IMG/VR virus record: IMGVR_UViG_3300032087_000806 | Span: 1 to 43,884 of that record | DNA length: 43,884 nucleotides | Origin: a virus | Reading direction: 5' to 3' (one strand) | Shown here: one piece after another, positions 1 through 43,884 of the stretch | Layout of the letters: every line of letters starts with the position of its first letter | Numbering within the stretch: the stretch's first letter is position 1 | Position numbers and translations under genes: made by a program | Notes under the pieces: model-generated | Seen by the model: only the letters and a program-made list of their open reading frames with translations | Databases searched by the model: none | Told to the model about the DNA's origin: nothing

Positions 1-199
1 TGATGTTAATAACCTAAGACAAGATGTTTTAGATAGTGGTTGGGATATAGAAAACAAATATCTTCCTGAGAAATGGGAATGGGATAATCTTAGCGACCAA
101 GTAGTTAGATTAGAAACACAGCTACAATCTTTAACAAATGATTTATGGAAGCTAGATGACTATGGTAATAGAATTGCTTGGTTAGAAAGTAATAGATAA
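1..199 (+). CDS. C-terminal part of a small coiled-coil protein split by the window edge
   Basis: An open frame enters at base 2 and stops with TAA at 197-199, giving 65 residues that start DVNNLRQDV and end RIAWLESNR. Heptad-like hydrophobic spacing (VVRLETQLQSLTNDLWKL) suggests a coiled coil. The start is missing here, but the open frame at 43847-43884 joins this one in the right reading frame if the ends are ligated, giving a 78-residue protein beginning MKKIKDNIGLVA. It lies directly upstream of the amidase and holin genes, so it may belong to the lysis or tail-tip module. I do not recognise the family. Confidence 0.75.
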   Translation, partial: DVNNLRQDVLDSGWDIENKYLPEKWEWDNLSDQVVRLETQLQSLTNDLWKLDDYGNRIAWLESNR

Positions 200-200
200 T

Positions 201-290
201 ATGTGTTGGGTTAAAAAAAAGAAAGATGGTTCTTTCATACAATTGTGTGATTGTAAAAACGGAAGTGATAACTGTGAAAATAATAAGTAG
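201..290 (+). CDS. 29-residue cysteine-rich small protein
   Basis: ATG at 201 follows the previous stop by one base, and the frame ends with TAG at 288-290. The product has four cysteines (Cys2, Cys16, Cys18 and Cys25) and a KKKK patch near the N-terminus. Its last 17 bases overlap the proposed GTG start of the amidase, which fits translational coupling. There is no strong ribosome site in front of it. The tight spacing is what makes it credible, but it could be a chance frame. Function unknown; the cysteines could bind a metal or form a disulfide. Confidence 0.4.
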   Translation: MCWVKKKKDGSFIQLCDCKNGSDNCENNK

Positions 291-891
291 AAAAGATTGG
301 GGTGCTAAACCAAATAAAACTAAGTTTAGTACACTAGGAGAAGTAAAAGGATTAGTTATACATTGGTCTGCCTATCCTGTTGCTGTGGGTAATCAGGCAG
401 AGATGGACCAATGTAAACAAATACAAAGACTACATCAAGAAGATAGAGGGTGGAATGATGTAGCATACAATTTTTTAGTAGGAGATACAGGTCAAATATA
501 TGAAGGCAGAGGATTTGGAAACAGGAGTGCTGCACAAGGTGGCAACAACAGGCAAGAAATTAACTATAACAACAAGCATTATGTTGCTGTGTGTTGGTTG
601 GGTGGTAACAATCCTACCGACAAGCCTTCAAATAAAGCTATTCAAGCTGTTAAATACCTCCACAAAGAAGTAGGTGGAGAGCTTAGACCTCACAGTTCTT
701 TTAAACAAACAAATTGTCCCGGTGATGCATGGAGACAATCTATAATAGAAGGCTTACCTATTACCACAATAAGTAATCAAAGTCCACCTGATATGGTACA
801 TCCTTACCTTATACAGGATAAACTAGATAAAATTTATGCTAAGATAGAAGCAATAGAAAACAAATTGAAGTTAGGAAATATGATAAGATGA
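274..891 (+). CDS. N-acetylmuramoyl-L-alanine amidase (PGRP/amidase_2 fold endolysin)
   Basis: This lysis enzyme should cleave the amide bond between MurNAc and L-alanine in peptidoglycan. With the GTG start at 274, the 205-residue product begins at the domain edge (KIISRKDWGAKP). The zinc ligands are visible as His30 in GLVIHWSAY and His/Cys in RPHSSFKQTNCPGDAW. The PGRP core VAYNFLVGDTGQIYEGRG lies between them. An ATG lies 48 bases upstream at 226 but has no ribosome site, while GGAAG sits 8 bases before the GTG, so I chose the GTG. The C-terminal 40 residues (DKLDKIYAKIEAIENKLKL) look like a short coiled coil. The stop overlaps the holin ATG. Confidence 0.93.
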   Translation: MKIISRKDWGAKPNKTKFSTLGEVKGLVIHWSAYPVAVGNQAEMDQCKQIQRLHQEDRGWNDVAYNFLVGDTGQIYEGRGFGNRSAAQGGNNRQEINYNNKHYVAVCWLGGNNPTDKPSNKAIQAVKYLHKEVGGELRPHSSFKQTNCPGDAWRQSIIEGLPITTISNQSPPDMVHPYLIQDKLDKIYAKIEAIENKLKLGNMIR

Positions 892-1097
892 GTGACGAAT
901 ATAAAGTATTATTAGAAAAAACTTTGTGGACATTTGTTGAAGCTTTTATAGGTGCTATTACGGTTGCACCACTCGTTGGCGTTGATGCTAGTGCTGTGCA
1001 AATTGCTGCTATCTCAGGTGCATCTGCAGCTTTGGTAGTTGTAAAAGAATTTGCAAAGAAAAAACTAGGTAAACCTGCTGCAAAAGTAAGTAAATAA
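888..1097 (+). CDS. Holin, r1t-like
   Basis: This is a 69-residue protein with two membrane segments, about residues 14-32 (FVEAFIGAITVAPLVG) and 37-54 (IAAISGASAALVVV), followed by a Lys-rich tail (KEFAKKKLGKPAAKVSK). The layout and the phrase TVAPLVGVDASAVQIAA match the r1t-type phage holin family common in phages of Gram-positive bacteria. It would make the membrane hole or trigger the endolysin at the end of infection. It starts inside the amidase stop (ATGA overlap), a classic endolysin-holin pairing. Confidence 0.87.
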   Translation: MSDEYKVLLEKTLWTFVEAFIGAITVAPLVGVDASAVQIAAISGASAALVVVKEFAKKKLGKPAAKVSK

Positions 1098-1231
1098 TGC
1101 CACACAGTAAGGGTAAAAATTCTTTAGTAGCTAACATACACAGGCGTAAAGTACAGGGTACAAGCCGTAGTAAAAAGAACAGCACTATAAGTAAAAAAGC
1201 ATATAAGCAAATGCAGAAAGGTTGGAAGTAA
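1097..1231 (+). CDS. Very basic 44-residue phage protein
   Basis: The start codon overlaps the holin stop (TAATG) and the frame ends at TAA 1229-1231. The product starts MPHSKGKNSLVANIHRRK and carries RVQGTSRSKK-like and KKAYKQMQKGW segments. It has about 15 Lys/Arg in 44 residues and almost no acidic residues. I recall similar short conserved proteins in many phages, without a known role. A nucleic-acid-binding or virion-associated role is inference from charge. It is the first of a run of tiny basic proteins after the lysis genes. Confidence 0.7.
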   Translation: MPHSKGKNSLVANIHRRKVQGTSRSKKNSTISKKAYKQMQKGWK

Positions 1232-1365
1232 TGACTTTGTATACTAAGTCAGGTAGTGCTTACAAAGGTAAAACACACAAGATGAAAGACGGAAGTATAC
1301 ACACAGGAGCTAAACATACAGCTAGGTCACAGAAACTTTACAAAAGAAAGCCAAAGAAAAAATGA
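1231..1365 (+). CDS. Very basic 44-residue protein
   Basis: ATG at 1231 shares a base with the previous stop and TGA at 1363-1365 overlaps the next gene. The product (MTLYTKSGSAYKGKTHKM... ending LYKRKPKKK) is rich in Lys, Gly, Thr and His with a polybasic tail. No domain is recognised. The coupled starts and stops on both sides support it as a real gene although it is short. Possible DNA- or RNA-binding peptide, by charge only. Confidence 0.68.
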   Translation: MTLYTKSGSAYKGKTHKMKDGSIHTGAKHTARSQKLYKRKPKKK

Positions 1366-1613
1366 GTGTTATGTACAGAGGTGAGAAGTTTTCAGGTTAC
1401 AACAAACCTAAGCGTACGCCTAATGCTAGTAAATCGCATGCGGTATTAGCAAAAAAAGGTAGTGAAGTTAGGCTTGTAAGATTTGGACAACAAGGTAAAA
1501 CAGGTAGTCCTAAAGGTACTGCAAGGAACAAAGCATTTCACGCACGACACAATTGCTCAGCTAAGAAGGACAAATTTACTGCAGGCTATTGGGCTTGCAA
1601 ACACAAGTGGTAG
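1362..1613 (+). CDS. DUF6321-like small phage protein
   Basis: The 83-residue product contains SHAVLAKKGSEVRLVRFGQQG, then GSPKGTARNKAFHARHNC and KDKFTAGYWACKHKW. This pattern of a short beta strand pair, FGQQG, basic linker and terminal YWA-K-KW is what I know as the DUF6321 family, frequent in phages and of unknown function. It is strongly basic. It begins in an ATGA overlap with the previous gene and ends 7 bases before the next start. Confidence 0.75.
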   Translation: MSVMYRGEKFSGYNKPKRTPNASKSHAVLAKKGSEVRLVRFGQQGKTGSPKGTARNKAFHARHNCSAKKDKFTAGYWACKHKW

Positions 1614-1620
1614 GAGACTT

Positions 1621-1683
1621 ATGAAAACATACAAGAAAAAAAAGAATAATGGTGGTAAGAGTGGGAAGAAAAAAAGATACTAA
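1621..1683 (+). CDS. 20-residue polybasic peptide
   Basis: ATG at 1621 is preceded by a good ribosome site, AGGAGA at 1612-1617, and the frame ends at TAA 1681-1683. The product MKTYKKKKNNGGKSGKKKRY has 10 Lys/Arg in 20 residues. Its size makes coding uncertain, but the ribosome site is the best in this stretch and the composition matches its neighbours. The next gene starts inside it in another frame, so it could also be a leader peptide controlling that gene. Confidence 0.5.
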   Translation: MKTYKKKKNNGGKSGKKKRY

Positions 1684-1861
1684 CATATTTAGTACACCAC
1701 AAAGATTAAAGAAGTGGGCATTAGATTTATCTGATGAATGTGGTAGTGTGCTAACTAACACACCACCTAACATTCGTAACATTGACAAGTTAGTTGAAAC
1801 TTTTGTTAAAGATTACAACTACAGTATGGAAAAAATAAACAAAGAACAAGCTAAGACTTAG
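1649..1861 (+). CDS. Small protein of unknown function at the end of the late arm
   Basis: This is a 70-residue product (MVVRVGRKKDTNIF... ending KINKEQAKT), basic at the start, then an amphipathic helical region (PQRLKKWALDLSDECG) and a C-terminal helix. Candidate starts are ATG 1649, GTG 1652 and GTG 1661; none has a clear ribosome site, so coupling to the 20-residue peptide is likely. It is the last rightward gene and overlaps the stop of the convergent leftward annealing protein by 11 bases. No family recognised. Confidence 0.6.
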   Translation: MVVRVGRKKDTNIFSTPQRLKKWALDLSDECGSVLTNTPPNIRNIDKLVETFVKDYNYSMEKINKEQAKT

Positions 1862-2786
1862 CTTCTTTTAGTTTATCTATCCATTCACTAGCAAGTTTCT
1901 TAGTCATTTCACCTGAATTGACTTTAGCTTTTGCTTCTTGTGCTACAAGTTCTGCACTACCTCCTGCATCTATACACTCATTAATAAGTGTGTCCATGAA
2001 GTTAGCTTGTGCATCACTCATTGGGTCTTGTTCCCATTTACCACTTGGTATGTCTGCCATATCATCTCCTGTTATGTCTACTGTACCTTTTGTAAATACA
2101 GATTCTATTTTTTCTACGCCTGTCAAGTTATCCCACTCTTTCATTTGACTACCTTCTTCAGAATATCTAGCAACTACTTTCTCAGCTTCATCTAAGAATT
2201 TACCTTGTTGTCGTGTATCCCAATTTTCTACGTTCTTGTCTGCACCTTTAAGTGTAACAAGTTTGTATGCAGATTCGTATGTAGTTCTAGCAAACTCTTT
2301 GTTTTCATTACACATGTTAAACACTAAGTTCTTCATGTTAGTAGTTACTTTCAATTCGTTTACTGTTTGATTAGAAGGGGGGTTTTTTTTTACAGGTACA
2401 GGTGGCTTTGTATCCCCATACGTTTTCTTATCTGTACCACCTGCAACTCTGTCTTTCTTAGTCATCTCCTCTTGTGAGGGTCTAGGCTCTCCTTTCTTTT
2501 GAAAGCCTGCATTGGCTAAGGCTCTACCGATTGCAGAAGTTTCAGCGTTTTCCACCCATGAATACTCATTAGCGAATCCACCCTGTCCTTTCTCCTCCTG
2601 TGCTAAACCGGTAGCCAATGGTTGCACCGCAGCGTCATCTTTGTAAATAGATGCGAATACAACCACACTTTCTAGATTATCAGTAGCTTGTACTAACTTG
2701 GTTTCTATTCTTCCTGTTGGGAACTTGTTGTAGAAATCACGTATACGGTCTTCAACCATTACGTAATCATTGAGATTAAACTTCAT
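1851..2786 (-). CDS. erf: ERF-family single-strand DNA annealing protein
   Basis: This 311-residue protein carries the ERF hallmark between residues about 71 and 95 (GFANEYSWVENAETSAIGRALANAGF in part). ERF proteins anneal complementary single strands during phage recombination and often circularise or concatenate genomes. The ERF domain fills residues 1-100. After that comes a low-complexity Lys/Pro linker (about 101-140) and an unknown C-terminal region. The linker is encoded over a G6T9 run on the plus strand (2376-2392 region), a possible slippage or sequencing-error site. A strong ribosome site (AAGGAG) and a TATAAT-type promoter precede it. It is the last gene of the leftward arm and stands in its own short transcription unit. 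Confidence 0.88.
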   Translation of the reverse strand: MKFNLNDYVMVEDRIRDFYNKFPTGRIETKLVQATDNLESVVVFASIYKDDAAVQPLATGLAQEEKGQGGFANEYSWVENAETSAIGRALANAGFQKKGEPRPSQEEMTKKDRVAGGTDKKTYGDTKPPVPVKKNPPSNQTVNELKVTTNMKNLVFNMCNENKEFARTTYESAYKLVTLKGADKNVENWDTRQQGKFLDEAEKVVARYSEEGSQMKEWDNLTGVEKIESVFTKGTVDITGDDMADIPSGKWEQDPMSDAQANFMDTLINECIDAGGSAELVAQEAKAKVNSGEMTKKLASEWIDKLKEAKS

Positions 2787-2806
2787 ATCTCTCCTTCCTG
2801 AATTGT

Positions 2807-2837
2807 ATTATACCTATGCTGTAATTTTAAACGTAAA
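2807..2837 (-). promoter_or_regulatory. Promoter of the annealing-protein gene
   Basis: Read on the minus strand, TTTACG (2837-2832) and a perfect TATAAT (2812-2807) are separated by 19 bases. Transcription would start about 12-15 bases before the ribosome site AAGGAG and the ATG at 2786. A second extended -10-like element, TGCTATGAT, lies just upstream at 2867-2859. The -10 is convincing; the spacing is long. Confidence 0.6.
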
Positions 2838-2869
2838 GCTATCAACAATTTTTTTTTCATCATAGCATT

Positions 2870-3934
2870 CTATTCAAGATTCACAAGGTATTCTGCTGTA
2901 ACACCTTTGTCAGGTTTAACAAACAAGCAGAATTGTGATGGTCTTCCCATGCTAGCTAACTGTTCTTGGGCAAATGTATTGTAGCTTTCTGTACTACCAT
3001 TGCACCAAAATCTTATATCGTTAATGTATTGTGTGTTAGGTGTATGGAAATGTCCTGCTACTGCGTAGTCAAAGTCTTCCATTAGTCCTTGACTAGCTAA
3101 TGTTTTCCAACCTTGTATCTTTTTACCAAATCCATACCATGGAAATCCTGCGAATCCACGTACTTGGTCACCATGAAACATAAAAAATCTAGACTTTTTG
3201 CCTAGGTCTGCTACTGTGTACCATGCTTTCTCACCTTTTTTATACGCAAGGTGAAACTTTAAACGTGGTTCATTAGCAAATATTTGTTTAATTATGTTAC
3301 CTAACATAGCATCAGCATTGGTTTCAGGGTGCATGTCTTTACGACTTCTACCACCTAACGCACCATGATTACCAATTACCCAATGACACTCTACTTCATC
3401 AAAGTGTTGCAGTAATCTGTTAAAGAAACCATGTAATATACGTGGTCCATCAACTGTAACCTGTGCGTATAGAGAGCTATCAATCAAGTGTGCCTGTCCG
3501 GGAAATATTAATTCACCTTCTACTATGTCACCAAGTGCTAACACAACACACTTCTTTACTGTATGACTAGCACGCTGTATGTTTGCTATATCACATATCT
3601 TATCTGCATATCTAAGCACACGTTCCTCTGCAACTGCTGTTGAATAGGTTGGTGTAATCTTTGCTAGCTGTATATCACTTAACAAAGGCACACAAATCTC
3701 CTCATCTTTTGTTTTCTTTTTACTCTTAGTGGGTGGTTTCACAGGGCGTAAATCTAACTCTGCAATATTTGTTTTAATTGCTTCGTTCATAGCCTCAATC
3801 AAATCAAGTTTCTTGTCTTTCAATCGGTCTATTTGTTTACGTTGTGTCTCAATTAATTTTTTAAGTTCATCAATTTTATCATTTGTCGCCTCTGCGATTA
3901 AATCTACAAACTCTGCTTTATTCGGTTTTTCCAT
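2870..3934 (-). CDS. Calcineurin-like metallophosphoesterase
   Basis: This 354-residue protein carries the dinuclear-metal motifs of the calcineurin-like phosphoesterase fold in order: LSDIQL (about 85-90, with Ile-Gln replacing the usual x-His), LGDIVEGE (134-141), IGNHG (187-191), MFHGDQ (about 251) and AGHFHT (about 295). A coiled-coil stretch occupies residues 15-55. Such enzymes cleave phosphodiesters; next to an annealing protein a nuclease role in recombination, like SbcD/Mre11, is a reasonable inference. The first motif lacks the usual DxH histidine, so its chemistry may differ. Its start overlaps the upstream HTH gene by 31 bases with no ribosome site, which suggests coupled translation. 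Confidence 0.85.
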   Translation of the reverse strand: MEKPNKAEFVDLIAEATNDKIDELKKLIETQRKQIDRLKDKKLDLIEAMNEAIKTNIAELDLRPVKPPTKSKKKTKDEEICVPLLSDIQLAKITPTYSTAVAEERVLRYADKICDIANIQRASHTVKKCVVLALGDIVEGELIFPGQAHLIDSSLYAQVTVDGPRILHGFFNRLLQHFDEVECHWVIGNHGALGGRSRKDMHPETNADAMLGNIIKQIFANEPRLKFHLAYKKGEKAWYTVADLGKKSRFFMFHGDQVRGFAGFPWYGFGKKIQGWKTLASQGLMEDFDYAVAGHFHTPNTQYINDIRFWCNGSTESYNTFAQEQLASMGRPSQFCLFVKPDKGVTAEYLVNLE

Positions 3935-4146
3935 TTGCTTATCGTACTTTCATCTACTCTTACACCAAACTTTTCGTTTAGTATTCTTGCTACTACAGAT
4001 GGCGATACATCTTTACCTTCTTGTATTTGTTCTTCAAGCAAAGAGATAAACTGTTTTCCTCTGTCATCTAATCGTGTAACAAAAGAAGAATTGAGATTAC
4101 CTTTAGTCGCCTTTGTGATTAATTCATTTAGTTCATTGTCTTCCAT
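3904..4146 (-). CDS. Small helix-turn-helix protein
   Basis: This is an 80-residue product with an HTH-like C-terminal half (VARILNEKFGVRVDESTISKWKNRIKQ); the segment ESTISKWKNRI looks like a recognition helix. The N-terminal half is helical and acidic. It has no ribosome site, and a TGCTATCAT element ends only 6 bases before the ATG, so a leaderless transcript is possible. A perfect dyad (4166-4183) lies just upstream, the usual position for an operator bound by the gene's own product. It may be a transcription regulator; a terminase-small-subunit-like DNA binder is an alternative. Confidence 0.65.
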   Translation of the reverse strand: MEDNELNELITKATKGNLNSSFVTRLDDRGKQFISLLEEQIQEGKDVSPSVVARILNEKFGVRVDESTISKWKNRIKQSL

Positions 4147-4165
4147 GTGTTCATGATAGCAGGAT

Positions 4166-4183
4166 ATCGCACACGAGTGCGAT
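4166..4183 (-). promoter_or_regulatory. Perfect dyad upstream of the HTH gene, possible operator
   Basis: ATCGCAC-acga-GTGCGAT is a 7-bp perfect inverted repeat ending 19 bases before the HTH start. It sits where a -35/-10 region would be (TGCTATCAT follows on the minus strand at 4161-4153). The ATCGC core recurs in the three hairpins to its right. Operator function is inference from position and symmetry. Confidence 0.5.
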
Positions 4184-4184
4184 T

Positions 4185-4222
4185 AAAAAAAAATAAAAAA
4201 CTTATCGCCTGTGCGATATAAG
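4185..4222 (-). terminator. Rho-independent terminator, third in a tandem
   Basis: On the minus strand CTTATATCGC-acag-GCGATAAG folds with one bulge and is followed by six T, one A and nine T (4200-4185). It would stop leftward transcripts before the HTH gene's own promoter. Confidence 0.65.
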
Positions 4223-4228
4223 ATAAAT

Positions 4229-4250
4229 AAAAAACCCCTTCGCGAAAGAG
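4229..4250 (-). terminator. Rho-independent terminator, second in a tandem
   Basis: On the minus strand CTCTTTCGCGAAGGGG forms a short stem with wobble pairs, followed by six T (4234-4229). It is weaker than the flanking hairpins. Confidence 0.45.
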
Positions 4251-4253
4251 ACC

Positions 4254-4292
4254 AAAAAAAAAGGTGCAGTATCGTTCGCACGATACCACACC
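4254..4292 (-). terminator. Strong rho-independent terminator after the VWA gene
   Basis: On the minus strand, GGTGTGGTATCGT-GCGA-ACGATACTGCACC pairs over 13 positions with two mismatches and is followed by nine T (4262-4254). It ends the leftward AAA+/VWA transcription unit 48 bases after the stop codon. The stem contains GTATCGT/ACGATAC, the same 7-mer repeated three times in the divergent control region at 12273-12311. Confidence 0.8.
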
Positions 4293-4305
4293 TTCCTCCT
4301 TTCAA

Positions 4306-4331
4306 GCTAGACTAAGCGAGAAAAGTCTAGC
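4306..4331. repeat. 8-bp inverted repeat just after the VWA stop codon
   Basis: GCTAGACT (4306-4313) and AGTCTAGC (4324-4331) pair perfectly around a 10-base loop. There is no T-run, so it is not a terminator by itself. It may protect the 3' end of the message or be a protein site. Confidence 0.45.
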
Positions 4332-4339
4332 CATTAGAC

Positions 4340-6256
4340 TTATTTCTTGCGTATAGTCTTAGCAAATTCTTTAGCCTCGTCAATGTCTCGTAAGATAACA
4401 ATGTCATGTTTATGACACAAGTCCTCACAATAGTCTCTTAGCTCATCACCATACACGTAGCTGTTTATGTTACCGACTTTGTAAGCTACAACTTCCATGT
4501 CGCTAACAAGCATACGTGGTTTTGGTTGTGATGCTAACCATAGTATTGCAGGTACATCTACAAAGTTTTCACCATAACTCTTAGAGTATATGTACGTATC
4601 ATCATAGTGTTCAATGGTGCGTTGGTTTTTTGCAAACACTTCAATAACACCTTCAGGCATGTTATTGTTTCTAGCGTATGCTTCGCTAGCACCTGCATAT
4701 CCTACTATTGTTGAAGCAGGTAACAATGATATGACTTCCTCAATGTCTTGTGCATTGAAGCTCATACTACCACTACAATCTATAGCTACTGTACCACCTT
4801 TGAGACTTTGGCGTTTTCTAGCAAACACATGCTTGTCAGTAACCCACCTGTTAATGTACTTAGGTACAGCACCTACATCACTAGGTCTGTTTCTACGCAC
4901 ACGTAAAGTACCTGCTAAGTCTTTGGTAAGATTACCATTGATAAATGTAGCATTTGCCCACCTGTGCTTACCTGCACTTTGTTGTATCTCTGTGTCTGTG
5001 CTAGTAAGTTTTGTAACTGCATTATCAATTTGTGTCATGATATTGTCAGCTTGGTAATGCTTAGGTATATACCCTTCACCTTCCATGTTCTCAATGGTTT
5101 TAGGCACAAGTTTTCCATACTCATCAAAGCTACCTTCACACAAGGATTGATACAACGCAGCAAGTTGCTTAACATACTTGTTGTATTTGGCTAATCCTCT
5201 AGGTGTAATTGTGCTGTAAGGTGTAACTTTCCATTGATACCTATGCACAACGTCAATCACTTGTCGTAAGTTTATTAACCTTCTAAGTATCTCGGCATAT
5301 TCCAATCCACCCATACCTGTGTGTAAAAATTCTAAAACATCTACACAATGTAATGGTTGTTGTAGTATGCCTATACCCCACCTCACGTCAGAGTGGTGCA
5401 TTAGTTTCCATAACAACTCAACTTCAGTTTGTGTCCATCTTGAAGTAAGAGGTTTTTCTAAATACTTCCTCTTAATAGCGAAGTGTTTGTCAATCAAGTA
5501 GTCAGTAGTGTTACCATCACTATCATCTTCTGCTTTTTGCAAACAATCAATCAACGCATCTGTGTATTCAAGAAAGTTACCACTATCTTTGTACATAGTA
5601 AGAGACAATATGTGTCCTACTTGTTGTATTGGTGTAGTCTCATATTGTAACCAAGCATGTACCGATTGCATGATAATGTCATGACAAAAGTATTCTTTCT
5701 TATTTACTTTACGTGGAACAGAACCACGACTTTGGTAATGCCAAGTCCAAGTGCCTTGTTCCTTACGCTCTTGCATTTGCTTGTCATGTTCTTTTCTAGC
5801 TTCTTTGTTAGCTAGATTGTACTCAGCACGATACCATCTGTGAATAGAGTAAGCACGTTCCAAGTATTCTTTCTGTATGTCTCTTGTACCTTGAAACTTA
5901 GGCAAAGGAAACATTTCTTTGTACATTACATGACTACGAATTGTCCTAGCATGATTAACTCTAGTTGCATTATCATATACCTTTGGTACATTATGATGAG
6001 AAATTGCTCTACGAGTATCCATATTACGTTTCTGCACTCTGTTAATCAATTTGTTGTAAGGCTCATAGAACTCTGTAAGTTCTGTTGCACTTATGATACT
6101 GCAATCACAATGGTCATCACCTATTGTAACTGCAGTAGCTTTCTTACGATTGATACTAGGTTTGTTCTGTCCTAGAGTTACTTGATACTCTTGTTTGTCA
6201 AGTATCTCAGGGTACAACATGCCTTGTATTCTGCGTGATTTATTCATCTTTCGCAT
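4340..6256 (-). CDS. CobT-like von Willebrand A domain protein
   Basis: This 638-residue protein has a C-terminal VWA domain (about 488-610) with the metal-ion-dependent adhesion site DCSGS at 493-497 and the later strands STIVGYAG and MLVSDMEVV. The N-terminal 480 residues are Lys/Arg-, Tyr- and Trp-rich and I do not recognise them. VWA proteins of this type work with a MoxR/CobS-class AAA+ partner, which is encoded immediately upstream with a 17-base overlap. CobT is the VWA subunit of aerobic cobaltochelatase, but no CobN or other cobalamin gene is present, so a phage chaperone or protein-remodelling role is more likely. The first ATG (6256) and a second (6247) are both possible starts. 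Confidence 0.82.
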   Translation of the reverse strand: MRKMNKSRRIQGMLYPEILDKQEYQVTLGQNKPSINRKKATAVTIGDDHCDCSIISATELTEFYEPYNKLINRVQKRNMDTRRAISHHNVPKVYDNATRVNHARTIRSHVMYKEMFPLPKFQGTRDIQKEYLERAYSIHRWYRAEYNLANKEARKEHDKQMQERKEQGTWTWHYQSRGSVPRKVNKKEYFCHDIIMQSVHAWLQYETTPIQQVGHILSLTMYKDSGNFLEYTDALIDCLQKAEDDSDGNTTDYLIDKHFAIKRKYLEKPLTSRWTQTEVELLWKLMHHSDVRWGIGILQQPLHCVDVLEFLHTGMGGLEYAEILRRLINLRQVIDVVHRYQWKVTPYSTITPRGLAKYNKYVKQLAALYQSLCEGSFDEYGKLVPKTIENMEGEGYIPKHYQADNIMTQIDNAVTKLTSTDTEIQQSAGKHRWANATFINGNLTKDLAGTLRVRRNRPSDVGAVPKYINRWVTDKHVFARKRQSLKGGTVAIDCSGSMSFNAQDIEEVISLLPASTIVGYAGASEAYARNNNMPEGVIEVFAKNQRTIEHYDDTYIYSKSYGENFVDVPAILWLASQPKPRMLVSDMEVVAYKVGNINSYVYGDELRDYCEDLCHKHDIVILRDIDEAKEFAKTIRKK

Positions 6257-6944
6257 TGGATTGTTCTAGTGCATCAAGTATGTCTGTGTATCTATCTTGA
6301 AACACAACTCTTGCACTATCTTCCTCACTCATGAACTTAGTCAATCTATTGAACTCTGCCCATGAACGTATGCTTGTACGTCTATCACTATCTGTAATGA
6401 GAGACATAGCTTCACATACATCACGATACTTCTTAGGTATCTTTTTCAATGCAGATGGGTGTATCTTATCAATGTTAATCTTGATAGGAAACCTATCTGC
6501 TAGTGCTTCAGGTAGTGTATCAGGTGTGCCGTTCATGGTTGCTACAACATTGAAGTCCTTAGATGGTTTAACAAAGTCTTGTTCTCTGTTAGGTAATGTC
6601 ATACCTGCGAACTCTTTGTCATCTAAGATACTATACAAAAATGTAAGCACATCACTAGATGCGTGGTCAATCTCATTGACAACAAATCTAGCACCCTTCA
6701 ACCATGCATTGACAGCTGTACCATGTAGCCATGACATACTACCATTGTCGTTTGGTATGAAATGTCCTCGCAATTCCATAGCACTTCCGTCCTCTGTTAG
6801 CGTAGTTGATACTACTTCCTGCTTTTCTTTTAGATTGTAGAGTGTTGCTTGGTATGACTTACCTGTACCCGGTACGCCATAGAGTAACACTCTATCTGCA
6901 TTGCCGATAACTTGTTCGGCTAACTCCCAACATGTTTTACTCAC
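6240..6944 (-). CDS. MoxR/CobS-like AAA+ ATPase
   Basis: This is a compact 234-residue AAA+ protein with Walker A GVPGTGKS at 23-30, Walker B FVVNEID at 87-93, sensor 1 NVVATMN at 132-138, and ALADRFPIKI with a candidate arginine finger at 151. It is shorter than bacterial CobS (about 330 residues), keeping little beyond the ATPase core. It starts at GTG 6944 with GAGG 7 bases upstream. It overlaps the VWA gene, so the two are made together and almost certainly act as an ATPase/VWA pair. CobS-like genes are known in marine T4-like phages; whether they act in cobalamin synthesis is not settled. Confidence 0.87.
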   Translation of the reverse strand: MSKTCWELAEQVIGNADRVLLYGVPGTGKSYQATLYNLKEKQEVVSTTLTEDGSAMELRGHFIPNDNGSMSWLHGTAVNAWLKGARFVVNEIDHASSDVLTFLYSILDDKEFAGMTLPNREQDFVKPSKDFNVVATMNGTPDTLPEALADRFPIKINIDKIHPSALKKIPKKYRDVCEAMSLITDSDRRTSIRSWAEFNRLTKFMSEEDSARVVFQDRYTDILDALEQSNAKDE

Positions 6945-6968
6945 GTTGTTCCTCGCTTTCTTGTTATG

Positions 6969-7433
6969 TTATTCTTCCTCTGCTTTGTTGAGGTAAGAGT
7001 TTATTTCATTTAGCATTTCCTTAGTAACTTCATCTAAGTCCATGCTGTCATAGTCTGTTGCTAGTGCATAAGCAATAGGTGTGTTAGGCAAACTTTCAAA
7101 TGTAGTCAATGGTATATCCACTTTGACATTTACTGTTTTTACCTTATTACCTGCATCTGTTTGGTCTAGCAGTACGCACTCCCATATAGTTCTCATATGT
7201 ACTTCACAAGGCACACCTTCTCTGTGCATGTGTTTCATATACATTTTGAGATATGCAGGGAAACGTCTATCAACATCTACAAAGAATTGTTCTGTGAGTT
7301 GTTGATTGTAACTGTTCTCAATCGCTTGGTCGTTGAGAACTTTGAGAACATCTATTGTGATAGCAATACGTTTGCTATCTACCATAGTTAAGTCCTCACC
7401 TTCTACGAACATGTCATCACTTAAGTTAGACAT
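6969..7433 (-). CDS. Early-region protein of unknown function
   Basis: This is a 154-residue acidic protein (MSNLSDDMFVEGEDLTMVDS...) with a central segment RRFPAYLKMYMKHMHREGV and a C-terminal Asp/Glu-rich helix. No motif is recognised. It starts with a strong ribosome site (AAAGGAAGG) and lies 24 bases upstream of the AAA+ gene, so it may be an adaptor or substrate of that pair. That link rests only on position. Confidence 0.75.
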   Translation of the reverse strand: MSNLSDDMFVEGEDLTMVDSKRIAITIDVLKVLNDQAIENSYNQQLTEQFFVDVDRRFPAYLKMYMKHMHREGVPCEVHMRTIWECVLLDQTDAGNKVKTVNVKVDIPLTTFESLPNTPIAYALATDYDSMDLDEVTKEMLNEINSYLNKAEEE

Positions 7434-7743
7434 TAGAGCCTTCCTTTCTTATTATGTTTTGGTACGCAAGACTTAGTCCATAAGCAACAGGTTGCTTAGT
7501 AAGTCTAAACGTATATTTGCTATTACCTTCGTTAGTAGTTTCAATACGCCAACCTTTCTTACGTAAGTCGTGTATCACACCACCATATCTAGTACAACGT
7601 AAATCAAATACGAACTCACCATTTGATATAGGTTTGTTCTGCTTACGACTAATCAACAATGCCCATGCGATTAGTTGTGATTTACTTGTAATGTAATCGG
7701 GTACTTTCATACCTCTGAATTTTCTAACTAGCTTTGTAGCCAT
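7426..7743 (-). CDS. Winged-helix DNA-binding protein
   Basis: This is a 105-residue product from the ATG at 7743 (MATKLVRKFRG), which sits one base after the upstream stop and 9 bases from AAAGGAG. An ATG at 7752 is too close to that site. The segment SKSQLIAWALL...ISNGEFVFDL followed by GGVIHDLRKKGWRIET and KYTFRLTK has the helix-helix-wing pattern of small phage winged-helix proteins, with the phrase IHDLRKKGW as the recognition helix and wing. It probably binds phage or host DNA as a regulator. It overlaps the following gene by 8 bases. Confidence 0.75.
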   Translation of the reverse strand: MATKLVRKFRGMKVPDYITSKSQLIAWALLISRKQNKPISNGEFVFDLRCTRYGGVIHDLRKKGWRIETTNEGNSKYTFRLTKQPVAYGLSLAYQNIIRKEGSNV

Positions 7744-7744
7744 G

Positions 7745-8398
7745 TTATTCATCTCCTTTATCGTTTTCTTTTTCCATTTCCTCTATGGCTTTGGAAACTT
7801 TTTCTGTTATGTCTCTCATCTCTTGGTTTGTCATAGCAAACATACTTGTATGACTACCTTCCTCAAATGCAATTATGCTTGTGATTTGAGGCATGTTCAT
7901 CTTAGCAATGTTCTTACTACCTTTGTCAGTACTGTCTGCTACATCAAGATACATATCCATGTTTGTCAAAGTTAAGTTTGATACACATTGGTATAATCTA
8001 TCCATGTCGGATATGTCTGCATCAAAACCCAACTTATCTTTTATTCCTTCAGGTACATTTCCTGTATCTAAGTCTGTGTAAAGTTGTGCTAATAAGTCAA
8101 AACCTTTTGCGATTGCATCAATGTAAGCCATGTTAGCAGTAGTTACAGTTACACGTGAGATAGCTTCTTGCACAGAACTAGCATTGACTTTGAAGGTCAA
8201 GTTAGTAAATTTCTTTAAGAAACTATCTATGTCCTCATCTGTCAATGAAGGTATGTTACCTTTCCTGTTTTTGATTACACTCTGTGCGTGTAACTTTTCA
8301 AACCCTACTATCACCATGTAATCTTTAGGCTCTGTTTCAGGTATGTAATTCATTACGTTTAATTGTTTGTCAATCAAACCTTCTAACTCATCACTCAT
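7745..8398 (-). CDS. Early-region protein of unknown function
   Basis: This is a 217-residue product from the ATG at 8398, which follows AAAGGAG by 6 bases; the longer frame upstream lacks a ribosome site. It is acidic and mostly helical by composition, with an alternating segment around AYIDAIAKGFDLLAQLYTDL and a C-terminal helix EKVSKAIEEMEKENDKG. No catalytic motif is visible. It is co-transcribed with the winged-helix gene downstream and the zinc-ribbon gene upstream. Confidence 0.75.
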   Translation of the reverse strand: MSDELEGLIDKQLNVMNYIPETEPKDYMVIVGFEKLHAQSVIKNRKGNIPSLTDEDIDSFLKKFTNLTFKVNASSVQEAISRVTVTTANMAYIDAIAKGFDLLAQLYTDLDTGNVPEGIKDKLGFDADISDMDRLYQCVSNLTLTNMDMYLDVADSTDKGSKNIAKMNMPQITSIIAFEEGSHTSMFAMTNQEMRDITEKVSKAIEEMEKENDKGDE

Positions 8399-8408
8399 TA
8401 TTTCTCCT

Positions 8409-8600
8409 TTAATGTTTGTATGCGTAGTCTGTATCAACTCCACAATCAACGCATTCTTTTTCTACTATTACTGTTTCTTTTGCAGAATTTTCTATTAACT
8501 TTTCACAATCATTACAAAATACAAAACCTACAAGATTTGTATTTTCTAAGGTATCAATGTTACAACTTCTGCAATAATCACATATTTGTACTTCTATCAT
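8409..8600 (-). CDS. Zinc-ribbon-like small protein
   Basis: This 63-residue protein has four cysteine pairs or near-pairs: CDYCRSC near residues 7-13, CNDC at about 29-32 and CVDCG at about 51-55. The spacing suits one zinc ribbon plus an extra pair. It overlaps the gene upstream by 4 bases (ATGA type). Small phage zinc-ribbon proteins often bind host transcription or translation machinery, but nothing here identifies the partner. Confidence 0.68.
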   Translation of the reverse strand: MIEVQICDYCRSCNIDTLENTNLVGFVFCNDCEKLIENSAKETVIVEKECVDCGVDTDYAYKH

Positions 8601-9043
8601 TCCTCCTCTTGTGTGTTAGTTTGTAAGAAGTTCTCAATGTCAGTATGCATTTTCTTTGCAACCTCATCTTCTGCTAGAACTTTTGTTTCCATTATGTCTT
8701 TACGTGTAATAACAATTCCATCTATGTCAAAATCATCATGTTGTATTCCATGACCACTAAATATTGAACTTGCTTTTTCCACGTTACCTTTGTTCAATTC
8801 ATCTACAATTTGCTCACCCATATCACCAAATGAATTAAGTATGTCTGCTTGTATGTAGTTCCTACCTAGTTCAAGTGCTTTGGTTGTTGCCTCAGCAAAT
8901 GACCTTGCTTTGATAGTTACCTCCTGTACAGGTGGTTGCTTATACCCAATGGTTATGTGTGCTTGGTATTCTTTTATCTTTCTAGGATTGGTAGTGCTTT
9001 CGTTTATTGCACCACCTTCACCTTGTGAGTTACGTTCTCTCAT
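8597..9043 (-). CDS. Early-region protein of unknown function
   Basis: This is a 148-residue product. After a 25-residue polar start comes an alternating beta/alpha segment (EYQAHITIGYKQPPVQEVTIKARSFAEATTKALELG in part) that resembles a small ferredoxin-like or dsRBD-like fold, then an acidic C-terminus. The start is supported by AGGTGA, embedded in a 16-base sequence repeated before the gene at 11280. Function unknown. Confidence 0.72.
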   Translation of the reverse strand: MRERNSQGEGGAINESTTNPRKIKEYQAHITIGYKQPPVQEVTIKARSFAEATTKALELGRNYIQADILNSFGDMGEQIVDELNKGNVEKASSIFSGHGIQHDDFDIDGIVITRKDIMETKVLAEDEVAKKMHTDIENFLQTNTQEEE

Positions 9044-9447
9044 AACATCACCTCGCTTTCTGTATCTTGTTCTGTTCTACAACAACCACAAATGACTTTG
9101 CGTTCAAAGTATTCGGGGTATTTGTTCTTCATTTCTTGGAAACATGAGCCACACATAGCATAGCCACCACTAATCTGTTGCCCTGCTTTTGCCTCACGTT
9201 TAACCTCATCAATGTCATCTATCGTACAAGATAGATTAATTGGTTGAGTAGCATCAATACTAGAGTTACAAGCCATATCACATACCCATAAGTCATCAGG
9301 TATATCGCTATCTACTAGATGTGATATGAACTCAAATCCTAGTTCTTGTGCTTGTTTTTTGTTTTCCTCATAGTGCATGTGTGCTTGTACTTTTGCAACT
9401 TGCCTATGTTTTATCGGGTTAGGTATTACTAACCACGCTTCATACAT
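9040..9447 (-). CDS. Cysteine-rich early protein with two CxxC motifs
   Basis: This is a 135-residue product with an N-terminal alpha/beta region (WLVIPNPIKHRQVAKVQAH) and a C-terminal half containing CDMAC, CGSC at about 108-111 and CGCC at about 126-129. The last two pairs look like a zinc ribbon. AGGAGA precedes the ATG by 8 bases. The stop overlaps the next gene's start. Function unknown. Confidence 0.7.
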   Translation of the reverse strand: MYEAWLVIPNPIKHRQVAKVQAHMHYEENKKQAQELGFEFISHLVDSDIPDDLWVCDMACNSSIDATQPINLSCTIDDIDEVKREAKAGQQISGGYAMCGSCFQEMKNKYPEYFERKVICGCCRTEQDTESEVML

Positions 9448-9667
9448 TTGTTATCTCCTCTCTAAATGGTGAGAGTGCATACATCTTAGGTGTATGACCA
9501 CTCATCTTTGCAAATCTATTGTCGTTATCTGCTAGTGATACAATCTTATCTACCATACGAACTGCTTGTTCTTTGGTTACATCTGCATCAAAACGAAACT
9601 CAACAACAAGTTCGTTCTCATCTATCTTGTGTCCGTGTTGTACGAACTCATATACTTCAACACTCAT
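9440..9667 (-). CDS. Small early protein of unknown function
   Basis: This is a 75-residue product from the ATG at 9667 (MSVEVYEFVQHG), with AAGGA 9 bases upstream. It contains a beta-alpha pattern (ELVVEFRFDADVTKEQAVRM) and ends in FREEITNV. It overlaps both neighbours by a few bases, which supports it as part of the operon. No family recognised. Confidence 0.68.
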   Translation of the reverse strand: MSVEVYEFVQHGHKIDENELVVEFRFDADVTKEQAVRMVDKIVSLADNDNRFAKMSGHTPKMYALSPFREEITNV

Positions 9668-9911
9668 CACAATGTCCTTCCATAGCTTGTGCTATTACTT
9701 TACCTCTAGGATTAGATGCATCAACTTCGTTTAAGTCTATGCTTATCACGTTCTTGTCATGCCTTCTGCACCATACTTGTATTCCTGTTGGTGTAAATCC
9801 TACTTCGTTATCTTGAAACTCAGCAGGTGATACACTCTTCTCTGTCTTTGACCAATCAAACATACACTCTCTACAATGTATGTAAGATACAATGTCAGGT
9901 TTGTTAGCCAT
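9657..9911 (-). CDS. Small Cys/His-rich early protein
   Basis: This is an 84-residue product from the ATG at 9911 (MANKPDIVSYIHCREC), preceded by AAAGGA; an upstream ATG at 9944 lies inside a hairpin and has no ribosome site. Metal-binding candidates are HCREC at about 12-16, WCRRHDK in the middle and HCDEC at the C-terminus. It is the first gene after the structured noncoding block, so its leader includes that block if transcription comes from further upstream. Confidence 0.68.
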   Translation of the reverse strand: MANKPDIVSYIHCRECMFDWSKTEKSVSPAEFQDNEVGFTPTGIQVWCRRHDKNVISIDLNEVDASNPRGKVIAQAMEGHCDEC

Positions 9912-9931
9912 AATATCCTTTCGTAAATCTT

Positions 9932-10339
9932 GGTACTCACACACAACAGGGCTGCGTTGTGTGATGTATCACAGATGATATCACTTGTGTGAGTACCTTG
10001 ATAGGTAGTAGATAGCACGTACAAATGCATATTCTTACTCTTTTTGTTCCACTACCTATCAAGCTACCAACACGTAGCTTGAAGCATACAAGTATGAGAT
10101 ACTTTGTACTCGGCATACCTATCTACTTAGTTGCAACTAAGCAGGAAGCACTCGTAGTTCTGTCTTATATACTTCAAGCTACCTGCTTTCAGTTGTTGGG
10201 ATAACAGGGGATTAACCCAACTCTTACTTACAGATAGCTTTCCGACTAATGAGAGAGTTGCACTAGCCGTTGCGTTGTGATGGGTGGTGCTACGAAATAT
10301 TTTTTGCGTGTTAGAGTGTAACACCTAACCATCATTGGT
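9932..10339. ncRNA. Dense inverted-repeat block, candidate structured noncoding RNA or origin
   Basis: This 408-base stretch between two leftward genes has no credible gene and is packed with perfect inverted repeats: GGTACTCACACA/TGTGTGAGTACC (9932-9943 with 9986-9997), CACACAAC/GTTGTGTG (9940-9947 with 9956-9963), GTGAT/ATCAC (9961-9972), a 13-bp stem 9997-10009 with 10051-10063, CAAGCTAC/GTAGCTTG (10060-10067 with 10074-10081), GTAGCTTGAAG/CTTCAAGCTAC (10074-10084 with 10172-10182), AAGCAGG/CCTGCTT (10139-10145 with 10182-10188), GTTGGG/CCCAAC (10195-10200 with 10216-10221) and GTGTTA/TAACAC (10308-10313 with 10319-10324). Several stems share bases and exclude each other. A large ornate phage RNA (GOLLD- or ROOL-like in spirit) or a replication origin are both possible; the strand is not determined. 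Confidence 0.55.
10126..10141. repeat. Perfect 16-bp palindrome
   Basis: CTTAGTTGCAACTAAG reads the same on both strands with no loop. Lacking a loop, it suits a dimeric protein site better than an RNA hairpin. It lies in the middle of the structured noncoding block. Confidence 0.6.
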
Positions 10340-10480
10340 TTATCCAAAAGTGTGATTGTGTTCGTTATCAGCTTCCTGTCTAAACCTATGCCTAATGTAA
10401 TCATCTAGGCAAGTATCACACATGTAACTCTCATTGTCGTTAATAGTTACTTTGTGTTGCATACCATTGCACAAACACAT
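10340..10480 (-). CDS. 46-residue zinc-binding-like mini-protein
   Basis: ATG at 10480 overlaps the upstream stop (TAATG) and follows GAGGAGG by about 8 bases, one of the best ribosome sites in the window. The product MCLCNGMQHKVTINDNESYM continues with CDTC and ends in a His-rich EHNHTFG. CxC and CxxC are spaced like a small zinc knuckle. It follows a gene that also carries CxxC pairs. Function unknown. Confidence 0.7.
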   Translation of the reverse strand: MCLCNGMQHKVTINDNESYMCDTCLDDYIRHRFRQEADNEHNHTFG

Positions 10481-10974
10481 TACAGTTCCTCCTCACTTCC
10501 GTAACATTTGCACTCGCTTTTTGTAAATGGTTTGAACTTACAACCATTTATCCTTTTGCAATGTTTTGCGTTCATAAGTTCTCTCAATATGTATTGTCTT
10601 CTTTTGCGTTCTCTCATCTCTTGTGAGTTGTATAGTTCTCTTGCAGATTGTGTAACCTCAACAAATGAACCATCACCTAATTCAATCCAACCTTTGTGAA
10701 ATCTTTCAAGCATAGCATCACTATCAATCACACGACCACTAGGTTGCATTTGTAATTGCTTATCATCTAGCAAGTTAGTCTCTAACTCATTGAAGTTATC
10801 AAGTCCATCACGTTTGCATTGATAACATATCAAGTCTCTAGCTCTTGTGTTAGAACTACAGAACTTACATGACTTAGGAAACCTTTGGTAGTTATCTACA
10901 GCTCTTGGGTTTGAGAAGTCCATACCTCTCATACCTAAGTAAGGCTTACTAGATGTCTTATAACTCTTACCCAT
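10480..10974 (-). CDS. Zinc-finger-like early protein
   Basis: This is a 164-residue product with CKFC and CYQC at about residues 36-54, spaced like a four-cysteine zinc ribbon, a basic helical segment (EMRERKRRQYILRELMNAKHC) and a C-terminal cysteine cluster (CKRINGCKF, CKCYG). The ATG at 10974 follows AAGGAGAG. Basic helix plus zinc ribbon suggests nucleic-acid binding. A 35-base conserved element lies 67 bases upstream of the start. Confidence 0.72.
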   Translation of the reverse strand: MGKSYKTSSKPYLGMRGMDFSNPRAVDNYQRFPKSCKFCSSNTRARDLICYQCKRDGLDNFNELETNLLDDKQLQMQPSGRVIDSDAMLERFHKGWIELGDGSFVEVTQSARELYNSQEMRERKRRQYILRELMNAKHCKRINGCKFKPFTKSECKCYGSEEEL

Positions 10975-11040
10975 ATACTCTCCTTCCTACTATGAATAAT
11001 CGTAAAAACTAAAAAGAAAAACTTTTTGGCTTTCTCAAAA

Positions 11041-11075
11041 TTTACTACCTCCAAATCATAGAGGTGTTTTTTCAG
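11041..11075 (-). promoter_or_regulatory. Conserved 35-base element, copy 1, likely promoter
   Basis: Copy 1 differs from copy 2 (11334-11368) at only 3 of 35 positions. Read leftward it contains CTGAAAAAACACC then CTATGAT then TGGAGG. TATGAT is a good -10 sequence, but there is no TTGACA-like -35. It lies 67 bases before the start of the gene at 10974. Read rightward it also looks like a weak terminator (ACCTC loop GAGGT then T6), and two of the three differences keep that stem by wobble pairing. Confidence 0.6.
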
Positions 11076-11100
11076 CTAATTAAATTAAAGCGATAAAAAT

Positions 11101-11280
11101 TTATAGATTTCTTTTCGCACTAAGTTTAAGTATTGCTTCGTAACCACATGTCCAACACCTCATGCAGTAATGCACATGAGACTTGACAAAGCTATGAACA
11201 TACAACTTACGCATGTTATCTTGTCTGCAATTAGCACACACGACTTGATGCTTACCTGTTTCAATATCTTTTACACTCAT
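11101..11280 (-). CDS. 59-residue zinc-ribbon protein
   Basis: ATG at 11280 to TAA at 11101-11103. The product contains CANC (about residues 15-18) and CMRCWTCG (about 39-46), the spacing of a classic four-cysteine zinc ribbon (CxxC-x20-CxxC). AGGT lies 9 bases upstream inside a 16-base sequence shared with the gene at 9043. The gene sits between two copies of the 35-base element, as a single-gene unit. A role in binding nucleic acid or RNA polymerase is common for such ribbons but is not shown here. Confidence 0.75.
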   Translation of the reverse strand: MSVKDIETGKHQVVCANCRQDNMRKLYVHSFVKSHVHYCMRCWTCGYEAILKLSAKRNL

Positions 11281-11333
11281 TGTTAATACCTCGCTTTCTG
11301 TATATAGAGAAAAGAAATTTGTAGAACTTTCAA

Positions 11334-11368
11334 TTTACTACTTCCATATCATAGGGGTGTTTTTTCAG
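11334..11368 (-). promoter_or_regulatory. Conserved 35-base element, copy 2, likely promoter
   Basis: This is the second copy of the element described at 11041-11075. It is 54 bases upstream of the zinc-ribbon gene at 11280 and downstream of a strong terminator, so a promoter is needed near here. The leftward -10-like core is CCCTATGAT. Confidence 0.6.
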
Positions 11369-11478
11369 ATTAATAATAATATAAATAACTTTTTGGTTTT
11401 TAGTCGTGGGCGTGCATGGTACATTATTTCTTGATGTGCTTTTCGGATATGATTTGTATTTCTATTGAGATACGATAT
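11369..11478. other. AT-rich spacer between element copy 2 and the terminator
   Basis: This stretch has no gene of credible size. It contains AT-rich tracts, an AACTTTTTGG sequence also found near copy 1, and TACGATA at 11471-11477, close to the ACGATAC repeats elsewhere. I see nothing else. Confidence 0.4.
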
Positions 11479-11509
11479 AAAAAAATAAGTGGGGGGGGAA
11501 ACCCCCCCC
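11479..11509 (-). terminator. Rho-independent terminator with a G8/C8 stem
   Basis: On the minus strand, eight G, TTT and eight C form a pure G-C stem, followed by ACTTA and seven T. It begins 5 bases after the stop of the 66-residue gene. A homopolymeric G/C stem is unusual and also a likely slippage or sequencing-error site. Confidence 0.85.
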
Positions 11510-11514
11510 TCTCA

Positions 11515-11715
11515 TTAGCGTGTAATTACTTGATGAACTTTAGCTTTTTGGAATAACAAATCCCAAAGGGGATTAGATTTTGACCATGAGTAAAATTCGC
11601 TTACTGCAATTACTTCTGCCTCTCTGTTATCGTTAGCGTTAATACTAAACTTCTTGCTAAACAATAAGGGTGAGTTACGAAACCCACCCTTAATGATAAC
11701 GATATAGCTATTCAT
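11515..11715 (-). CDS. Small early protein of unknown function
   Basis: This is a 66-residue product starting MNSYIVIIKGGFRNSPLLFS with an alternating hydrophobic N-terminus and a basic C-terminus (LFQKAKVHQVITR). The pattern KFSINANDNREAEVIAVSEF looks like a small beta-alpha-beta unit. It overlaps the upstream gene by 8 bases and is followed at once by a strong terminator. No family recognised. Confidence 0.68.
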   Translation of the reverse strand: MNSYIVIIKGGFRNSPLLFSKKFSINANDNREAEVIAVSEFYSWSKSNPLWDLLFQKAKVHQVITR

Positions 11716-12076
11716 CTAAGAACTCACTCATCATTGAGGACTTACCTACAATGTTGAGTAATGCTTTAGGAACTGTACCATTTTTGTTCATAGTAAGTTC
11801 CTTAGATGATAGTAACTCAATTAAATCAAAACACTTTGTGACATTGTCAAGTGCTTGGAATTGAGTAAATTTCTTAATAGTACCTGTATCGTCTGTACTA
11901 TCTAAGATAAATGCTGTGTATCTACGTAATCCTTGAGGATTTTTCTTAGTTACATTAGCGGATTTGAGGAAAAACACATAGAGTGAAGTTCCTGCGATTT
12001 TTTGTGCAGATTTGAAAGCACCATAGTCACTACTACGTTTGCCTTTACCTTCTGCGATTGGCTTATCTTTAGACAT
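11708..12076 (-). CDS. First gene of the leftward arm, unknown function
   Basis: This is a 122-residue product from the ATG at 12076 (MSKDKPIAEGKGKRSSDYGA), with AAAGG upstream. It has a basic, flexible N-terminus, then an apparent beta-rich core (TSLYVFFLKSANVTKK, RRYTAFILDS) and a helical end (LLNIVGKSSMMSEFLDE). Being the first gene after the divergent control region, it is probably expressed earliest, a position often held by host-takeover proteins. That is inference from place alone. Confidence 0.72.
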   Translation of the reverse strand: MSKDKPIAEGKGKRSSDYGAFKSAQKIAGTSLYVFFLKSANVTKKNPQGLRRYTAFILDSTDDTGTIKKFTQFQALDNVTKCFDLIELLSSKELTMNKNGTVPKALLNIVGKSSMMSEFLDE

Positions 12077-12150
12077 AACCAATACCTTTCTAACACGCTA
12101 GTTACTTTAAACTAACTATAACAATGCGTACCAAAGCGTAATTTATGGGG

Positions 12151-12232
12151 TTGTCAAGTGAGTTGCTTATGTGATATGGATAGGAAAGAGGTAGTCGCAA
12201 GGAACTTGACAAGTTAGAAATTATGCTATCAT
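12151..12232. promoter_or_regulatory. Divergent TTGACA promoter pair
   Basis: TTGTCAAGT (12151-12159) and ACTTGACAA (12204-12212) are a perfect 9-bp inverted repeat, each holding a consensus TTGACA -35 pointing outward. To the right, TTGACA (12206-12211) is followed after 15 bases by the extended -10 TGCTATCAT (12224-12232). To the left the matching -10 is poor; a TATAGT lies further on at 12120-12115. The rightward promoter would give a leader of about 780 bases before the terminase. Confidence 0.6.
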
Positions 12233-12272
12233 TCACGCATCTATATATCCTATCAACGAAGTTGAACACAAT

Positions 12273-12311
12273 ACGATACATATCAACATACGATACACTT
12301 TGCAACGATAC
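12273..12311. repeat. Three ACGATAC repeats, possible iterons or operators
   Basis: ACGATAC occurs at 12273-12279, 12290-12296 and 12305-12311, spaced 17 and 15 bases start to start. They lie 41 bases downstream of the rightward -10, where a repressor or activator could act. The same 7-mer forms the dyad in the terminator stem at 4254-4292. Confidence 0.55.
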
Positions 12312-12556
12312 GTGACAAGGGAACACAAACACAAGACAAAGCAGTACAAACAATGTTAAATCAAGGGGGGGTGTTTCCAAACTAAGACACATAGAGACAA
12401 CACAACACATTGAATACAACAAATAATGTAATACAAATCATAGTACGTAAAACCTGTAAGCCTTTCACCGCACGTATATCACGGGCAGGAAAAGTTGGGG
12501 TTTAATGTAGGGTGGCACTTCTTATGTAACGTTATACCTTAGAATATTATTGGTAA

Positions 12557-12644
12557 ATCCTTTCTTTTAAAAAGGGAGGATAAGGACTACAACAGTTAAG
12601 TTGGAAAGAGAGTAAAAGGAACATAACGCTATAGTCCTTGTCCT
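12557..12644 (+). promoter_or_regulatory. Two mutually exclusive hairpins in the late leader
   Basis: Stem 1 pairs 12557-12566 with 12572-12581 (10 bp, loop TTAAA, two G-U wobbles). Stem 2 pairs 12577-12589 with 12632-12644 (13 bp, one G-U wobble). They share bases 12577-12581, so only one can form at a time. The wobble pairs are valid on the plus strand only, which points to the rightward transcript. The layout resembles an RNA switch or attenuator. Confidence 0.5.
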
Positions 12645-12894
12645 ACCTTCTCGTGTTGGATTTGTTTTTGGCGTGAGCGGGCATATAAAAAGGAAATCTG
12701 ATTATTTATTATTCAAAGGTCTTGGGTACTAAGTTTGTCTTTCTAGTTTATACTGCCACGTATCCTTAGCTTTTAGAGTCCCGGTCTCTGCTTTACCTGT
12801 TCCTTTTACTAGATAAATAATATTTGTATCTACTTACCTTAACAGATTAATTTATATAGTTGAAATATAAAAAAATTTTTTTTCTCCCTAAACC

Positions 12895-12917
12895 AAAAAA
12901 CCTCTATTGCTAGAGGT
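12895..12917 (-). terminator. Leftward terminator upstream of the terminase gene
   Basis: On the minus strand ACCTCTA-GCAA-TAGAGGT forms a 7-bp stem with a GNRA loop and leads into a T6 tract. It would stop antisense transcripts coming from the terminase gene before they reach the control region. On the plus strand it is a plain hairpin without a T-run. Confidence 0.65.
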
Positions 12918-12956
12918 CCTTTGGCGAAAGGAGGCATAACTATGAACGTGAAGTAA
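12918..12956 (+). promoter_or_regulatory. Hairpin-masked ribosome site with a four-codon reading frame
   Basis: CCTTT (12918-12922) pairs with AAAGG (12927-12931), covering part of a perfect AAAGGAGG (12927-12934). Seven bases later ATG AAC GTG AAG TAA (12942-12956) encodes MNVK. This frame is in phase with the terminase start 75 bases downstream but is closed by this TAA and another TAA. The terminase ATG itself has no ribosome site. It could be a leader peptide or the remnant of a longer terminase N-terminus. Confidence 0.45.
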
Positions 12957-13016
12957 CATAAGTTACAGTACAATAGTAGCACATAAACACAAGATGTTGT
13001 AGTATTAAAATTAAAT

Positions 13017-14945
13017 ATGCCAAATATAGTATGTGAACTTCCGGATTGTGATAACACTCTGCCAAAAGGACAGAGAAAGTATTGCTCTAAACAATGCAAA
13101 TGGAACAGGGACAAGCGTGTGCAAAGAGCTAAAGAAATTGGCAAAGAATACGTAGTAGAGAAAAAAGAAATAAATAAATCCCCTACATTCTCTAAAGATA
13201 AAGATGGACGAACAAGTCCTAGGCGTGGTCCTCTTTATGAAAAATATATTGAGTTAGGTTATGCAAGAGATATGGCTGCGGAACGAATAACTCAGGCGGA
13301 AGTGGCAGAGGATATGAAGTGTACTGTGGCTCACGTATCTCGTATGTTTGCTGCTTACAAGGAGGATATGCAGCGTGAGCTAGAACAATCAGAATGGTCA
13401 ATACCTGAAGAAGCCACAAAGTCACTAAAGTCCTTTTCCAAGTTCCGAAAGCGTTATTTTTTAACTGAGAAAGGGAAACCATTTATCACCGCACCTTTCC
13501 ATACAAATTGGATTAAAAACATACTCAATGCTATCAAGGATGGCGGTCAGTTACAAATACTAAGTCCACCTAGACATGGCAAAACAGAACTGCTAATACA
13601 CTTCTGTATTTGGGAAATTTGTAAAAATCCTAACATACGTATTATGTGGGTAGGTGGTAATGAAGATATTGCTAAGAACTCTGTAGCATCTGTACTTGAC
13701 CAACTAGAAACTAACGAAAAATTAATAGAGGATTTTTGTGGACCGGGTGGAGCTTTTAAACCTGCAACACGTACAGGTAAGTCATGGTCACAAACAGGAT
13801 TTACTGTAGCTACTAGAACAGTATCAGGTATTAAATCTCCTACTATGGTTGGTATTGGTAGAGGTGGTAAAATTTTATCTAGGGATTGTGATTTAATTAT
13901 TGCAGACGACATTGAGGACCATAGTTCTACTGTACAACCTTCTGCTAGAGAACATACTAAGAATTGGTGGACTACAACTCTAGGTTCTAGAAAAGAGGAA
14001 CATACAGCTATTGTAGTTATAGGTTCTAGACAGCACCCTGAAGATTTATATAGTTCATTATTAAATAACGAAGCATGGAAAAACATAGTTGAAGAAGCAC
14101 ACGACAGTAGTTGTTCTTTACCTTCAGAGGATTATGAAGCACATTACGATTGTATGTTATGGTCAGGATTTAGAACATTTAAGTGGCTTGAAGGTAGAAA
14201 GCAAGACTCTATGACTACAGGTGGTTTAGCTAGATTTGAAATGGTATATCTAAATAAAACAGTAGCAGGCGGATTAACAATATTTAATCCTGATGATATA
14301 GAAGCTTGTAAAGATTATGAGATGATGTTAGGAAAAATACCTAAGAACAGTTATCTAATAGCAGGACTTGACCCGGCAGCTACAGGATATCAAGCTGCAG
14401 TATTGTGGGCAGTTACATACGACCCATTCAAAATGTATCTTGTAGATATAGATAATCAACACGGTGGTGGTATAGACCAAGCATTAAGAGTTATACAAGA
14501 ATGGAATCAACAGTATGAGTTATATCATTGGGTTATAGAAGAAAACAACTTTCAAAAAGCTATTAGACAAGACCAAAGAATAAAAGACTTTTGTAATCAA
14601 AGAGGAATTATATTAGAAGGTCATGAAACTTATAAAAACAAATGGGACCCACAGTTTGGAGTTACAGCTATGGCTAACTTATTTACAGACAATAAAGTTG
14701 TACTACCATACAAAAATGCTGAATCACAAATTAAAGTAGATTTATATAAAAAACAATTAATATACTTTGCAAGCAAAGGTCAATCTAAAAGCAAACACGT
14801 GTCTGATATAGTTATGGCTAGTTGGTTTCCTATGAAAGTTATAAGACGACTAAGTAAAGTATCTTATGCTAACATGGAATATGATTACGAACCAAGTTAC
14901 TCAGGTTATACTGAGTCGTCTTGGAATGAAGCACCTTGGAGATAG
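13017..14945 (+). CDS. terL: Terminase large subunit with N-terminal zinc finger and HTH
   Basis: This 642-residue packaging motor shows Walker A SPPRHGKT at 183-190, Walker B LIIADDIE at 293-300 and a C-terminal RNase H-like nuclease beginning at GLDPAATG (Asp452), with DIVMASW near the end holding another metal ligand. Ahead of the motor, residues 6-27 form a four-cysteine zinc finger (Cys6, Cys11, Cys23, Cys27), and residues about 85-115 look like a helix-turn-helix (AERITQAEVAEDMKCTVAHV). No separate small terminase gene is nearby, so the HTH may take over DNA recognition. The ATG has no ribosome site; TATTAA 8 bases upstream could give a leaderless message. Confidence 0.93.
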   Translation: MPNIVCELPDCDNTLPKGQRKYCSKQCKWNRDKRVQRAKEIGKEYVVEKKEINKSPTFSKDKDGRTSPRRGPLYEKYIELGYARDMAAERITQAEVAEDMKCTVAHVSRMFAAYKEDMQRELEQSEWSIPEEATKSLKSFSKFRKRYFLTEKGKPFITAPFHTNWIKNILNAIKDGGQLQILSPPRHGKTELLIHFCIWEICKNPNIRIMWVGGNEDIAKNSVASVLDQLETNEKLIEDFCGPGGAFKPATRTGKSWSQTGFTVATRTVSGIKSPTMVGIGRGGKILSRDCDLIIADDIEDHSSTVQPSAREHTKNWWTTTLGSRKEEHTAIVVIGSRQHPEDLYSSLLNNEAWKNIVEEAHDSSCSLPSEDYEAHYDCMLWSGFRTFKWLEGRKQDSMTTGGLARFEMVYLNKTVAGGLTIFNPDDIEACKDYEMMLGKIPKNSYLIAGLDPAATGYQAAVLWAVTYDPFKMYLVDIDNQHGGGIDQALRVIQEWNQQYELYHWVIEENNFQKAIRQDQRIKDFCNQRGIILEGHETYKNKWDPQFGVTAMANLFTDNKVVLPYKNAESQIKVDLYKKQLIYFASKGQSKSKHVSDIVMASWFPMKVIRRLSKVSYANMEYDYEPSYSGYTESSWNEAPWR

Positions 14946-16682
14946 ATGAAGATAGAAAATATCATAGATAGAGTTTCTGAATTATACGATTTACACGATA
15001 GAGCTTTACCTGATAGAAATAGATTTAGAAATATATTAAACGGTGGTTCAGACGGCATAAGGGAATTACTAGGTAATACTGCTGATACAACAAGCGGAGA
15101 GTTACCTGCACCTAACTTGCTTCTATCTGCATTAGATAGAATTGCACAAAAGATAGGTAGAGTTCCTAATCTTGAAATACCTTTAGCTGTTAATAAAGAT
15201 AGCGTAAGAGCTAAAGATAGACGAGATAAATTAGAACGTATTGTAAATGCATATGATGAGCATCAAAAATTAGATATGCAATTACCACAGGTAGGTAGAT
15301 GGCTACCGGGTTATGGATTTGCAGTATGGACTATAAAAACTAAATACGGACCTAACGGTGTACCGTATCCATGTGCAGAGTTACGTGACCCTTATGATTG
15401 TTATCCGGGTTACTATGGTGTAGGTCAAGACCCACACGAATTAGCTATTATACGTAGAGTTCCTCCTCCAACATTAGTTAAAATGTATCCTGAATTAAAA
15501 CCTTATTACGATACTAAGAATAGACGTAAAGCCGGTAGCACAATGTTAGTTGGTACAGGCAACATGAACTCTAATGATGAACCAAGATGGGAAACACAAA
15601 AAGGTGGAGATGTAATTGTAGAGTACATGGAAGAAACAGGTACATACGTAGTACACCCCGGTGCAAATAAATTACTTGATTTTATTCCTAATCCACTTAA
15701 ATCAGGACCACAGTTTGTAGTAGCAAAAAGATTTAGCTTTGATAAATTACAAGGTCAGTTTGACCAAGTAATTGGTTTAATGTCAGCAATGGCAAAGATA
15801 AACATTATGTCTGTTATTGCTATGGAAGATGCTGTATTTACCGAAACAAATGTGATTGGTGAGTTAGAGTCAGGACAATATAGAAAAGGTAGGCACGCAA
15901 TAAATTACCTATCACCGGGAACACAAGTTGTTAAACCGGTGAACAATTTGCCTTATCAGTTGTTTGACCAAGTAAGTCGTCTTGAAAGACAATTGCGTGT
16001 CGTTGCCGGTTATCCGGTACAAGACGATGCTATCTCACCTAACTCATTTGTTACAGGTAGAGGACTAGAAGAACTACAAAGTGGTGTTGGTGCAATAGTA
16101 CGTGAGTATCACACAATACTTGGAAATGCATTAGAACAAGTAGATATGAAACGACTTGAATATGATGAGCTTATGTTCGGTGATGTTAAGAGAACAATAT
16201 CAGGAATATACAGAGGTAGCATATTTGAAGAAAACTATACACCTGATAGAGATATTAAAGGTGCATATAAAACTGTACGTAAGTATGGTGCTATGGCTAG
16301 CTTTGATGAACCACAAAAAATTATTACAGGTTTACAATTATTGCAAGCGGGTATTATTGATAGACAGACTATGCAAGAAGAAATGGATGGTCTTGATAAT
16401 TTACAATTAATAAACGATAGAATAACAAAAGAAAAAGCAGAAAGAGTATTGTTTGATTCGTTACTTGCACAAGCACAACAAGGTAACATGCAAGCAATGA
16501 CAGCATTAAGTCAGATATATAAATCTCCAAAAGATATGGTAGATATATTAAATCAGTTTTTTGCTGCAGAACAAGAAGCACAAGAAGAACAACAAGCAAT
16601 GATGCAAGCTGCTGCAATGGCACAGCAAGGTGGATTGCCTAGTGTTCAACAAGCATTTGGAGGTGTCGGTGGACAAGTTTAA
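14946..16682 (+). CDS. Portal protein
   Basis: This is a 578-residue protein placed directly after the terminase (GGAGA, then stop, then ATG with no gap). The N-terminal half has the polar helix and strand pattern of portals, with segments such as ELRDPYDCYPGYYG and GLMSAMAKINIMSVIAMEDAV, then VTGRGLEELQSGVGAIVREYH and a Gln/Ala-rich C-terminus (QEEQQAMMQAAAMAQQGG). The portal forms the dodecameric DNA gate at one capsid vertex. Gene order and length fit; I cannot name the subfamily from sequence alone. Confidence 0.87.
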   Translation: MKIENIIDRVSELYDLHDRALPDRNRFRNILNGGSDGIRELLGNTADTTSGELPAPNLLLSALDRIAQKIGRVPNLEIPLAVNKDSVRAKDRRDKLERIVNAYDEHQKLDMQLPQVGRWLPGYGFAVWTIKTKYGPNGVPYPCAELRDPYDCYPGYYGVGQDPHELAIIRRVPPPTLVKMYPELKPYYDTKNRRKAGSTMLVGTGNMNSNDEPRWETQKGGDVIVEYMEETGTYVVHPGANKLLDFIPNPLKSGPQFVVAKRFSFDKLQGQFDQVIGLMSAMAKINIMSVIAMEDAVFTETNVIGELESGQYRKGRHAINYLSPGTQVVKPVNNLPYQLFDQVSRLERQLRVVAGYPVQDDAISPNSFVTGRGLEELQSGVGAIVREYHTILGNALEQVDMKRLEYDELMFGDVKRTISGIYRGSIFEENYTPDRDIKGAYKTVRKYGAMASFDEPQKIITGLQLLQAGIIDRQTMQEEMDGLDNLQLINDRITKEKAERVLFDSLLAQAQQGNMQAMTALSQIYKSPKDMVDILNQFFAAEQEAQEEQQAMMQAAAMAQQGGLPSVQQAFGGVGGQV

Positions 16683-16869
16683 CGAAATAATATTTCAAGA
16701 GTTTGGTTATGATGTTAATGTTGCAGAACAACTTACAGCTAAATATCATTCTAAATTAGAAACATATAACGAAGAAAACTTAGATAATAATTTTTCAATG
16801 CCGGAGATACATTTTCCGGGCTTAGGTTTTATTAGGATAGAGTTTATTCCGGAGGATTACGATGGCTAA
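16669..16869 (+). CDS. Small acidic protein between portal and giant structural genes
   Basis: This is a 66-residue product from GTG 16669 (VDKFNEIIFQEFGYDVNVA), with GGAGG 5 bases upstream; it overlaps the end of the portal gene by 14 bases. It ends in a hydrophobic segment (EIHFPGLGFIRIEFIPED). Acidic and probably structural. No family recognised. Confidence 0.68.
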   Translation: MDKFNEIIFQEFGYDVNVAEQLTAKYHSKLETYNEENLDNNFSMPEIHFPGLGFIRIEFIPEDYDG

Positions 16870-17284
16870 AAGAAGAACTAGAGATAGTAATCCTGTAGCA
16901 GGTGGTAGACCTTCATACGATACACAACCTGTACAAAATATTCCTAGAGCTGCAGGTGACCCTACAGGACAAAGTGCTGATTTTTTAGCACAACAGCAAG
17001 GAGCACCTTTAGCTAGAGAAGCAGAACAAGGTGTTGTGCCTTCAGGAGCACAAGAAAATGCAGCTGCACAAGTATTTAATTTACCTGATGCCTTTGGTCC
17101 CGGTGGTGGTAGCATTCCTATTAGCAGTAGCCAACCTGCTGTAGGTCCTGCATTATCTATGTCTAATGGATTATCTAGAGATGACGTAGATTTATTGTTG
17201 GAAGAAATAAATGCTATTGTGCCAAGTTACGAAACAGCAGCATTAACTAGACGAGGACAAGTATCTAGACAAGAGCCGAACTAA
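16862..17284 (+). CDS. Low-complexity Gly/Pro/Gln-rich small structural protein
   Basis: This is a 140-residue product, basic at the start (MAKRRTRDSNPVAGGRPSY), then long disordered stretches rich in Ala, Gln, Gly, Pro and Ser, and a short helix near the C-terminus (SRDDVDLLLEEINAIV). GGAGG precedes the ATG. The first 8 bases overlap the previous gene and the stop shares a base with the giant gene's start. It could be a minor virion or linker protein. Confidence 0.7.
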   Translation: MAKRRTRDSNPVAGGRPSYDTQPVQNIPRAAGDPTGQSADFLAQQQGAPLAREAEQGVVPSGAQENAAAQVFNLPDAFGPGGGSIPISSSQPAVGPALSMSNGLSRDDVDLLLEEINAIVPSYETAALTRRGQVSRQEPN

Positions 17285-20200
17285 TGGCGTTATTTTATCA
17301 TTTACCACATTGGATGGAAAATAAAGCTGCAAAACAAGCAGAAGCAAAAAACCAAAAGAGACAAGCATTTAGAAATTATGTTGCTCAAAATCCACAGTTT
17401 ACAAGAACATTACAAGAAAACTCTGTAGCTTTTGGTTTCTTGCCTACTGATACTATTGTAGGTGCATCATTATATGGACTAGACCCTAGTAAACCTGAAT
17501 GGGACGCAATAGTAGATAAATGGTTACAGAACGAAGCTGAAGAACAAAACAAATTTAAAGAAGCAGGAAAGTCTGCATTACGTATGGCTTTTACAGGTTT
17601 GCAATCTATGGCAGATTCTATAGATAAAACATATAAAGCTAATGCTATGGCATTAATGGATAGAGGTATGAAGCCATGGAATATATTAGCTTGGGGTGCA
17701 ATGTCTACATTAGACCCTACATATGCAGATGACGTAATGAATTATTACAGACAACAACCTGATACACCATTTGTACAAGCTATTAACAAAATGAAAAACG
17801 GAGAACGTGTTAATTTAGGTGACGGTATCTTAGGTGAAAGCACAAGAGCTGAAGATACAGAAATATATCAAGAAATGGTAGGTATGGGTGCTGACCCTGC
17901 AATAGTTAGTCAAAGATTACAAGAAGAACTAGGAGAACCTATTACACAAAACTATAGAGAAGAAGTTGCTAACTTTGGTAGTTATACAACTAACAATGGT
18001 ACAGTTCCTTTGTCAATAGGTAGAAATATAGCTGTAGAGTTATTTGAACCTGATGATTGGCAGTTTAATTTAATGTCTACCATATTTGATGGTGCATGGA
18101 GATTAGGTACTGACCCTGCATTATGGGCAGGTAGTGGTTACGCTAAGTTAGCAAAAGCAGTAAAAGCAGCACCTTCTGTATATACAAAGGGTGTAATAGA
18201 AAGTACTGAAGCATTAACAGCTGCACGTTCTGCAGGATTAGTAGATACTATGTATAGAAGATTAATAAATAAACCTGCATTAAATGATTATTTTAGAAAA
18301 TCAGAATCAGGTTATCGTATTGCAGAGTATTTAGCTAAAGCTCAAACACATGGAGAAATACAATCATTATTAAAATATCAGGGTACTGCTGCACTATATG
18401 GTGCTATTAAGAAAGCAGATACACCTGAAGCAGTTATTGATTTGTTAGTACCGCATATGGGTACAGCAATAAAACATAGATTAGATGCTACATCATTATT
18501 AACACGTGCAGTTCCTACTAGAGTTGCAGGTGGTTTGTATTCTGCAGCTAAAGGTAAGGGATTTCAATATGGATTTGATGTAGGTAGCTCAACTGCTGTT
18601 AAATCATTAGGTGCAGATGGTACAGGATTAGGACAAATGTTAGCTGCAGCATTTCCAATAGATAAATTAGAAGTACGTAATTTAGATAGAACTTACAAAC
18701 AAATGGCAGAATGGATGAAGTTTGCACAAGTTGGTGTAAAAAAACAAGACGAAGTACTTGATTTGTTATCTGAGATGGCATCAAGACAAGCTGTTACTGA
18801 TGATTTAAACTTTGTAGATAACTTTAACACTATTGTAGATTTGTGGAATAACCCTGCAGGTACAGGTGTTCTTAATGAAATAACAGATAGCTTAAAAGCA
18901 TCAGGTATACCTGACTCGGTTCTTAAAGGTGTAGAACAATGGTGGGCATCAGTAGATGAAACTAGGAAATACTTTGTGACATTAGGGCAAAGAGAAGGCG
19001 TTGGTATTAATACAGGTCAGATAATACCGGGTCAAAAGTTTAAATCATTAAAAGTTAATGGTGAAGAAGTATTTATATCACAACCTACTGCACAGTTAAT
19101 ATCTGAATATGTATCAGAAGGCTTTATACCTATGCCTGATATTAGAACATTTATTAAACTTGTTGGTCCTATGAGAACTTTTATAGGTAAAGTATTAACT
19201 TTAGGTATAGCAGATACAGCTAGTGTGCAAAAATTTATGACTAAACCATTAGCACGTGCTATAAACCTTGGAGTTAAAAGAGAATTAGATGACGTAGCAC
19301 ACGGTTCATTAACAGGATTAGAAGCTATAGAAGATTTATTTTATAGAGGTTTTGTTGCTAAAGCAACACGAGTATCAAAACGTGGTGAGTTTATAGACGA
19401 TGCTATTCAATTACAAGAAGCTGCGTTTACTAGATTTTCTAGTGGTGTTATGCAAAGATTATGGAAACCATTAGTGTTACTTCGTCCTGCATGGACAGCA
19501 CGTGTTGTAGGAGAAGAACAACTACGTATGGCATCTGCTAATTTAGATTCAGTATTTTATCATCCAATGTCATGGTTTGGTTGGGTATTAGGTAGAACAC
19601 CTGCAGAAAGAAGTAAACTTTTGAAAACTGTTACAAAAATCAAAGGAGATGAAGAAGAAGCAGTTGTAGCATTTGCTAAGTTTAAAGATAGATTTGGTAA
19701 AGGTATGTACGATATTACAGGTAATATTACTTCACACCACTATGACCACATAGCATCTATGTCTGTAGGTCACGGTGGTTGGTTAGGTGTAGACCCTGAA
19801 CGTTCTAGATATTGGAAATATTTAAATAGACCAACAGGACCTGACATAGAAGGATTTGATAAAGGTTGGGCTAGAGGTTTATTTATTTTAGAAAAAGACC
19901 CATTAGTAAAAGCATTAGCACAATTTCATAGACCCGGCATGACACAAGTTAGTTTAGATGAAATAGTAGAAAGTTTTGTTAATGGTGACCTTAGATACAT
20001 TAGAGAAGCGTTTGCAGGCAATGTAGATGATGCATTTGTAAATAGTAAAAAGATAATTTTAGAATCAGACCAAAAAGCTAGAGAGTATGTTGAGTCTGTG
20101 TATGCACGTATGCATTATGAAACAGGTGGTGCATATGAAGTAGTTAATAAAACTACAGGTCGTGTATATGGAATGGGTGATGAGATAAATCCACAAGAAT

Positions 20201-22449
20201 GGACTAATGATGCTTTTACTTACAGAATTACTAAACAAGGAGATACAGAACTAATACAAGATTTCCTAGGTGCTGTACCTAGAGAAGGTGGACAAATATC
20301 ACAATTTACATTAAGAGGTTTAGTTAATCCTGTAACAAAGAAAGATAGAATTATATATCTAGGTGAAGGTGAATCACAAGAAGCTTATAGATTATTTACA
20401 CAATGGCTAGGTACTAAGAAAATACCTAATAGACCACCTACTGTAAAGATACAAAGATTTGATGTATCACACGAATGGGGTCAATCATTAGATACTGCAA
20501 CTGAACGTTTGTTTGATATATTCATGTCAAGACCTACTAACCAACTATCACGTTCACCTGCTTTTAGACAATTTTATTGGGATGAAATAGCAGATATGCT
20601 ACCACACATGGACGCAGCATTGCGTGACCAAGTAGTGCGTACTGCATATAAATCTAATGTAATGAAAGGTAGCTTAGGAAGAAAGATTAAGAAAGCTGTA
20701 GAAGAACAAAAGACAGGTAATTATAAAGCTACATTACTAGATAAAGATATTGTAGATGTAGATAATATGGCTAAAGCACAAGCATTAACTAAAACACAAC
20801 ATCTTTTGTATGACTTAAACAGAAGGCACGTTACTTCTGAAATACTAAGAAACGTTATACCATTCGCAGAAGTATATATTGAAGTATTAGGAACATGGAA
20901 AAGATTATTAGCTGCTAATCCTGCAATACCACGATACGCACAAATGGGTATAGACGGTGCAAAGAAAAAAGGTTTTATTTATACAGACCCACAAACAGGT
21001 GAGGAGTTTTATAATTTCTCACAGTTTGGAGATAGATTACTTACTAAATGGTCATTAGGTACTGCAGATGAACAAGTAGGTGATGTACAAGCTAGAATAC
21101 AAACTCCTTCTAGATTAGAAGGATTGAATATGATTACAGGTGGTATTGGCTTAGGCTTAGGTCCATTAGCTACAGTACCTATTAATTATATGTTGCCACC
21201 CGGTGATTTAGAACCACAGATTGAAAGAGTAATATTTCCTTTTGGTAGACCTGATGAAATAACAGACCAATTCTTACCGGGTTGGGTTAGAAAGATACAA
21301 TCTATATTTAGTGATGACCCGCAGAAAAGAAAGCTATATGAAGACACAATGATAGATGTTATGAAAGTACATTTAGATACAGGATTGTATGATGATTCTA
21401 CACCTGAACTACAAGCTAAATCACTTGATAGAATAAAGAAAGGTGCTACTAATATTGTGCTTTATAGAGCTGTTACACAAGGTGTTTTGCCTACACAAGC
21501 TTTTGTTAAGTATGAATACAAAACTTCTGTACCGGGTGCTGCATTACATCTTACACCTGATGAGATAGAAGAAAATCCACAATGGTTTGAAACTGCATTA
21601 TTTAGTGATGCATACTATAGAGCTTTAGCTAGATTTGATGGAGATGAGCTTAGAGCTACTGATTGGTTTATTAAACAATTTGGATTTGACCCTGTAGCTT
21701 TAACTACTTCTAAATCTAGAGAACTAACACCTACATCTTACACAGAAGAAGGAACATACTTTGCTGCTGCTAATCCTGAGTTATTTGAACGTCACCCAAA
21801 CGTAGCGTATTGGTTATTTCCTGATGCACCTACAGACGAATTTTATTTAACAGCATACACAAATACTTTTATTACAGGTGCAAGAAAAGCTAGGAACTTA
21901 GATGAATGGTATGAAGATGGATACAAGACAGCACTATTTAATTTAGGAAAAGAAAATTTAAGACGTAATTTGTACGAAAATCCAAACATGGCACTAGATA
22001 GCCAAGCTAGAGATAACCTGTATAAAATGGGCATTATAGAGCTAGCAGACGTATATGACATCAAAGAGTATCCATCTATAAGTGCTGTGCCTGTTGATTC
22101 TCAAATGGACGAATTAAAGCGTATGTTAATAGATGAAGCAGATACTGTAGTTAAATTACCTGACGGACGTAGTATGAAAGTAAAAGATTTACCTGTTGTA
22201 AATGCTATTAATGCATACTTACAACAAAGAGAACTAATGTTAGGTGGATTACGTTATAGAACAGGTGATGTAACTGTTACACTAGGTAGAAGTGACGCAG
22301 AGTCTGAACGTGCTTTATTACAAGAAGTAGCTGATAATCTTATAAAGATTGCACCTGACTTTTACTTTTGGTTTTATAATGTTGGTGTGCGAGAATTTAG
22401 AGATGCTGATACAATGGACTTACCACTATTTGACGGATTTGAATTATGA
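17284..22449 (+). CDS. Giant structural protein, 1721 residues (likely internal/ejection protein)
   Basis: This long mostly helical protein lies directly after the portal cluster. It has no enzyme motif I recognise. Visible features are a Lys/Gln-rich start, a Trp-rich stretch (KPLVLLRPAWTARVVGEEQL and FYHPMSWFGWVLG, around 730-780) and a hydrophobic glycine-rich segment (GGIGLGLGPLATVPINYMLP, around 1285-1305) that could insert in a membrane. The C-terminal 350 residues are rich in aromatic and acidic residues. Large proteins next to a lysozyme-like gene suggest internal virion proteins delivered with the DNA, but their position between portal and capsid genes is unusual. A tape measure is less likely since no tube genes are seen. 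Confidence 0.72.
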   Translation: MALFYHLPHWMENKAAKQAEAKNQKRQAFRNYVAQNPQFTRTLQENSVAFGFLPTDTIVGASLYGLDPSKPEWDAIVDKWLQNEAEEQNKFKEAGKSALRMAFTGLQSMADSIDKTYKANAMALMDRGMKPWNILAWGAMSTLDPTYADDVMNYYRQQPDTPFVQAINKMKNGERVNLGDGILGESTRAEDTEIYQEMVGMGADPAIVSQRLQEELGEPITQNYREEVANFGSYTTNNGTVPLSIGRNIAVELFEPDDWQFNLMSTIFDGAWRLGTDPALWAGSGYAKLAKAVKAAPSVYTKGVIESTEALTAARSAGLVDTMYRRLINKPALNDYFRKSESGYRIAEYLAKAQTHGEIQSLLKYQGTAALYGAIKKADTPEAVIDLLVPHMGTAIKHRLDATSLLTRAVPTRVAGGLYSAAKGKGFQYGFDVGSSTAVKSLGADGTGLGQMLAAAFPIDKLEVRNLDRTYKQMAEWMKFAQVGVKKQDEVLDLLSEMASRQAVTDDLNFVDNFNTIVDLWNNPAGTGVLNEITDSLKASGIPDSVLKGVEQWWASVDETRKYFVTLGQREGVGINTGQIIPGQKFKSLKVNGEEVFISQPTAQLISEYVSEGFIPMPDIRTFIKLVGPMRTFIGKVLTLGIADTASVQKFMTKPLARAINLGVKRELDDVAHGSLTGLEAIEDLFYRGFVAKATRVSKRGEFIDDAIQLQEAAFTRFSSGVMQRLWKPLVLLRPAWTARVVGEEQLRMASANLDSVFYHPMSWFGWVLGRTPAERSKLLKTVTKIKGDEEEAVVAFAKFKDRFGKGMYDITGNITSHHYDHIASMSVGHGGWLGVDPERSRYWKYLNRPTGPDIEGFDKGWARGLFILEKDPLVKALAQFHRPGMTQVSLDEIVESFVNGDLRYIREAFAGNVDDAFVNSKKIILESDQKAREYVESVYARMHYETGGAYEVVNKTTGRVYGMGDEINPQEWTNDAFTYRITKQGDTELIQDFLGAVPREGGQISQFTLRGLVNPVTKKDRIIYLGEGESQEAYRLFTQWLGTKKIPNRPPTVKIQRFDVSHEWGQSLDTATERLFDIFMSRPTNQLSRSPAFRQFYWDEIADMLPHMDAALRDQVVRTAYKSNVMKGSLGRKIKKAVEEQKTGNYKATLLDKDIVDVDNMAKAQALTKTQHLLYDLNRRHVTSEILRNVIPFAEVYIEVLGTWKRLLAANPAIPRYAQMGIDGAKKKGFIYTDPQTGEEFYNFSQFGDRLLTKWSLGTADEQVGDVQARIQTPSRLEGLNMITGGIGLGLGPLATVPINYMLPPGDLEPQIERVIFPFGRPDEITDQFLPGWVRKIQSIFSDDPQKRKLYEDTMIDVMKVHLDTGLYDDSTPELQAKSLDRIKKGATNIVLYRAVTQGVLPTQAFVKYEYKTSVPGAALHLTPDEIEENPQWFETALFSDAYYRALARFDGDELRATDWFIKQFGFDPVALTTSKSRELTPTSYTEEGTYFAAANPELFERHPNVAYWLFPDAPTDEFYLTAYTNTFITGARKARNLDEWYEDGYKTALFNLGKENLRRNLYENPNMALDSQARDNLYKMGIIELADVYDIKEYPSISAVPVDSQMDELKRMLIDEADTVVKLPDGRSMKVKDLPVVNAINAYLQQRELMLGGLRYRTGDVTVTLGRSDAESERALLQEVADNLIKIAPDFYFWFYNVGVREFRDADTMDLPLFDGFEL

Positions 22450-23813
22450 CAGTACAAGAAGCATATAACAAAATACTACCTTTACTTGAATACTATATTG
22501 TTACTGATTTGTTTACAGAGTATGGTATGAAAGAACAAGCATTTGGCAATGAAGGTATGATTGATAATCAAATATTTCAGATACTAGAATCTATGCCTTA
22601 TGAACTTTCACAAGCAGAAAAAGGTGAATTAGAAAGAATGCTGAAAGAAGAAGGTATGCTTTTGTTTAATTATTATGACAACAATATAAATGCTTTAACA
22701 ACACGCAAAGAAAAATTAGATATAGCTTTACCTACATTAGTTGAAGAAGCACCTGAGTTGTGGAGAGATATACTAGACCAAAGCAGAATGACAGATGCAG
22801 AAAGAGAGTATGAAGAATTTATACAATCTCAATCAGCAATAAGTGGTTTACTAGGTGATGAACTTACACAACAACAAATGGAAATTGCAATTGGCAATTT
22901 AATGGCAGGGGATTTTTATGGATTAGTAGGTAATCCTACTATAGGTAGACGACAGTTTGGAAATGGTACTATTCCTATGTTTCAAATAGGTTTAGAAACT
23001 AACTTGTATTCAGACCCACACATAACGCAAAGTGGTATGACATGGTTACAAGATGTACAGATTGGATTAGTAGAATTAGGTTTGTTAGGAGATTTTTATG
23101 GGGACCAAGATAGAACTATATTTACTCCTAATCAATTAGACCAACCAACACAAAGAGCTATACAGGACGCTATGGGTATATTAAACAGAAGTGGTCAATA
23201 TCTTCCTGATAGTGAAACATTGCTTAAAGATTTTAAAGAAGCAGGATTAAATACTGCAGGATTAGAAGCTGTATTACAATCGGGTGAAGCAGGTCAGATT
23301 GCACAATTTTTTGGTAGTGTAGCTGCAAGTCCTGAGATGAAAAGTATATTTCACAATTACTTTATGACAGGTATTAATAACATGATTAATGATAAAAAGA
23401 AATTAGGTGGAGATATGCAAGTTATTGTTACGCCTTCTTTTGAAGCAAGAGTAGCAGATGCTAAATCACAATGGGCTAGAATTACAGGTGGTATGATGAA
23501 CCCTTATCTAGCTGCAGTTGCTGCAGGTGAAATAGATAAAATATATAGAGATGTACAAATGGATGAAGGTACATACATGGGTCCATATGGTGCTGCAAGA
23601 AGTATATATAAAAAAGCACAACAAGATAGAATTGCAGGTAATGCACCTTCAAGTGCTGTTAAACCTTTTTCTGACCCTGAAGATATTATAGAAAACAAAA
23701 TACAAGAAACAATAATGAAGATGGCAGTAGAAGACAATGCAGCATTTGCAGCAGGAGATACGCAAAAAAATTATGGCACTAATCTATGGGCTTTGCTTAG
23801 TAGTTTGGGTTAG
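22446..23813 (+). CDS. Structural-region protein of unknown function, 455 residues
   Basis: It starts in an ATGA overlap with the giant gene. The product is mostly helical and acidic at the N-terminus (MTVQEAYNKILPLLEYYIVT), with a repeated EYEEFIQSQSAISGLL-like region, an Asn/Gly-rich middle, and a C-terminal segment with PYLAAVAAGEIDKIYRD and KKAQQDRIAGNAPSSAV. No known domain. Its place between two giant genes and before the lysozyme-like gene suggests a virion component. Confidence 0.68.
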   Translation: MTVQEAYNKILPLLEYYIVTDLFTEYGMKEQAFGNEGMIDNQIFQILESMPYELSQAEKGELERMLKEEGMLLFNYYDNNINALTTRKEKLDIALPTLVEEAPELWRDILDQSRMTDAEREYEEFIQSQSAISGLLGDELTQQQMEIAIGNLMAGDFYGLVGNPTIGRRQFGNGTIPMFQIGLETNLYSDPHITQSGMTWLQDVQIGLVELGLLGDFYGDQDRTIFTPNQLDQPTQRAIQDAMGILNRSGQYLPDSETLLKDFKEAGLNTAGLEAVLQSGEAGQIAQFFGSVAASPEMKSIFHNYFMTGINNMINDKKKLGGDMQVIVTPSFEARVADAKSQWARITGGMMNPYLAAVAAGEIDKIYRDVQMDEGTYMGPYGAARSIYKKAQQDRIAGNAPSSAVKPFSDPEDIIENKIQETIMKMAVEDNAAFAAGDTQKNYGTNLWALLSSLG

Positions 23814-23814
23814 C

Positions 23815-24558
23815 ATGTCTTATAACTTCCATCACGATAACGTAATACCACATACAGAACCTGAAACAGTTTATGAAGCTATATTAGAAATTATTAAAGA
23901 CTCAGCTTATGGTGGTGCTACATACGAAGAAGCATGGAATATGTTTGGTGCTATGGCGTGGGAATCATTTGCTGACGCAGATGGAATAGGTAGTGAAGGT
24001 TGGAACAAAGCAGCGTTTAATCCTAAATCACATACATATGATGATGATGGTTTATTAGCTGTTGGTGTATTCCAAGTTAATGTAAATCATTTTCCTGACA
24101 TGATAATGCGTAGCATGATTGATACAGGATATACAGATGAATTTAGTTTTAGTCCTACAGTTTTTACTGTGAAAAAAAATAATTGGAAAGCAGATGACCC
24201 TGATTTAGAAAGAAAGAAACAATTATTTGAAGCTGCAAGATTATGGTTGAAAATGCCTGAAAATGAATATGCTATATTGCAATGGGCATCAGACCCAAAT
24301 ACATTTGACGCACAAGTTAATATTGCTAAAGAAGCATTTAATGATAGAGAAAAAGCAGGTGTATTTGGTGGTGAAGCTTGGGATAGTTACAAGTATGGTC
24401 AGATAGATAAAGGTCATAACATAATAGAAAAAGAATATGGCTTTACTAGATTAGACCAACCATGGCTACACGGTGTAGCGACAGACACATTTGATATAGA
24501 TAACACTACTGAAGTAAAAGAGAAATCAATACTAGATGGGATATACAATAAGTTCTAA
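23815..24558 (+). CDS. Lysozyme/transglycosylase-like virion protein
   Basis: The 247-residue product from the ATG at 23815 starts one base after the previous stop. Residues 44-52 (FGAMAWESF) and 80-92 (LLAVGVFQVNVNH) match the lysozyme-like fold of lytic transglycosylases: catalytic Glu50 after a hydrophobic helix, then the GxxQxN strand-turn. Such domains open peptidoglycan during DNA entry. A longer frame begins at 23737, but that part overlaps the upstream gene and lacks a ribosome site; it would add a hydrophobic stretch (MALIYGLCLVVWV), so a membrane-anchored form cannot be excluded. Confidence 0.68.
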   Translation: MSYNFHHDNVIPHTEPETVYEAILEIIKDSAYGGATYEEAWNMFGAMAWESFADADGIGSEGWNKAAFNPKSHTYDDDGLLAVGVFQVNVNHFPDMIMRSMIDTGYTDEFSFSPTVFTVKKNNWKADDPDLERKKQLFEAARLWLKMPENEYAILQWASDPNTFDAQVNIAKEAFNDREKAGVFGGEAWDSYKYGQIDKGHNIIEKEYGFTRLDQPWLHGVATDTFDIDNTTEVKEKSILDGIYNKF

Positions 24559-27500
24559 TGAATGAAAAAGAATTAAGAGATATATTAGAAAAGTTTTTTA
24601 ATCATACATTAGGTGTGTCATATAAAAATCCTATGATGGTTTACGATACTAATTCGTTGTTATCAGTTGTAGGTAAAACAGTAGGCATTCCTAATGCACA
24701 ACTTAAAACATTAAAGTTAATTATTGAGAAAGCACAAAAGACAGGCAGAATAAACGATAAACTTGTTAAAGGTTTATATAAATCAATAGTAGAAACAGGT
24801 GGAGATTTACAGTTATCTGCATTGATACTAGATAAATCTAAACCTACAGCAGAAAGACTATCTAAAATACTAGAACTTGTTTATGCACCTAGCTATAAAG
24901 GTTTACATAGAAACATGGTAACTAATGGTCCTGCTACTAATTATGATTTAAATCAAACACTACAAGACTTAGACGTAACAGGTAGAACAAGACGTATGCC
25001 TGATGGTCCTACAGGTTTTGTACCTGCTTATACAAACTTACTAGCAGCTATTGCAGCAATAGAAAAAGGGTTTATAGCTGCAGTACCATACCGTAAAGTT
25101 ACAAACAAAATAGGTGATAAAGTAATCCTAAACGAATCACAATCAGATTTATTTATTAAAAGTGCAGAAGCAGCAGCAGATTTTTACGATATTAAAAAAG
25201 TAAATCCTAAAGGTGAAGTAGATAAATTTGAAATGACATTAGATAGATACAATGATATTACAAGAATATTAGAGGTTGTACTAGCTGATGCAGAACTAAT
25301 AAAAAAATATGCATGGCAAGATTTATTAGACCCTGAAGTATTAGCAAAGCTTAATAATGAATTACAAGATGAAATAAATAAAAAGAAAGCTGAAGTAAAA
25401 AATAAACCTGTATTAGATGCTAAAGGTCAAGGAATGATTAATGCATTAAAAGAATGGAAAGCTACACAACCTGATTCATGGTTTGGAAATAATCCTATAA
25501 TAATAAATTCAGGTCAAATGGGTGTAGAAGAAGCAGCATTAGAAAGACACAACAGAAGTGGTTTAAATACAGGTGGTGCTGCACCTGCAGGATTTATTGC
25601 TAACCCTGTAAGTAATCCAAAAATCTTTCCACAAAAAGGAAAAGAATATAACTTAGAACCTTTGTATAACATTACAGATGAAACAGATGGTATAAAACCT
25701 TCTAAGGTAGATGACAATATTGATTCTGCAAAAGTGTATGAATATATAATGGCTAATGCTAGTGATGATTTTAAAAATCATATTAACAAATTAGCTGCTA
25801 TGGGATTTGATGATGTAGCTTTAAAACTTGCTGAGTCTTTTATATATGCAAAACCTAGATTTAAAGAAGAAGGATTTGACAGAGGTTGGTCTGTAAAGAA
25901 AGGTAAGCAAGCAGAGTTTGCTTTAGCAAAACAAATAAACGTAGACGCAGCAGATTTAAATGTAATTATTATTAATAGTAAAAACCCTGACGAAGTGTCA
26001 CTTAAAACTGCTATGTATTCTTTATATGGTGAATATAAATTACCTGCAAACTTGTTAGGTTTTTATGCAGGTAATCAAGATTATGTTATTAAAAGTTATG
26101 CACCTGCAAGTTTAGATTGGCGTGATGTTGCTGATGAGTTAAGAAGGAAATCTACTTTAAAAAGACCTGATACTTATTGGGAAGCAGCAGCAAAATCAAA
26201 GATAAAACAAATAGCAAGAACTGTTTCAGATAGAGATTTATTTGTAAACACTTATACATTAGAAGGTCAAGATGCAAAGAAAAATACTTATGTTATTGAT
26301 TTACAAAATTTTAAACACAATACATTAGCAGGAGCTTTAGAAGAATTTCAAGCAGAATTACTTGGAAAAGGTATGGTGTTGCAAAACATTAATGGTCAGC
26401 TTACTATTGTTGATAAAAACACAGGTGCATCTCAACTGTTTGATACAGATAAAAGTGGATATAAAATACACGTCACAGGTGATACAAGTGTTATTGGTGG
26501 ATACTACAAAGATTTAACAGACAGAATTGTACAAGCATTAGTAAGCCCTGAAGCTTATTATGAACAGTTAGCTAAACCACAGATAATGAAAGAAAATATG
26601 AAAGGCGGTTCTGTACAAGCTGATTATACCAAGTCTCCTGTTGCTTTAAATGAATACAGCGTTGTTAATAATGAACCTATGGAAAAGGTTATGACTAAAC
26701 AAGGAGCAGATGGAAATTTTGTTCCTGATTATAACAATCCAAACGTTGTGTCACAAGTAGATTTAATACGTGATGGCAAACAAAAAGGTTTCTTAATTAG
26801 AGAAGCTGACCTTCTTAAAAAATTAAATGTACCTACAATAAAAGAAGCTATTAAGGTATTAGAAACTAATCCTGAATTAAGACTTACAAATTTTGACCAA
26901 GGTCAAGAAACCAAAGTAAAAATATCTAATTGGGAAAAATTAGAAGCATATAAGTTTGGTAAGACAGAAAGAATGAAAGATGGTAATTATAAACTTGTTA
27001 CACCTAACCAAGATTTTATAGATAAATTTACTGACTTAGTTGGTAACCCAACTGCTACATTTAAAAAAAGTAAAAAACTAAATCCTGAAACAGGTTTGTG
27101 GGAAACAGGTAATGAAAAAATATATTTATCTGAAGGACAAATAGAATATCTTATTAACCAAAGTAAAACACGTTATGATAAATTTAAAAATAAAATAGAC
27201 CCAAAACCTTTTTGGTTGTTAGAAGTAGGAGAAACAGTTAGTCCTGCTGCTAAAAAAGCAGAAGCTATTAATGAAGCACTACGTGCAATTGAACAATCAC
27301 AATTACAATATGCTAGGTATTGGTCATATGGACAAGACCCTAAAGCTATAACACGTATAGGTAAAAATAATTATCCTGCAACAGTAGAAAATAACTTTTT
27401 AGTTAAAGGACCATTAGAACCTTTGTTTGTAGATTTATATCAATTCTTAACTTCATATGAATTTGGACCAAGAGATTTAAGTGTTGAAAGATTAATGGCT

Positions 27501-30500
27501 AACTTATCATCTGACGTATTTATGTCAGAATCTTTACAAGAAATAGTTAATGCTTTACTTGCAGATGAAGTTGGTTTAACTAATGCTGTAAAACCTATAG
27601 ACGCTAAGCAATTAGAAATAGCAAAGAAAAATAATTTCTTAGGTAAATTAACTATGTTTTATAAATTGTTAGGTCATCATAATGCTGTACTAAATGCTAT
27701 AACACTTAACATTGCACAAGAACTTGCAAGTAGAGGATACGACATGCAAGGAAGCATGGAACAGGTACAACAATTTATGGAAGAAATAACTAGCTTAGAT
27801 GATTTAAAAAATAATAAAAAGCTAGAACAAATAATGAATCAGACATTAGGACGTCATCAAGAAGTATTAGCAAACAAAATATATGAAACAATAAATTCTT
27901 TACACATGGCAGAAATAGAAATGCTTACTAAGTATCCCGATATAAAAAATGCGTACAATCAATTAAGAGCTATAGATAAAATAGAAGGTGAGTTTATGCC
28001 ACCTTTACCACCTGACGTAGACCCTGAAGTATTACAAGGTGCAATAATGGATAGAGATGGTGTAGACCCTAGGTTTCAAAATAAAAAACCAACTGACAAT
28101 ATGAATTTATTTAATGCAATGATGGATTCATTTCAAGGAATAACAGGTGCAGATGCCGCAGATTTATTAGAGTTTTATGAAGGATTGCAAGAATCTTTTG
28201 AACAATGGTCAGAAGAAGTTGTTAAATATGGAAGAAACAGAGATAAATATAAATGGATAAAAGACTTTTCCACAATTGTTAATCAGATAGAAGGTGCATT
28301 TACAGAAGCAGAATCACAAGGACGTAATCCTAGACAGTTACTAGCACAAGAAGAAGATTTTATTTTAGCTAAATTAACTGAGTTAGAAAAACACCTTGAT
28401 AAACCTGATGCAAAAGTATTTGAAAAAAGTGTTAGACCGGTATTAGAACAAGTAATGCCTGAAGACCGAGTTAAAAGTGTTAAAGCAATAACAGAATTTT
28501 ATCCTAATGTAATTAAAGAAGTACTTAAACAAAAGGAAATACATGAGAATCTAGGTATATTTACTGACAATGCAGTAGATGGATTTGCTGCTTTACAAAG
28601 AATAATTTATGATTGGTCAGGTTTTTATTTAGGTGAAAATTATTTACGAATAGATAATTTATTTGGTGCTGAAGATAGCGTAAATTACATGGGTAATGAA
28701 ATAGAAAACTATTCTGATGAATTATATAAATCAAGAATGATTACTGAAGAATTTGCATCATCATTACTACCACACATTTTTAAAGATGGATTAGAAAATT
28801 TCTTTGCTTCGTCACCTACAGCATTACAAGCGTTAATGATGAATGATACAAATGTTAATCCTGCTGTACAAGATAAATTTATTAAAGCATTTGTAGATGA
28901 GTATGGTGCAATTGTAATAAATAATGAAGCAATGATTAACAGTATGCAAACAGTTTTACCTTTATTAGCACAATCATCATTTGTAGATAACGGTTCATTA
29001 AAATTATTAATAGACGAAGTATACAAATTAACAGACAAAGGTAAACCACCAACAGTAGATTTTGATGATACTAAAAGTTTGAGAGAATATATAACAGAAG
29101 TGTCAGACCAATTGTTATCAGGTAGTCAAATTGAAGGTGTAGAAGCAATGGATATTGTTAAGACTTTAGAAAAAGTATTTCCACCTAATGACTTTCCTGA
29201 ACTATATAGAGTTATGACAGATGACCCTTTTGCTTTAAATTACATGATGTTTGTACTTGAAACAAATCTTAAAAGATTAGCTGTACGTCCTGAAAATATA
29301 GAAAAAGTATTTAATGTAGAAGTTTCTAAATTAGGAATAGATGAAGAATTTAATTGGCAAGAGTTTAAAAACAAGATAGCTAAAGGTAATGTTTTTAAAT
29401 TATTGACAGGCACAGGAGAAACATTTGATATACAACCTGAACGAGTAAACGAAATTAAAAACGTATCTAAGAAAAGATTATCAGATATGGTTTTTGAATA
29501 TAACAAACTTATGTCAGGCACAGGTGTTCAATTTAAATTAGTGTCTAATATTCCTGATAAGTGGGATATGAAAGCACAACAAGGTAAAAACTTTAATCCA
29601 TTTGTTGTTGCACCTTCAAAAGGAGCAGATGCTTTTTATCATATACAGTTAGTATTACAAGACCCAACCAAATCGTTTGCTGATGTTATGAGTAAAGAAG
29701 TAGCTATGGCTATAACTCATTTACTACAAGTAGAACAACCTACTAACTTTGTAAACAATACAGGATTAGGTGGTAACTATAGCAATAGTCTTTTACGTAA
29801 CGGGTTTTTAAATTCGTATTTATATGCAGATACTTTGGGTGAAGAAATAGGTATGGAAGCTCTTATGAAAGAATTAGAGCTTGAAATAGAATCTACTAAA
29901 GTTTTATTTGAAAAGATTAAAAAAGACACATTAAAGAATGCAGCTCCTGAAGATGTTAAGAAATTAGAAATTACATTTGACTATCTAGAAAGTGGTTTAG
30001 ATGAAGCATACAAGTTAGCTAATGCTAGGGCAATAACCTACGGTAGGCAATTCGTTGCAGAAAAAGGAACTAAGACTTTTTATGGATTAGATGATGCAGG
30101 TGCTTTTCCATTAGCTAAATTAAAAATACCTAAAGAATTTATCTTAGGTGGTGCAACAAATGTAACTAACTCTACATTGTTTACTACCTTTATTGCACCT
30201 ATTCTTCTTAGAAATAAATCACTAGACATAGAAGATATGAAACAAATACAAGATGTATTAAGTAAGAAAGGTGTCAATTTTGAAATAGCACAATATGTTG
30301 ATGTGTTGCTAGATTTAACAGAACCAAAGCTTGGTAGAAAAACATTAGACAATGGATTGCAATTAGCTGATGAGTTATACAATACAATATTTTTTGACAA
30401 AGAAAATGGGTTTATGAAACCTGCAGAAGTTACAAGCAAAGAGTTTAAAATATTACAAAATATAGATAAAGAATATTTTCTCTATCTGAAGCATAAGTTT

Positions 30501-32309
30501 GACCAAGGTATTGAGTTAAAAGATATTCCTACTAAACAGGGTGTGCCTGCAGATTATCATCAAAGAGTTCAAGAATTATTATCAGGAACTTACAACATAT
30601 ATGAAGGTACATTTGATGAGTTTAGAAGTAATGAGTTTACTAAAGATAAAAAAACTATAGGAAAATGGTGGGATGATACATTAGAGAAATACAAGATTAT
30701 GCAAGATAGATTTGTAACACCTGAACTAGGACCTGCAAACCCAACTAACTTTAAAGATTTAAGTGCAATGTATTTAATGCAGTTTAGTAAAGATTTAGGT
30801 GATGGATTTATACAAGACTTATACAATCAAACAAATATAGATAGAACATATGCATTAGAAATGGAAGAAATAACTTCTCATTTAAGAAAAGGAAGTGGAC
30901 TAGCAGATGTTGCACACATGTTTAACATACCATTAACACCACAATTAGGTTCAGGTATTGGTAAAGACTTAACAATACGTGGTCCTGTAGGTTGGCAAAT
31001 AGTACAACCTAGAGGTGAAGCAATACCAATGGGTCCACCTAAAGGTCCAAGTGACTTAGTGTTACGTGGTAAATTCTCTATGCTATATGATGATAGTAAA
31101 CCTGCATTAGTTAAAGGTGCTAACTTTGGTGAAGGTGACCCATTTAGAAATGCATTTAAAGCACCACCATTTAAAAGAGTTAAACAACCAAGAGACTTTA
31201 CTGTGTTAAAAAATATAGTAGATGCATCTAAAAATGTTAGATACAGTAAAGCTAAGTATCAATATAATTTTGGTAGAGGTAAAGAACTTACGTTTTATAC
31301 AGGTGCGGGACCGCAATCATCTATAGTTCCTTATGAAAAAGTAAGTCCATTTAAAAGATATTTTAGAAATTTAAGAACACTTACAGAGTTACCATACTTC
31401 TATAACAAGCATGCAGGTAAAGGTGGTCCGAGAGTATATGTTGGTTATTACCAAAGCCAACCTGTATATGCATCAGATACAGACCCTAGAGTTATTAAGC
31501 AACCAAAGATGAAAGCAGGATTTATTCCTACAAAGCCGGGAGTTACATTGAACGCAGCAGAGTTTGAAGATTGGTATAGAACTACTAAATCAGAATACTT
31601 GAAACAAAACCTAGTGTATAAACCTGTACGTGCTTATGGCAAACTTAACGCAGCAGCTTTTGGTGCTGATATGCTATATGCAGTAAATGCTTATAATAAA
31701 GATACTGCAGGTATGACTTATGATGAATTTATAGAACATGCATATACACAACCCGGACAAGAAATGATACACAAGATTTTTTATCCTATACAAAAAATTA
31801 TGGAAGCACCATTTAAAGCACGTGAAGATATACAGAATAAAAGATTAAAACTAGAACAAGATTTAAAAAATGGCGTTATAAATCAAGCTACATACAATAC
31901 TAAAAGTGCTGCATACAATACATTAGAGGAACAATACACAAGTGGTGTAAATATAGTTACAACTGTTGGTAGATTGTTTGAAGGTTTTATGGAAGGTGGT
32001 CCTCGTAATATAGGTAGACAAGCAGAAGAAGCTAGACAGCAATCAGAACTTATAGCAAAAAATTATAAAGCAGGTTCAGAAGAAGAATGGTTAGCAAATA
32101 TACAAAATAGATACACAGACCTAGCAAAGACTAAACATTTAACTTATAATTATGGAGACGATTATTATAGTCGTGGTAGAAGATTTATTAATAAACAAAT
32201 GAGAAAAATGAAAATGTTTAATGTAGATAAGAATGATAGATTTAATGACCCTGAATATATATTAGAAAAACCACAAGACATATACGAAATACCGGGAGGT
32301 CTTAAATGA
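24558..32309 (+). CDS. Giant protein, 2583 residues, unknown function
   Basis: At 7.75 kb this one gene takes 18 percent of the genome. It starts in a TAATG overlap with the lysozyme-like gene and ends in an ATGA overlap with the next gene. Most of the protein is Lys/Glu-rich alternating helices without clear repeats. The C-terminal 500 residues change character to Pro/Gly- and Arg/Lys-rich (RGPVGWQIVQPRGEAIPMGP, basic PPFKRVKQPRD) and end in helices. I looked for single-subunit RNA polymerase motifs: a lone DVTGR near residue 138 and DRDGVD near 1160 do not form the required series. Ejected internal protein is my best guess. Confidence 0.7.
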   Translation: MNEKELRDILEKFFNHTLGVSYKNPMMVYDTNSLLSVVGKTVGIPNAQLKTLKLIIEKAQKTGRINDKLVKGLYKSIVETGGDLQLSALILDKSKPTAERLSKILELVYAPSYKGLHRNMVTNGPATNYDLNQTLQDLDVTGRTRRMPDGPTGFVPAYTNLLAAIAAIEKGFIAAVPYRKVTNKIGDKVILNESQSDLFIKSAEAAADFYDIKKVNPKGEVDKFEMTLDRYNDITRILEVVLADAELIKKYAWQDLLDPEVLAKLNNELQDEINKKKAEVKNKPVLDAKGQGMINALKEWKATQPDSWFGNNPIIINSGQMGVEEAALERHNRSGLNTGGAAPAGFIANPVSNPKIFPQKGKEYNLEPLYNITDETDGIKPSKVDDNIDSAKVYEYIMANASDDFKNHINKLAAMGFDDVALKLAESFIYAKPRFKEEGFDRGWSVKKGKQAEFALAKQINVDAADLNVIIINSKNPDEVSLKTAMYSLYGEYKLPANLLGFYAGNQDYVIKSYAPASLDWRDVADELRRKSTLKRPDTYWEAAAKSKIKQIARTVSDRDLFVNTYTLEGQDAKKNTYVIDLQNFKHNTLAGALEEFQAELLGKGMVLQNINGQLTIVDKNTGASQLFDTDKSGYKIHVTGDTSVIGGYYKDLTDRIVQALVSPEAYYEQLAKPQIMKENMKGGSVQADYTKSPVALNEYSVVNNEPMEKVMTKQGADGNFVPDYNNPNVVSQVDLIRDGKQKGFLIREADLLKKLNVPTIKEAIKVLETNPELRLTNFDQGQETKVKISNWEKLEAYKFGKTERMKDGNYKLVTPNQDFIDKFTDLVGNPTATFKKSKKLNPETGLWETGNEKIYLSEGQIEYLINQSKTRYDKFKNKIDPKPFWLLEVGETVSPAAKKAEAINEALRAIEQSQLQYARYWSYGQDPKAITRIGKNNYPATVENNFLVKGPLEPLFVDLYQFLTSYEFGPRDLSVERLMANLSSDVFMSESLQEIVNALLADEVGLTNAVKPIDAKQLEIAKKNNFLGKLTMFYKLLGHHNAVLNAITLNIAQELASRGYDMQGSMEQVQQFMEEITSLDDLKNNKKLEQIMNQTLGRHQEVLANKIYETINSLHMAEIEMLTKYPDIKNAYNQLRAIDKIEGEFMPPLPPDVDPEVLQGAIMDRDGVDPRFQNKKPTDNMNLFNAMMDSFQGITGADAADLLEFYEGLQESFEQWSEEVVKYGRNRDKYKWIKDFSTIVNQIEGAFTEAESQGRNPRQLLAQEEDFILAKLTELEKHLDKPDAKVFEKSVRPVLEQVMPEDRVKSVKAITEFYPNVIKEVLKQKEIHENLGIFTDNAVDGFAALQRIIYDWSGFYLGENYLRIDNLFGAEDSVNYMGNEIENYSDELYKSRMITEEFASSLLPHIFKDGLENFFASSPTALQALMMNDTNVNPAVQDKFIKAFVDEYGAIVINNEAMINSMQTVLPLLAQSSFVDNGSLKLLIDEVYKLTDKGKPPTVDFDDTKSLREYITEVSDQLLSGSQIEGVEAMDIVKTLEKVFPPNDFPELYRVMTDDPFALNYMMFVLETNLKRLAVRPENIEKVFNVEVSKLGIDEEFNWQEFKNKIAKGNVFKLLTGTGETFDIQPERVNEIKNVSKKRLSDMVFEYNKLMSGTGVQFKLVSNIPDKWDMKAQQGKNFNPFVVAPSKGADAFYHIQLVLQDPTKSFADVMSKEVAMAITHLLQVEQPTNFVNNTGLGGNYSNSLLRNGFLNSYLYADTLGEEIGMEALMKELELEIESTKVLFEKIKKDTLKNAAPEDVKKLEITFDYLESGLDEAYKLANARAITYGRQFVAEKGTKTFYGLDDAGAFPLAKLKIPKEFILGGATNVTNSTLFTTFIAPILLRNKSLDIEDMKQIQDVLSKKGVNFEIAQYVDVLLDLTEPKLGRKTLDNGLQLADELYNTIFFDKENGFMKPAEVTSKEFKILQNIDKEYFLYLKHKFDQGIELKDIPTKQGVPADYHQRVQELLSGTYNIYEGTFDEFRSNEFTKDKKTIGKWWDDTLEKYKIMQDRFVTPELGPANPTNFKDLSAMYLMQFSKDLGDGFIQDLYNQTNIDRTYALEMEEITSHLRKGSGLADVAHMFNIPLTPQLGSGIGKDLTIRGPVGWQIVQPRGEAIPMGPPKGPSDLVLRGKFSMLYDDSKPALVKGANFGEGDPFRNAFKAPPFKRVKQPRDFTVLKNIVDASKNVRYSKAKYQYNFGRGKELTFYTGAGPQSSIVPYEKVSPFKRYFRNLRTLTELPYFYNKHAGKGGPRVYVGYYQSQPVYASDTDPRVIKQPKMKAGFIPTKPGVTLNAAEFEDWYRTTKSEYLKQNLVYKPVRAYGKLNAAAFGADMLYAVNAYNKDTAGMTYDEFIEHAYTQPGQEMIHKIFYPIQKIMEAPFKAREDIQNKRLKLEQDLKNGVINQATYNTKSAAYNTLEEQYTSGVNIVTTVGRLFEGFMEGGPRNIGRQAEEARQQSELIAKNYKAGSEEEWLANIQNRYTDLAKTKHLTYNYGDDYYSRGRRFINKQMRKMKMFNVDKNDRFNDPEYILEKPQDIYEIPGGLK

Positions 32310-33592
32310 CTCAACCATTAATAGATGGAACAACAGGAGTACCAAATAGTGACCCTAATATAGGTAAATCAGGTTATCATCCTGTATTAAGTAAAGTACC
32401 TAGCAATGCTGATAGTATCTTATACAAGAAAGGTAATACGTACTACATAGTATTTACGCAACAAATTGCAGGAGAAACAGTATCTGCTTTCTTTGAATAC
32501 ACAGACCCTAATGGTCCTAGCTTAGGTACAGAAGTTCAGCTACAAGACAATACAGGTGCTTTTGTACAAACATTAAAGATTTATGATGGCTCTGCATTGT
32601 CAGATACTTTTATTGCTGAATCAATTAATTTAGGTAAGATGAATCAATTACCTCCTTCTTATTTAAATCAAAGAGGTTTTGACCCATTTGACTTAATGAA
32701 TATACAAGCAGAAAAGTTTATGGAAAAATGGAAAGATTATTTAACAGAAGAATATGATGCAGTATTAGATATAGTATTTCAATCTGCAATACAAGGTATA
32801 GAAATAAATAGACAATCTATACAAGATGCACTACCTATAGGTACAGAATTTAACTTTAGATTAATAGATTATACTAATGCAAAACTTACAGGACCGGGTG
32901 CTATGGCAGCTTGGGAACAATCACAAAAAGAAGTATTAGATACTGTACTAGCAGATTATGCAGGTAACTTTGAGTTTGAAAATCCTGATGTATATGAAAA
33001 CCTAAGAGCTTTATGGACAGAAGGTAATGTGCAGAATGAAGCAGTATTAAGAAACATTGTAGAAAAAATGTTTATGGATAAAGAGTTAGGTTCAGACTTT
33101 GATGAATACTTTGACAGTATAAAAGGCACTATATATGGTGTTAATAACCCTCTTACTTTAGAAGTTACTAAGAATAGAGCACTTGTTTCTGATGATATAG
33201 ACAACTTAATAGGTGGTAGAGCAGCAGAACAAATTAAAAATGATAAAAAGAAAATGCAAGCATGGCAATCTATGTATGATACAGAAGAAGGTAAAGCTAA
33301 AGTAAAAGATGAATTACAAGCTATATGGGATGCAGGTGCACCTGATGCATTAAAAGGTAGTAATGCTTACACACAGTTCTTGTACTTTAATGAAGCTATG
33401 ATAACTAACCAAGGTAGAAACACTTCTATAACGCATGAAGATTTTGATGCTTATAAGTATTTAAATTATGGAGAAATGCTAGAAAAATCTAGAGGTGACG
33501 GTATGAGAGATGGTAATCAGTATACTAAGAATATAGTTAATGGATTACTAAGTAGTAAATTAGGTGACCCTAAGTTTGAGGAGAAGTTTTAA
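32306..33592 (+). CDS. Structural-region protein of unknown function, 428 residues
   Basis: This protein has a beta-rich N-terminus (YYIVFTQQIAGETVSAFFEY, EVQLQDNTGAFVQTLKIY) followed by a helical acidic body (NIQAEKFMEKWKDYLTEEYD, NEAVLRNIVEKMF) and a C-terminal region ending KLGDPKFEEKF. No catalytic motif seen. Both ends overlap neighbours by 1-4 bases, tying it to the structural operon. A virion role is inferred from position. Confidence 0.68.
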   Translation: MTQPLIDGTTGVPNSDPNIGKSGYHPVLSKVPSNADSILYKKGNTYYIVFTQQIAGETVSAFFEYTDPNGPSLGTEVQLQDNTGAFVQTLKIYDGSALSDTFIAESINLGKMNQLPPSYLNQRGFDPFDLMNIQAEKFMEKWKDYLTEEYDAVLDIVFQSAIQGIEINRQSIQDALPIGTEFNFRLIDYTNAKLTGPGAMAAWEQSQKEVLDTVLADYAGNFEFENPDVYENLRALWTEGNVQNEAVLRNIVEKMFMDKELGSDFDEYFDSIKGTIYGVNNPLTLEVTKNRALVSDDIDNLIGGRAAEQIKNDKKKMQAWQSMYDTEEGKAKVKDELQAIWDAGAPDALKGSNAYTQFLYFNEAMITNQGRNTSITHEDFDAYKYLNYGEMLEKSRGDGMRDGNQYTKNIVNGLLSSKLGDPKFEEKF

Positions 33593-34683
33593 TGGCAGGT
33601 CCTATAACAAATAAAATAGTTGATAGTGCATTCATATACAAAGATGTACCCGGCAGTAAATATAATACTGTAGTTTATTTAGTTGATGGTAATGGTAATT
33701 TAAGAACAGCAGGTAGTAATGAAGAATATAATTCATTAGTTGATGAAGGGTATTCTGCTATATCTAAGGGTGAATACAACAGAGTAACTACACGTACAGA
33801 TGATACAGGAACTAAAATATCAACAGTAGACGAATACCTAGCTAACAATCCACAACTTAAAGGACGTAGTGGTGCTAGAGAATTAGTAGAAGTATTTATA
33901 AATGAATGGATTAAAACAGGTTCAGCAGATTTAGCGGAAGATGCAATGTACAATAGTCTATTTTTAGAACAAGCATTTCCGGGAATTAAAGATGACCAAG
34001 GTGTTGCTATATATACAATATCTCAGTATGTATCAACAGAAAGAAACTATAACGTGGCATTATCAGAAAAAGGTTTAAATCCTTTCTTGCCTTTTTTACA
34101 ACAAAAGAAAGCAGACTTGTTTAAAAACCAAGTAGACCCACAAGAGTTCTCATCAAGGTTAGAGGAGATAAGGTCTAATGTATTAGATAATCCTAATAAA
34201 GAAATAGTACTTGAACAATATAATCAATTCTTTGCTGACCAAGGCAGAACTGTAGAGATGACAGATGAAGCATTATTCTTACTAGCCATTGCACCTGACG
34301 TTGATTCATTATTGTTAGATGAAAGATTTAAGATAGCAGACATAGGTGTAGAAGCAGCGTTACAAGGATTTAATATATCAAAAGGTATTGCCTTAGATTT
34401 ATTTGAAAGAGGATATGGTGTTGCAGAAGCCTCACAAACATTTGGTAGTGCAGCAAATATATTAAGACGTGTAGCCTTACAACAAGCAAGAGCACAAGGC
34501 TCAGCTATAAGCGAAGATGAAATGTTAGGTATTGATGATTACTTATCAGCATTTGTAGATTTAGATGCAGATGCTTTAACAACTTTTACTAGAATAACAA
34601 GTGCAGCTGCTACAGCAGAGTCTGTAAACATAGGTGCAGCTACTACAGAAACAGGACAAGTAGTTGGACTTGTTGAAGATTAG
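33592..34683 (+). CDS. Structural-region protein of unknown function, 363 residues
   Basis: It begins in a TAATG overlap. The N-terminal 80 residues are beta-rich (NTVVYLVDGNGNLRTAGSNE), the middle is helical, and the C-terminus is Ala/Thr-rich with few charges (TFTRITSAAATAESVNIGAA). A leftward frame on the opposite strand has no support. It is the last gene before the capsid promoter, whose -35 falls inside its final codons. Function unknown; virion protein by context. Confidence 0.68.
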   Translation: MAGPITNKIVDSAFIYKDVPGSKYNTVVYLVDGNGNLRTAGSNEEYNSLVDEGYSAISKGEYNRVTTRTDDTGTKISTVDEYLANNPQLKGRSGARELVEVFINEWIKTGSADLAEDAMYNSLFLEQAFPGIKDDQGVAIYTISQYVSTERNYNVALSEKGLNPFLPFLQQKKADLFKNQVDPQEFSSRLEEIRSNVLDNPNKEIVLEQYNQFFADQGRTVEMTDEALFLLAIAPDVDSLLLDERFKIADIGVEAALQGFNISKGIALDLFERGYGVAEASQTFGSAANILRRVALQQARAQGSAISEDEMLGIDDYLSAFVDLDADALTTFTRITSAAATAESVNIGAATTETGQVVGLVED

Positions 34684-34692
34684 TGTTATACT
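34664..34692 (+). promoter_or_regulatory. Promoter for the scaffold/capsid genes
   Basis: TTGGAC (34664-34669) and TATACT (34687-34692) are separated by 17 bases, the ideal spacing, and overlap the stop of the preceding gene. Transcription would begin near 34699, giving a leader of about 164 bases. A dedicated promoter fits the high demand for capsid protein. The -35 matches only the first three consensus bases. Confidence 0.55.
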
Positions 34693-34698
34693 AGATTA

Positions 34699-34862
34699 AC
34701 TGCGTTGCGTGGTCCGCTGAAAATAGACCTGCAATCTATCCGATAGGATATCCTACGTGTCCTATTGTGTATTTAATTCGTAGTGTCTAAAAACAAAACC
34801 CCAATCATTTAACCTAGCGTTTGATTGTGTAATGGTTTATAGCTAGAGATAACGGAGAAAAA
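34699..34862 (+). other. Structured leader before the scaffold gene
   Basis: This gene-free stretch contains GGTC/GACC (34711-34714 with 34726-34729), the 12-bp palindrome TAGGATATCCTA (34744-34755), GATAGGA/TCCTATT (34742-34748 with 34760-34766), CTACG/CGTAG (34753-34757 with 34779-34783), CAATCA/TGATTG (34802-34807 with 34822-34827) and CTAGC/GCTAG (34814-34818 with 34842-34846). The last two cross and so exclude each other or form a pseudoknot. The ribosome site GGAG follows freely at 34854-34857. Confidence 0.5.
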
Positions 34863-35324
34863 ATGGAATATACAGATATAGACAATGAGGAAAATAGTCC
34901 GAAGGGTCTTAGAGAACAATTGAAAAAAGAACAAGCAAGACGCAAAGAAGCTGAGTCACAACTTGTTGGTCTTACTCTTAGTGAAATGGGATTAAACGCC
35001 AATGAGGGACTAGGTAAAGCTGTAACAAAACTTTACGATGGTCCTGTTGATAAAGATTCAATTAGCAAATTTGTTGCAGATGAGTTTAACTACGTGTCAA
35101 ACCAAAGTGTGAGTGAAACACCTGTTGAACAACCTGCAAGTAAAGTAGAGCAAGTAATAGCGTCTGAGCAAAGAGTTCAACAATTAGGTACTGTTAGCAA
35201 TCCAAATGAATCTCAGGACATCATGGAACAACTCAATGATGTCATCACGAAAGGTAGCGTTAGAGATGCTATACGTGCAAAAGTTTCATTGATTGACCAA
35301 ATTAATGAGAGAGAAAAAAAATAA
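34863..35324 (+). CDS. Capsid scaffolding protein (probable)
   Basis: This is a 153-residue acidic, coiled-coil-rich protein (GLREQLKKEQARRKEAESQL at the N-terminus) with a disordered middle (VSETPVEQPASKVEQV) and a basic helical C-terminus (SVRDAIRAKVSLIDQINERE). This layout, helical with a basic tail that docks on capsid protein, and its place 28 bases before the major capsid gene are typical of scaffolds. GGAG precedes the ATG by 5 bases. Confidence 0.78.
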   Translation: MEYTDIDNEENSPKGLREQLKKEQARRKEAESQLVGLTLSEMGLNANEGLGKAVTKLYDGPVDKDSISKFVADEFNYVSNQSVSETPVEQPASKVEQVIASEQRVQQLGTVSNPNESQDIMEQLNDVITKGSVRDAIRAKVSLIDQINEREKK

Positions 35325-35352
35325 GTATAAGATAACTAACTAGGAGAAAATA

Positions 35353-36450
35353 ATGGCAGCATTAGGTTCAGCTAACCCGATTTACAGTAAGTTTATTAAT
35401 AACTTTCATGGTGAATTATTTCGTGTTGGCGGTCAAAGAACACCTTTTACAGCTGCTGTAGGCGGAATGACCGGTGGTGGTAAAGTCATTCAATCCACAT
35501 TCTTTCAGTTTCAAACTGCTGACTCTGCAACTGTATCAGGTGCAGCTGACGTAGGAACTGAAGGTGGAGCACCTACAGAGTATCTTGGTAGAGACAGAGT
35601 TGCATATAATCAGGTAACTCAAATCTTCCATAAAGGTGTCAAAATGTCATATACTGCTCTAGCTACATACAATCAACAGAATGTATTTAATCTTAGCAAT
35701 GCCTCATATAACGAATCAGATGGAGACGGAACAACATCCGCATCAAGTAGACTAGCTCTATTCGGTGGCAATCCAATAACTGATGAGTTTGCTGAGCAAA
35801 TGGAATTAGCACTTGATAAAATTGCTAAAGAAGTTGAGTACTTTGCTATTAACGGTACATACAACGATGGTACAGCAGCTGACTTTGCAGGTACTGACGA
35901 CAGACAATTTAGAGGTTTAGATGCACACCTCGCACTAACAGGCGGAAACATCTATTACAATACTGATGATGAAACATCAGTCGGAACAGACCAAAAGATT
36001 CATTGGGACGGTATCGCAGGAGCATTGAAAGTCATGTATGACTCATCTGCACCTATGAAACAACCTGTGCTTTTGGTATCATCTGCTAACTTATTAGAGC
36101 TTAACAAGCAATTGGCAAGCCCTACAGTTTCAGGTGCATTAACAGGTACTATTCTTCCAAGAGATAGAAACGTTGGTGGTATTGATGTGGATACAATTAT
36201 CACACCATTTGGTTCTATCGGAATGATGGTTCTTGATAGCAATGTCCTTGGTAATACAGCAGCCTACATTGTAGACTTAGCATACGTATCACCTGTCTTT
36301 ACAAACATTCCGGGTAAAGGAACTGTTTTTGTAAGAGACATTGACCAATCAGATAATGCAAGAGTAGCTAAAGCTATCTACATGGAAATGGGATTTGACT
36401 TCGGTCCTCCACAATACCACTTGAAGATTAGCGACATAGCAGCTCCCTAA
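35353..36450 (+). CDS. Major capsid protein (HK97-type fold)
   Basis: This is a 365-residue protein with the segment FRVGGQRTPFTAAVGGMTGG near the N-terminus, then FQFQTADSATV, EGGAPTEYLGRDRVAYNQVT and a C-terminal domain (PVLLVSSANLLELNKQL, DTIITPFGSIGMMVLD). The pattern resembles the SU10/DUF5309 branch of HK97-fold capsid proteins; that assignment is from memory of the family and not certain. Codon choice here is less AT-biased than in the surrounding genes (more C in third positions), as expected for the most expressed gene. A clear AGGAGA ribosome site precedes it, and a stable hairpin follows. Confidence 0.88.
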   Translation: MAALGSANPIYSKFINNFHGELFRVGGQRTPFTAAVGGMTGGGKVIQSTFFQFQTADSATVSGAADVGTEGGAPTEYLGRDRVAYNQVTQIFHKGVKMSYTALATYNQQNVFNLSNASYNESDGDGTTSASSRLALFGGNPITDEFAEQMELALDKIAKEVEYFAINGTYNDGTAADFAGTDDRQFRGLDAHLALTGGNIYYNTDDETSVGTDQKIHWDGIAGALKVMYDSSAPMKQPVLLVSSANLLELNKQLASPTVSGALTGTILPRDRNVGGIDVDTIITPFGSIGMMVLDSNVLGNTAAYIVDLAYVSPVFTNIPGKGTVFVRDIDQSDNARVAKAIYMEMGFDFGPPQYHLKISDIAAP

Positions 36451-36464
36451 TTAAATAATAATTG

Positions 36465-36503
36465 CAAGATGTAGGGTGGAAATCCACCTCCACCCTCATC
36501 TTG
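36465..36503 (+). other. Stable hairpin after the major capsid gene
   Basis: CAAGATG-t-AGGGTGG pairs with CCACCCT-CATCTTG, 14 bp with one bulge and a 10-base loop. The inner arm can instead pair locally (GGTGG-aaat-CCACC). No T-run follows. It is best read as a message-stabilising or RNA-processing hairpin, or a partial terminator lowering expression after the capsid gene. Confidence 0.65.
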
Positions 36504-36521
36504 TGCTATAGTAAGGTAGAT

Positions 36522-36857
36522 ATGAAAACAAAAGTAAAAAGCTGTTTAATAGACGTTTCAGAAGACGCAAGTAATTCCGTAAAAGTAAACACAGATGGTT
36601 TACTTCTAGCTGCAATAGTATGTCCTGCTACAGTTACAGGTACACAATTAACATTTGACTTTAGTGTTGATGGTACTAATTGGTATGACGTAGTAGAAAC
36701 AGATGGTACTGCAGTAACATACAACATTACAGCAGGAGATGTAGTTAGAATAGACCCAAGTGGTTGGGCTTTTGCATCATCAGGTTTTATTAGAATTACT
36801 TCTAATGGAACAGAAGCAGCAGATAGAACATTTAAATTAGTATTTAGAAGTAGCTAG
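36522..36857 (+). CDS. Small beta-rich structural protein (possible capsid decoration)
   Basis: This is a 111-residue product from the ATG at 36522, preceded by AAGG; a frame opening upstream at 36462 runs through the hairpin and is not used. The sequence is beta-rich and Thr/Val-rich (LLAAIVCPATVTGTQLTFDF, SGFIRITSNGTEAADRTFKL), like small head-decoration or adaptor beta-sandwich proteins. It follows the capsid gene, the common place for decoration proteins. Confidence 0.7.
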   Translation: MKTKVKSCLIDVSEDASNSVKVNTDGLLLAAIVCPATVTGTQLTFDFSVDGTNWYDVVETDGTAVTYNITAGDVVRIDPSGWAFASSGFIRITSNGTEAADRTFKLVFRSS

Positions 36858-36864
36858 GTAAACA

Positions 36865-37860
36865 ATGAGTACTACCATTGGTGACCTCGTAGATAGAGTT
36901 TATAGAGAATATCTTGAAACACCTGATAACTTAATTAGTTATACATATCTTGATACAGCTATAACAGATACAACTTCAACTTCCGTATCTTTTGACGGGA
37001 ACTTATTATCTATAGAAGAAGAAGATTTATTAGACGCAGGTACTGTTATTGAAATAGGAAAAGAACTAATGTACTGTAAGTCAATTGATACTGTTGAGAA
37101 CACAGTTACAGTAGAAAGAGGAGTAAGAGGAACAACAGCAACTACACATGCTATAGGAGATTTAATTAAAATTAAACCTTTCTTTACAAGACAAGCTGTA
37201 TACGATGCAGTAAAAGACCAAATAGAAACTTTGTATCCCACAATATTTGCTACTGAAACAAAAGAACTTACATCAGTATCAGGTTTTCTAGTATTAGATT
37301 CAGTAAATAATGACAACTACTTAGTTGCACCACTCTCAGCTATTAGCCAATATGTAGCATTTGCTAACAATGCAGATGAAACAGGTAGCCAATACAGAGG
37401 AGTATCAGTTGAATTAATTGATTTACCTAATGGATTTACATGGACAGATAGTGATGGTACTAATACTGTAACTCATACTGAAGGTCCATTAGTTGTAAAA
37501 GGCGTACAGTTTTATGGAGTAGACGCAGGTAAATCTGTGTTTGTTACTTTTAAGAAAAAGTTTAAAGGAGTAACAGATGAAGATACTACATTAAGTTCTA
37601 TAGGATTAGAAGCAGAGTATGAGCCAATAATAATGGCAGGTGTTGCTGCACAAGTTATATCAGCTAGAGATATACCTAGTGCAACTGCATCATACATTAC
37701 TGAACAAATGGCAGTACAAAGTTTTCCTGTAAACTCTGCTAACAGTATTAGAAACTCTTTACTACAGTACAAAGAATTATTAATACAACAAGCTAGAAAA
37801 GATTTAAGAGCTAGATACCCTGAGCCTGTAACTATAAACAGTATTGTATATCCGGGGTAG
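36865..37860 (+). CDS. Head-tail connector or tail adaptor (probable)
   Basis: This is a 331-residue protein with a helical N-terminus (STTIGDLVDRVYREYLETP), a beta-rich core that includes a hallmark GTVIEIGKELMYCKSIDTVE and TVERGVRGTTATTHAIGD pattern, and a helical C-terminus. The VERGVRGTTATTHA phrase is frequent in phage baseplate and adaptor proteins. Position between capsid/decoration genes and the tail protein supports an adaptor role. The exact family is not certain. Confidence 0.65.
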   Translation: MSTTIGDLVDRVYREYLETPDNLISYTYLDTAITDTTSTSVSFDGNLLSIEEEDLLDAGTVIEIGKELMYCKSIDTVENTVTVERGVRGTTATTHAIGDLIKIKPFFTRQAVYDAVKDQIETLYPTIFATETKELTSVSGFLVLDSVNNDNYLVAPLSAISQYVAFANNADETGSQYRGVSVELIDLPNGFTWTDSDGTNTVTHTEGPLVVKGVQFYGVDAGKSVFVTFKKKFKGVTDEDTTLSSIGLEAEYEPIIMAGVAAQVISARDIPSATASYITEQMAVQSFPVNSANSIRNSLLQYKELLIQQARKDLRARYPEPVTINSIVYPG

Positions 37861-37862
37861 TA

Positions 37863-39878
37863 ATGCCTAGGATACCAACTACTGACCTCATACAAAATCC
37901 ACAAAGATATGGATATAATTTACGTTTAGGTAATTTATTACTACGTACTTCTACAGGTCCGCAAGAAGGAAGACAATTAGTTATACAATCATCTGATGTA
38001 GAGAACCAAAATAAAATTAATGTAGCACAAAATGCAGAAGACTTTACTTCTAATTTAGGTCGTATATATTCACGTAATAATTTTAAAGGTGGTCAAGGAT
38101 TAGATACTGCACATAGAGCTAATGGACAACCTAGTGATATATCTAGATTTTGGGATAGTAAAAACATAGATGTATTTCATGGTGATGAAGATACTGCATA
38201 TCATGTACATTTGTTATATACAACAGAAAGCAAATACTCTTTTACCAACAGTAATAACTATATGGTTAGAACAACTGATGGAACTTTGTATGTGTCAGAT
38301 GGTAACACAATAATTAAATCTTCTAACAATGGTGACACATGGGCAGAAGTAACTGATGCTTCATATACAGGATTAACAATTAATTACAATATTACAGGTG
38401 CAGCAGCATTTGGTAATCAAGCTTATTTTGTAACTGCAGATAGTAGTGGAAACAATCACGAAGTAATAGAGTATGACGGTACGACATGGACAAGTAAGAA
38501 CACAAGCTCTAATACATCAACTAGATTAAATGGTATATGGTTAGAAAAAGGTAGATTTATAATTGCAGGATACAATGATGACGCTGCATATTTATGGGAA
38601 GTAAATCCTTTTGATACTACATGGTCATCAGAATTGTCTACTTCTAATTACATTAGCAGAACAGAACCTACTCATACTTACTCTAGTGCTACAGATGCAG
38701 GTGCTGCAATACTTGTGTCTGCTACAGACGGCAATATATATTCATTAAAAGAAGATGAACAAAGTGGATTGTTAGTACTTAAAGGACGAACACGTATAGG
38801 TTTTGAGGAAGTACATACTGTAGCAGCAGCAGAAGGTATTGTATTTTTTGGTACAAAAGAACAAGCATCTAAAGTTGGTAGATTTTATAGAGCACAGTTA
38901 GTAGTAGCAGATGATTTGTATGTATTAGCTAACAGACAATTAATTAAAGAGTGGGTAACTACAGTAGACTCTGCACCACAATCAGCTTATGTATCAAGAG
39001 ATAGTATCTTTGTAGGTGTACAAGAAGATGATGACAACACATACCTATGGAGATACTATTTACCAACATCAGGATTTGCTAGAGATTTACAAATAGCTCA
39101 TAGTGGTAGTAGTAGTAATGCTAAAGTATTAGGATTAACACGCTCCGGTGATACAACCTCAAAGTTTTTAATAAGTGTAGAAGGAGAAGGAATTTATAAA
39201 GAGTCATCTACATATTGTTCAGAAGGTTTTATAGTTACTGCAGCAGCAGACTTTTATACTGCAGAAGAAAAACAATTTGTAGGTGCATCTGTATCAACAT
39301 TAGAATTAGGAGAAAATACAGAGGTAGAATTAAAGTACAGTAATAAGTTTGAAGATTTAGATAACCCTGAGAATGGTACGTATTTACAAGGCATAGTACA
39401 AAACTCAGGTTCAGGTGATTTAGAAAAACAGATAAATCCTGTAGCAAGATATATAATTGGAAAACTAATTTTAAAATCTGACAACGGTGCAGAAACTCCT
39501 AGAGTTAAATCTATACAATTTCGTGCGTTGGCTAGACCTGAGTTAGTAGTTGCACAAATACCAATAAACATATCAGATAGAGTTGAAAGACCGGGAAGAA
39601 AACCTGTAGTTATTAAAGGTTTAGGTGACAAGTTATATGAAAAGCTTAGACAACTTGAAGGTGATGCAATTACTTTACAGATATTTCAACCTAATGAAGT
39701 TATAAGAGGTGTAGTAGAAAGAGTTACATATCCAATTCAAAGTAGTGAAGTAATTGGTAGTGACTTTACGTTTGCTATTGTAACTATACGTGGAACAAGA
39801 CAACCAACAGTAACACCTGTGTCATCACGTAATGTATTTGGTGGTGAAATGTTAGGTCTAATGAGATTTGGTGCTTAG
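37863..39878 (+). CDS. Tail protein with beta-propeller-like repeats
   Basis: This is a 671-residue protein. From about residue 120 to 430 it has repeated blade-like units with Asp-Gly turns (VRTTDGTLYVSDGNTIIKSS, AAFGNQAYFVTADSSGNNHE, ATDGNIYSLKEDEQSGLLVL), suggesting a propeller. The C-terminal part (ERPGRKPVVIKGLGDKLYEK) looks like a distal-tail or hub domain. It starts two bases after the previous stop. A tail-nozzle or host-contact tail tip is plausible. Confidence 0.7.
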   Translation: MPRIPTTDLIQNPQRYGYNLRLGNLLLRTSTGPQEGRQLVIQSSDVENQNKINVAQNAEDFTSNLGRIYSRNNFKGGQGLDTAHRANGQPSDISRFWDSKNIDVFHGDEDTAYHVHLLYTTESKYSFTNSNNYMVRTTDGTLYVSDGNTIIKSSNNGDTWAEVTDASYTGLTINYNITGAAAFGNQAYFVTADSSGNNHEVIEYDGTTWTSKNTSSNTSTRLNGIWLEKGRFIIAGYNDDAAYLWEVNPFDTTWSSELSTSNYISRTEPTHTYSSATDAGAAILVSATDGNIYSLKEDEQSGLLVLKGRTRIGFEEVHTVAAAEGIVFFGTKEQASKVGRFYRAQLVVADDLYVLANRQLIKEWVTTVDSAPQSAYVSRDSIFVGVQEDDDNTYLWRYYLPTSGFARDLQIAHSGSSSNAKVLGLTRSGDTTSKFLISVEGEGIYKESSTYCSEGFIVTAAADFYTAEEKQFVGASVSTLELGENTEVELKYSNKFEDLDNPENGTYLQGIVQNSGSGDLEKQINPVARYIIGKLILKSDNGAETPRVKSIQFRALARPELVVAQIPINISDRVERPGRKPVVIKGLGDKLYEKLRQLEGDAITLQIFQPNEVIRGVVERVTYPIQSSEVIGSDFTFAIVTIRGTRQPTVTPVSSRNVFGGEMLGLMRFGA

Positions 39879-39902
39879 ATATATTATGGTAGGATATTAG
39901 TT

Positions 39903-40082
39903 ATGTCAATGTTAATGTTACTTAAAGAAGGTGGAGGATTAAACATAGATACTATAGGTAATTTACCTATAGATGAAGATATAGATTTAACAGACGACAT
40001 TAATTATTCTGCTATAATAGGTCTAGCAAGTTTTGGATTATCACGTTTTGGTGATACAGTAGTAACGGAGAAGAAAGCTTAA
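39903..40082 (+). CDS. 59-residue small protein in the tail module
   Basis: ATG at 39903 with AGGAT about 8 bases upstream; TAA at 40080-40082 overlaps the next ATG. The product starts MSMLMLLKEGGGLNIDTIGN, has an acidic middle and a short hydrophobic segment (SAIIGLASFGLSRFG). Tight coupling to the tail-fibre gene supports it. Function unknown. Confidence 0.65.
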   Translation: MSMLMLLKEGGGLNIDTIGNLPIDEDIDLTDDINYSAIIGLASFGLSRFGDTVVTEKKA

Positions 40083-41026
40083 TGACATTACAAACAGCTG
40101 AATACAGTAACTTTTTTGAAACAACATTAGACGGCAATGTAGCCGGTGGTGACACTACAATAACTCTTAGTGCATTACCTACATCAGATGGTACAACTTT
40201 CATAGATGCACCATATTATTTAGTCATAAACCCTGATAGCACAACTAACAGAGAAGTAATAAATGTAACTTCACACAACACAGGTACATTACAAATAACA
40301 TGCACTAGAGATGTTGAAGGTAGGCACTCTCCTGACATTCCTCACGACACAGGTACAACTGTCCGTATGTCAGTAGTAGGTGAAATGTTTGAAGATTTAC
40401 ATGATAGATTAAATGACGTTGCATTAACAGGTGATGTTACAGGTACAATAAATTCAGCTACACAAGATATAGCTACAACATTAGCTAGTGGTATAGATGC
40501 TACTAAGATTGCAGATGGTTCTGTTACAAGTGCAGAGTTCCAATATATTGGTGGACTTACATCTGATGCACAAACACAATTAGATGCTAAAGCAACTACA
40601 GCAGACACATTAGATGAGTTTGGTAATCCTGTTGCAGCACTAGATATTAACGACCAAGAACTTACAAAGTTTGTAGCTAAAGATTACAAAGAAGATGTTG
40701 CTACTACTTCTGATAGTGGAACAAGTTTTGCTGCAAACGTACTTACACTAGATGTGCAAGATGGAAATATATTTGATATAACACTTGATGGTAATATAAC
40801 AACTTGGACTATAAACAATATGGATTCGGGTACAACTATCAGCGTAATTTTAAGACAAGATGCAACAGGTAGTAGAACTGCACCTACACAAATAAACTCT
40901 ACAACCATTAAGACAGTAGATGGTGGTGGATTAGAATTATCAACTGCTGCTTCAGCTATAGATGTAGTTACAGTATTTTATGATGGCACAGACTACTTAG
41001 TCTTTAGTCAAGTGAATATGAGTTAA
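40082..41026 (+). CDS. Tail fibre protein
   Basis: This is a 314-residue protein. The N-terminal 110 residues are beta-rich (GGDTTITLSALPTSDGTTFI, GTLQITCTRDVEGR), a likely virion-attachment domain. The middle holds trimeric-fibre sequence typical of phage fibres (ALTGDVTGTINSATQDIATT, SVTSAEFQYIGGLTSDAQTQ, then LDAKA). The C-terminal part is beta-structured. It precedes the glycine-rich adhesin gene by one base, so the two likely form one fibre. Confidence 0.83.
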   Translation: MTLQTAEYSNFFETTLDGNVAGGDTTITLSALPTSDGTTFIDAPYYLVINPDSTTNREVINVTSHNTGTLQITCTRDVEGRHSPDIPHDTGTTVRMSVVGEMFEDLHDRLNDVALTGDVTGTINSATQDIATTLASGIDATKIADGSVTSAEFQYIGGLTSDAQTQLDAKATTADTLDEFGNPVAALDINDQELTKFVAKDYKEDVATTSDSGTSFAANVLTLDVQDGNIFDITLDGNITTWTINNMDSGTTISVILRQDATGSRTAPTQINSTTIKTVDGGGLELSTAASAIDVVTVFYDGTDYLVFSQVNMS

Positions 41027-41027
41027 T

Positions 41028-41921
41028 ATGGCTCCTTTAGGGTTTGCTAAAGTAGGATGGCAAGGTGGAGCAGGATTTTCACCGGTAGTTGCAACAGGTG
41101 GAACAATTAACACATACACAGAAGGTGGCGTAGAATACAAATCACACACATTTACAGGAGACGGTTCGTGGTCAGTATCTGATTCCGGTTCTGAAGGCAC
41201 TATACAAATAATGGTTCTTGCAGGTGGAGGTTCAGGTGGTGGCGGTGGTGTAGATGATAGAGGTGGTGGCGGTGGTGCAGGCGGTATGCTTGTAGAAACT
41301 GCTACTATATCTGCTACAGGAAGTTACGCTATTGATGTTGGTGGCGGTGGTGCAGGCACTAGGTGGCGTTCAGACCAAGGTAATCCGGGAGCTGATAGTA
41401 CTATAGCTAATCCTTCAGCTACAATAATTGCTAGAGGTCAAAATGGTGGTAGAGGCGGTGGCTATGCAGGTTCCGGTGGAGCAGGTGGTTCCGGTGGTGG
41501 CGGTGGAGGTAGTTCAAGTAACGGTGGTGGAAGACAATTTGACACAGTTAATTATCCTTCTACTGCACAAGGTAATGCAGGTTATAAAGGTAAAGGTGGC
41601 GGTGGAGGTGGAGCAGGTGGTTCTACAGGAGACACTACAACAACAGCAAGTGGTGGTGGTCAAACAGGTTTAACTAATACTTATAAAGACGGTACATCTG
41701 ATAAATATGCAGGTGGCGGTGGTGGCGGTGGTAGTAGTGCAGTTTCAGGTTTTGGAGGTACAAGTAGTCCGGGAGGAGCAGGAAATGGTAATCCTGCACC
41801 TGCTAATCAAGGCGGAGGTAGCGGAGGTAATATGGGTTCTAACGCAGGTGGAAGTGATAATTGGGCAACTTCTAATGGAGGTTCCGGTATAGTTATAATA
41901 AGGTATCTTACAGGTAACTAA
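41028..41921 (+). CDS. Glycine-rich tail adhesin
   Basis: This is a 297-residue protein. It has a beta-strand start (GVEYKSHTFTGDGSWSVSDS, then IQIMVLAGGG), then long GGGG-rich stretches interrupted by variable residues (about residues 65-280), ending SGIVIIRYLTGN. The framework matches glycine-rich polyglycine-II-like adhesins at phage fibre tips, where variable loops between the glycine layers set receptor specificity. The repeated GGT/GGC codons create other open frames in the same stretch; these are artefacts. It should decide host range. Confidence 0.83.
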   Translation: MAPLGFAKVGWQGGAGFSPVVATGGTINTYTEGGVEYKSHTFTGDGSWSVSDSGSEGTIQIMVLAGGGSGGGGGVDDRGGGGGAGGMLVETATISATGSYAIDVGGGGAGTRWRSDQGNPGADSTIANPSATIIARGQNGGRGGGYAGSGGAGGSGGGGGGSSSNGGGRQFDTVNYPSTAQGNAGYKGKGGGGGGAGGSTGDTTTTASGGGQTGLTNTYKDGTSDKYAGGGGGGGSSAVSGFGGTSSPGGAGNGNPAPANQGGGSGGNMGSNAGGSDNWATSNGGSGIVIIRYLTGN

Positions 41922-42205
41922 TGGCACACTTTGCAAAACTAGATGAAAATAATAATGTATTAAGAGTATCAGTAGTTAATAATGATGATATTCAAGATGA
42001 AAATGGTAATGAACAAGAATCTATAGGTATATCTTTATTACAAAATTTACACGGTGCAGATACTATATGGAAACAAACATCTTATAACAATAATTTTAGA
42101 GGAATGTATGCAGCAATAGGTGGAGTTTATGACCCTACACACGATAAATTTGTACCACCGGGTGCTAGACTTACTGCTGAAGGAGAATACGAACAAGCAG
42201 TATAA
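41921..42205 (+). CDS. Small tail-fibre-associated protein of marine phages
   Basis: This is a 94-residue product with MAHFAKLDENNNVLRVSVVN, GISLLQNLHGADTIWKQTSY and NNNFRGMYAAIGGVYDPTHD. This set of phrases is a widespread short protein in marine cyanophages and pelagiphages, next to tail-fibre genes; its exact role is not known to me. It overlaps the adhesin stop (TAATG). Confidence 0.83.
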   Translation: MAHFAKLDENNNVLRVSVVNNDDIQDENGNEQESIGISLLQNLHGADTIWKQTSYNNNFRGMYAAIGGVYDPTHDKFVPPGARLTAEGEYEQAV

Positions 42206-42214
42206 AGGTGGATA

Positions 42215-43327
42215 ATGAAAAAAATATCTATTATAGGTAAAGGTACAGCAGGTATTTTATCTGCAAATCATTTTGCTTATTACACAGACCCTAATGAAGT
42301 AGAAATAGAATGTTACTTTGATAGCAATATTAAAGAACAAACTGTAGGTGAAGGTACTACTGTTGATATACCTAAAATGCTTAGTACTACACAAGGGTTA
42401 GAATTTAACGATATATTCAAACTTGTTAATGGCAATTTTAAAACAGGAATACATTACATAGGTTGGGGTAAACAAGATTTTATGCACACATTTCCTATGC
42501 CTAATGTATCAATACATTTCAATGCAGTTATGTTACAAGATTTATTAAAAGAAAGATTAAGTGACAGAGTTAAATTTATAGATGAAAATGTAAACCCACT
42601 TAAATTAAACACAGACCACGTCATAGATTGTACAGGTAAACCAAAAGATATGAGTGATATGAAAGTTGCAGAATATATACCTGTAAACTCTGCACTTGTA
42701 TTTCAATGTAGTTGGGATGTGCCACGATACACTCACACGATATGTATAGCACACAAGTATGGTTGGATATTTGGCATACCTTTACAAGATAGAATGAGTT
42801 TTGGATATTTATATAACAATAAAATAAACAATATAAACGAAATTAAAAATGAATTATATTCAGTTATAGATGAATATGGATTTTCAGGTATAGATAAAGA
42901 ATCACATTTTGAATTTAATAACTATTATAGAAAACAAAATTACTTTAAAAATTATACATACAATGGTAACGCTAGTTTTTTTCTTGAACCTATGGAAGCT
43001 ACAAGTATTGCAACAGTTGATGAAATAAATAGATTTTTATACGACACAATATTTAATGATTTAAATTACAACATAGCTAATTCTATATATGATGAGTGGT
43101 TTGCTAAAGTACAAGATGTTATAACTATACATTACTTAGCAGGGTCAAGTTATGATACAGAATTTTGGAAACACGCTGTTAAACTTGCAAAACTTAATTG
43201 GGAAAAAAGGTCTATTAATTTTAATATCTTAATAGATAGTGTTAAGAACAACAAAGTTATTGGTAATTATGGTACTTGGACAACAAAATCTTGGGAGCAA
43301 AACCTTACTTCATTAGGTTTTTTATAA
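42215..43327 (+). CDS. Tryptophan-halogenase-like flavoprotein
   Basis: This is a 370-residue protein with the FAD-binding start ISIIGKGTAG (GxGxxG type, residues 8-13), a Lys in FKTGIHYIGWG (Lys76) where halogenases keep the catalytic lysine, GWIFGIP (183-189) in place of the WxWxIP motif that blocks mono-oxygenase activity, and FFLEPMEATS (256-264) corresponding to the conserved FLEP-E-S region. A related cyanophage enzyme (VirX1 of phage Syn10) was shown to halogenate substrates. Here one tryptophan of the motif is Phe and the protein is shorter than the usual 500 residues. AAGGTGG lies 4 bases before the ATG. The substrate is unknown; modifying a fibre, surface molecule or small metabolite are all possible. 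Confidence 0.82.
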   Translation: MKKISIIGKGTAGILSANHFAYYTDPNEVEIECYFDSNIKEQTVGEGTTVDIPKMLSTTQGLEFNDIFKLVNGNFKTGIHYIGWGKQDFMHTFPMPNVSIHFNAVMLQDLLKERLSDRVKFIDENVNPLKLNTDHVIDCTGKPKDMSDMKVAEYIPVNSALVFQCSWDVPRYTHTICIAHKYGWIFGIPLQDRMSFGYLYNNKINNINEIKNELYSVIDEYGFSGIDKESHFEFNNYYRKQNYFKNYTYNGNASFFLEPMEATSIATVDEINRFLYDTIFNDLNYNIANSIYDEWFAKVQDVITIHYLAGSSYDTEFWKHAVKLAKLNWEKRSINFNILIDSVKNNKVIGNYGTWTTKSWEQNLTSLGFL

Positions 43328-43350
43328 TTTAATATGATACAATCAAAAGC

Positions 43351-43500
43351 ATGGATTTTATTATTGTTTTTGCTTTAGGTTATTGTTTTAAAGATTTTAC
43401 ATCTTATCTTAAACAATTAGTAAATAACATTAATTACAATAAAGAGTTTGAGACTATTATTGATTTAGATAATGAGTGGAGTAAGGACGACCTACCATAA
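43351..43500 (+). CDS. 49-residue protein with an N-terminal membrane segment
   Basis: ATG at 43351 to TAA at 43498-43500, which overlaps the next ATG. The product begins MDFIIVFALGYCFKDFTSYL, a short hydrophobic segment, then a charged tail (IIDLDNEWSKDDLP). No ribosome site is clear; TATGAT at 43333-43338 could be a -10. It may be a small membrane protein of the lysis module, such as an accessory holin or spanin part. Confidence 0.55.
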   Translation: MDFIIVFALGYCFKDFTSYLKQLVNNINYNKEFETIIDLDNEWSKDDLP

Positions 43501-43676
43501 TGTCTAGCGAAAAATATCAAAACGGATTTACACAGAAGGAGTTGAATATAATGATATTAGAAAAACTAGATAAAATAGAAGAACAGCTTGATACTAAATT
43601 AGACAAATCAGAGTTTCACAAAATATTAGGATTAGTAGGCACAGTAGCAATAGTTATTAGTGCTTACTTAATGTAA
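43500..43676 (+). CDS. XhlA-like coiled-coil plus membrane-anchor protein
   Basis: The frame from ATG 43500 gives 58 residues; an internal ATG at 43551 with AAGGAG upstream gives 41 and may be the main start. The product has a coiled coil (MILEKLDKIEEQLDTKLDKS) followed by one C-terminal membrane helix (ILGLVGTVAIVISAYLM). This is the layout of XhlA-type proteins, which assist holins and endolysins. It lies upstream of amidase and holin if the genome is circular. Confidence 0.6.
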   Translation: MSSEKYQNGFTQKELNIMILEKLDKIEEQLDTKLDKSEFHKILGLVGTVAIVISAYLM

Positions 43677-43679
43677 ACA

Positions 43680-43847
43680 ATGGGAAAGATGAGTGAGTTA
43701 CATATAGAAATGAATAAATTTAAAATTACATATAAAGATAAAACAGAAACATTTCAGTTACCTGAAGATATGTTTACAGATAATCCTGTATTTGTAGATA
43801 CATCACAAGAGTTTGATGATGATTGTGGAGATGCTTGTAAGATATGA
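43680..43847 (+). CDS. 55-residue acidic small protein
   Basis: ATG at 43680 (or 43689) to TGA at 43845-43847. The product has a beta hairpin-like core (KFKITYKDKTETFQLPEDMF) and an Asp-rich tail with two cysteines (DDDCGDACKI). The stop overlaps the next start. Function unknown. Confidence 0.58.
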   Translation: MGKMSELHIEMNKFKITYKDKTETFQLPEDMFTDNPVFVDTSQEFDDDCGDACKI

Positions 43848-43884
43848 TGAAAAAAATAAAAGATAACATAGGTTTAGTTGCAAC
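43844..43884 (+). CDS. N-terminal start of the gene that continues at base 1
   Basis: ATG at 43844 or 43847 begins MMKKIKDNIGLVA and runs off the end with two bases (AC) of the next codon. Joining to base 1 (T) makes ACT and continues in frame into the 65 residues ending at 199. The start overlaps the previous stop (ATGATG). It is the other half of the feature at 1-199. Confidence 0.7.
   Translation, partial: MMKKIKDNIGLVA

Follow-up and report, generated by a model that had tools for sequence, protein, structure and literature searches.

What kind of element is a gene-free block of inverted repeats in a phage genome, and does selection act on it as RNA or as DNA? The window analysed here, the whole 43,884-nucleotide stretch of the virus record IMGVR_UViG_3300032087_000806, holds such a block at 9932-10339, for which the original prediction was a large noncoding RNA, with a replication origin or a multi-site operator as alternatives. 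We find that 9925-10345 is almost certainly a structure-selected modular RNA and one instance of a modular family. This modular organisation, and the exchange of cassettes within it, is beyond what the first reading of the window could see.

A densely paired intergenic locus

The locus occupies the space between two genes that run leftward, a 46-aa open reading frame (ORF) that ends at 10340 and an 84-aa ORF that starts at 9911. Two of the stems described originally are perfect when read directly from the sequence: the 13-bp stem of 9997-10009 (CTTGATAGGTAGT) with 10051-10063 (ACTACCTATCAAG), and the 12-bp stem of 9932-9943 (GGTACTCACACA) with 9986-9997 (TGTGTGAGTACC). A repeat finder adds 9987-10012/10048-10073, 10071-10092/10164-10185, 9927-9943/9986-10002 and 10123-10133/10134-10144, some of these arms being mutually exclusive, as originally described. 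The comparison with shuffled controls that was proposed with the prediction gave a clear result: on RNA folding, the minus strand of 9925-10345 reached -144.6 kcal/mol (z -8.24), and 0 of 100 dinucleotide shuffles was equally good. Over 9900-10360 the z-score was -7.1 for the minus strand against -3.5 for the plus strand. By these scores the pairing is genuine, with a preference for the strand that encodes the neighbouring genes. The claim that the density of structure is far above that in the rest of the window holds mainly for the block of about 400 nt; in a whole-window scan of 150-nt windows with few shuffles, 10051-10200 on the minus strand was the most extreme of 584, but some other windows came near z -6. 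The block holds no gene, as first described, since the flanking ORFs at 10340-10480 and 9657-9911 lie outside it on the minus strand, and two small internal ORFs (65 and 76 aa) fall where close relatives carry other sequence of other length. The parts of the locus are as follows.

9925-10345, minus strand: whole structured RNA locus, intergenic, on the same strand as both flanking genes; z -8.24, 0 of 100 shuffles.
10340-10480, minus strand: 46-aa ORF upstream of the RNA, conserved in close relatives and containing Cys pairs (CLC...CDTC).
10278-10334, minus strand: hairpin A, with an outer stem of 6 bp, an inner stem of 8 bp and a near-invariant 24-nt loop (ACTCTAACAMGC...TTTC).
10243-10269, minus strand: hairpin B, with conserved GTGCAACTCTC in the loop and a variable stem, from the alignment and the sequences of relatives.
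10178-10238, minus strand: module C, with the root stem GCUAUCUGU/GCAGGUAGC, an AGUA/GAA internal loop (bulged-G-like), stems of 2 bp and 5 bp, and a CCCUGUU loop.
10071-10186, minus strand: hairpin D, an inverted repeat with the root GCAGGTAGCTTGAAGTATATAAG/CTTGTATGCTTCAAGCTACGTG and an exchangeable inner domain.
10123-10144, minus strand: apex of hairpin D, a near-palindromic inverted repeat (CTGCTTAGTTGCAACTAAGTAG).
9998-10062, minus strand: hairpin E, TTGATAGGTAGT/ACTACCTATCAA, with the extended alternative 9987-10012/10048-10073.
9932-9997, minus strand: hairpin F, ending in GCAGCCCTGTTG.
9657-9911, minus strand: downstream 84-aa ORF with Cys pairs, its ATG at 9911 behind AAAGGA.

Small ORFs with Cys pairs, zinc-ribbon-like, cluster around the RNA locus (window 8409-8600, 9657-9911, 10340-10480, 10480-10974 and 11101-11280), with no confident Pfam or PHROG matches where they were scanned; they are possible RNA-binding partners. 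Upstream of the RNA locus, the minus strand carries at 11491-11509 a perfectly paired G8/C8 hairpin with a T-rich stretch after it, strikingly like a terminator. No tandem repeat family was found in the window region.

Relatives and genomic place

The upstream gene is common to ten viral contigs. In close relatives the flanking DNA is up to 94% identical and the middle of the block is replaced: query positions 258-540 are unmatched in L001 and L003, where about 155 nt of different hairpins take their place, and L008 has pieces of the block in a different order. Relatives found through their terminase have arrays of hairpins in a neighbouring gap, built with the arm GTAGGTAGCTTGTAGCACATA, and a scan of 2.9 million viral contigs for this arm returned at least 120 stretches. 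Over 120 contigs of uncultivated phages possess the same kind of locus, most of them from one family with genomes of about 40 kb. The non-redundant set comprises 227 elements from 140 loci (arm-scan matches and others); it was gathered by exact patterns, so its counts of types and carriers are lower bounds and it overstates the conservation of the arms.

Most of the ~40-kb records have all their matches grouped in a single place, at a similar position, and the window's terminase is found at no less than 53% identity in 27 of the 30 records tested, the window counted among them. Where both were located in the ~40-kb relatives, the array is part of a leftward operon, on the strand opposite to the terminase gene and a few kb upstream of that gene. 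Of 168 elements, 148 share the strand of the gene that follows, and the next ORF starts a median of 139 nt past the last element. The gene downstream is not constant among the phages, and on this ground one candidate, a leader of one conserved downstream gene, was rejected; in L004 the 84-aa ORF is absent at the corresponding place and the next gene directly follows the RNA. Promoter-like sites near the locus numbered 9 against 15.0 in shuffles, not above chance, and the host's promoter type may differ. A small protein is often encoded after the array (window 9440-9667); its model, compared with the PDB for an RNA-binding fold, gave no match. A gene on the same strand downstream of the array matches the PHROG 284 exonuclease family.

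Three larger records (G019, G028 and G031, of 52-72 kb, with loci L226, L227 and L228) contain elements and lack both the family terminase and the next structural gene, and may represent another phage group or a transfer. At about 3180-3750 of L228, a single array hairpin is followed by a lengthy intergenic region rich in further apparent helices, for which Rfam gave no match.

A covarying scaffold

Along the RNA, AGCTATCTAT and GTAGGTAGCT root arms alternate, and each is able to pair with the preceding or the following arm, which is why the stems appear mutually exclusive. Long hairpins with variable tips stand between GTAGGTAGCT and the next AGCTATCTAT, and shorter modules between AGCTATCTAT and the next GTAGGTAGCT; module C is the commonest recognised of the latter. 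From an alignment of 23 module C variants, RNAalifold alone reproduces the structure drawn by hand. In this structure 97.6% of cells pair, and seven pairs show double changes, in 38 cells. The covariation score was 0.372 against 0.188 in shuffles, with 0 of 500 shuffles as high; this control ignores relatedness, and a slid-partner control that keeps it also gave values far below the observed one. A covariance model has a single match in the window, at 10178-10238 on the minus strand (77 bits, E 4e-17, with the window's own row in the training set), and detects one copy of module C in each of 20 related records out of 33 (E <= 3e-5). AGUA opposite GAA is the sequence signature of a bulged-G motif of the sarcin-ricin type, and from its sequence the internal loop of module C appears bulged-G-like. 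The window locus belongs to the array family by its root arms and by a module C with the covarying stem and the AGUA/GAA loop. A second module that looks to covary (TTGC-stem-TCCCYTTT-stem'-GCCRTTAGACCAAAAT) often precedes the root hairpin, as in L118, L141, L177, L166 and others.

Hairpin A is conserved in close relatives, with 97.9% of cells paired and compensatory double changes at three pairs. Its loop sequence is kept and its outer stem changes with compensation (TGATGG/CCATCA, TAGTGG/CCACTA, TAATGA/TCATTA). In hairpin B the stem is CGGCTAGTG/CATTAGTCG in the window and CGCTGAGTG/CACTCAGC in L008. Related phages thus show the compensatory change on which the RNA proposal had been staked, in module C and in hairpin A. 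Folding and compensatory change together support the candidate large phage noncoding RNA, which is putative as a transcript.

Selection on RNA rather than DNA

Palindromes confined to one locus per genome are usual for replication origins, and on this ground an origin, a packaging site or a multi-site operator, each acting at the level of DNA, might be considered. Among 61 distinct arm pairs, exceptions to Watson-Crick pairing at varied stem positions comprise 36 G.U and 5 A.C, with fixed wobble columns left out. Selection for a DNA palindrome would be blind to the difference between the two, so the excess of G.U points to RNA. The sense strand was more stable than the antisense strand in 22 of 22 arrays (the window and 21 of 21 relatives' arrays tested), a comparison that is partly circular for the relatives, whose sense was set by an arm consensus that includes wobble pairs; the window's was set by gene direction. 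For the inner domains alone the contrast between sense and antisense energies was weak (51 vs 38, p 0.10) and is not counted as evidence; perhaps pseudoknots, which lie outside the folding model, account for this. The pseudoknot-like and bulged-G-like motifs are themselves features of RNA. We therefore give a DNA-level element hardly any credence, and the origin and operator alternatives of the original prediction lose ground to the G.U asymmetry and the orientation with the flanking genes.

Tips are exchanged as cassettes

The tips of the long hairpins fall into at least 94 inner types among the 227 elements, 43 of them singletons, and the Chao1 estimate is about 150. The modules of one array differ from one another. 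Where element pairs from different contigs had alike 40-nt flanks on both sides, 27 had different inner domains and 9 had the same, a ratio inflated in favour of exchange by the prior collapsing of exact duplicates, which leaves the 27 cases themselves valid. In the clearest example, terminase identity is 99.2% between the phages of L001 and L003, whose tips differ, and 65.4% between those of L001 and L040, whose tips agree at 48 of 48 nt. An assembly artefact arising from shared 21-mers was considered and rejected, as six contig pairs from different metagenomes have identical elements together with their 40-nt flanks. Inner domains have been swapped between phages as cassettes bounded by shared stem arms. 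No other RNA locus is known to us that trades whole domains as cassettes on a constant stem in an otherwise nearly identical genome.

The window's own hairpins have counterparts of this kind. The inner domain of hairpin D is common to L180, L109 and, more remotely, L125, with an apex that is near-identical in L180 and different in L125. The apex of hairpin E, with TGCATTTGTACGTGC, is found in L008 on a different stem. The GCAGCCCTGTTG motif of hairpin F (CAGCCCTGTTG in relatives) is kept at the same place in L001, L003 and L004, where the stem is unrelated (GCTACCTCTAC/GTAGAGGTAGC).

One tip type, seen in relatives, occurs in three different stem contexts. Its 56-nt core has 16 pairs, including a crossing helix of 5 bp, and its 12 variants are 100% paired, with double changes at four pairs. 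The core is consistent with a pseudoknot; its crossing helix is invariant and adds no covariation, and so rests on complementarity. In every match whose context was read the core lies inside an array, and this includes ten contigs found by the core alone, all of which have it between array arms; the core therefore belongs to the array system.

Two readings bear directly on this variability. The first, and the leading alternative to the reading favoured below, is a cis-acting intercistronic element for the processing, stability or translation of a polycistronic early mRNA, whose hairpins would act as cleavage sites for RNases, as barriers to exonucleases or in the control of translation; tips would be free to vary if structure alone matters. 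The intergenic position, the strand shared with the downstream gene, the closeness of the last element to the next start codon and the lack of a nearby promoter above chance all agree with it. We nevertheless judge it rather unlikely, because the tips keep sequence and not just shape across phages (median identity within tip types 91%), because the next gene is inconstant and because there is usually one locus per genome, not many. The second reading, which we regard as improbable, is that the hairpins are selfish or recombinogenic cassettes, comparable to the stem-loop cassettes of T4-type phages: mobile palindromes that spread by copying from one phage to another and reshuffle modules without benefit to the phage. 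It would account for exchange within the limits of the arms, for the occurrence of one and the same cassette in distant phages and for elements in the three contigs outside the terminase family. It does not explain why the elements are not dispersed but sit at one locus, at a similar position, in ~40-kb genomes, nor why the scaffold covaries and is strand-biased and gene-oriented.

Comparison with known RNAs

The family is absent from everything searched. At gathering score, Rfam 15 covariance models gave 0 matches in the window, in agreement with the original statement that the block could be matched to neither ROOL nor GOLLD, and 0 in 149 kb from 16 relatives; E-value searches of Rfam returned chance-like matches only, far below the cut-off. 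The inner domains gave none above the cut-off against known RNAs. No cultured phage resembling the locus was found with 50,697 phage records searched, one search giving chance-level matches only, nor any such plasmid among 72,556, and no description of it was found in the open-access journal literature.

In another 81 kb of relatives the sole Rfam match at gathering score was a tmRNA-like 80-mer adjoining one array. This 80-nt look-alike of the tRNA-like domain of tmRNA occurs at L234:5215-5294 (G016:27214-27293) and at G033:14188-14267. It scores 52.4 bits, above the Rfam cut-off, and directly follows the root hairpin of the array; ARAGORN calls nothing there. Its long stem has a UCCCUUUU loop, as in other array modules. 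Matches that are tRNA- or tmRNA-like were found in 12 of 52 related records, and there were no tRNA genes in the window or at the loci of 12 relatives.

ROOL and GOLLD are large ornate RNAs of phages and prophages (PMC12286853). Like them, the locus is phage-encoded, several hundred nucleotides long and heavily structured, with a putative pseudoknot and no assigned function, and GOLLD also has one conserved and one less conserved half. Both differ in being frequently near tRNA genes, of which the window has none, and in having one conserved fold, whereas here a fixed scaffold without an Rfam match carries at least 94 exchangeable tip types. The window locus is both bigger and more unusual than a look-alike of ROOL or GOLLD would be. 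An RNA-only assembly comparable to their homo-oligomeric cages, or a packaging RNA ring, in which the RNA would multimerise through modules that dock via kissing or palindromic loops, would make sense of the recurrent self-complementary apices (TTAGCTAA, ATGCAT, TTGCAA, CTGCAG), the bulged-G-like loop motif and the nearness of the terminase. Such a cage or ring requires conserved contact surfaces, however, and these modules are hypervariable in number and type; the terminase, moreover, is on the opposite strand and in another operon. We consider this reading highly improbable.

The PeSLs of T4-type phages are stem-loop regulatory cassettes with an early promoter, dispersed at many gaps. The arrays resemble them as intergenic stem-loop cassettes exchanged among related phages, and differ in that there is usually one locus, promoter-like sites are not above chance and the tips are complex RNA domains. 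A further comparison is with type III antitoxin RNAs (ToxI) and the pseudo-ToxI array of phage phiTE (PMC3475682, PMC8860590). Serial structured RNA units, a putative pseudoknot and a possible neutralisation in trans of a host ribonuclease are points of likeness. ToxI units, in contrast, are tandem near-identical pseudoknot repeats with a cognate endoribonuclease gene downstream; here the units are mutually different, on a common root stem, and no such gene was recognised beside the window array. The scanned neighbours in the window gave no Pfam or PHROG match to a toxin. The cabRNA of staphylococcal phages is a trigger of CBASS (PMC10686824). As a structured phage RNA targeted by host immunity it would offer a parallel that accounts for selection for change, and it differs in being transcribed from terminase subunit genes. 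The cabRNA is not known to be modular.

A possible function in display

Conservation of tip sequence, together with exchange on a constant scaffold, would be the expected outcome of recognition in trans by host-specific partners. We tentatively favour, as a possibility that falls short of probable, a display of exchangeable RNA decoys or baits that would engage RNA-binding factors of the host, which might be ribonucleases or sensors of its defence. Weighing against it, the inner domains matched no known RNA above the cut-off, the analysis turned up no partner protein, toxin or defence system, and the place between co-directional genes near the following start codon would also fit a cis-acting element. 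In the more specific form of a display rack, which we advance with greater reserve, one locus with a constant root-stem scaffold would present domains from a shared pool of about 150 types, exchanged to disable changing host factors. The RNA would be transcribed together with the leftward operon and processed or folded into a multi-armed form. Its arms would present compact domains, at least one of them probably a pseudoknot, that occupy host RNA-binding proteins. Swapping could proceed by homologous recombination or strand annealing in the arms of about 21 bp. In the ensuing arms race the bait would change and the scaffold stay constant, giving rise to hypervariable tips. The bound proteins would most likely be defence ribonucleases or RNA sensors, as with the pseudo-ToxI repeats of phiTE against ToxN. 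This phage sets a precedent for countering a defence ribonuclease with RNA mimicry: it escapes the type III system ToxIN by RNA-based antitoxin mimicry (PMC3475682).

Were it no more than a cis element, the locus would still illustrate with unusual clarity how RNA domains shuffle under recombination, and its pool of tips offers dozens of new folded RNA domains to solve. If the arrays do display decoys or baits, the same pool is a ready list of probes for undiscovered RNA-sensing or RNA-cutting defences, and the display rack, if true, would be the RNA equivalent of anti-defence islands at the protein level and of cassettes for antigenic variation.

Follow-up and report, generated by a model that had tools for sequence, protein, structure and literature searches.

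Short viral homologues of flavin-dependent halogenases, a probable sister clade of peptidyl brominases, recur near phage tail fibre genes

Results

A halogenase-like gene at the end of a tail gene block

The window analysed here, all 43,884 bases of an IMG/VR virus record, comes from a virus whose terminase and capsid proteins have only distant relatives among isolates. Close to one end is a block of tail genes on the + strand, comprising a 314 aa tail-fibre-like protein (40082..41026), which has a weak match to phrog_9017 (0.03) and belongs to a neighbour cluster found in 16 records; a 297 aa glycine-rich protein resembling a fibre tip or adhesin (41028..41921), which matches PF21722 (Gly_rich_2; 5e-13) and phrog_2295 and is a candidate substrate of the enzyme described below; and a 94 aa small protein of the tail-fibre module (phrog_7759; 41921..42205). 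These are followed by an ATG-initiated gene of 370 aa (42215..43327, +), free of internal stops, predicted to encode a short flavin-dependent halogenase of a viral clade that is sister to SrpI. A Shine-Dalgarno-like AAGGTGG (42205..42211, +) overlaps the stop of the upstream gene, suggesting that the halogenase is co-translated with the tail genes. An earlier note on this DNA placed the gene next to the tail adhesin: the two do share a tail block, although the phrog_7759 gene lies between them. Many relatives of this phrog_7759 protein end in a Trp-rich C-terminal tail, which it lacks; in its closest neighbours, from L013 and L014, the tail is likewise reduced.

The halogenase is followed by small ORFs of 58 and 55 aa (43328-43884), and the opposite end of the contig encodes an amidase-type endolysin (226-891); the genome may be circularly permuted, with the halogenase between its fibre module and its lysis module. 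Two giant ORFs between the packaging and capsid genes, at 17284-22449 (1721 aa) and 24558-32309 (2583 aa), have no Pfam match.

The 370 aa protein is a true homologue of flavin-dependent halogenases and not a chance resemblance, matching the Pfam Trp_halogenase profile (PF04820) at 7.4e-39 (134.3 bits; cut-off 21), the 'tryptophan halogenase' family phrog_2928 at 1.8e-67, and halogenases in the PDB from 4e-17, with VirX1 at 3e-12. The characteristic motifs recorded in the earlier note are all retained, and most are nearly invariant in an alignment of 71 short viral homologues. The GxGxxG FAD motif (GKGTAG, residues 8-13; 42236..42253, +) has each of G8, G10 and G13 in 70 of the 71, and Lys76 (42440..42442, +), which aligns with the lysine of VirX1 and Lys84 of SrpI-like proteins, is likewise a lysine in 70. 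The FLEPMEATS stretch (residues 256-264; 42980..43006, +) includes Glu258 (71/71) and Glu261 (70/71), the latter completing with Lys76 a lysine/glutamate pair that aligns with those of VirX1 and the SrpI-like proteins. In GWIFGIP (residues 183-189; 42761..42781, +), a WxF variant of WxWxIP, the second Trp is replaced by Phe, as noted earlier, and this too is the case in 70 of the 71. Residues 94-99 (42494..42511, +) mark the site of a substrate-side insert that the alignments show in classical halogenases and VirX1 and that the window protein lacks.

A conserved family of short viral enzymes

A profile scan of IMG/VR recovered at least 586 relatives among at least 599 matched stretches, from which the best 80, confirmed against the window protein itself, were kept as a non-random sample of viral loci. 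Relatives also occur in 68 of 50,697 phage records, mostly T4-like cyanophages, none at more than 60% identity. Short length is typical of the family: 97 of the 103 halogenase ORFs at 92 loci are 334-418 aa long, the other six being 467-499 aa, and at least one of the 103, that of L013, is clipped by the end of its locus. The alignment comprised 71 of 75 non-redundant proteins, four long forms having been left out. Both the shortness and the Phe are thus the normal state of the family rather than signs of decay in the window copy. The dN/dS ratios were 0.06-0.20 in all 36 pairs listed (80-98.5% identity), from which the short viral family is judged to be under purifying selection. A decayed or truncated enzyme is ruled out by the family lengths, the complete structural model described below, the conserved catalytic residues and the dN/dS values, and, with the exception of the family lengths, the same evidence supports the proposal in the earlier note of a working enzyme, in the sense of predicted activity.

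A smaller alignment of 12 proteins revealed Gln in place of the catalytic Glu in two of them, from phages S-SSM7 (L007:5998-7101) and CP21 (L011:5998-7197). The Campylobacter phage CP21 enzyme, 399 aa in length and on a long branch, groups with classical halogenases in an unrooted tree, such that length alone does not define the short clade. Two halogenase genes are found in 11 viral loci, four of which pair a short form with a long form of around 490 aa; the two genes are adjacent in L025, L039, L064, L067, L069 and L070, and apart in L046, L050, L066, L089 and L090. Such arrangements suggest that enzymes for two substrates might be kept together.

Predicted fold

An AlphaFold2 model of the enzyme, built with the 71 alignment rows, is complete and has a pLDDT of 95.8 and a pTM of 0.92. 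Flavin halogenases rank first in a Foldseek search with the model and fill all 50 of the VIA-align matches listed. The alignment with AbeH covers 360 of the 370 residues (Z 40.9, rmsd 2.9), and the comparisons with VirX1 and PrnA that the earlier note had called for returned the halogenase fold, with Z scores of 31.3 and 36.5 (2ard) respectively; the lanthipeptide halogenase MibH scored 34.9. Most solved halogenases are approximately 497-554 aa long, making the window enzyme around 130-160 residues shorter, in line with the earlier estimate of about 130. The missing residues fall at two places, the C-terminal part and the substrate-side insert, which in classical enzymes and VirX1 amounts very roughly to 50-70 residues between the positions of F93 and H101.

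Relationship to SrpI-type brominases

An unrooted tree left the order of three clades unsettled, and these were ordered by a tree of 48 hand-picked rows rooted with eight more distant flavoproteins. In the rooted tree the short viral enzymes and SrpI-like proteins form one clade (support 99/96), with classical halogenases, VirX1 and the long phage forms in a separate one (93/94); the viral group is sister to the SrpI-like branch (100/100) rather than nested inside it. The earlier note had likened the enzyme to VirX1, identified here as L302:3980-5572 by a match to 6qgm over 530 of 530 residues. This affinity is not upheld, and VirX1 is rejected as the closest analogue, as it falls with the classical halogenases whereas the window protein falls with the SrpI-type peptidyl brominases. 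Shared motifs agree with the tree: GW-x-F is common to 70 of 71 viral and all 79 cellular proteins, W occupying the position in nine of 12 classical or outgroup proteins scanned, and the viral and SrpI-like proteins also have in common GN...EP-x-EA and HY..GS-x-YD/T-x-x-FW-type stretches, as well as the lack of the substrate-side insert in the alignments. These comparisons of sequence support the view that the halogenase represents a short viral clade of the flavin halogenase superfamily, sister to peptidyl brominases.

The profile used on IMG/VR, run against genomes, gave the cellular relatives: 150 among 204 matched stretches, of which 80 were kept; most are 421-450 aa long and many derive from sponge-associated bacteria. 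Near 34 of the 80 genes is a small ORF of one family, ending in GLCCCW in 33 cases, and all five of the small ORFs tested matched the NHLP leader family TIGR03793. In the available part of PMC10286304, SrpI is described as the sponge-microbiome brominase of the Trp in the -LCCCW core of SrpE, and the available part of PMC10858898 describes Lys84 and a leader-contacting loop at residues 104-110 of SrpI, in which PQQVS residues were mutated. Correspondingly, the 424 aa proteins of L122 and L172 have a lysine at position 84, and that of L122 reads PQQVS at 105-109. The cellular set was taken as putative SrpI orthologues on the strength of three published features, the core, Lys84 and the residues of the loop. 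The viral group also takes in two short halogenases, L094 and L097, from MAG contigs binned as Poribacteria and Chloroflexi; these genes may belong to a prophage or a wrongly binned phage, or may be genuinely cellular.

Linkage to fibre genes

Among window-like contigs there is a recurrent order of tail protein, glycine-rich fibre, phrog_7759, sometimes cluster c12 or c2, and halogenase. In a second lineage the halogenase is preceded by a fibre, collagen-like in the tested member, and a gene of a Phage_tail_APC-like cluster, so labelled from its one tested member, which lies directly upstream of the halogenase in all 18 records having that cluster. A fibre-class gene was found within three genes of 33 of 66 distinct halogenase loci, against two of 71 PhoH control loci from an equivalent sample (Fisher p 6e-11, taking no account of relatedness). 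Because genes neighbouring halogenases served to build most of the fibre profiles, the fairer figure is that given by the glycine-rich rule alone, 18 of 66 against two of 71. One contig represented twice (L044, identical to L001) was dropped before these counts. Genes were called by a greedy longest-ORF procedure here, as well as for the ORF lengths at the 92 loci and for the phrog_7759 loci considered below.

The association is far from universal. About one in two short halogenases has no fibre gene beside it, and several from isolate cyanophages are among these. In S-ShM2 and S-RIM4 the short form precedes a structural protein and fibre by a few genes, but in S-SSM7, Sf-CH8 and S-MS29 it is elsewhere, away from fibre genes, and the T4-like isolates carry the halogenase in replication, head or other blocks. 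When the fibre label was mapped onto the tree, covering 60 of 71 rows since 11 near contig ends with no fibre gene were left unlabelled, six changes were needed, at least three of them forced by starred branches, so there was more than one gain or loss of fibre linkage. Conversely, only one of 79 phrog_7759 loci has a halogenase nearby, and these fibre modules thus usually do without one. The phrog_7759 protein was rejected as an obligate partner or Trp-tail substrate on this count and because the window copy has no Trp-rich tail.

Other neighbouring genes were also considered. A fibre module surrounding the halogenase in L002 (254-7842) includes glycine-rich, phrog_7759-like, carbamoyltransferase-like and several 2OG-Fe(II) oxygenase-like genes, and looks like a dense modification cassette. 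Such an association is striking in L001, L002, L045 and HTVC008M, yet it was discarded as a general feature, not being backed by the control counts: 2OG-Fe(II) oxygenases were near 14 of 66 halogenase loci and six of 71 controls (p 0.05), and carbamoyltransferases near five of 66 and five of 71, neither of which is a clear enrichment. The c2 family (phrog_7084; around 238 aa, for instance L017:8136-8846) occurs near short halogenases in 17 records, usually as the gene at +1 or -1 and in some cases flanking the halogenase on either side, and was not seen beside the window halogenase. Its identification as a 2OG oxygenase was rejected; its model (pLDDT 86) matches dUTPase folds, and those only weakly (best E 5e-4, TMq 0.36).

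Discussion

Substrate and proposed mechanism

It is very probable, judging from the retained residues and the homology, that the window enzyme has halogenase chemistry. The substrate is a separate matter. According to the available part of PMC10286304, SrpI brominates Trp at the C-terminus of peptides and of a maltose-binding-protein fusion, and free indole too, but not free Trp; the available part of PMC10858898 describes the SrpI loop equivalent to the insert site as modelled in contact with the substrate leader. Because the viral enzymes lack the same insert as SrpI, at the loop where the substrate is met, a residue borne by a protein becomes more likely, and by analogy with SrpI such a substrate seems slightly favoured overall. 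Matches to an NHLP or SrpE-like leader precursor were found in none of the 37 viral records searched out of 82 loci, the window included, with two of two control MAGs positive, and C-terminal Trp is not enriched near the halogenase (71 of 526 against 70 of 486); a SrpE-like precursor with a C-terminal Trp was consequently discarded for the phages.

In the mechanism proposed, a host reductase would supply FADH2 to what would be a two-component enzyme; a flavin reductase (PF01613), present in 13 of 14 control genomes, was not found in the window, so the host could be the source. Reduced flavin, O2 and halide would yield HOX, which would pass to Lys76, and Lys76 and Glu261 would direct electrophilic halogenation of an aromatic ring. 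Lacking the substrate-side insert and C-terminal part, the enzyme might have an open face able to accommodate a residue within a protein. Of the possible substrates, an aromatic side chain in one of the phage proteins encoded by the block in which the halogenase lies would be the likeliest; the glycine-rich fibre tip or its companion would be the first to consider, and halogenation of a tail protein might tune adsorption or virion stability. By kinship with SrpI, the halide is presumed to be bromide.

The preferred account, which we hold tentatively, is accordingly that of a working short halogenase acting on an aromatic residue borne by a protein, most likely one of the same-block phage proteins. 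The narrower proposition that a tail-module protein is the substrate is possible but, on balance, doubtful, and slightly more doubtful still is its extension to a large, hitherto undistinguished viral clade halogenating aromatic residues of its own tail fibres or adhesins, probably by bromination given seawater and the kinship with SrpI. The suggestion in the earlier note that a fibre or cell-surface residue may be modified instead of free tryptophan thus finds partial support in the SrpI relationship and the recurrent fibre linkage.

The fibre end of a tail block is a site of accessory genes. It is therefore conceivable, at somewhat long odds, that the halogenase is a mobile accessory gene at an insertion hotspot, its place after the fibre genes being compatible with any substrate and saying nothing about it. 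The scarcity of halogenases at phrog_7759 loci, the repeated changes of fibre label on the tree and the varied positions in T4-like isolates fit this account; against it, PhoH, itself an accessory gene, shows next to no fibre linkage by the same count, and the Phage_tail_APC-like cluster is invariably adjacent in one lineage. The varied positions, with around half of the relatives away from fibres, would also suit halogenation of a host protein, whether a surface receptor or a defence protein, for example blocking superinfection or inactivating the target, in which case the fibre neighbourhood would mark only the time of expression. Kinship with SrpI allows any protein-borne Trp as substrate, so a host target is permitted by it; nevertheless, the tail-block position and strong fibre enrichment are a better fit to a virion target, nothing was found that names a host one, and we consider this reading quite unlikely. 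Least probable of all is that the enzyme is no halogenase and instead hydroxylates a peptidyl aromatic residue, as does the flavin monooxygenase QhpG. WxF replaces WxWxIP, a motif suggested in the available part of PMC8407142 to suppress monooxygenation, and L097, a short relative from the cellular set, weakly matches QhpG (20.1 bits; cut-off 240). Against this, the Lys/Glu pair is kept almost throughout the viral family, the WxF variant is universal among the 79 SrpI-like proteins, SrpI being a proven brominase, and the window protein has no NCBIfam match.

Phage 'tryptophan halogenases' have been discussed as metabolic genes, whether in connection with antibiotics, including pyrrolnitrin (PMC8940887) and, as speculation, antibiotic protection of the host (PMC2984593), or with metabolite stability (PMC10452541). 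On such a reading the window gene would be an auxiliary metabolic enzyme halogenating free tryptophan or an indole or phenol, and providing a halogenated metabolite to the cell or phage. VirX1, in the available part of PMC8407142, halogenates many small aromatics, and the reported activity of SrpI on free indole points the same way. This explanation is nonetheless unlikely, given that the enzyme belongs to a different clade from the free-Trp halogenases and VirX1, is missing their substrate-side insert and C-terminus, and is recurrently placed near fibres, and that no biosynthetic gene was recognised among the 25 window ORFs scanned. Were the short clade to act on protein-borne residues, as in the account preferred here, the metabolic annotation would be wrong for many marine phages, virion proteins would gain an unsuspected covalent modification, perhaps affecting adsorption, and nature would offer chemists a large number of compact halogenases acting on peptides. 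A search of the full-text literature found no report of halogenation of virion tail proteins.

Comparison with known systems

Membership of the PF04820 superfamily is indicated by the profile match, the fold, GxGxxG and the catalytic Lys and Glu. PrnA, RebH, PyrH and Thal share the fold (Z around 31-38), the FAD motif and the Lys/Glu pair with the window enzyme; they differ in carrying the insert and C-terminal substrate region, both absent from the window enzyme, which for its part has the W-x-F motif. VirX1, from cyanophage Syn10 (6qgm; in the available part of PMC8407142), is similarly virus-borne, with the same fold and aligned Lys and Glu, and differs in its 530 aa length, long insert and C-terminus, W-x-W motif and classical grouping. 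The window enzyme consequently does not belong with the free-Trp halogenases and VirX1: WxWxIP is not intact, the insert and C-terminal region are absent, and the 99/96 branch excludes it.

SrpI is closer, the two falling in sister clades (99/96) and sharing the lack of the classical insert, GW-x-F-x-IP, EP-x-EA and an aligned catalytic Lys. The window enzyme differs from it in being viral, in being around 50 aa shorter and in having no NHLP precursor with a C-terminal Trp of the SrpE type. Among phages, short members of the same clade are already contained in phrog_2928 and in the T4-GC 212 'PrnA' cluster, such as those of S-ShM2 (359 aa) and S-SSM7 (367 aa). According to the available part of PMC3037559, T4-GC 212 includes both short genes (1104-1167 nt) and long ones (1437-1593 nt), and these two forms represent different clades in the present tree.
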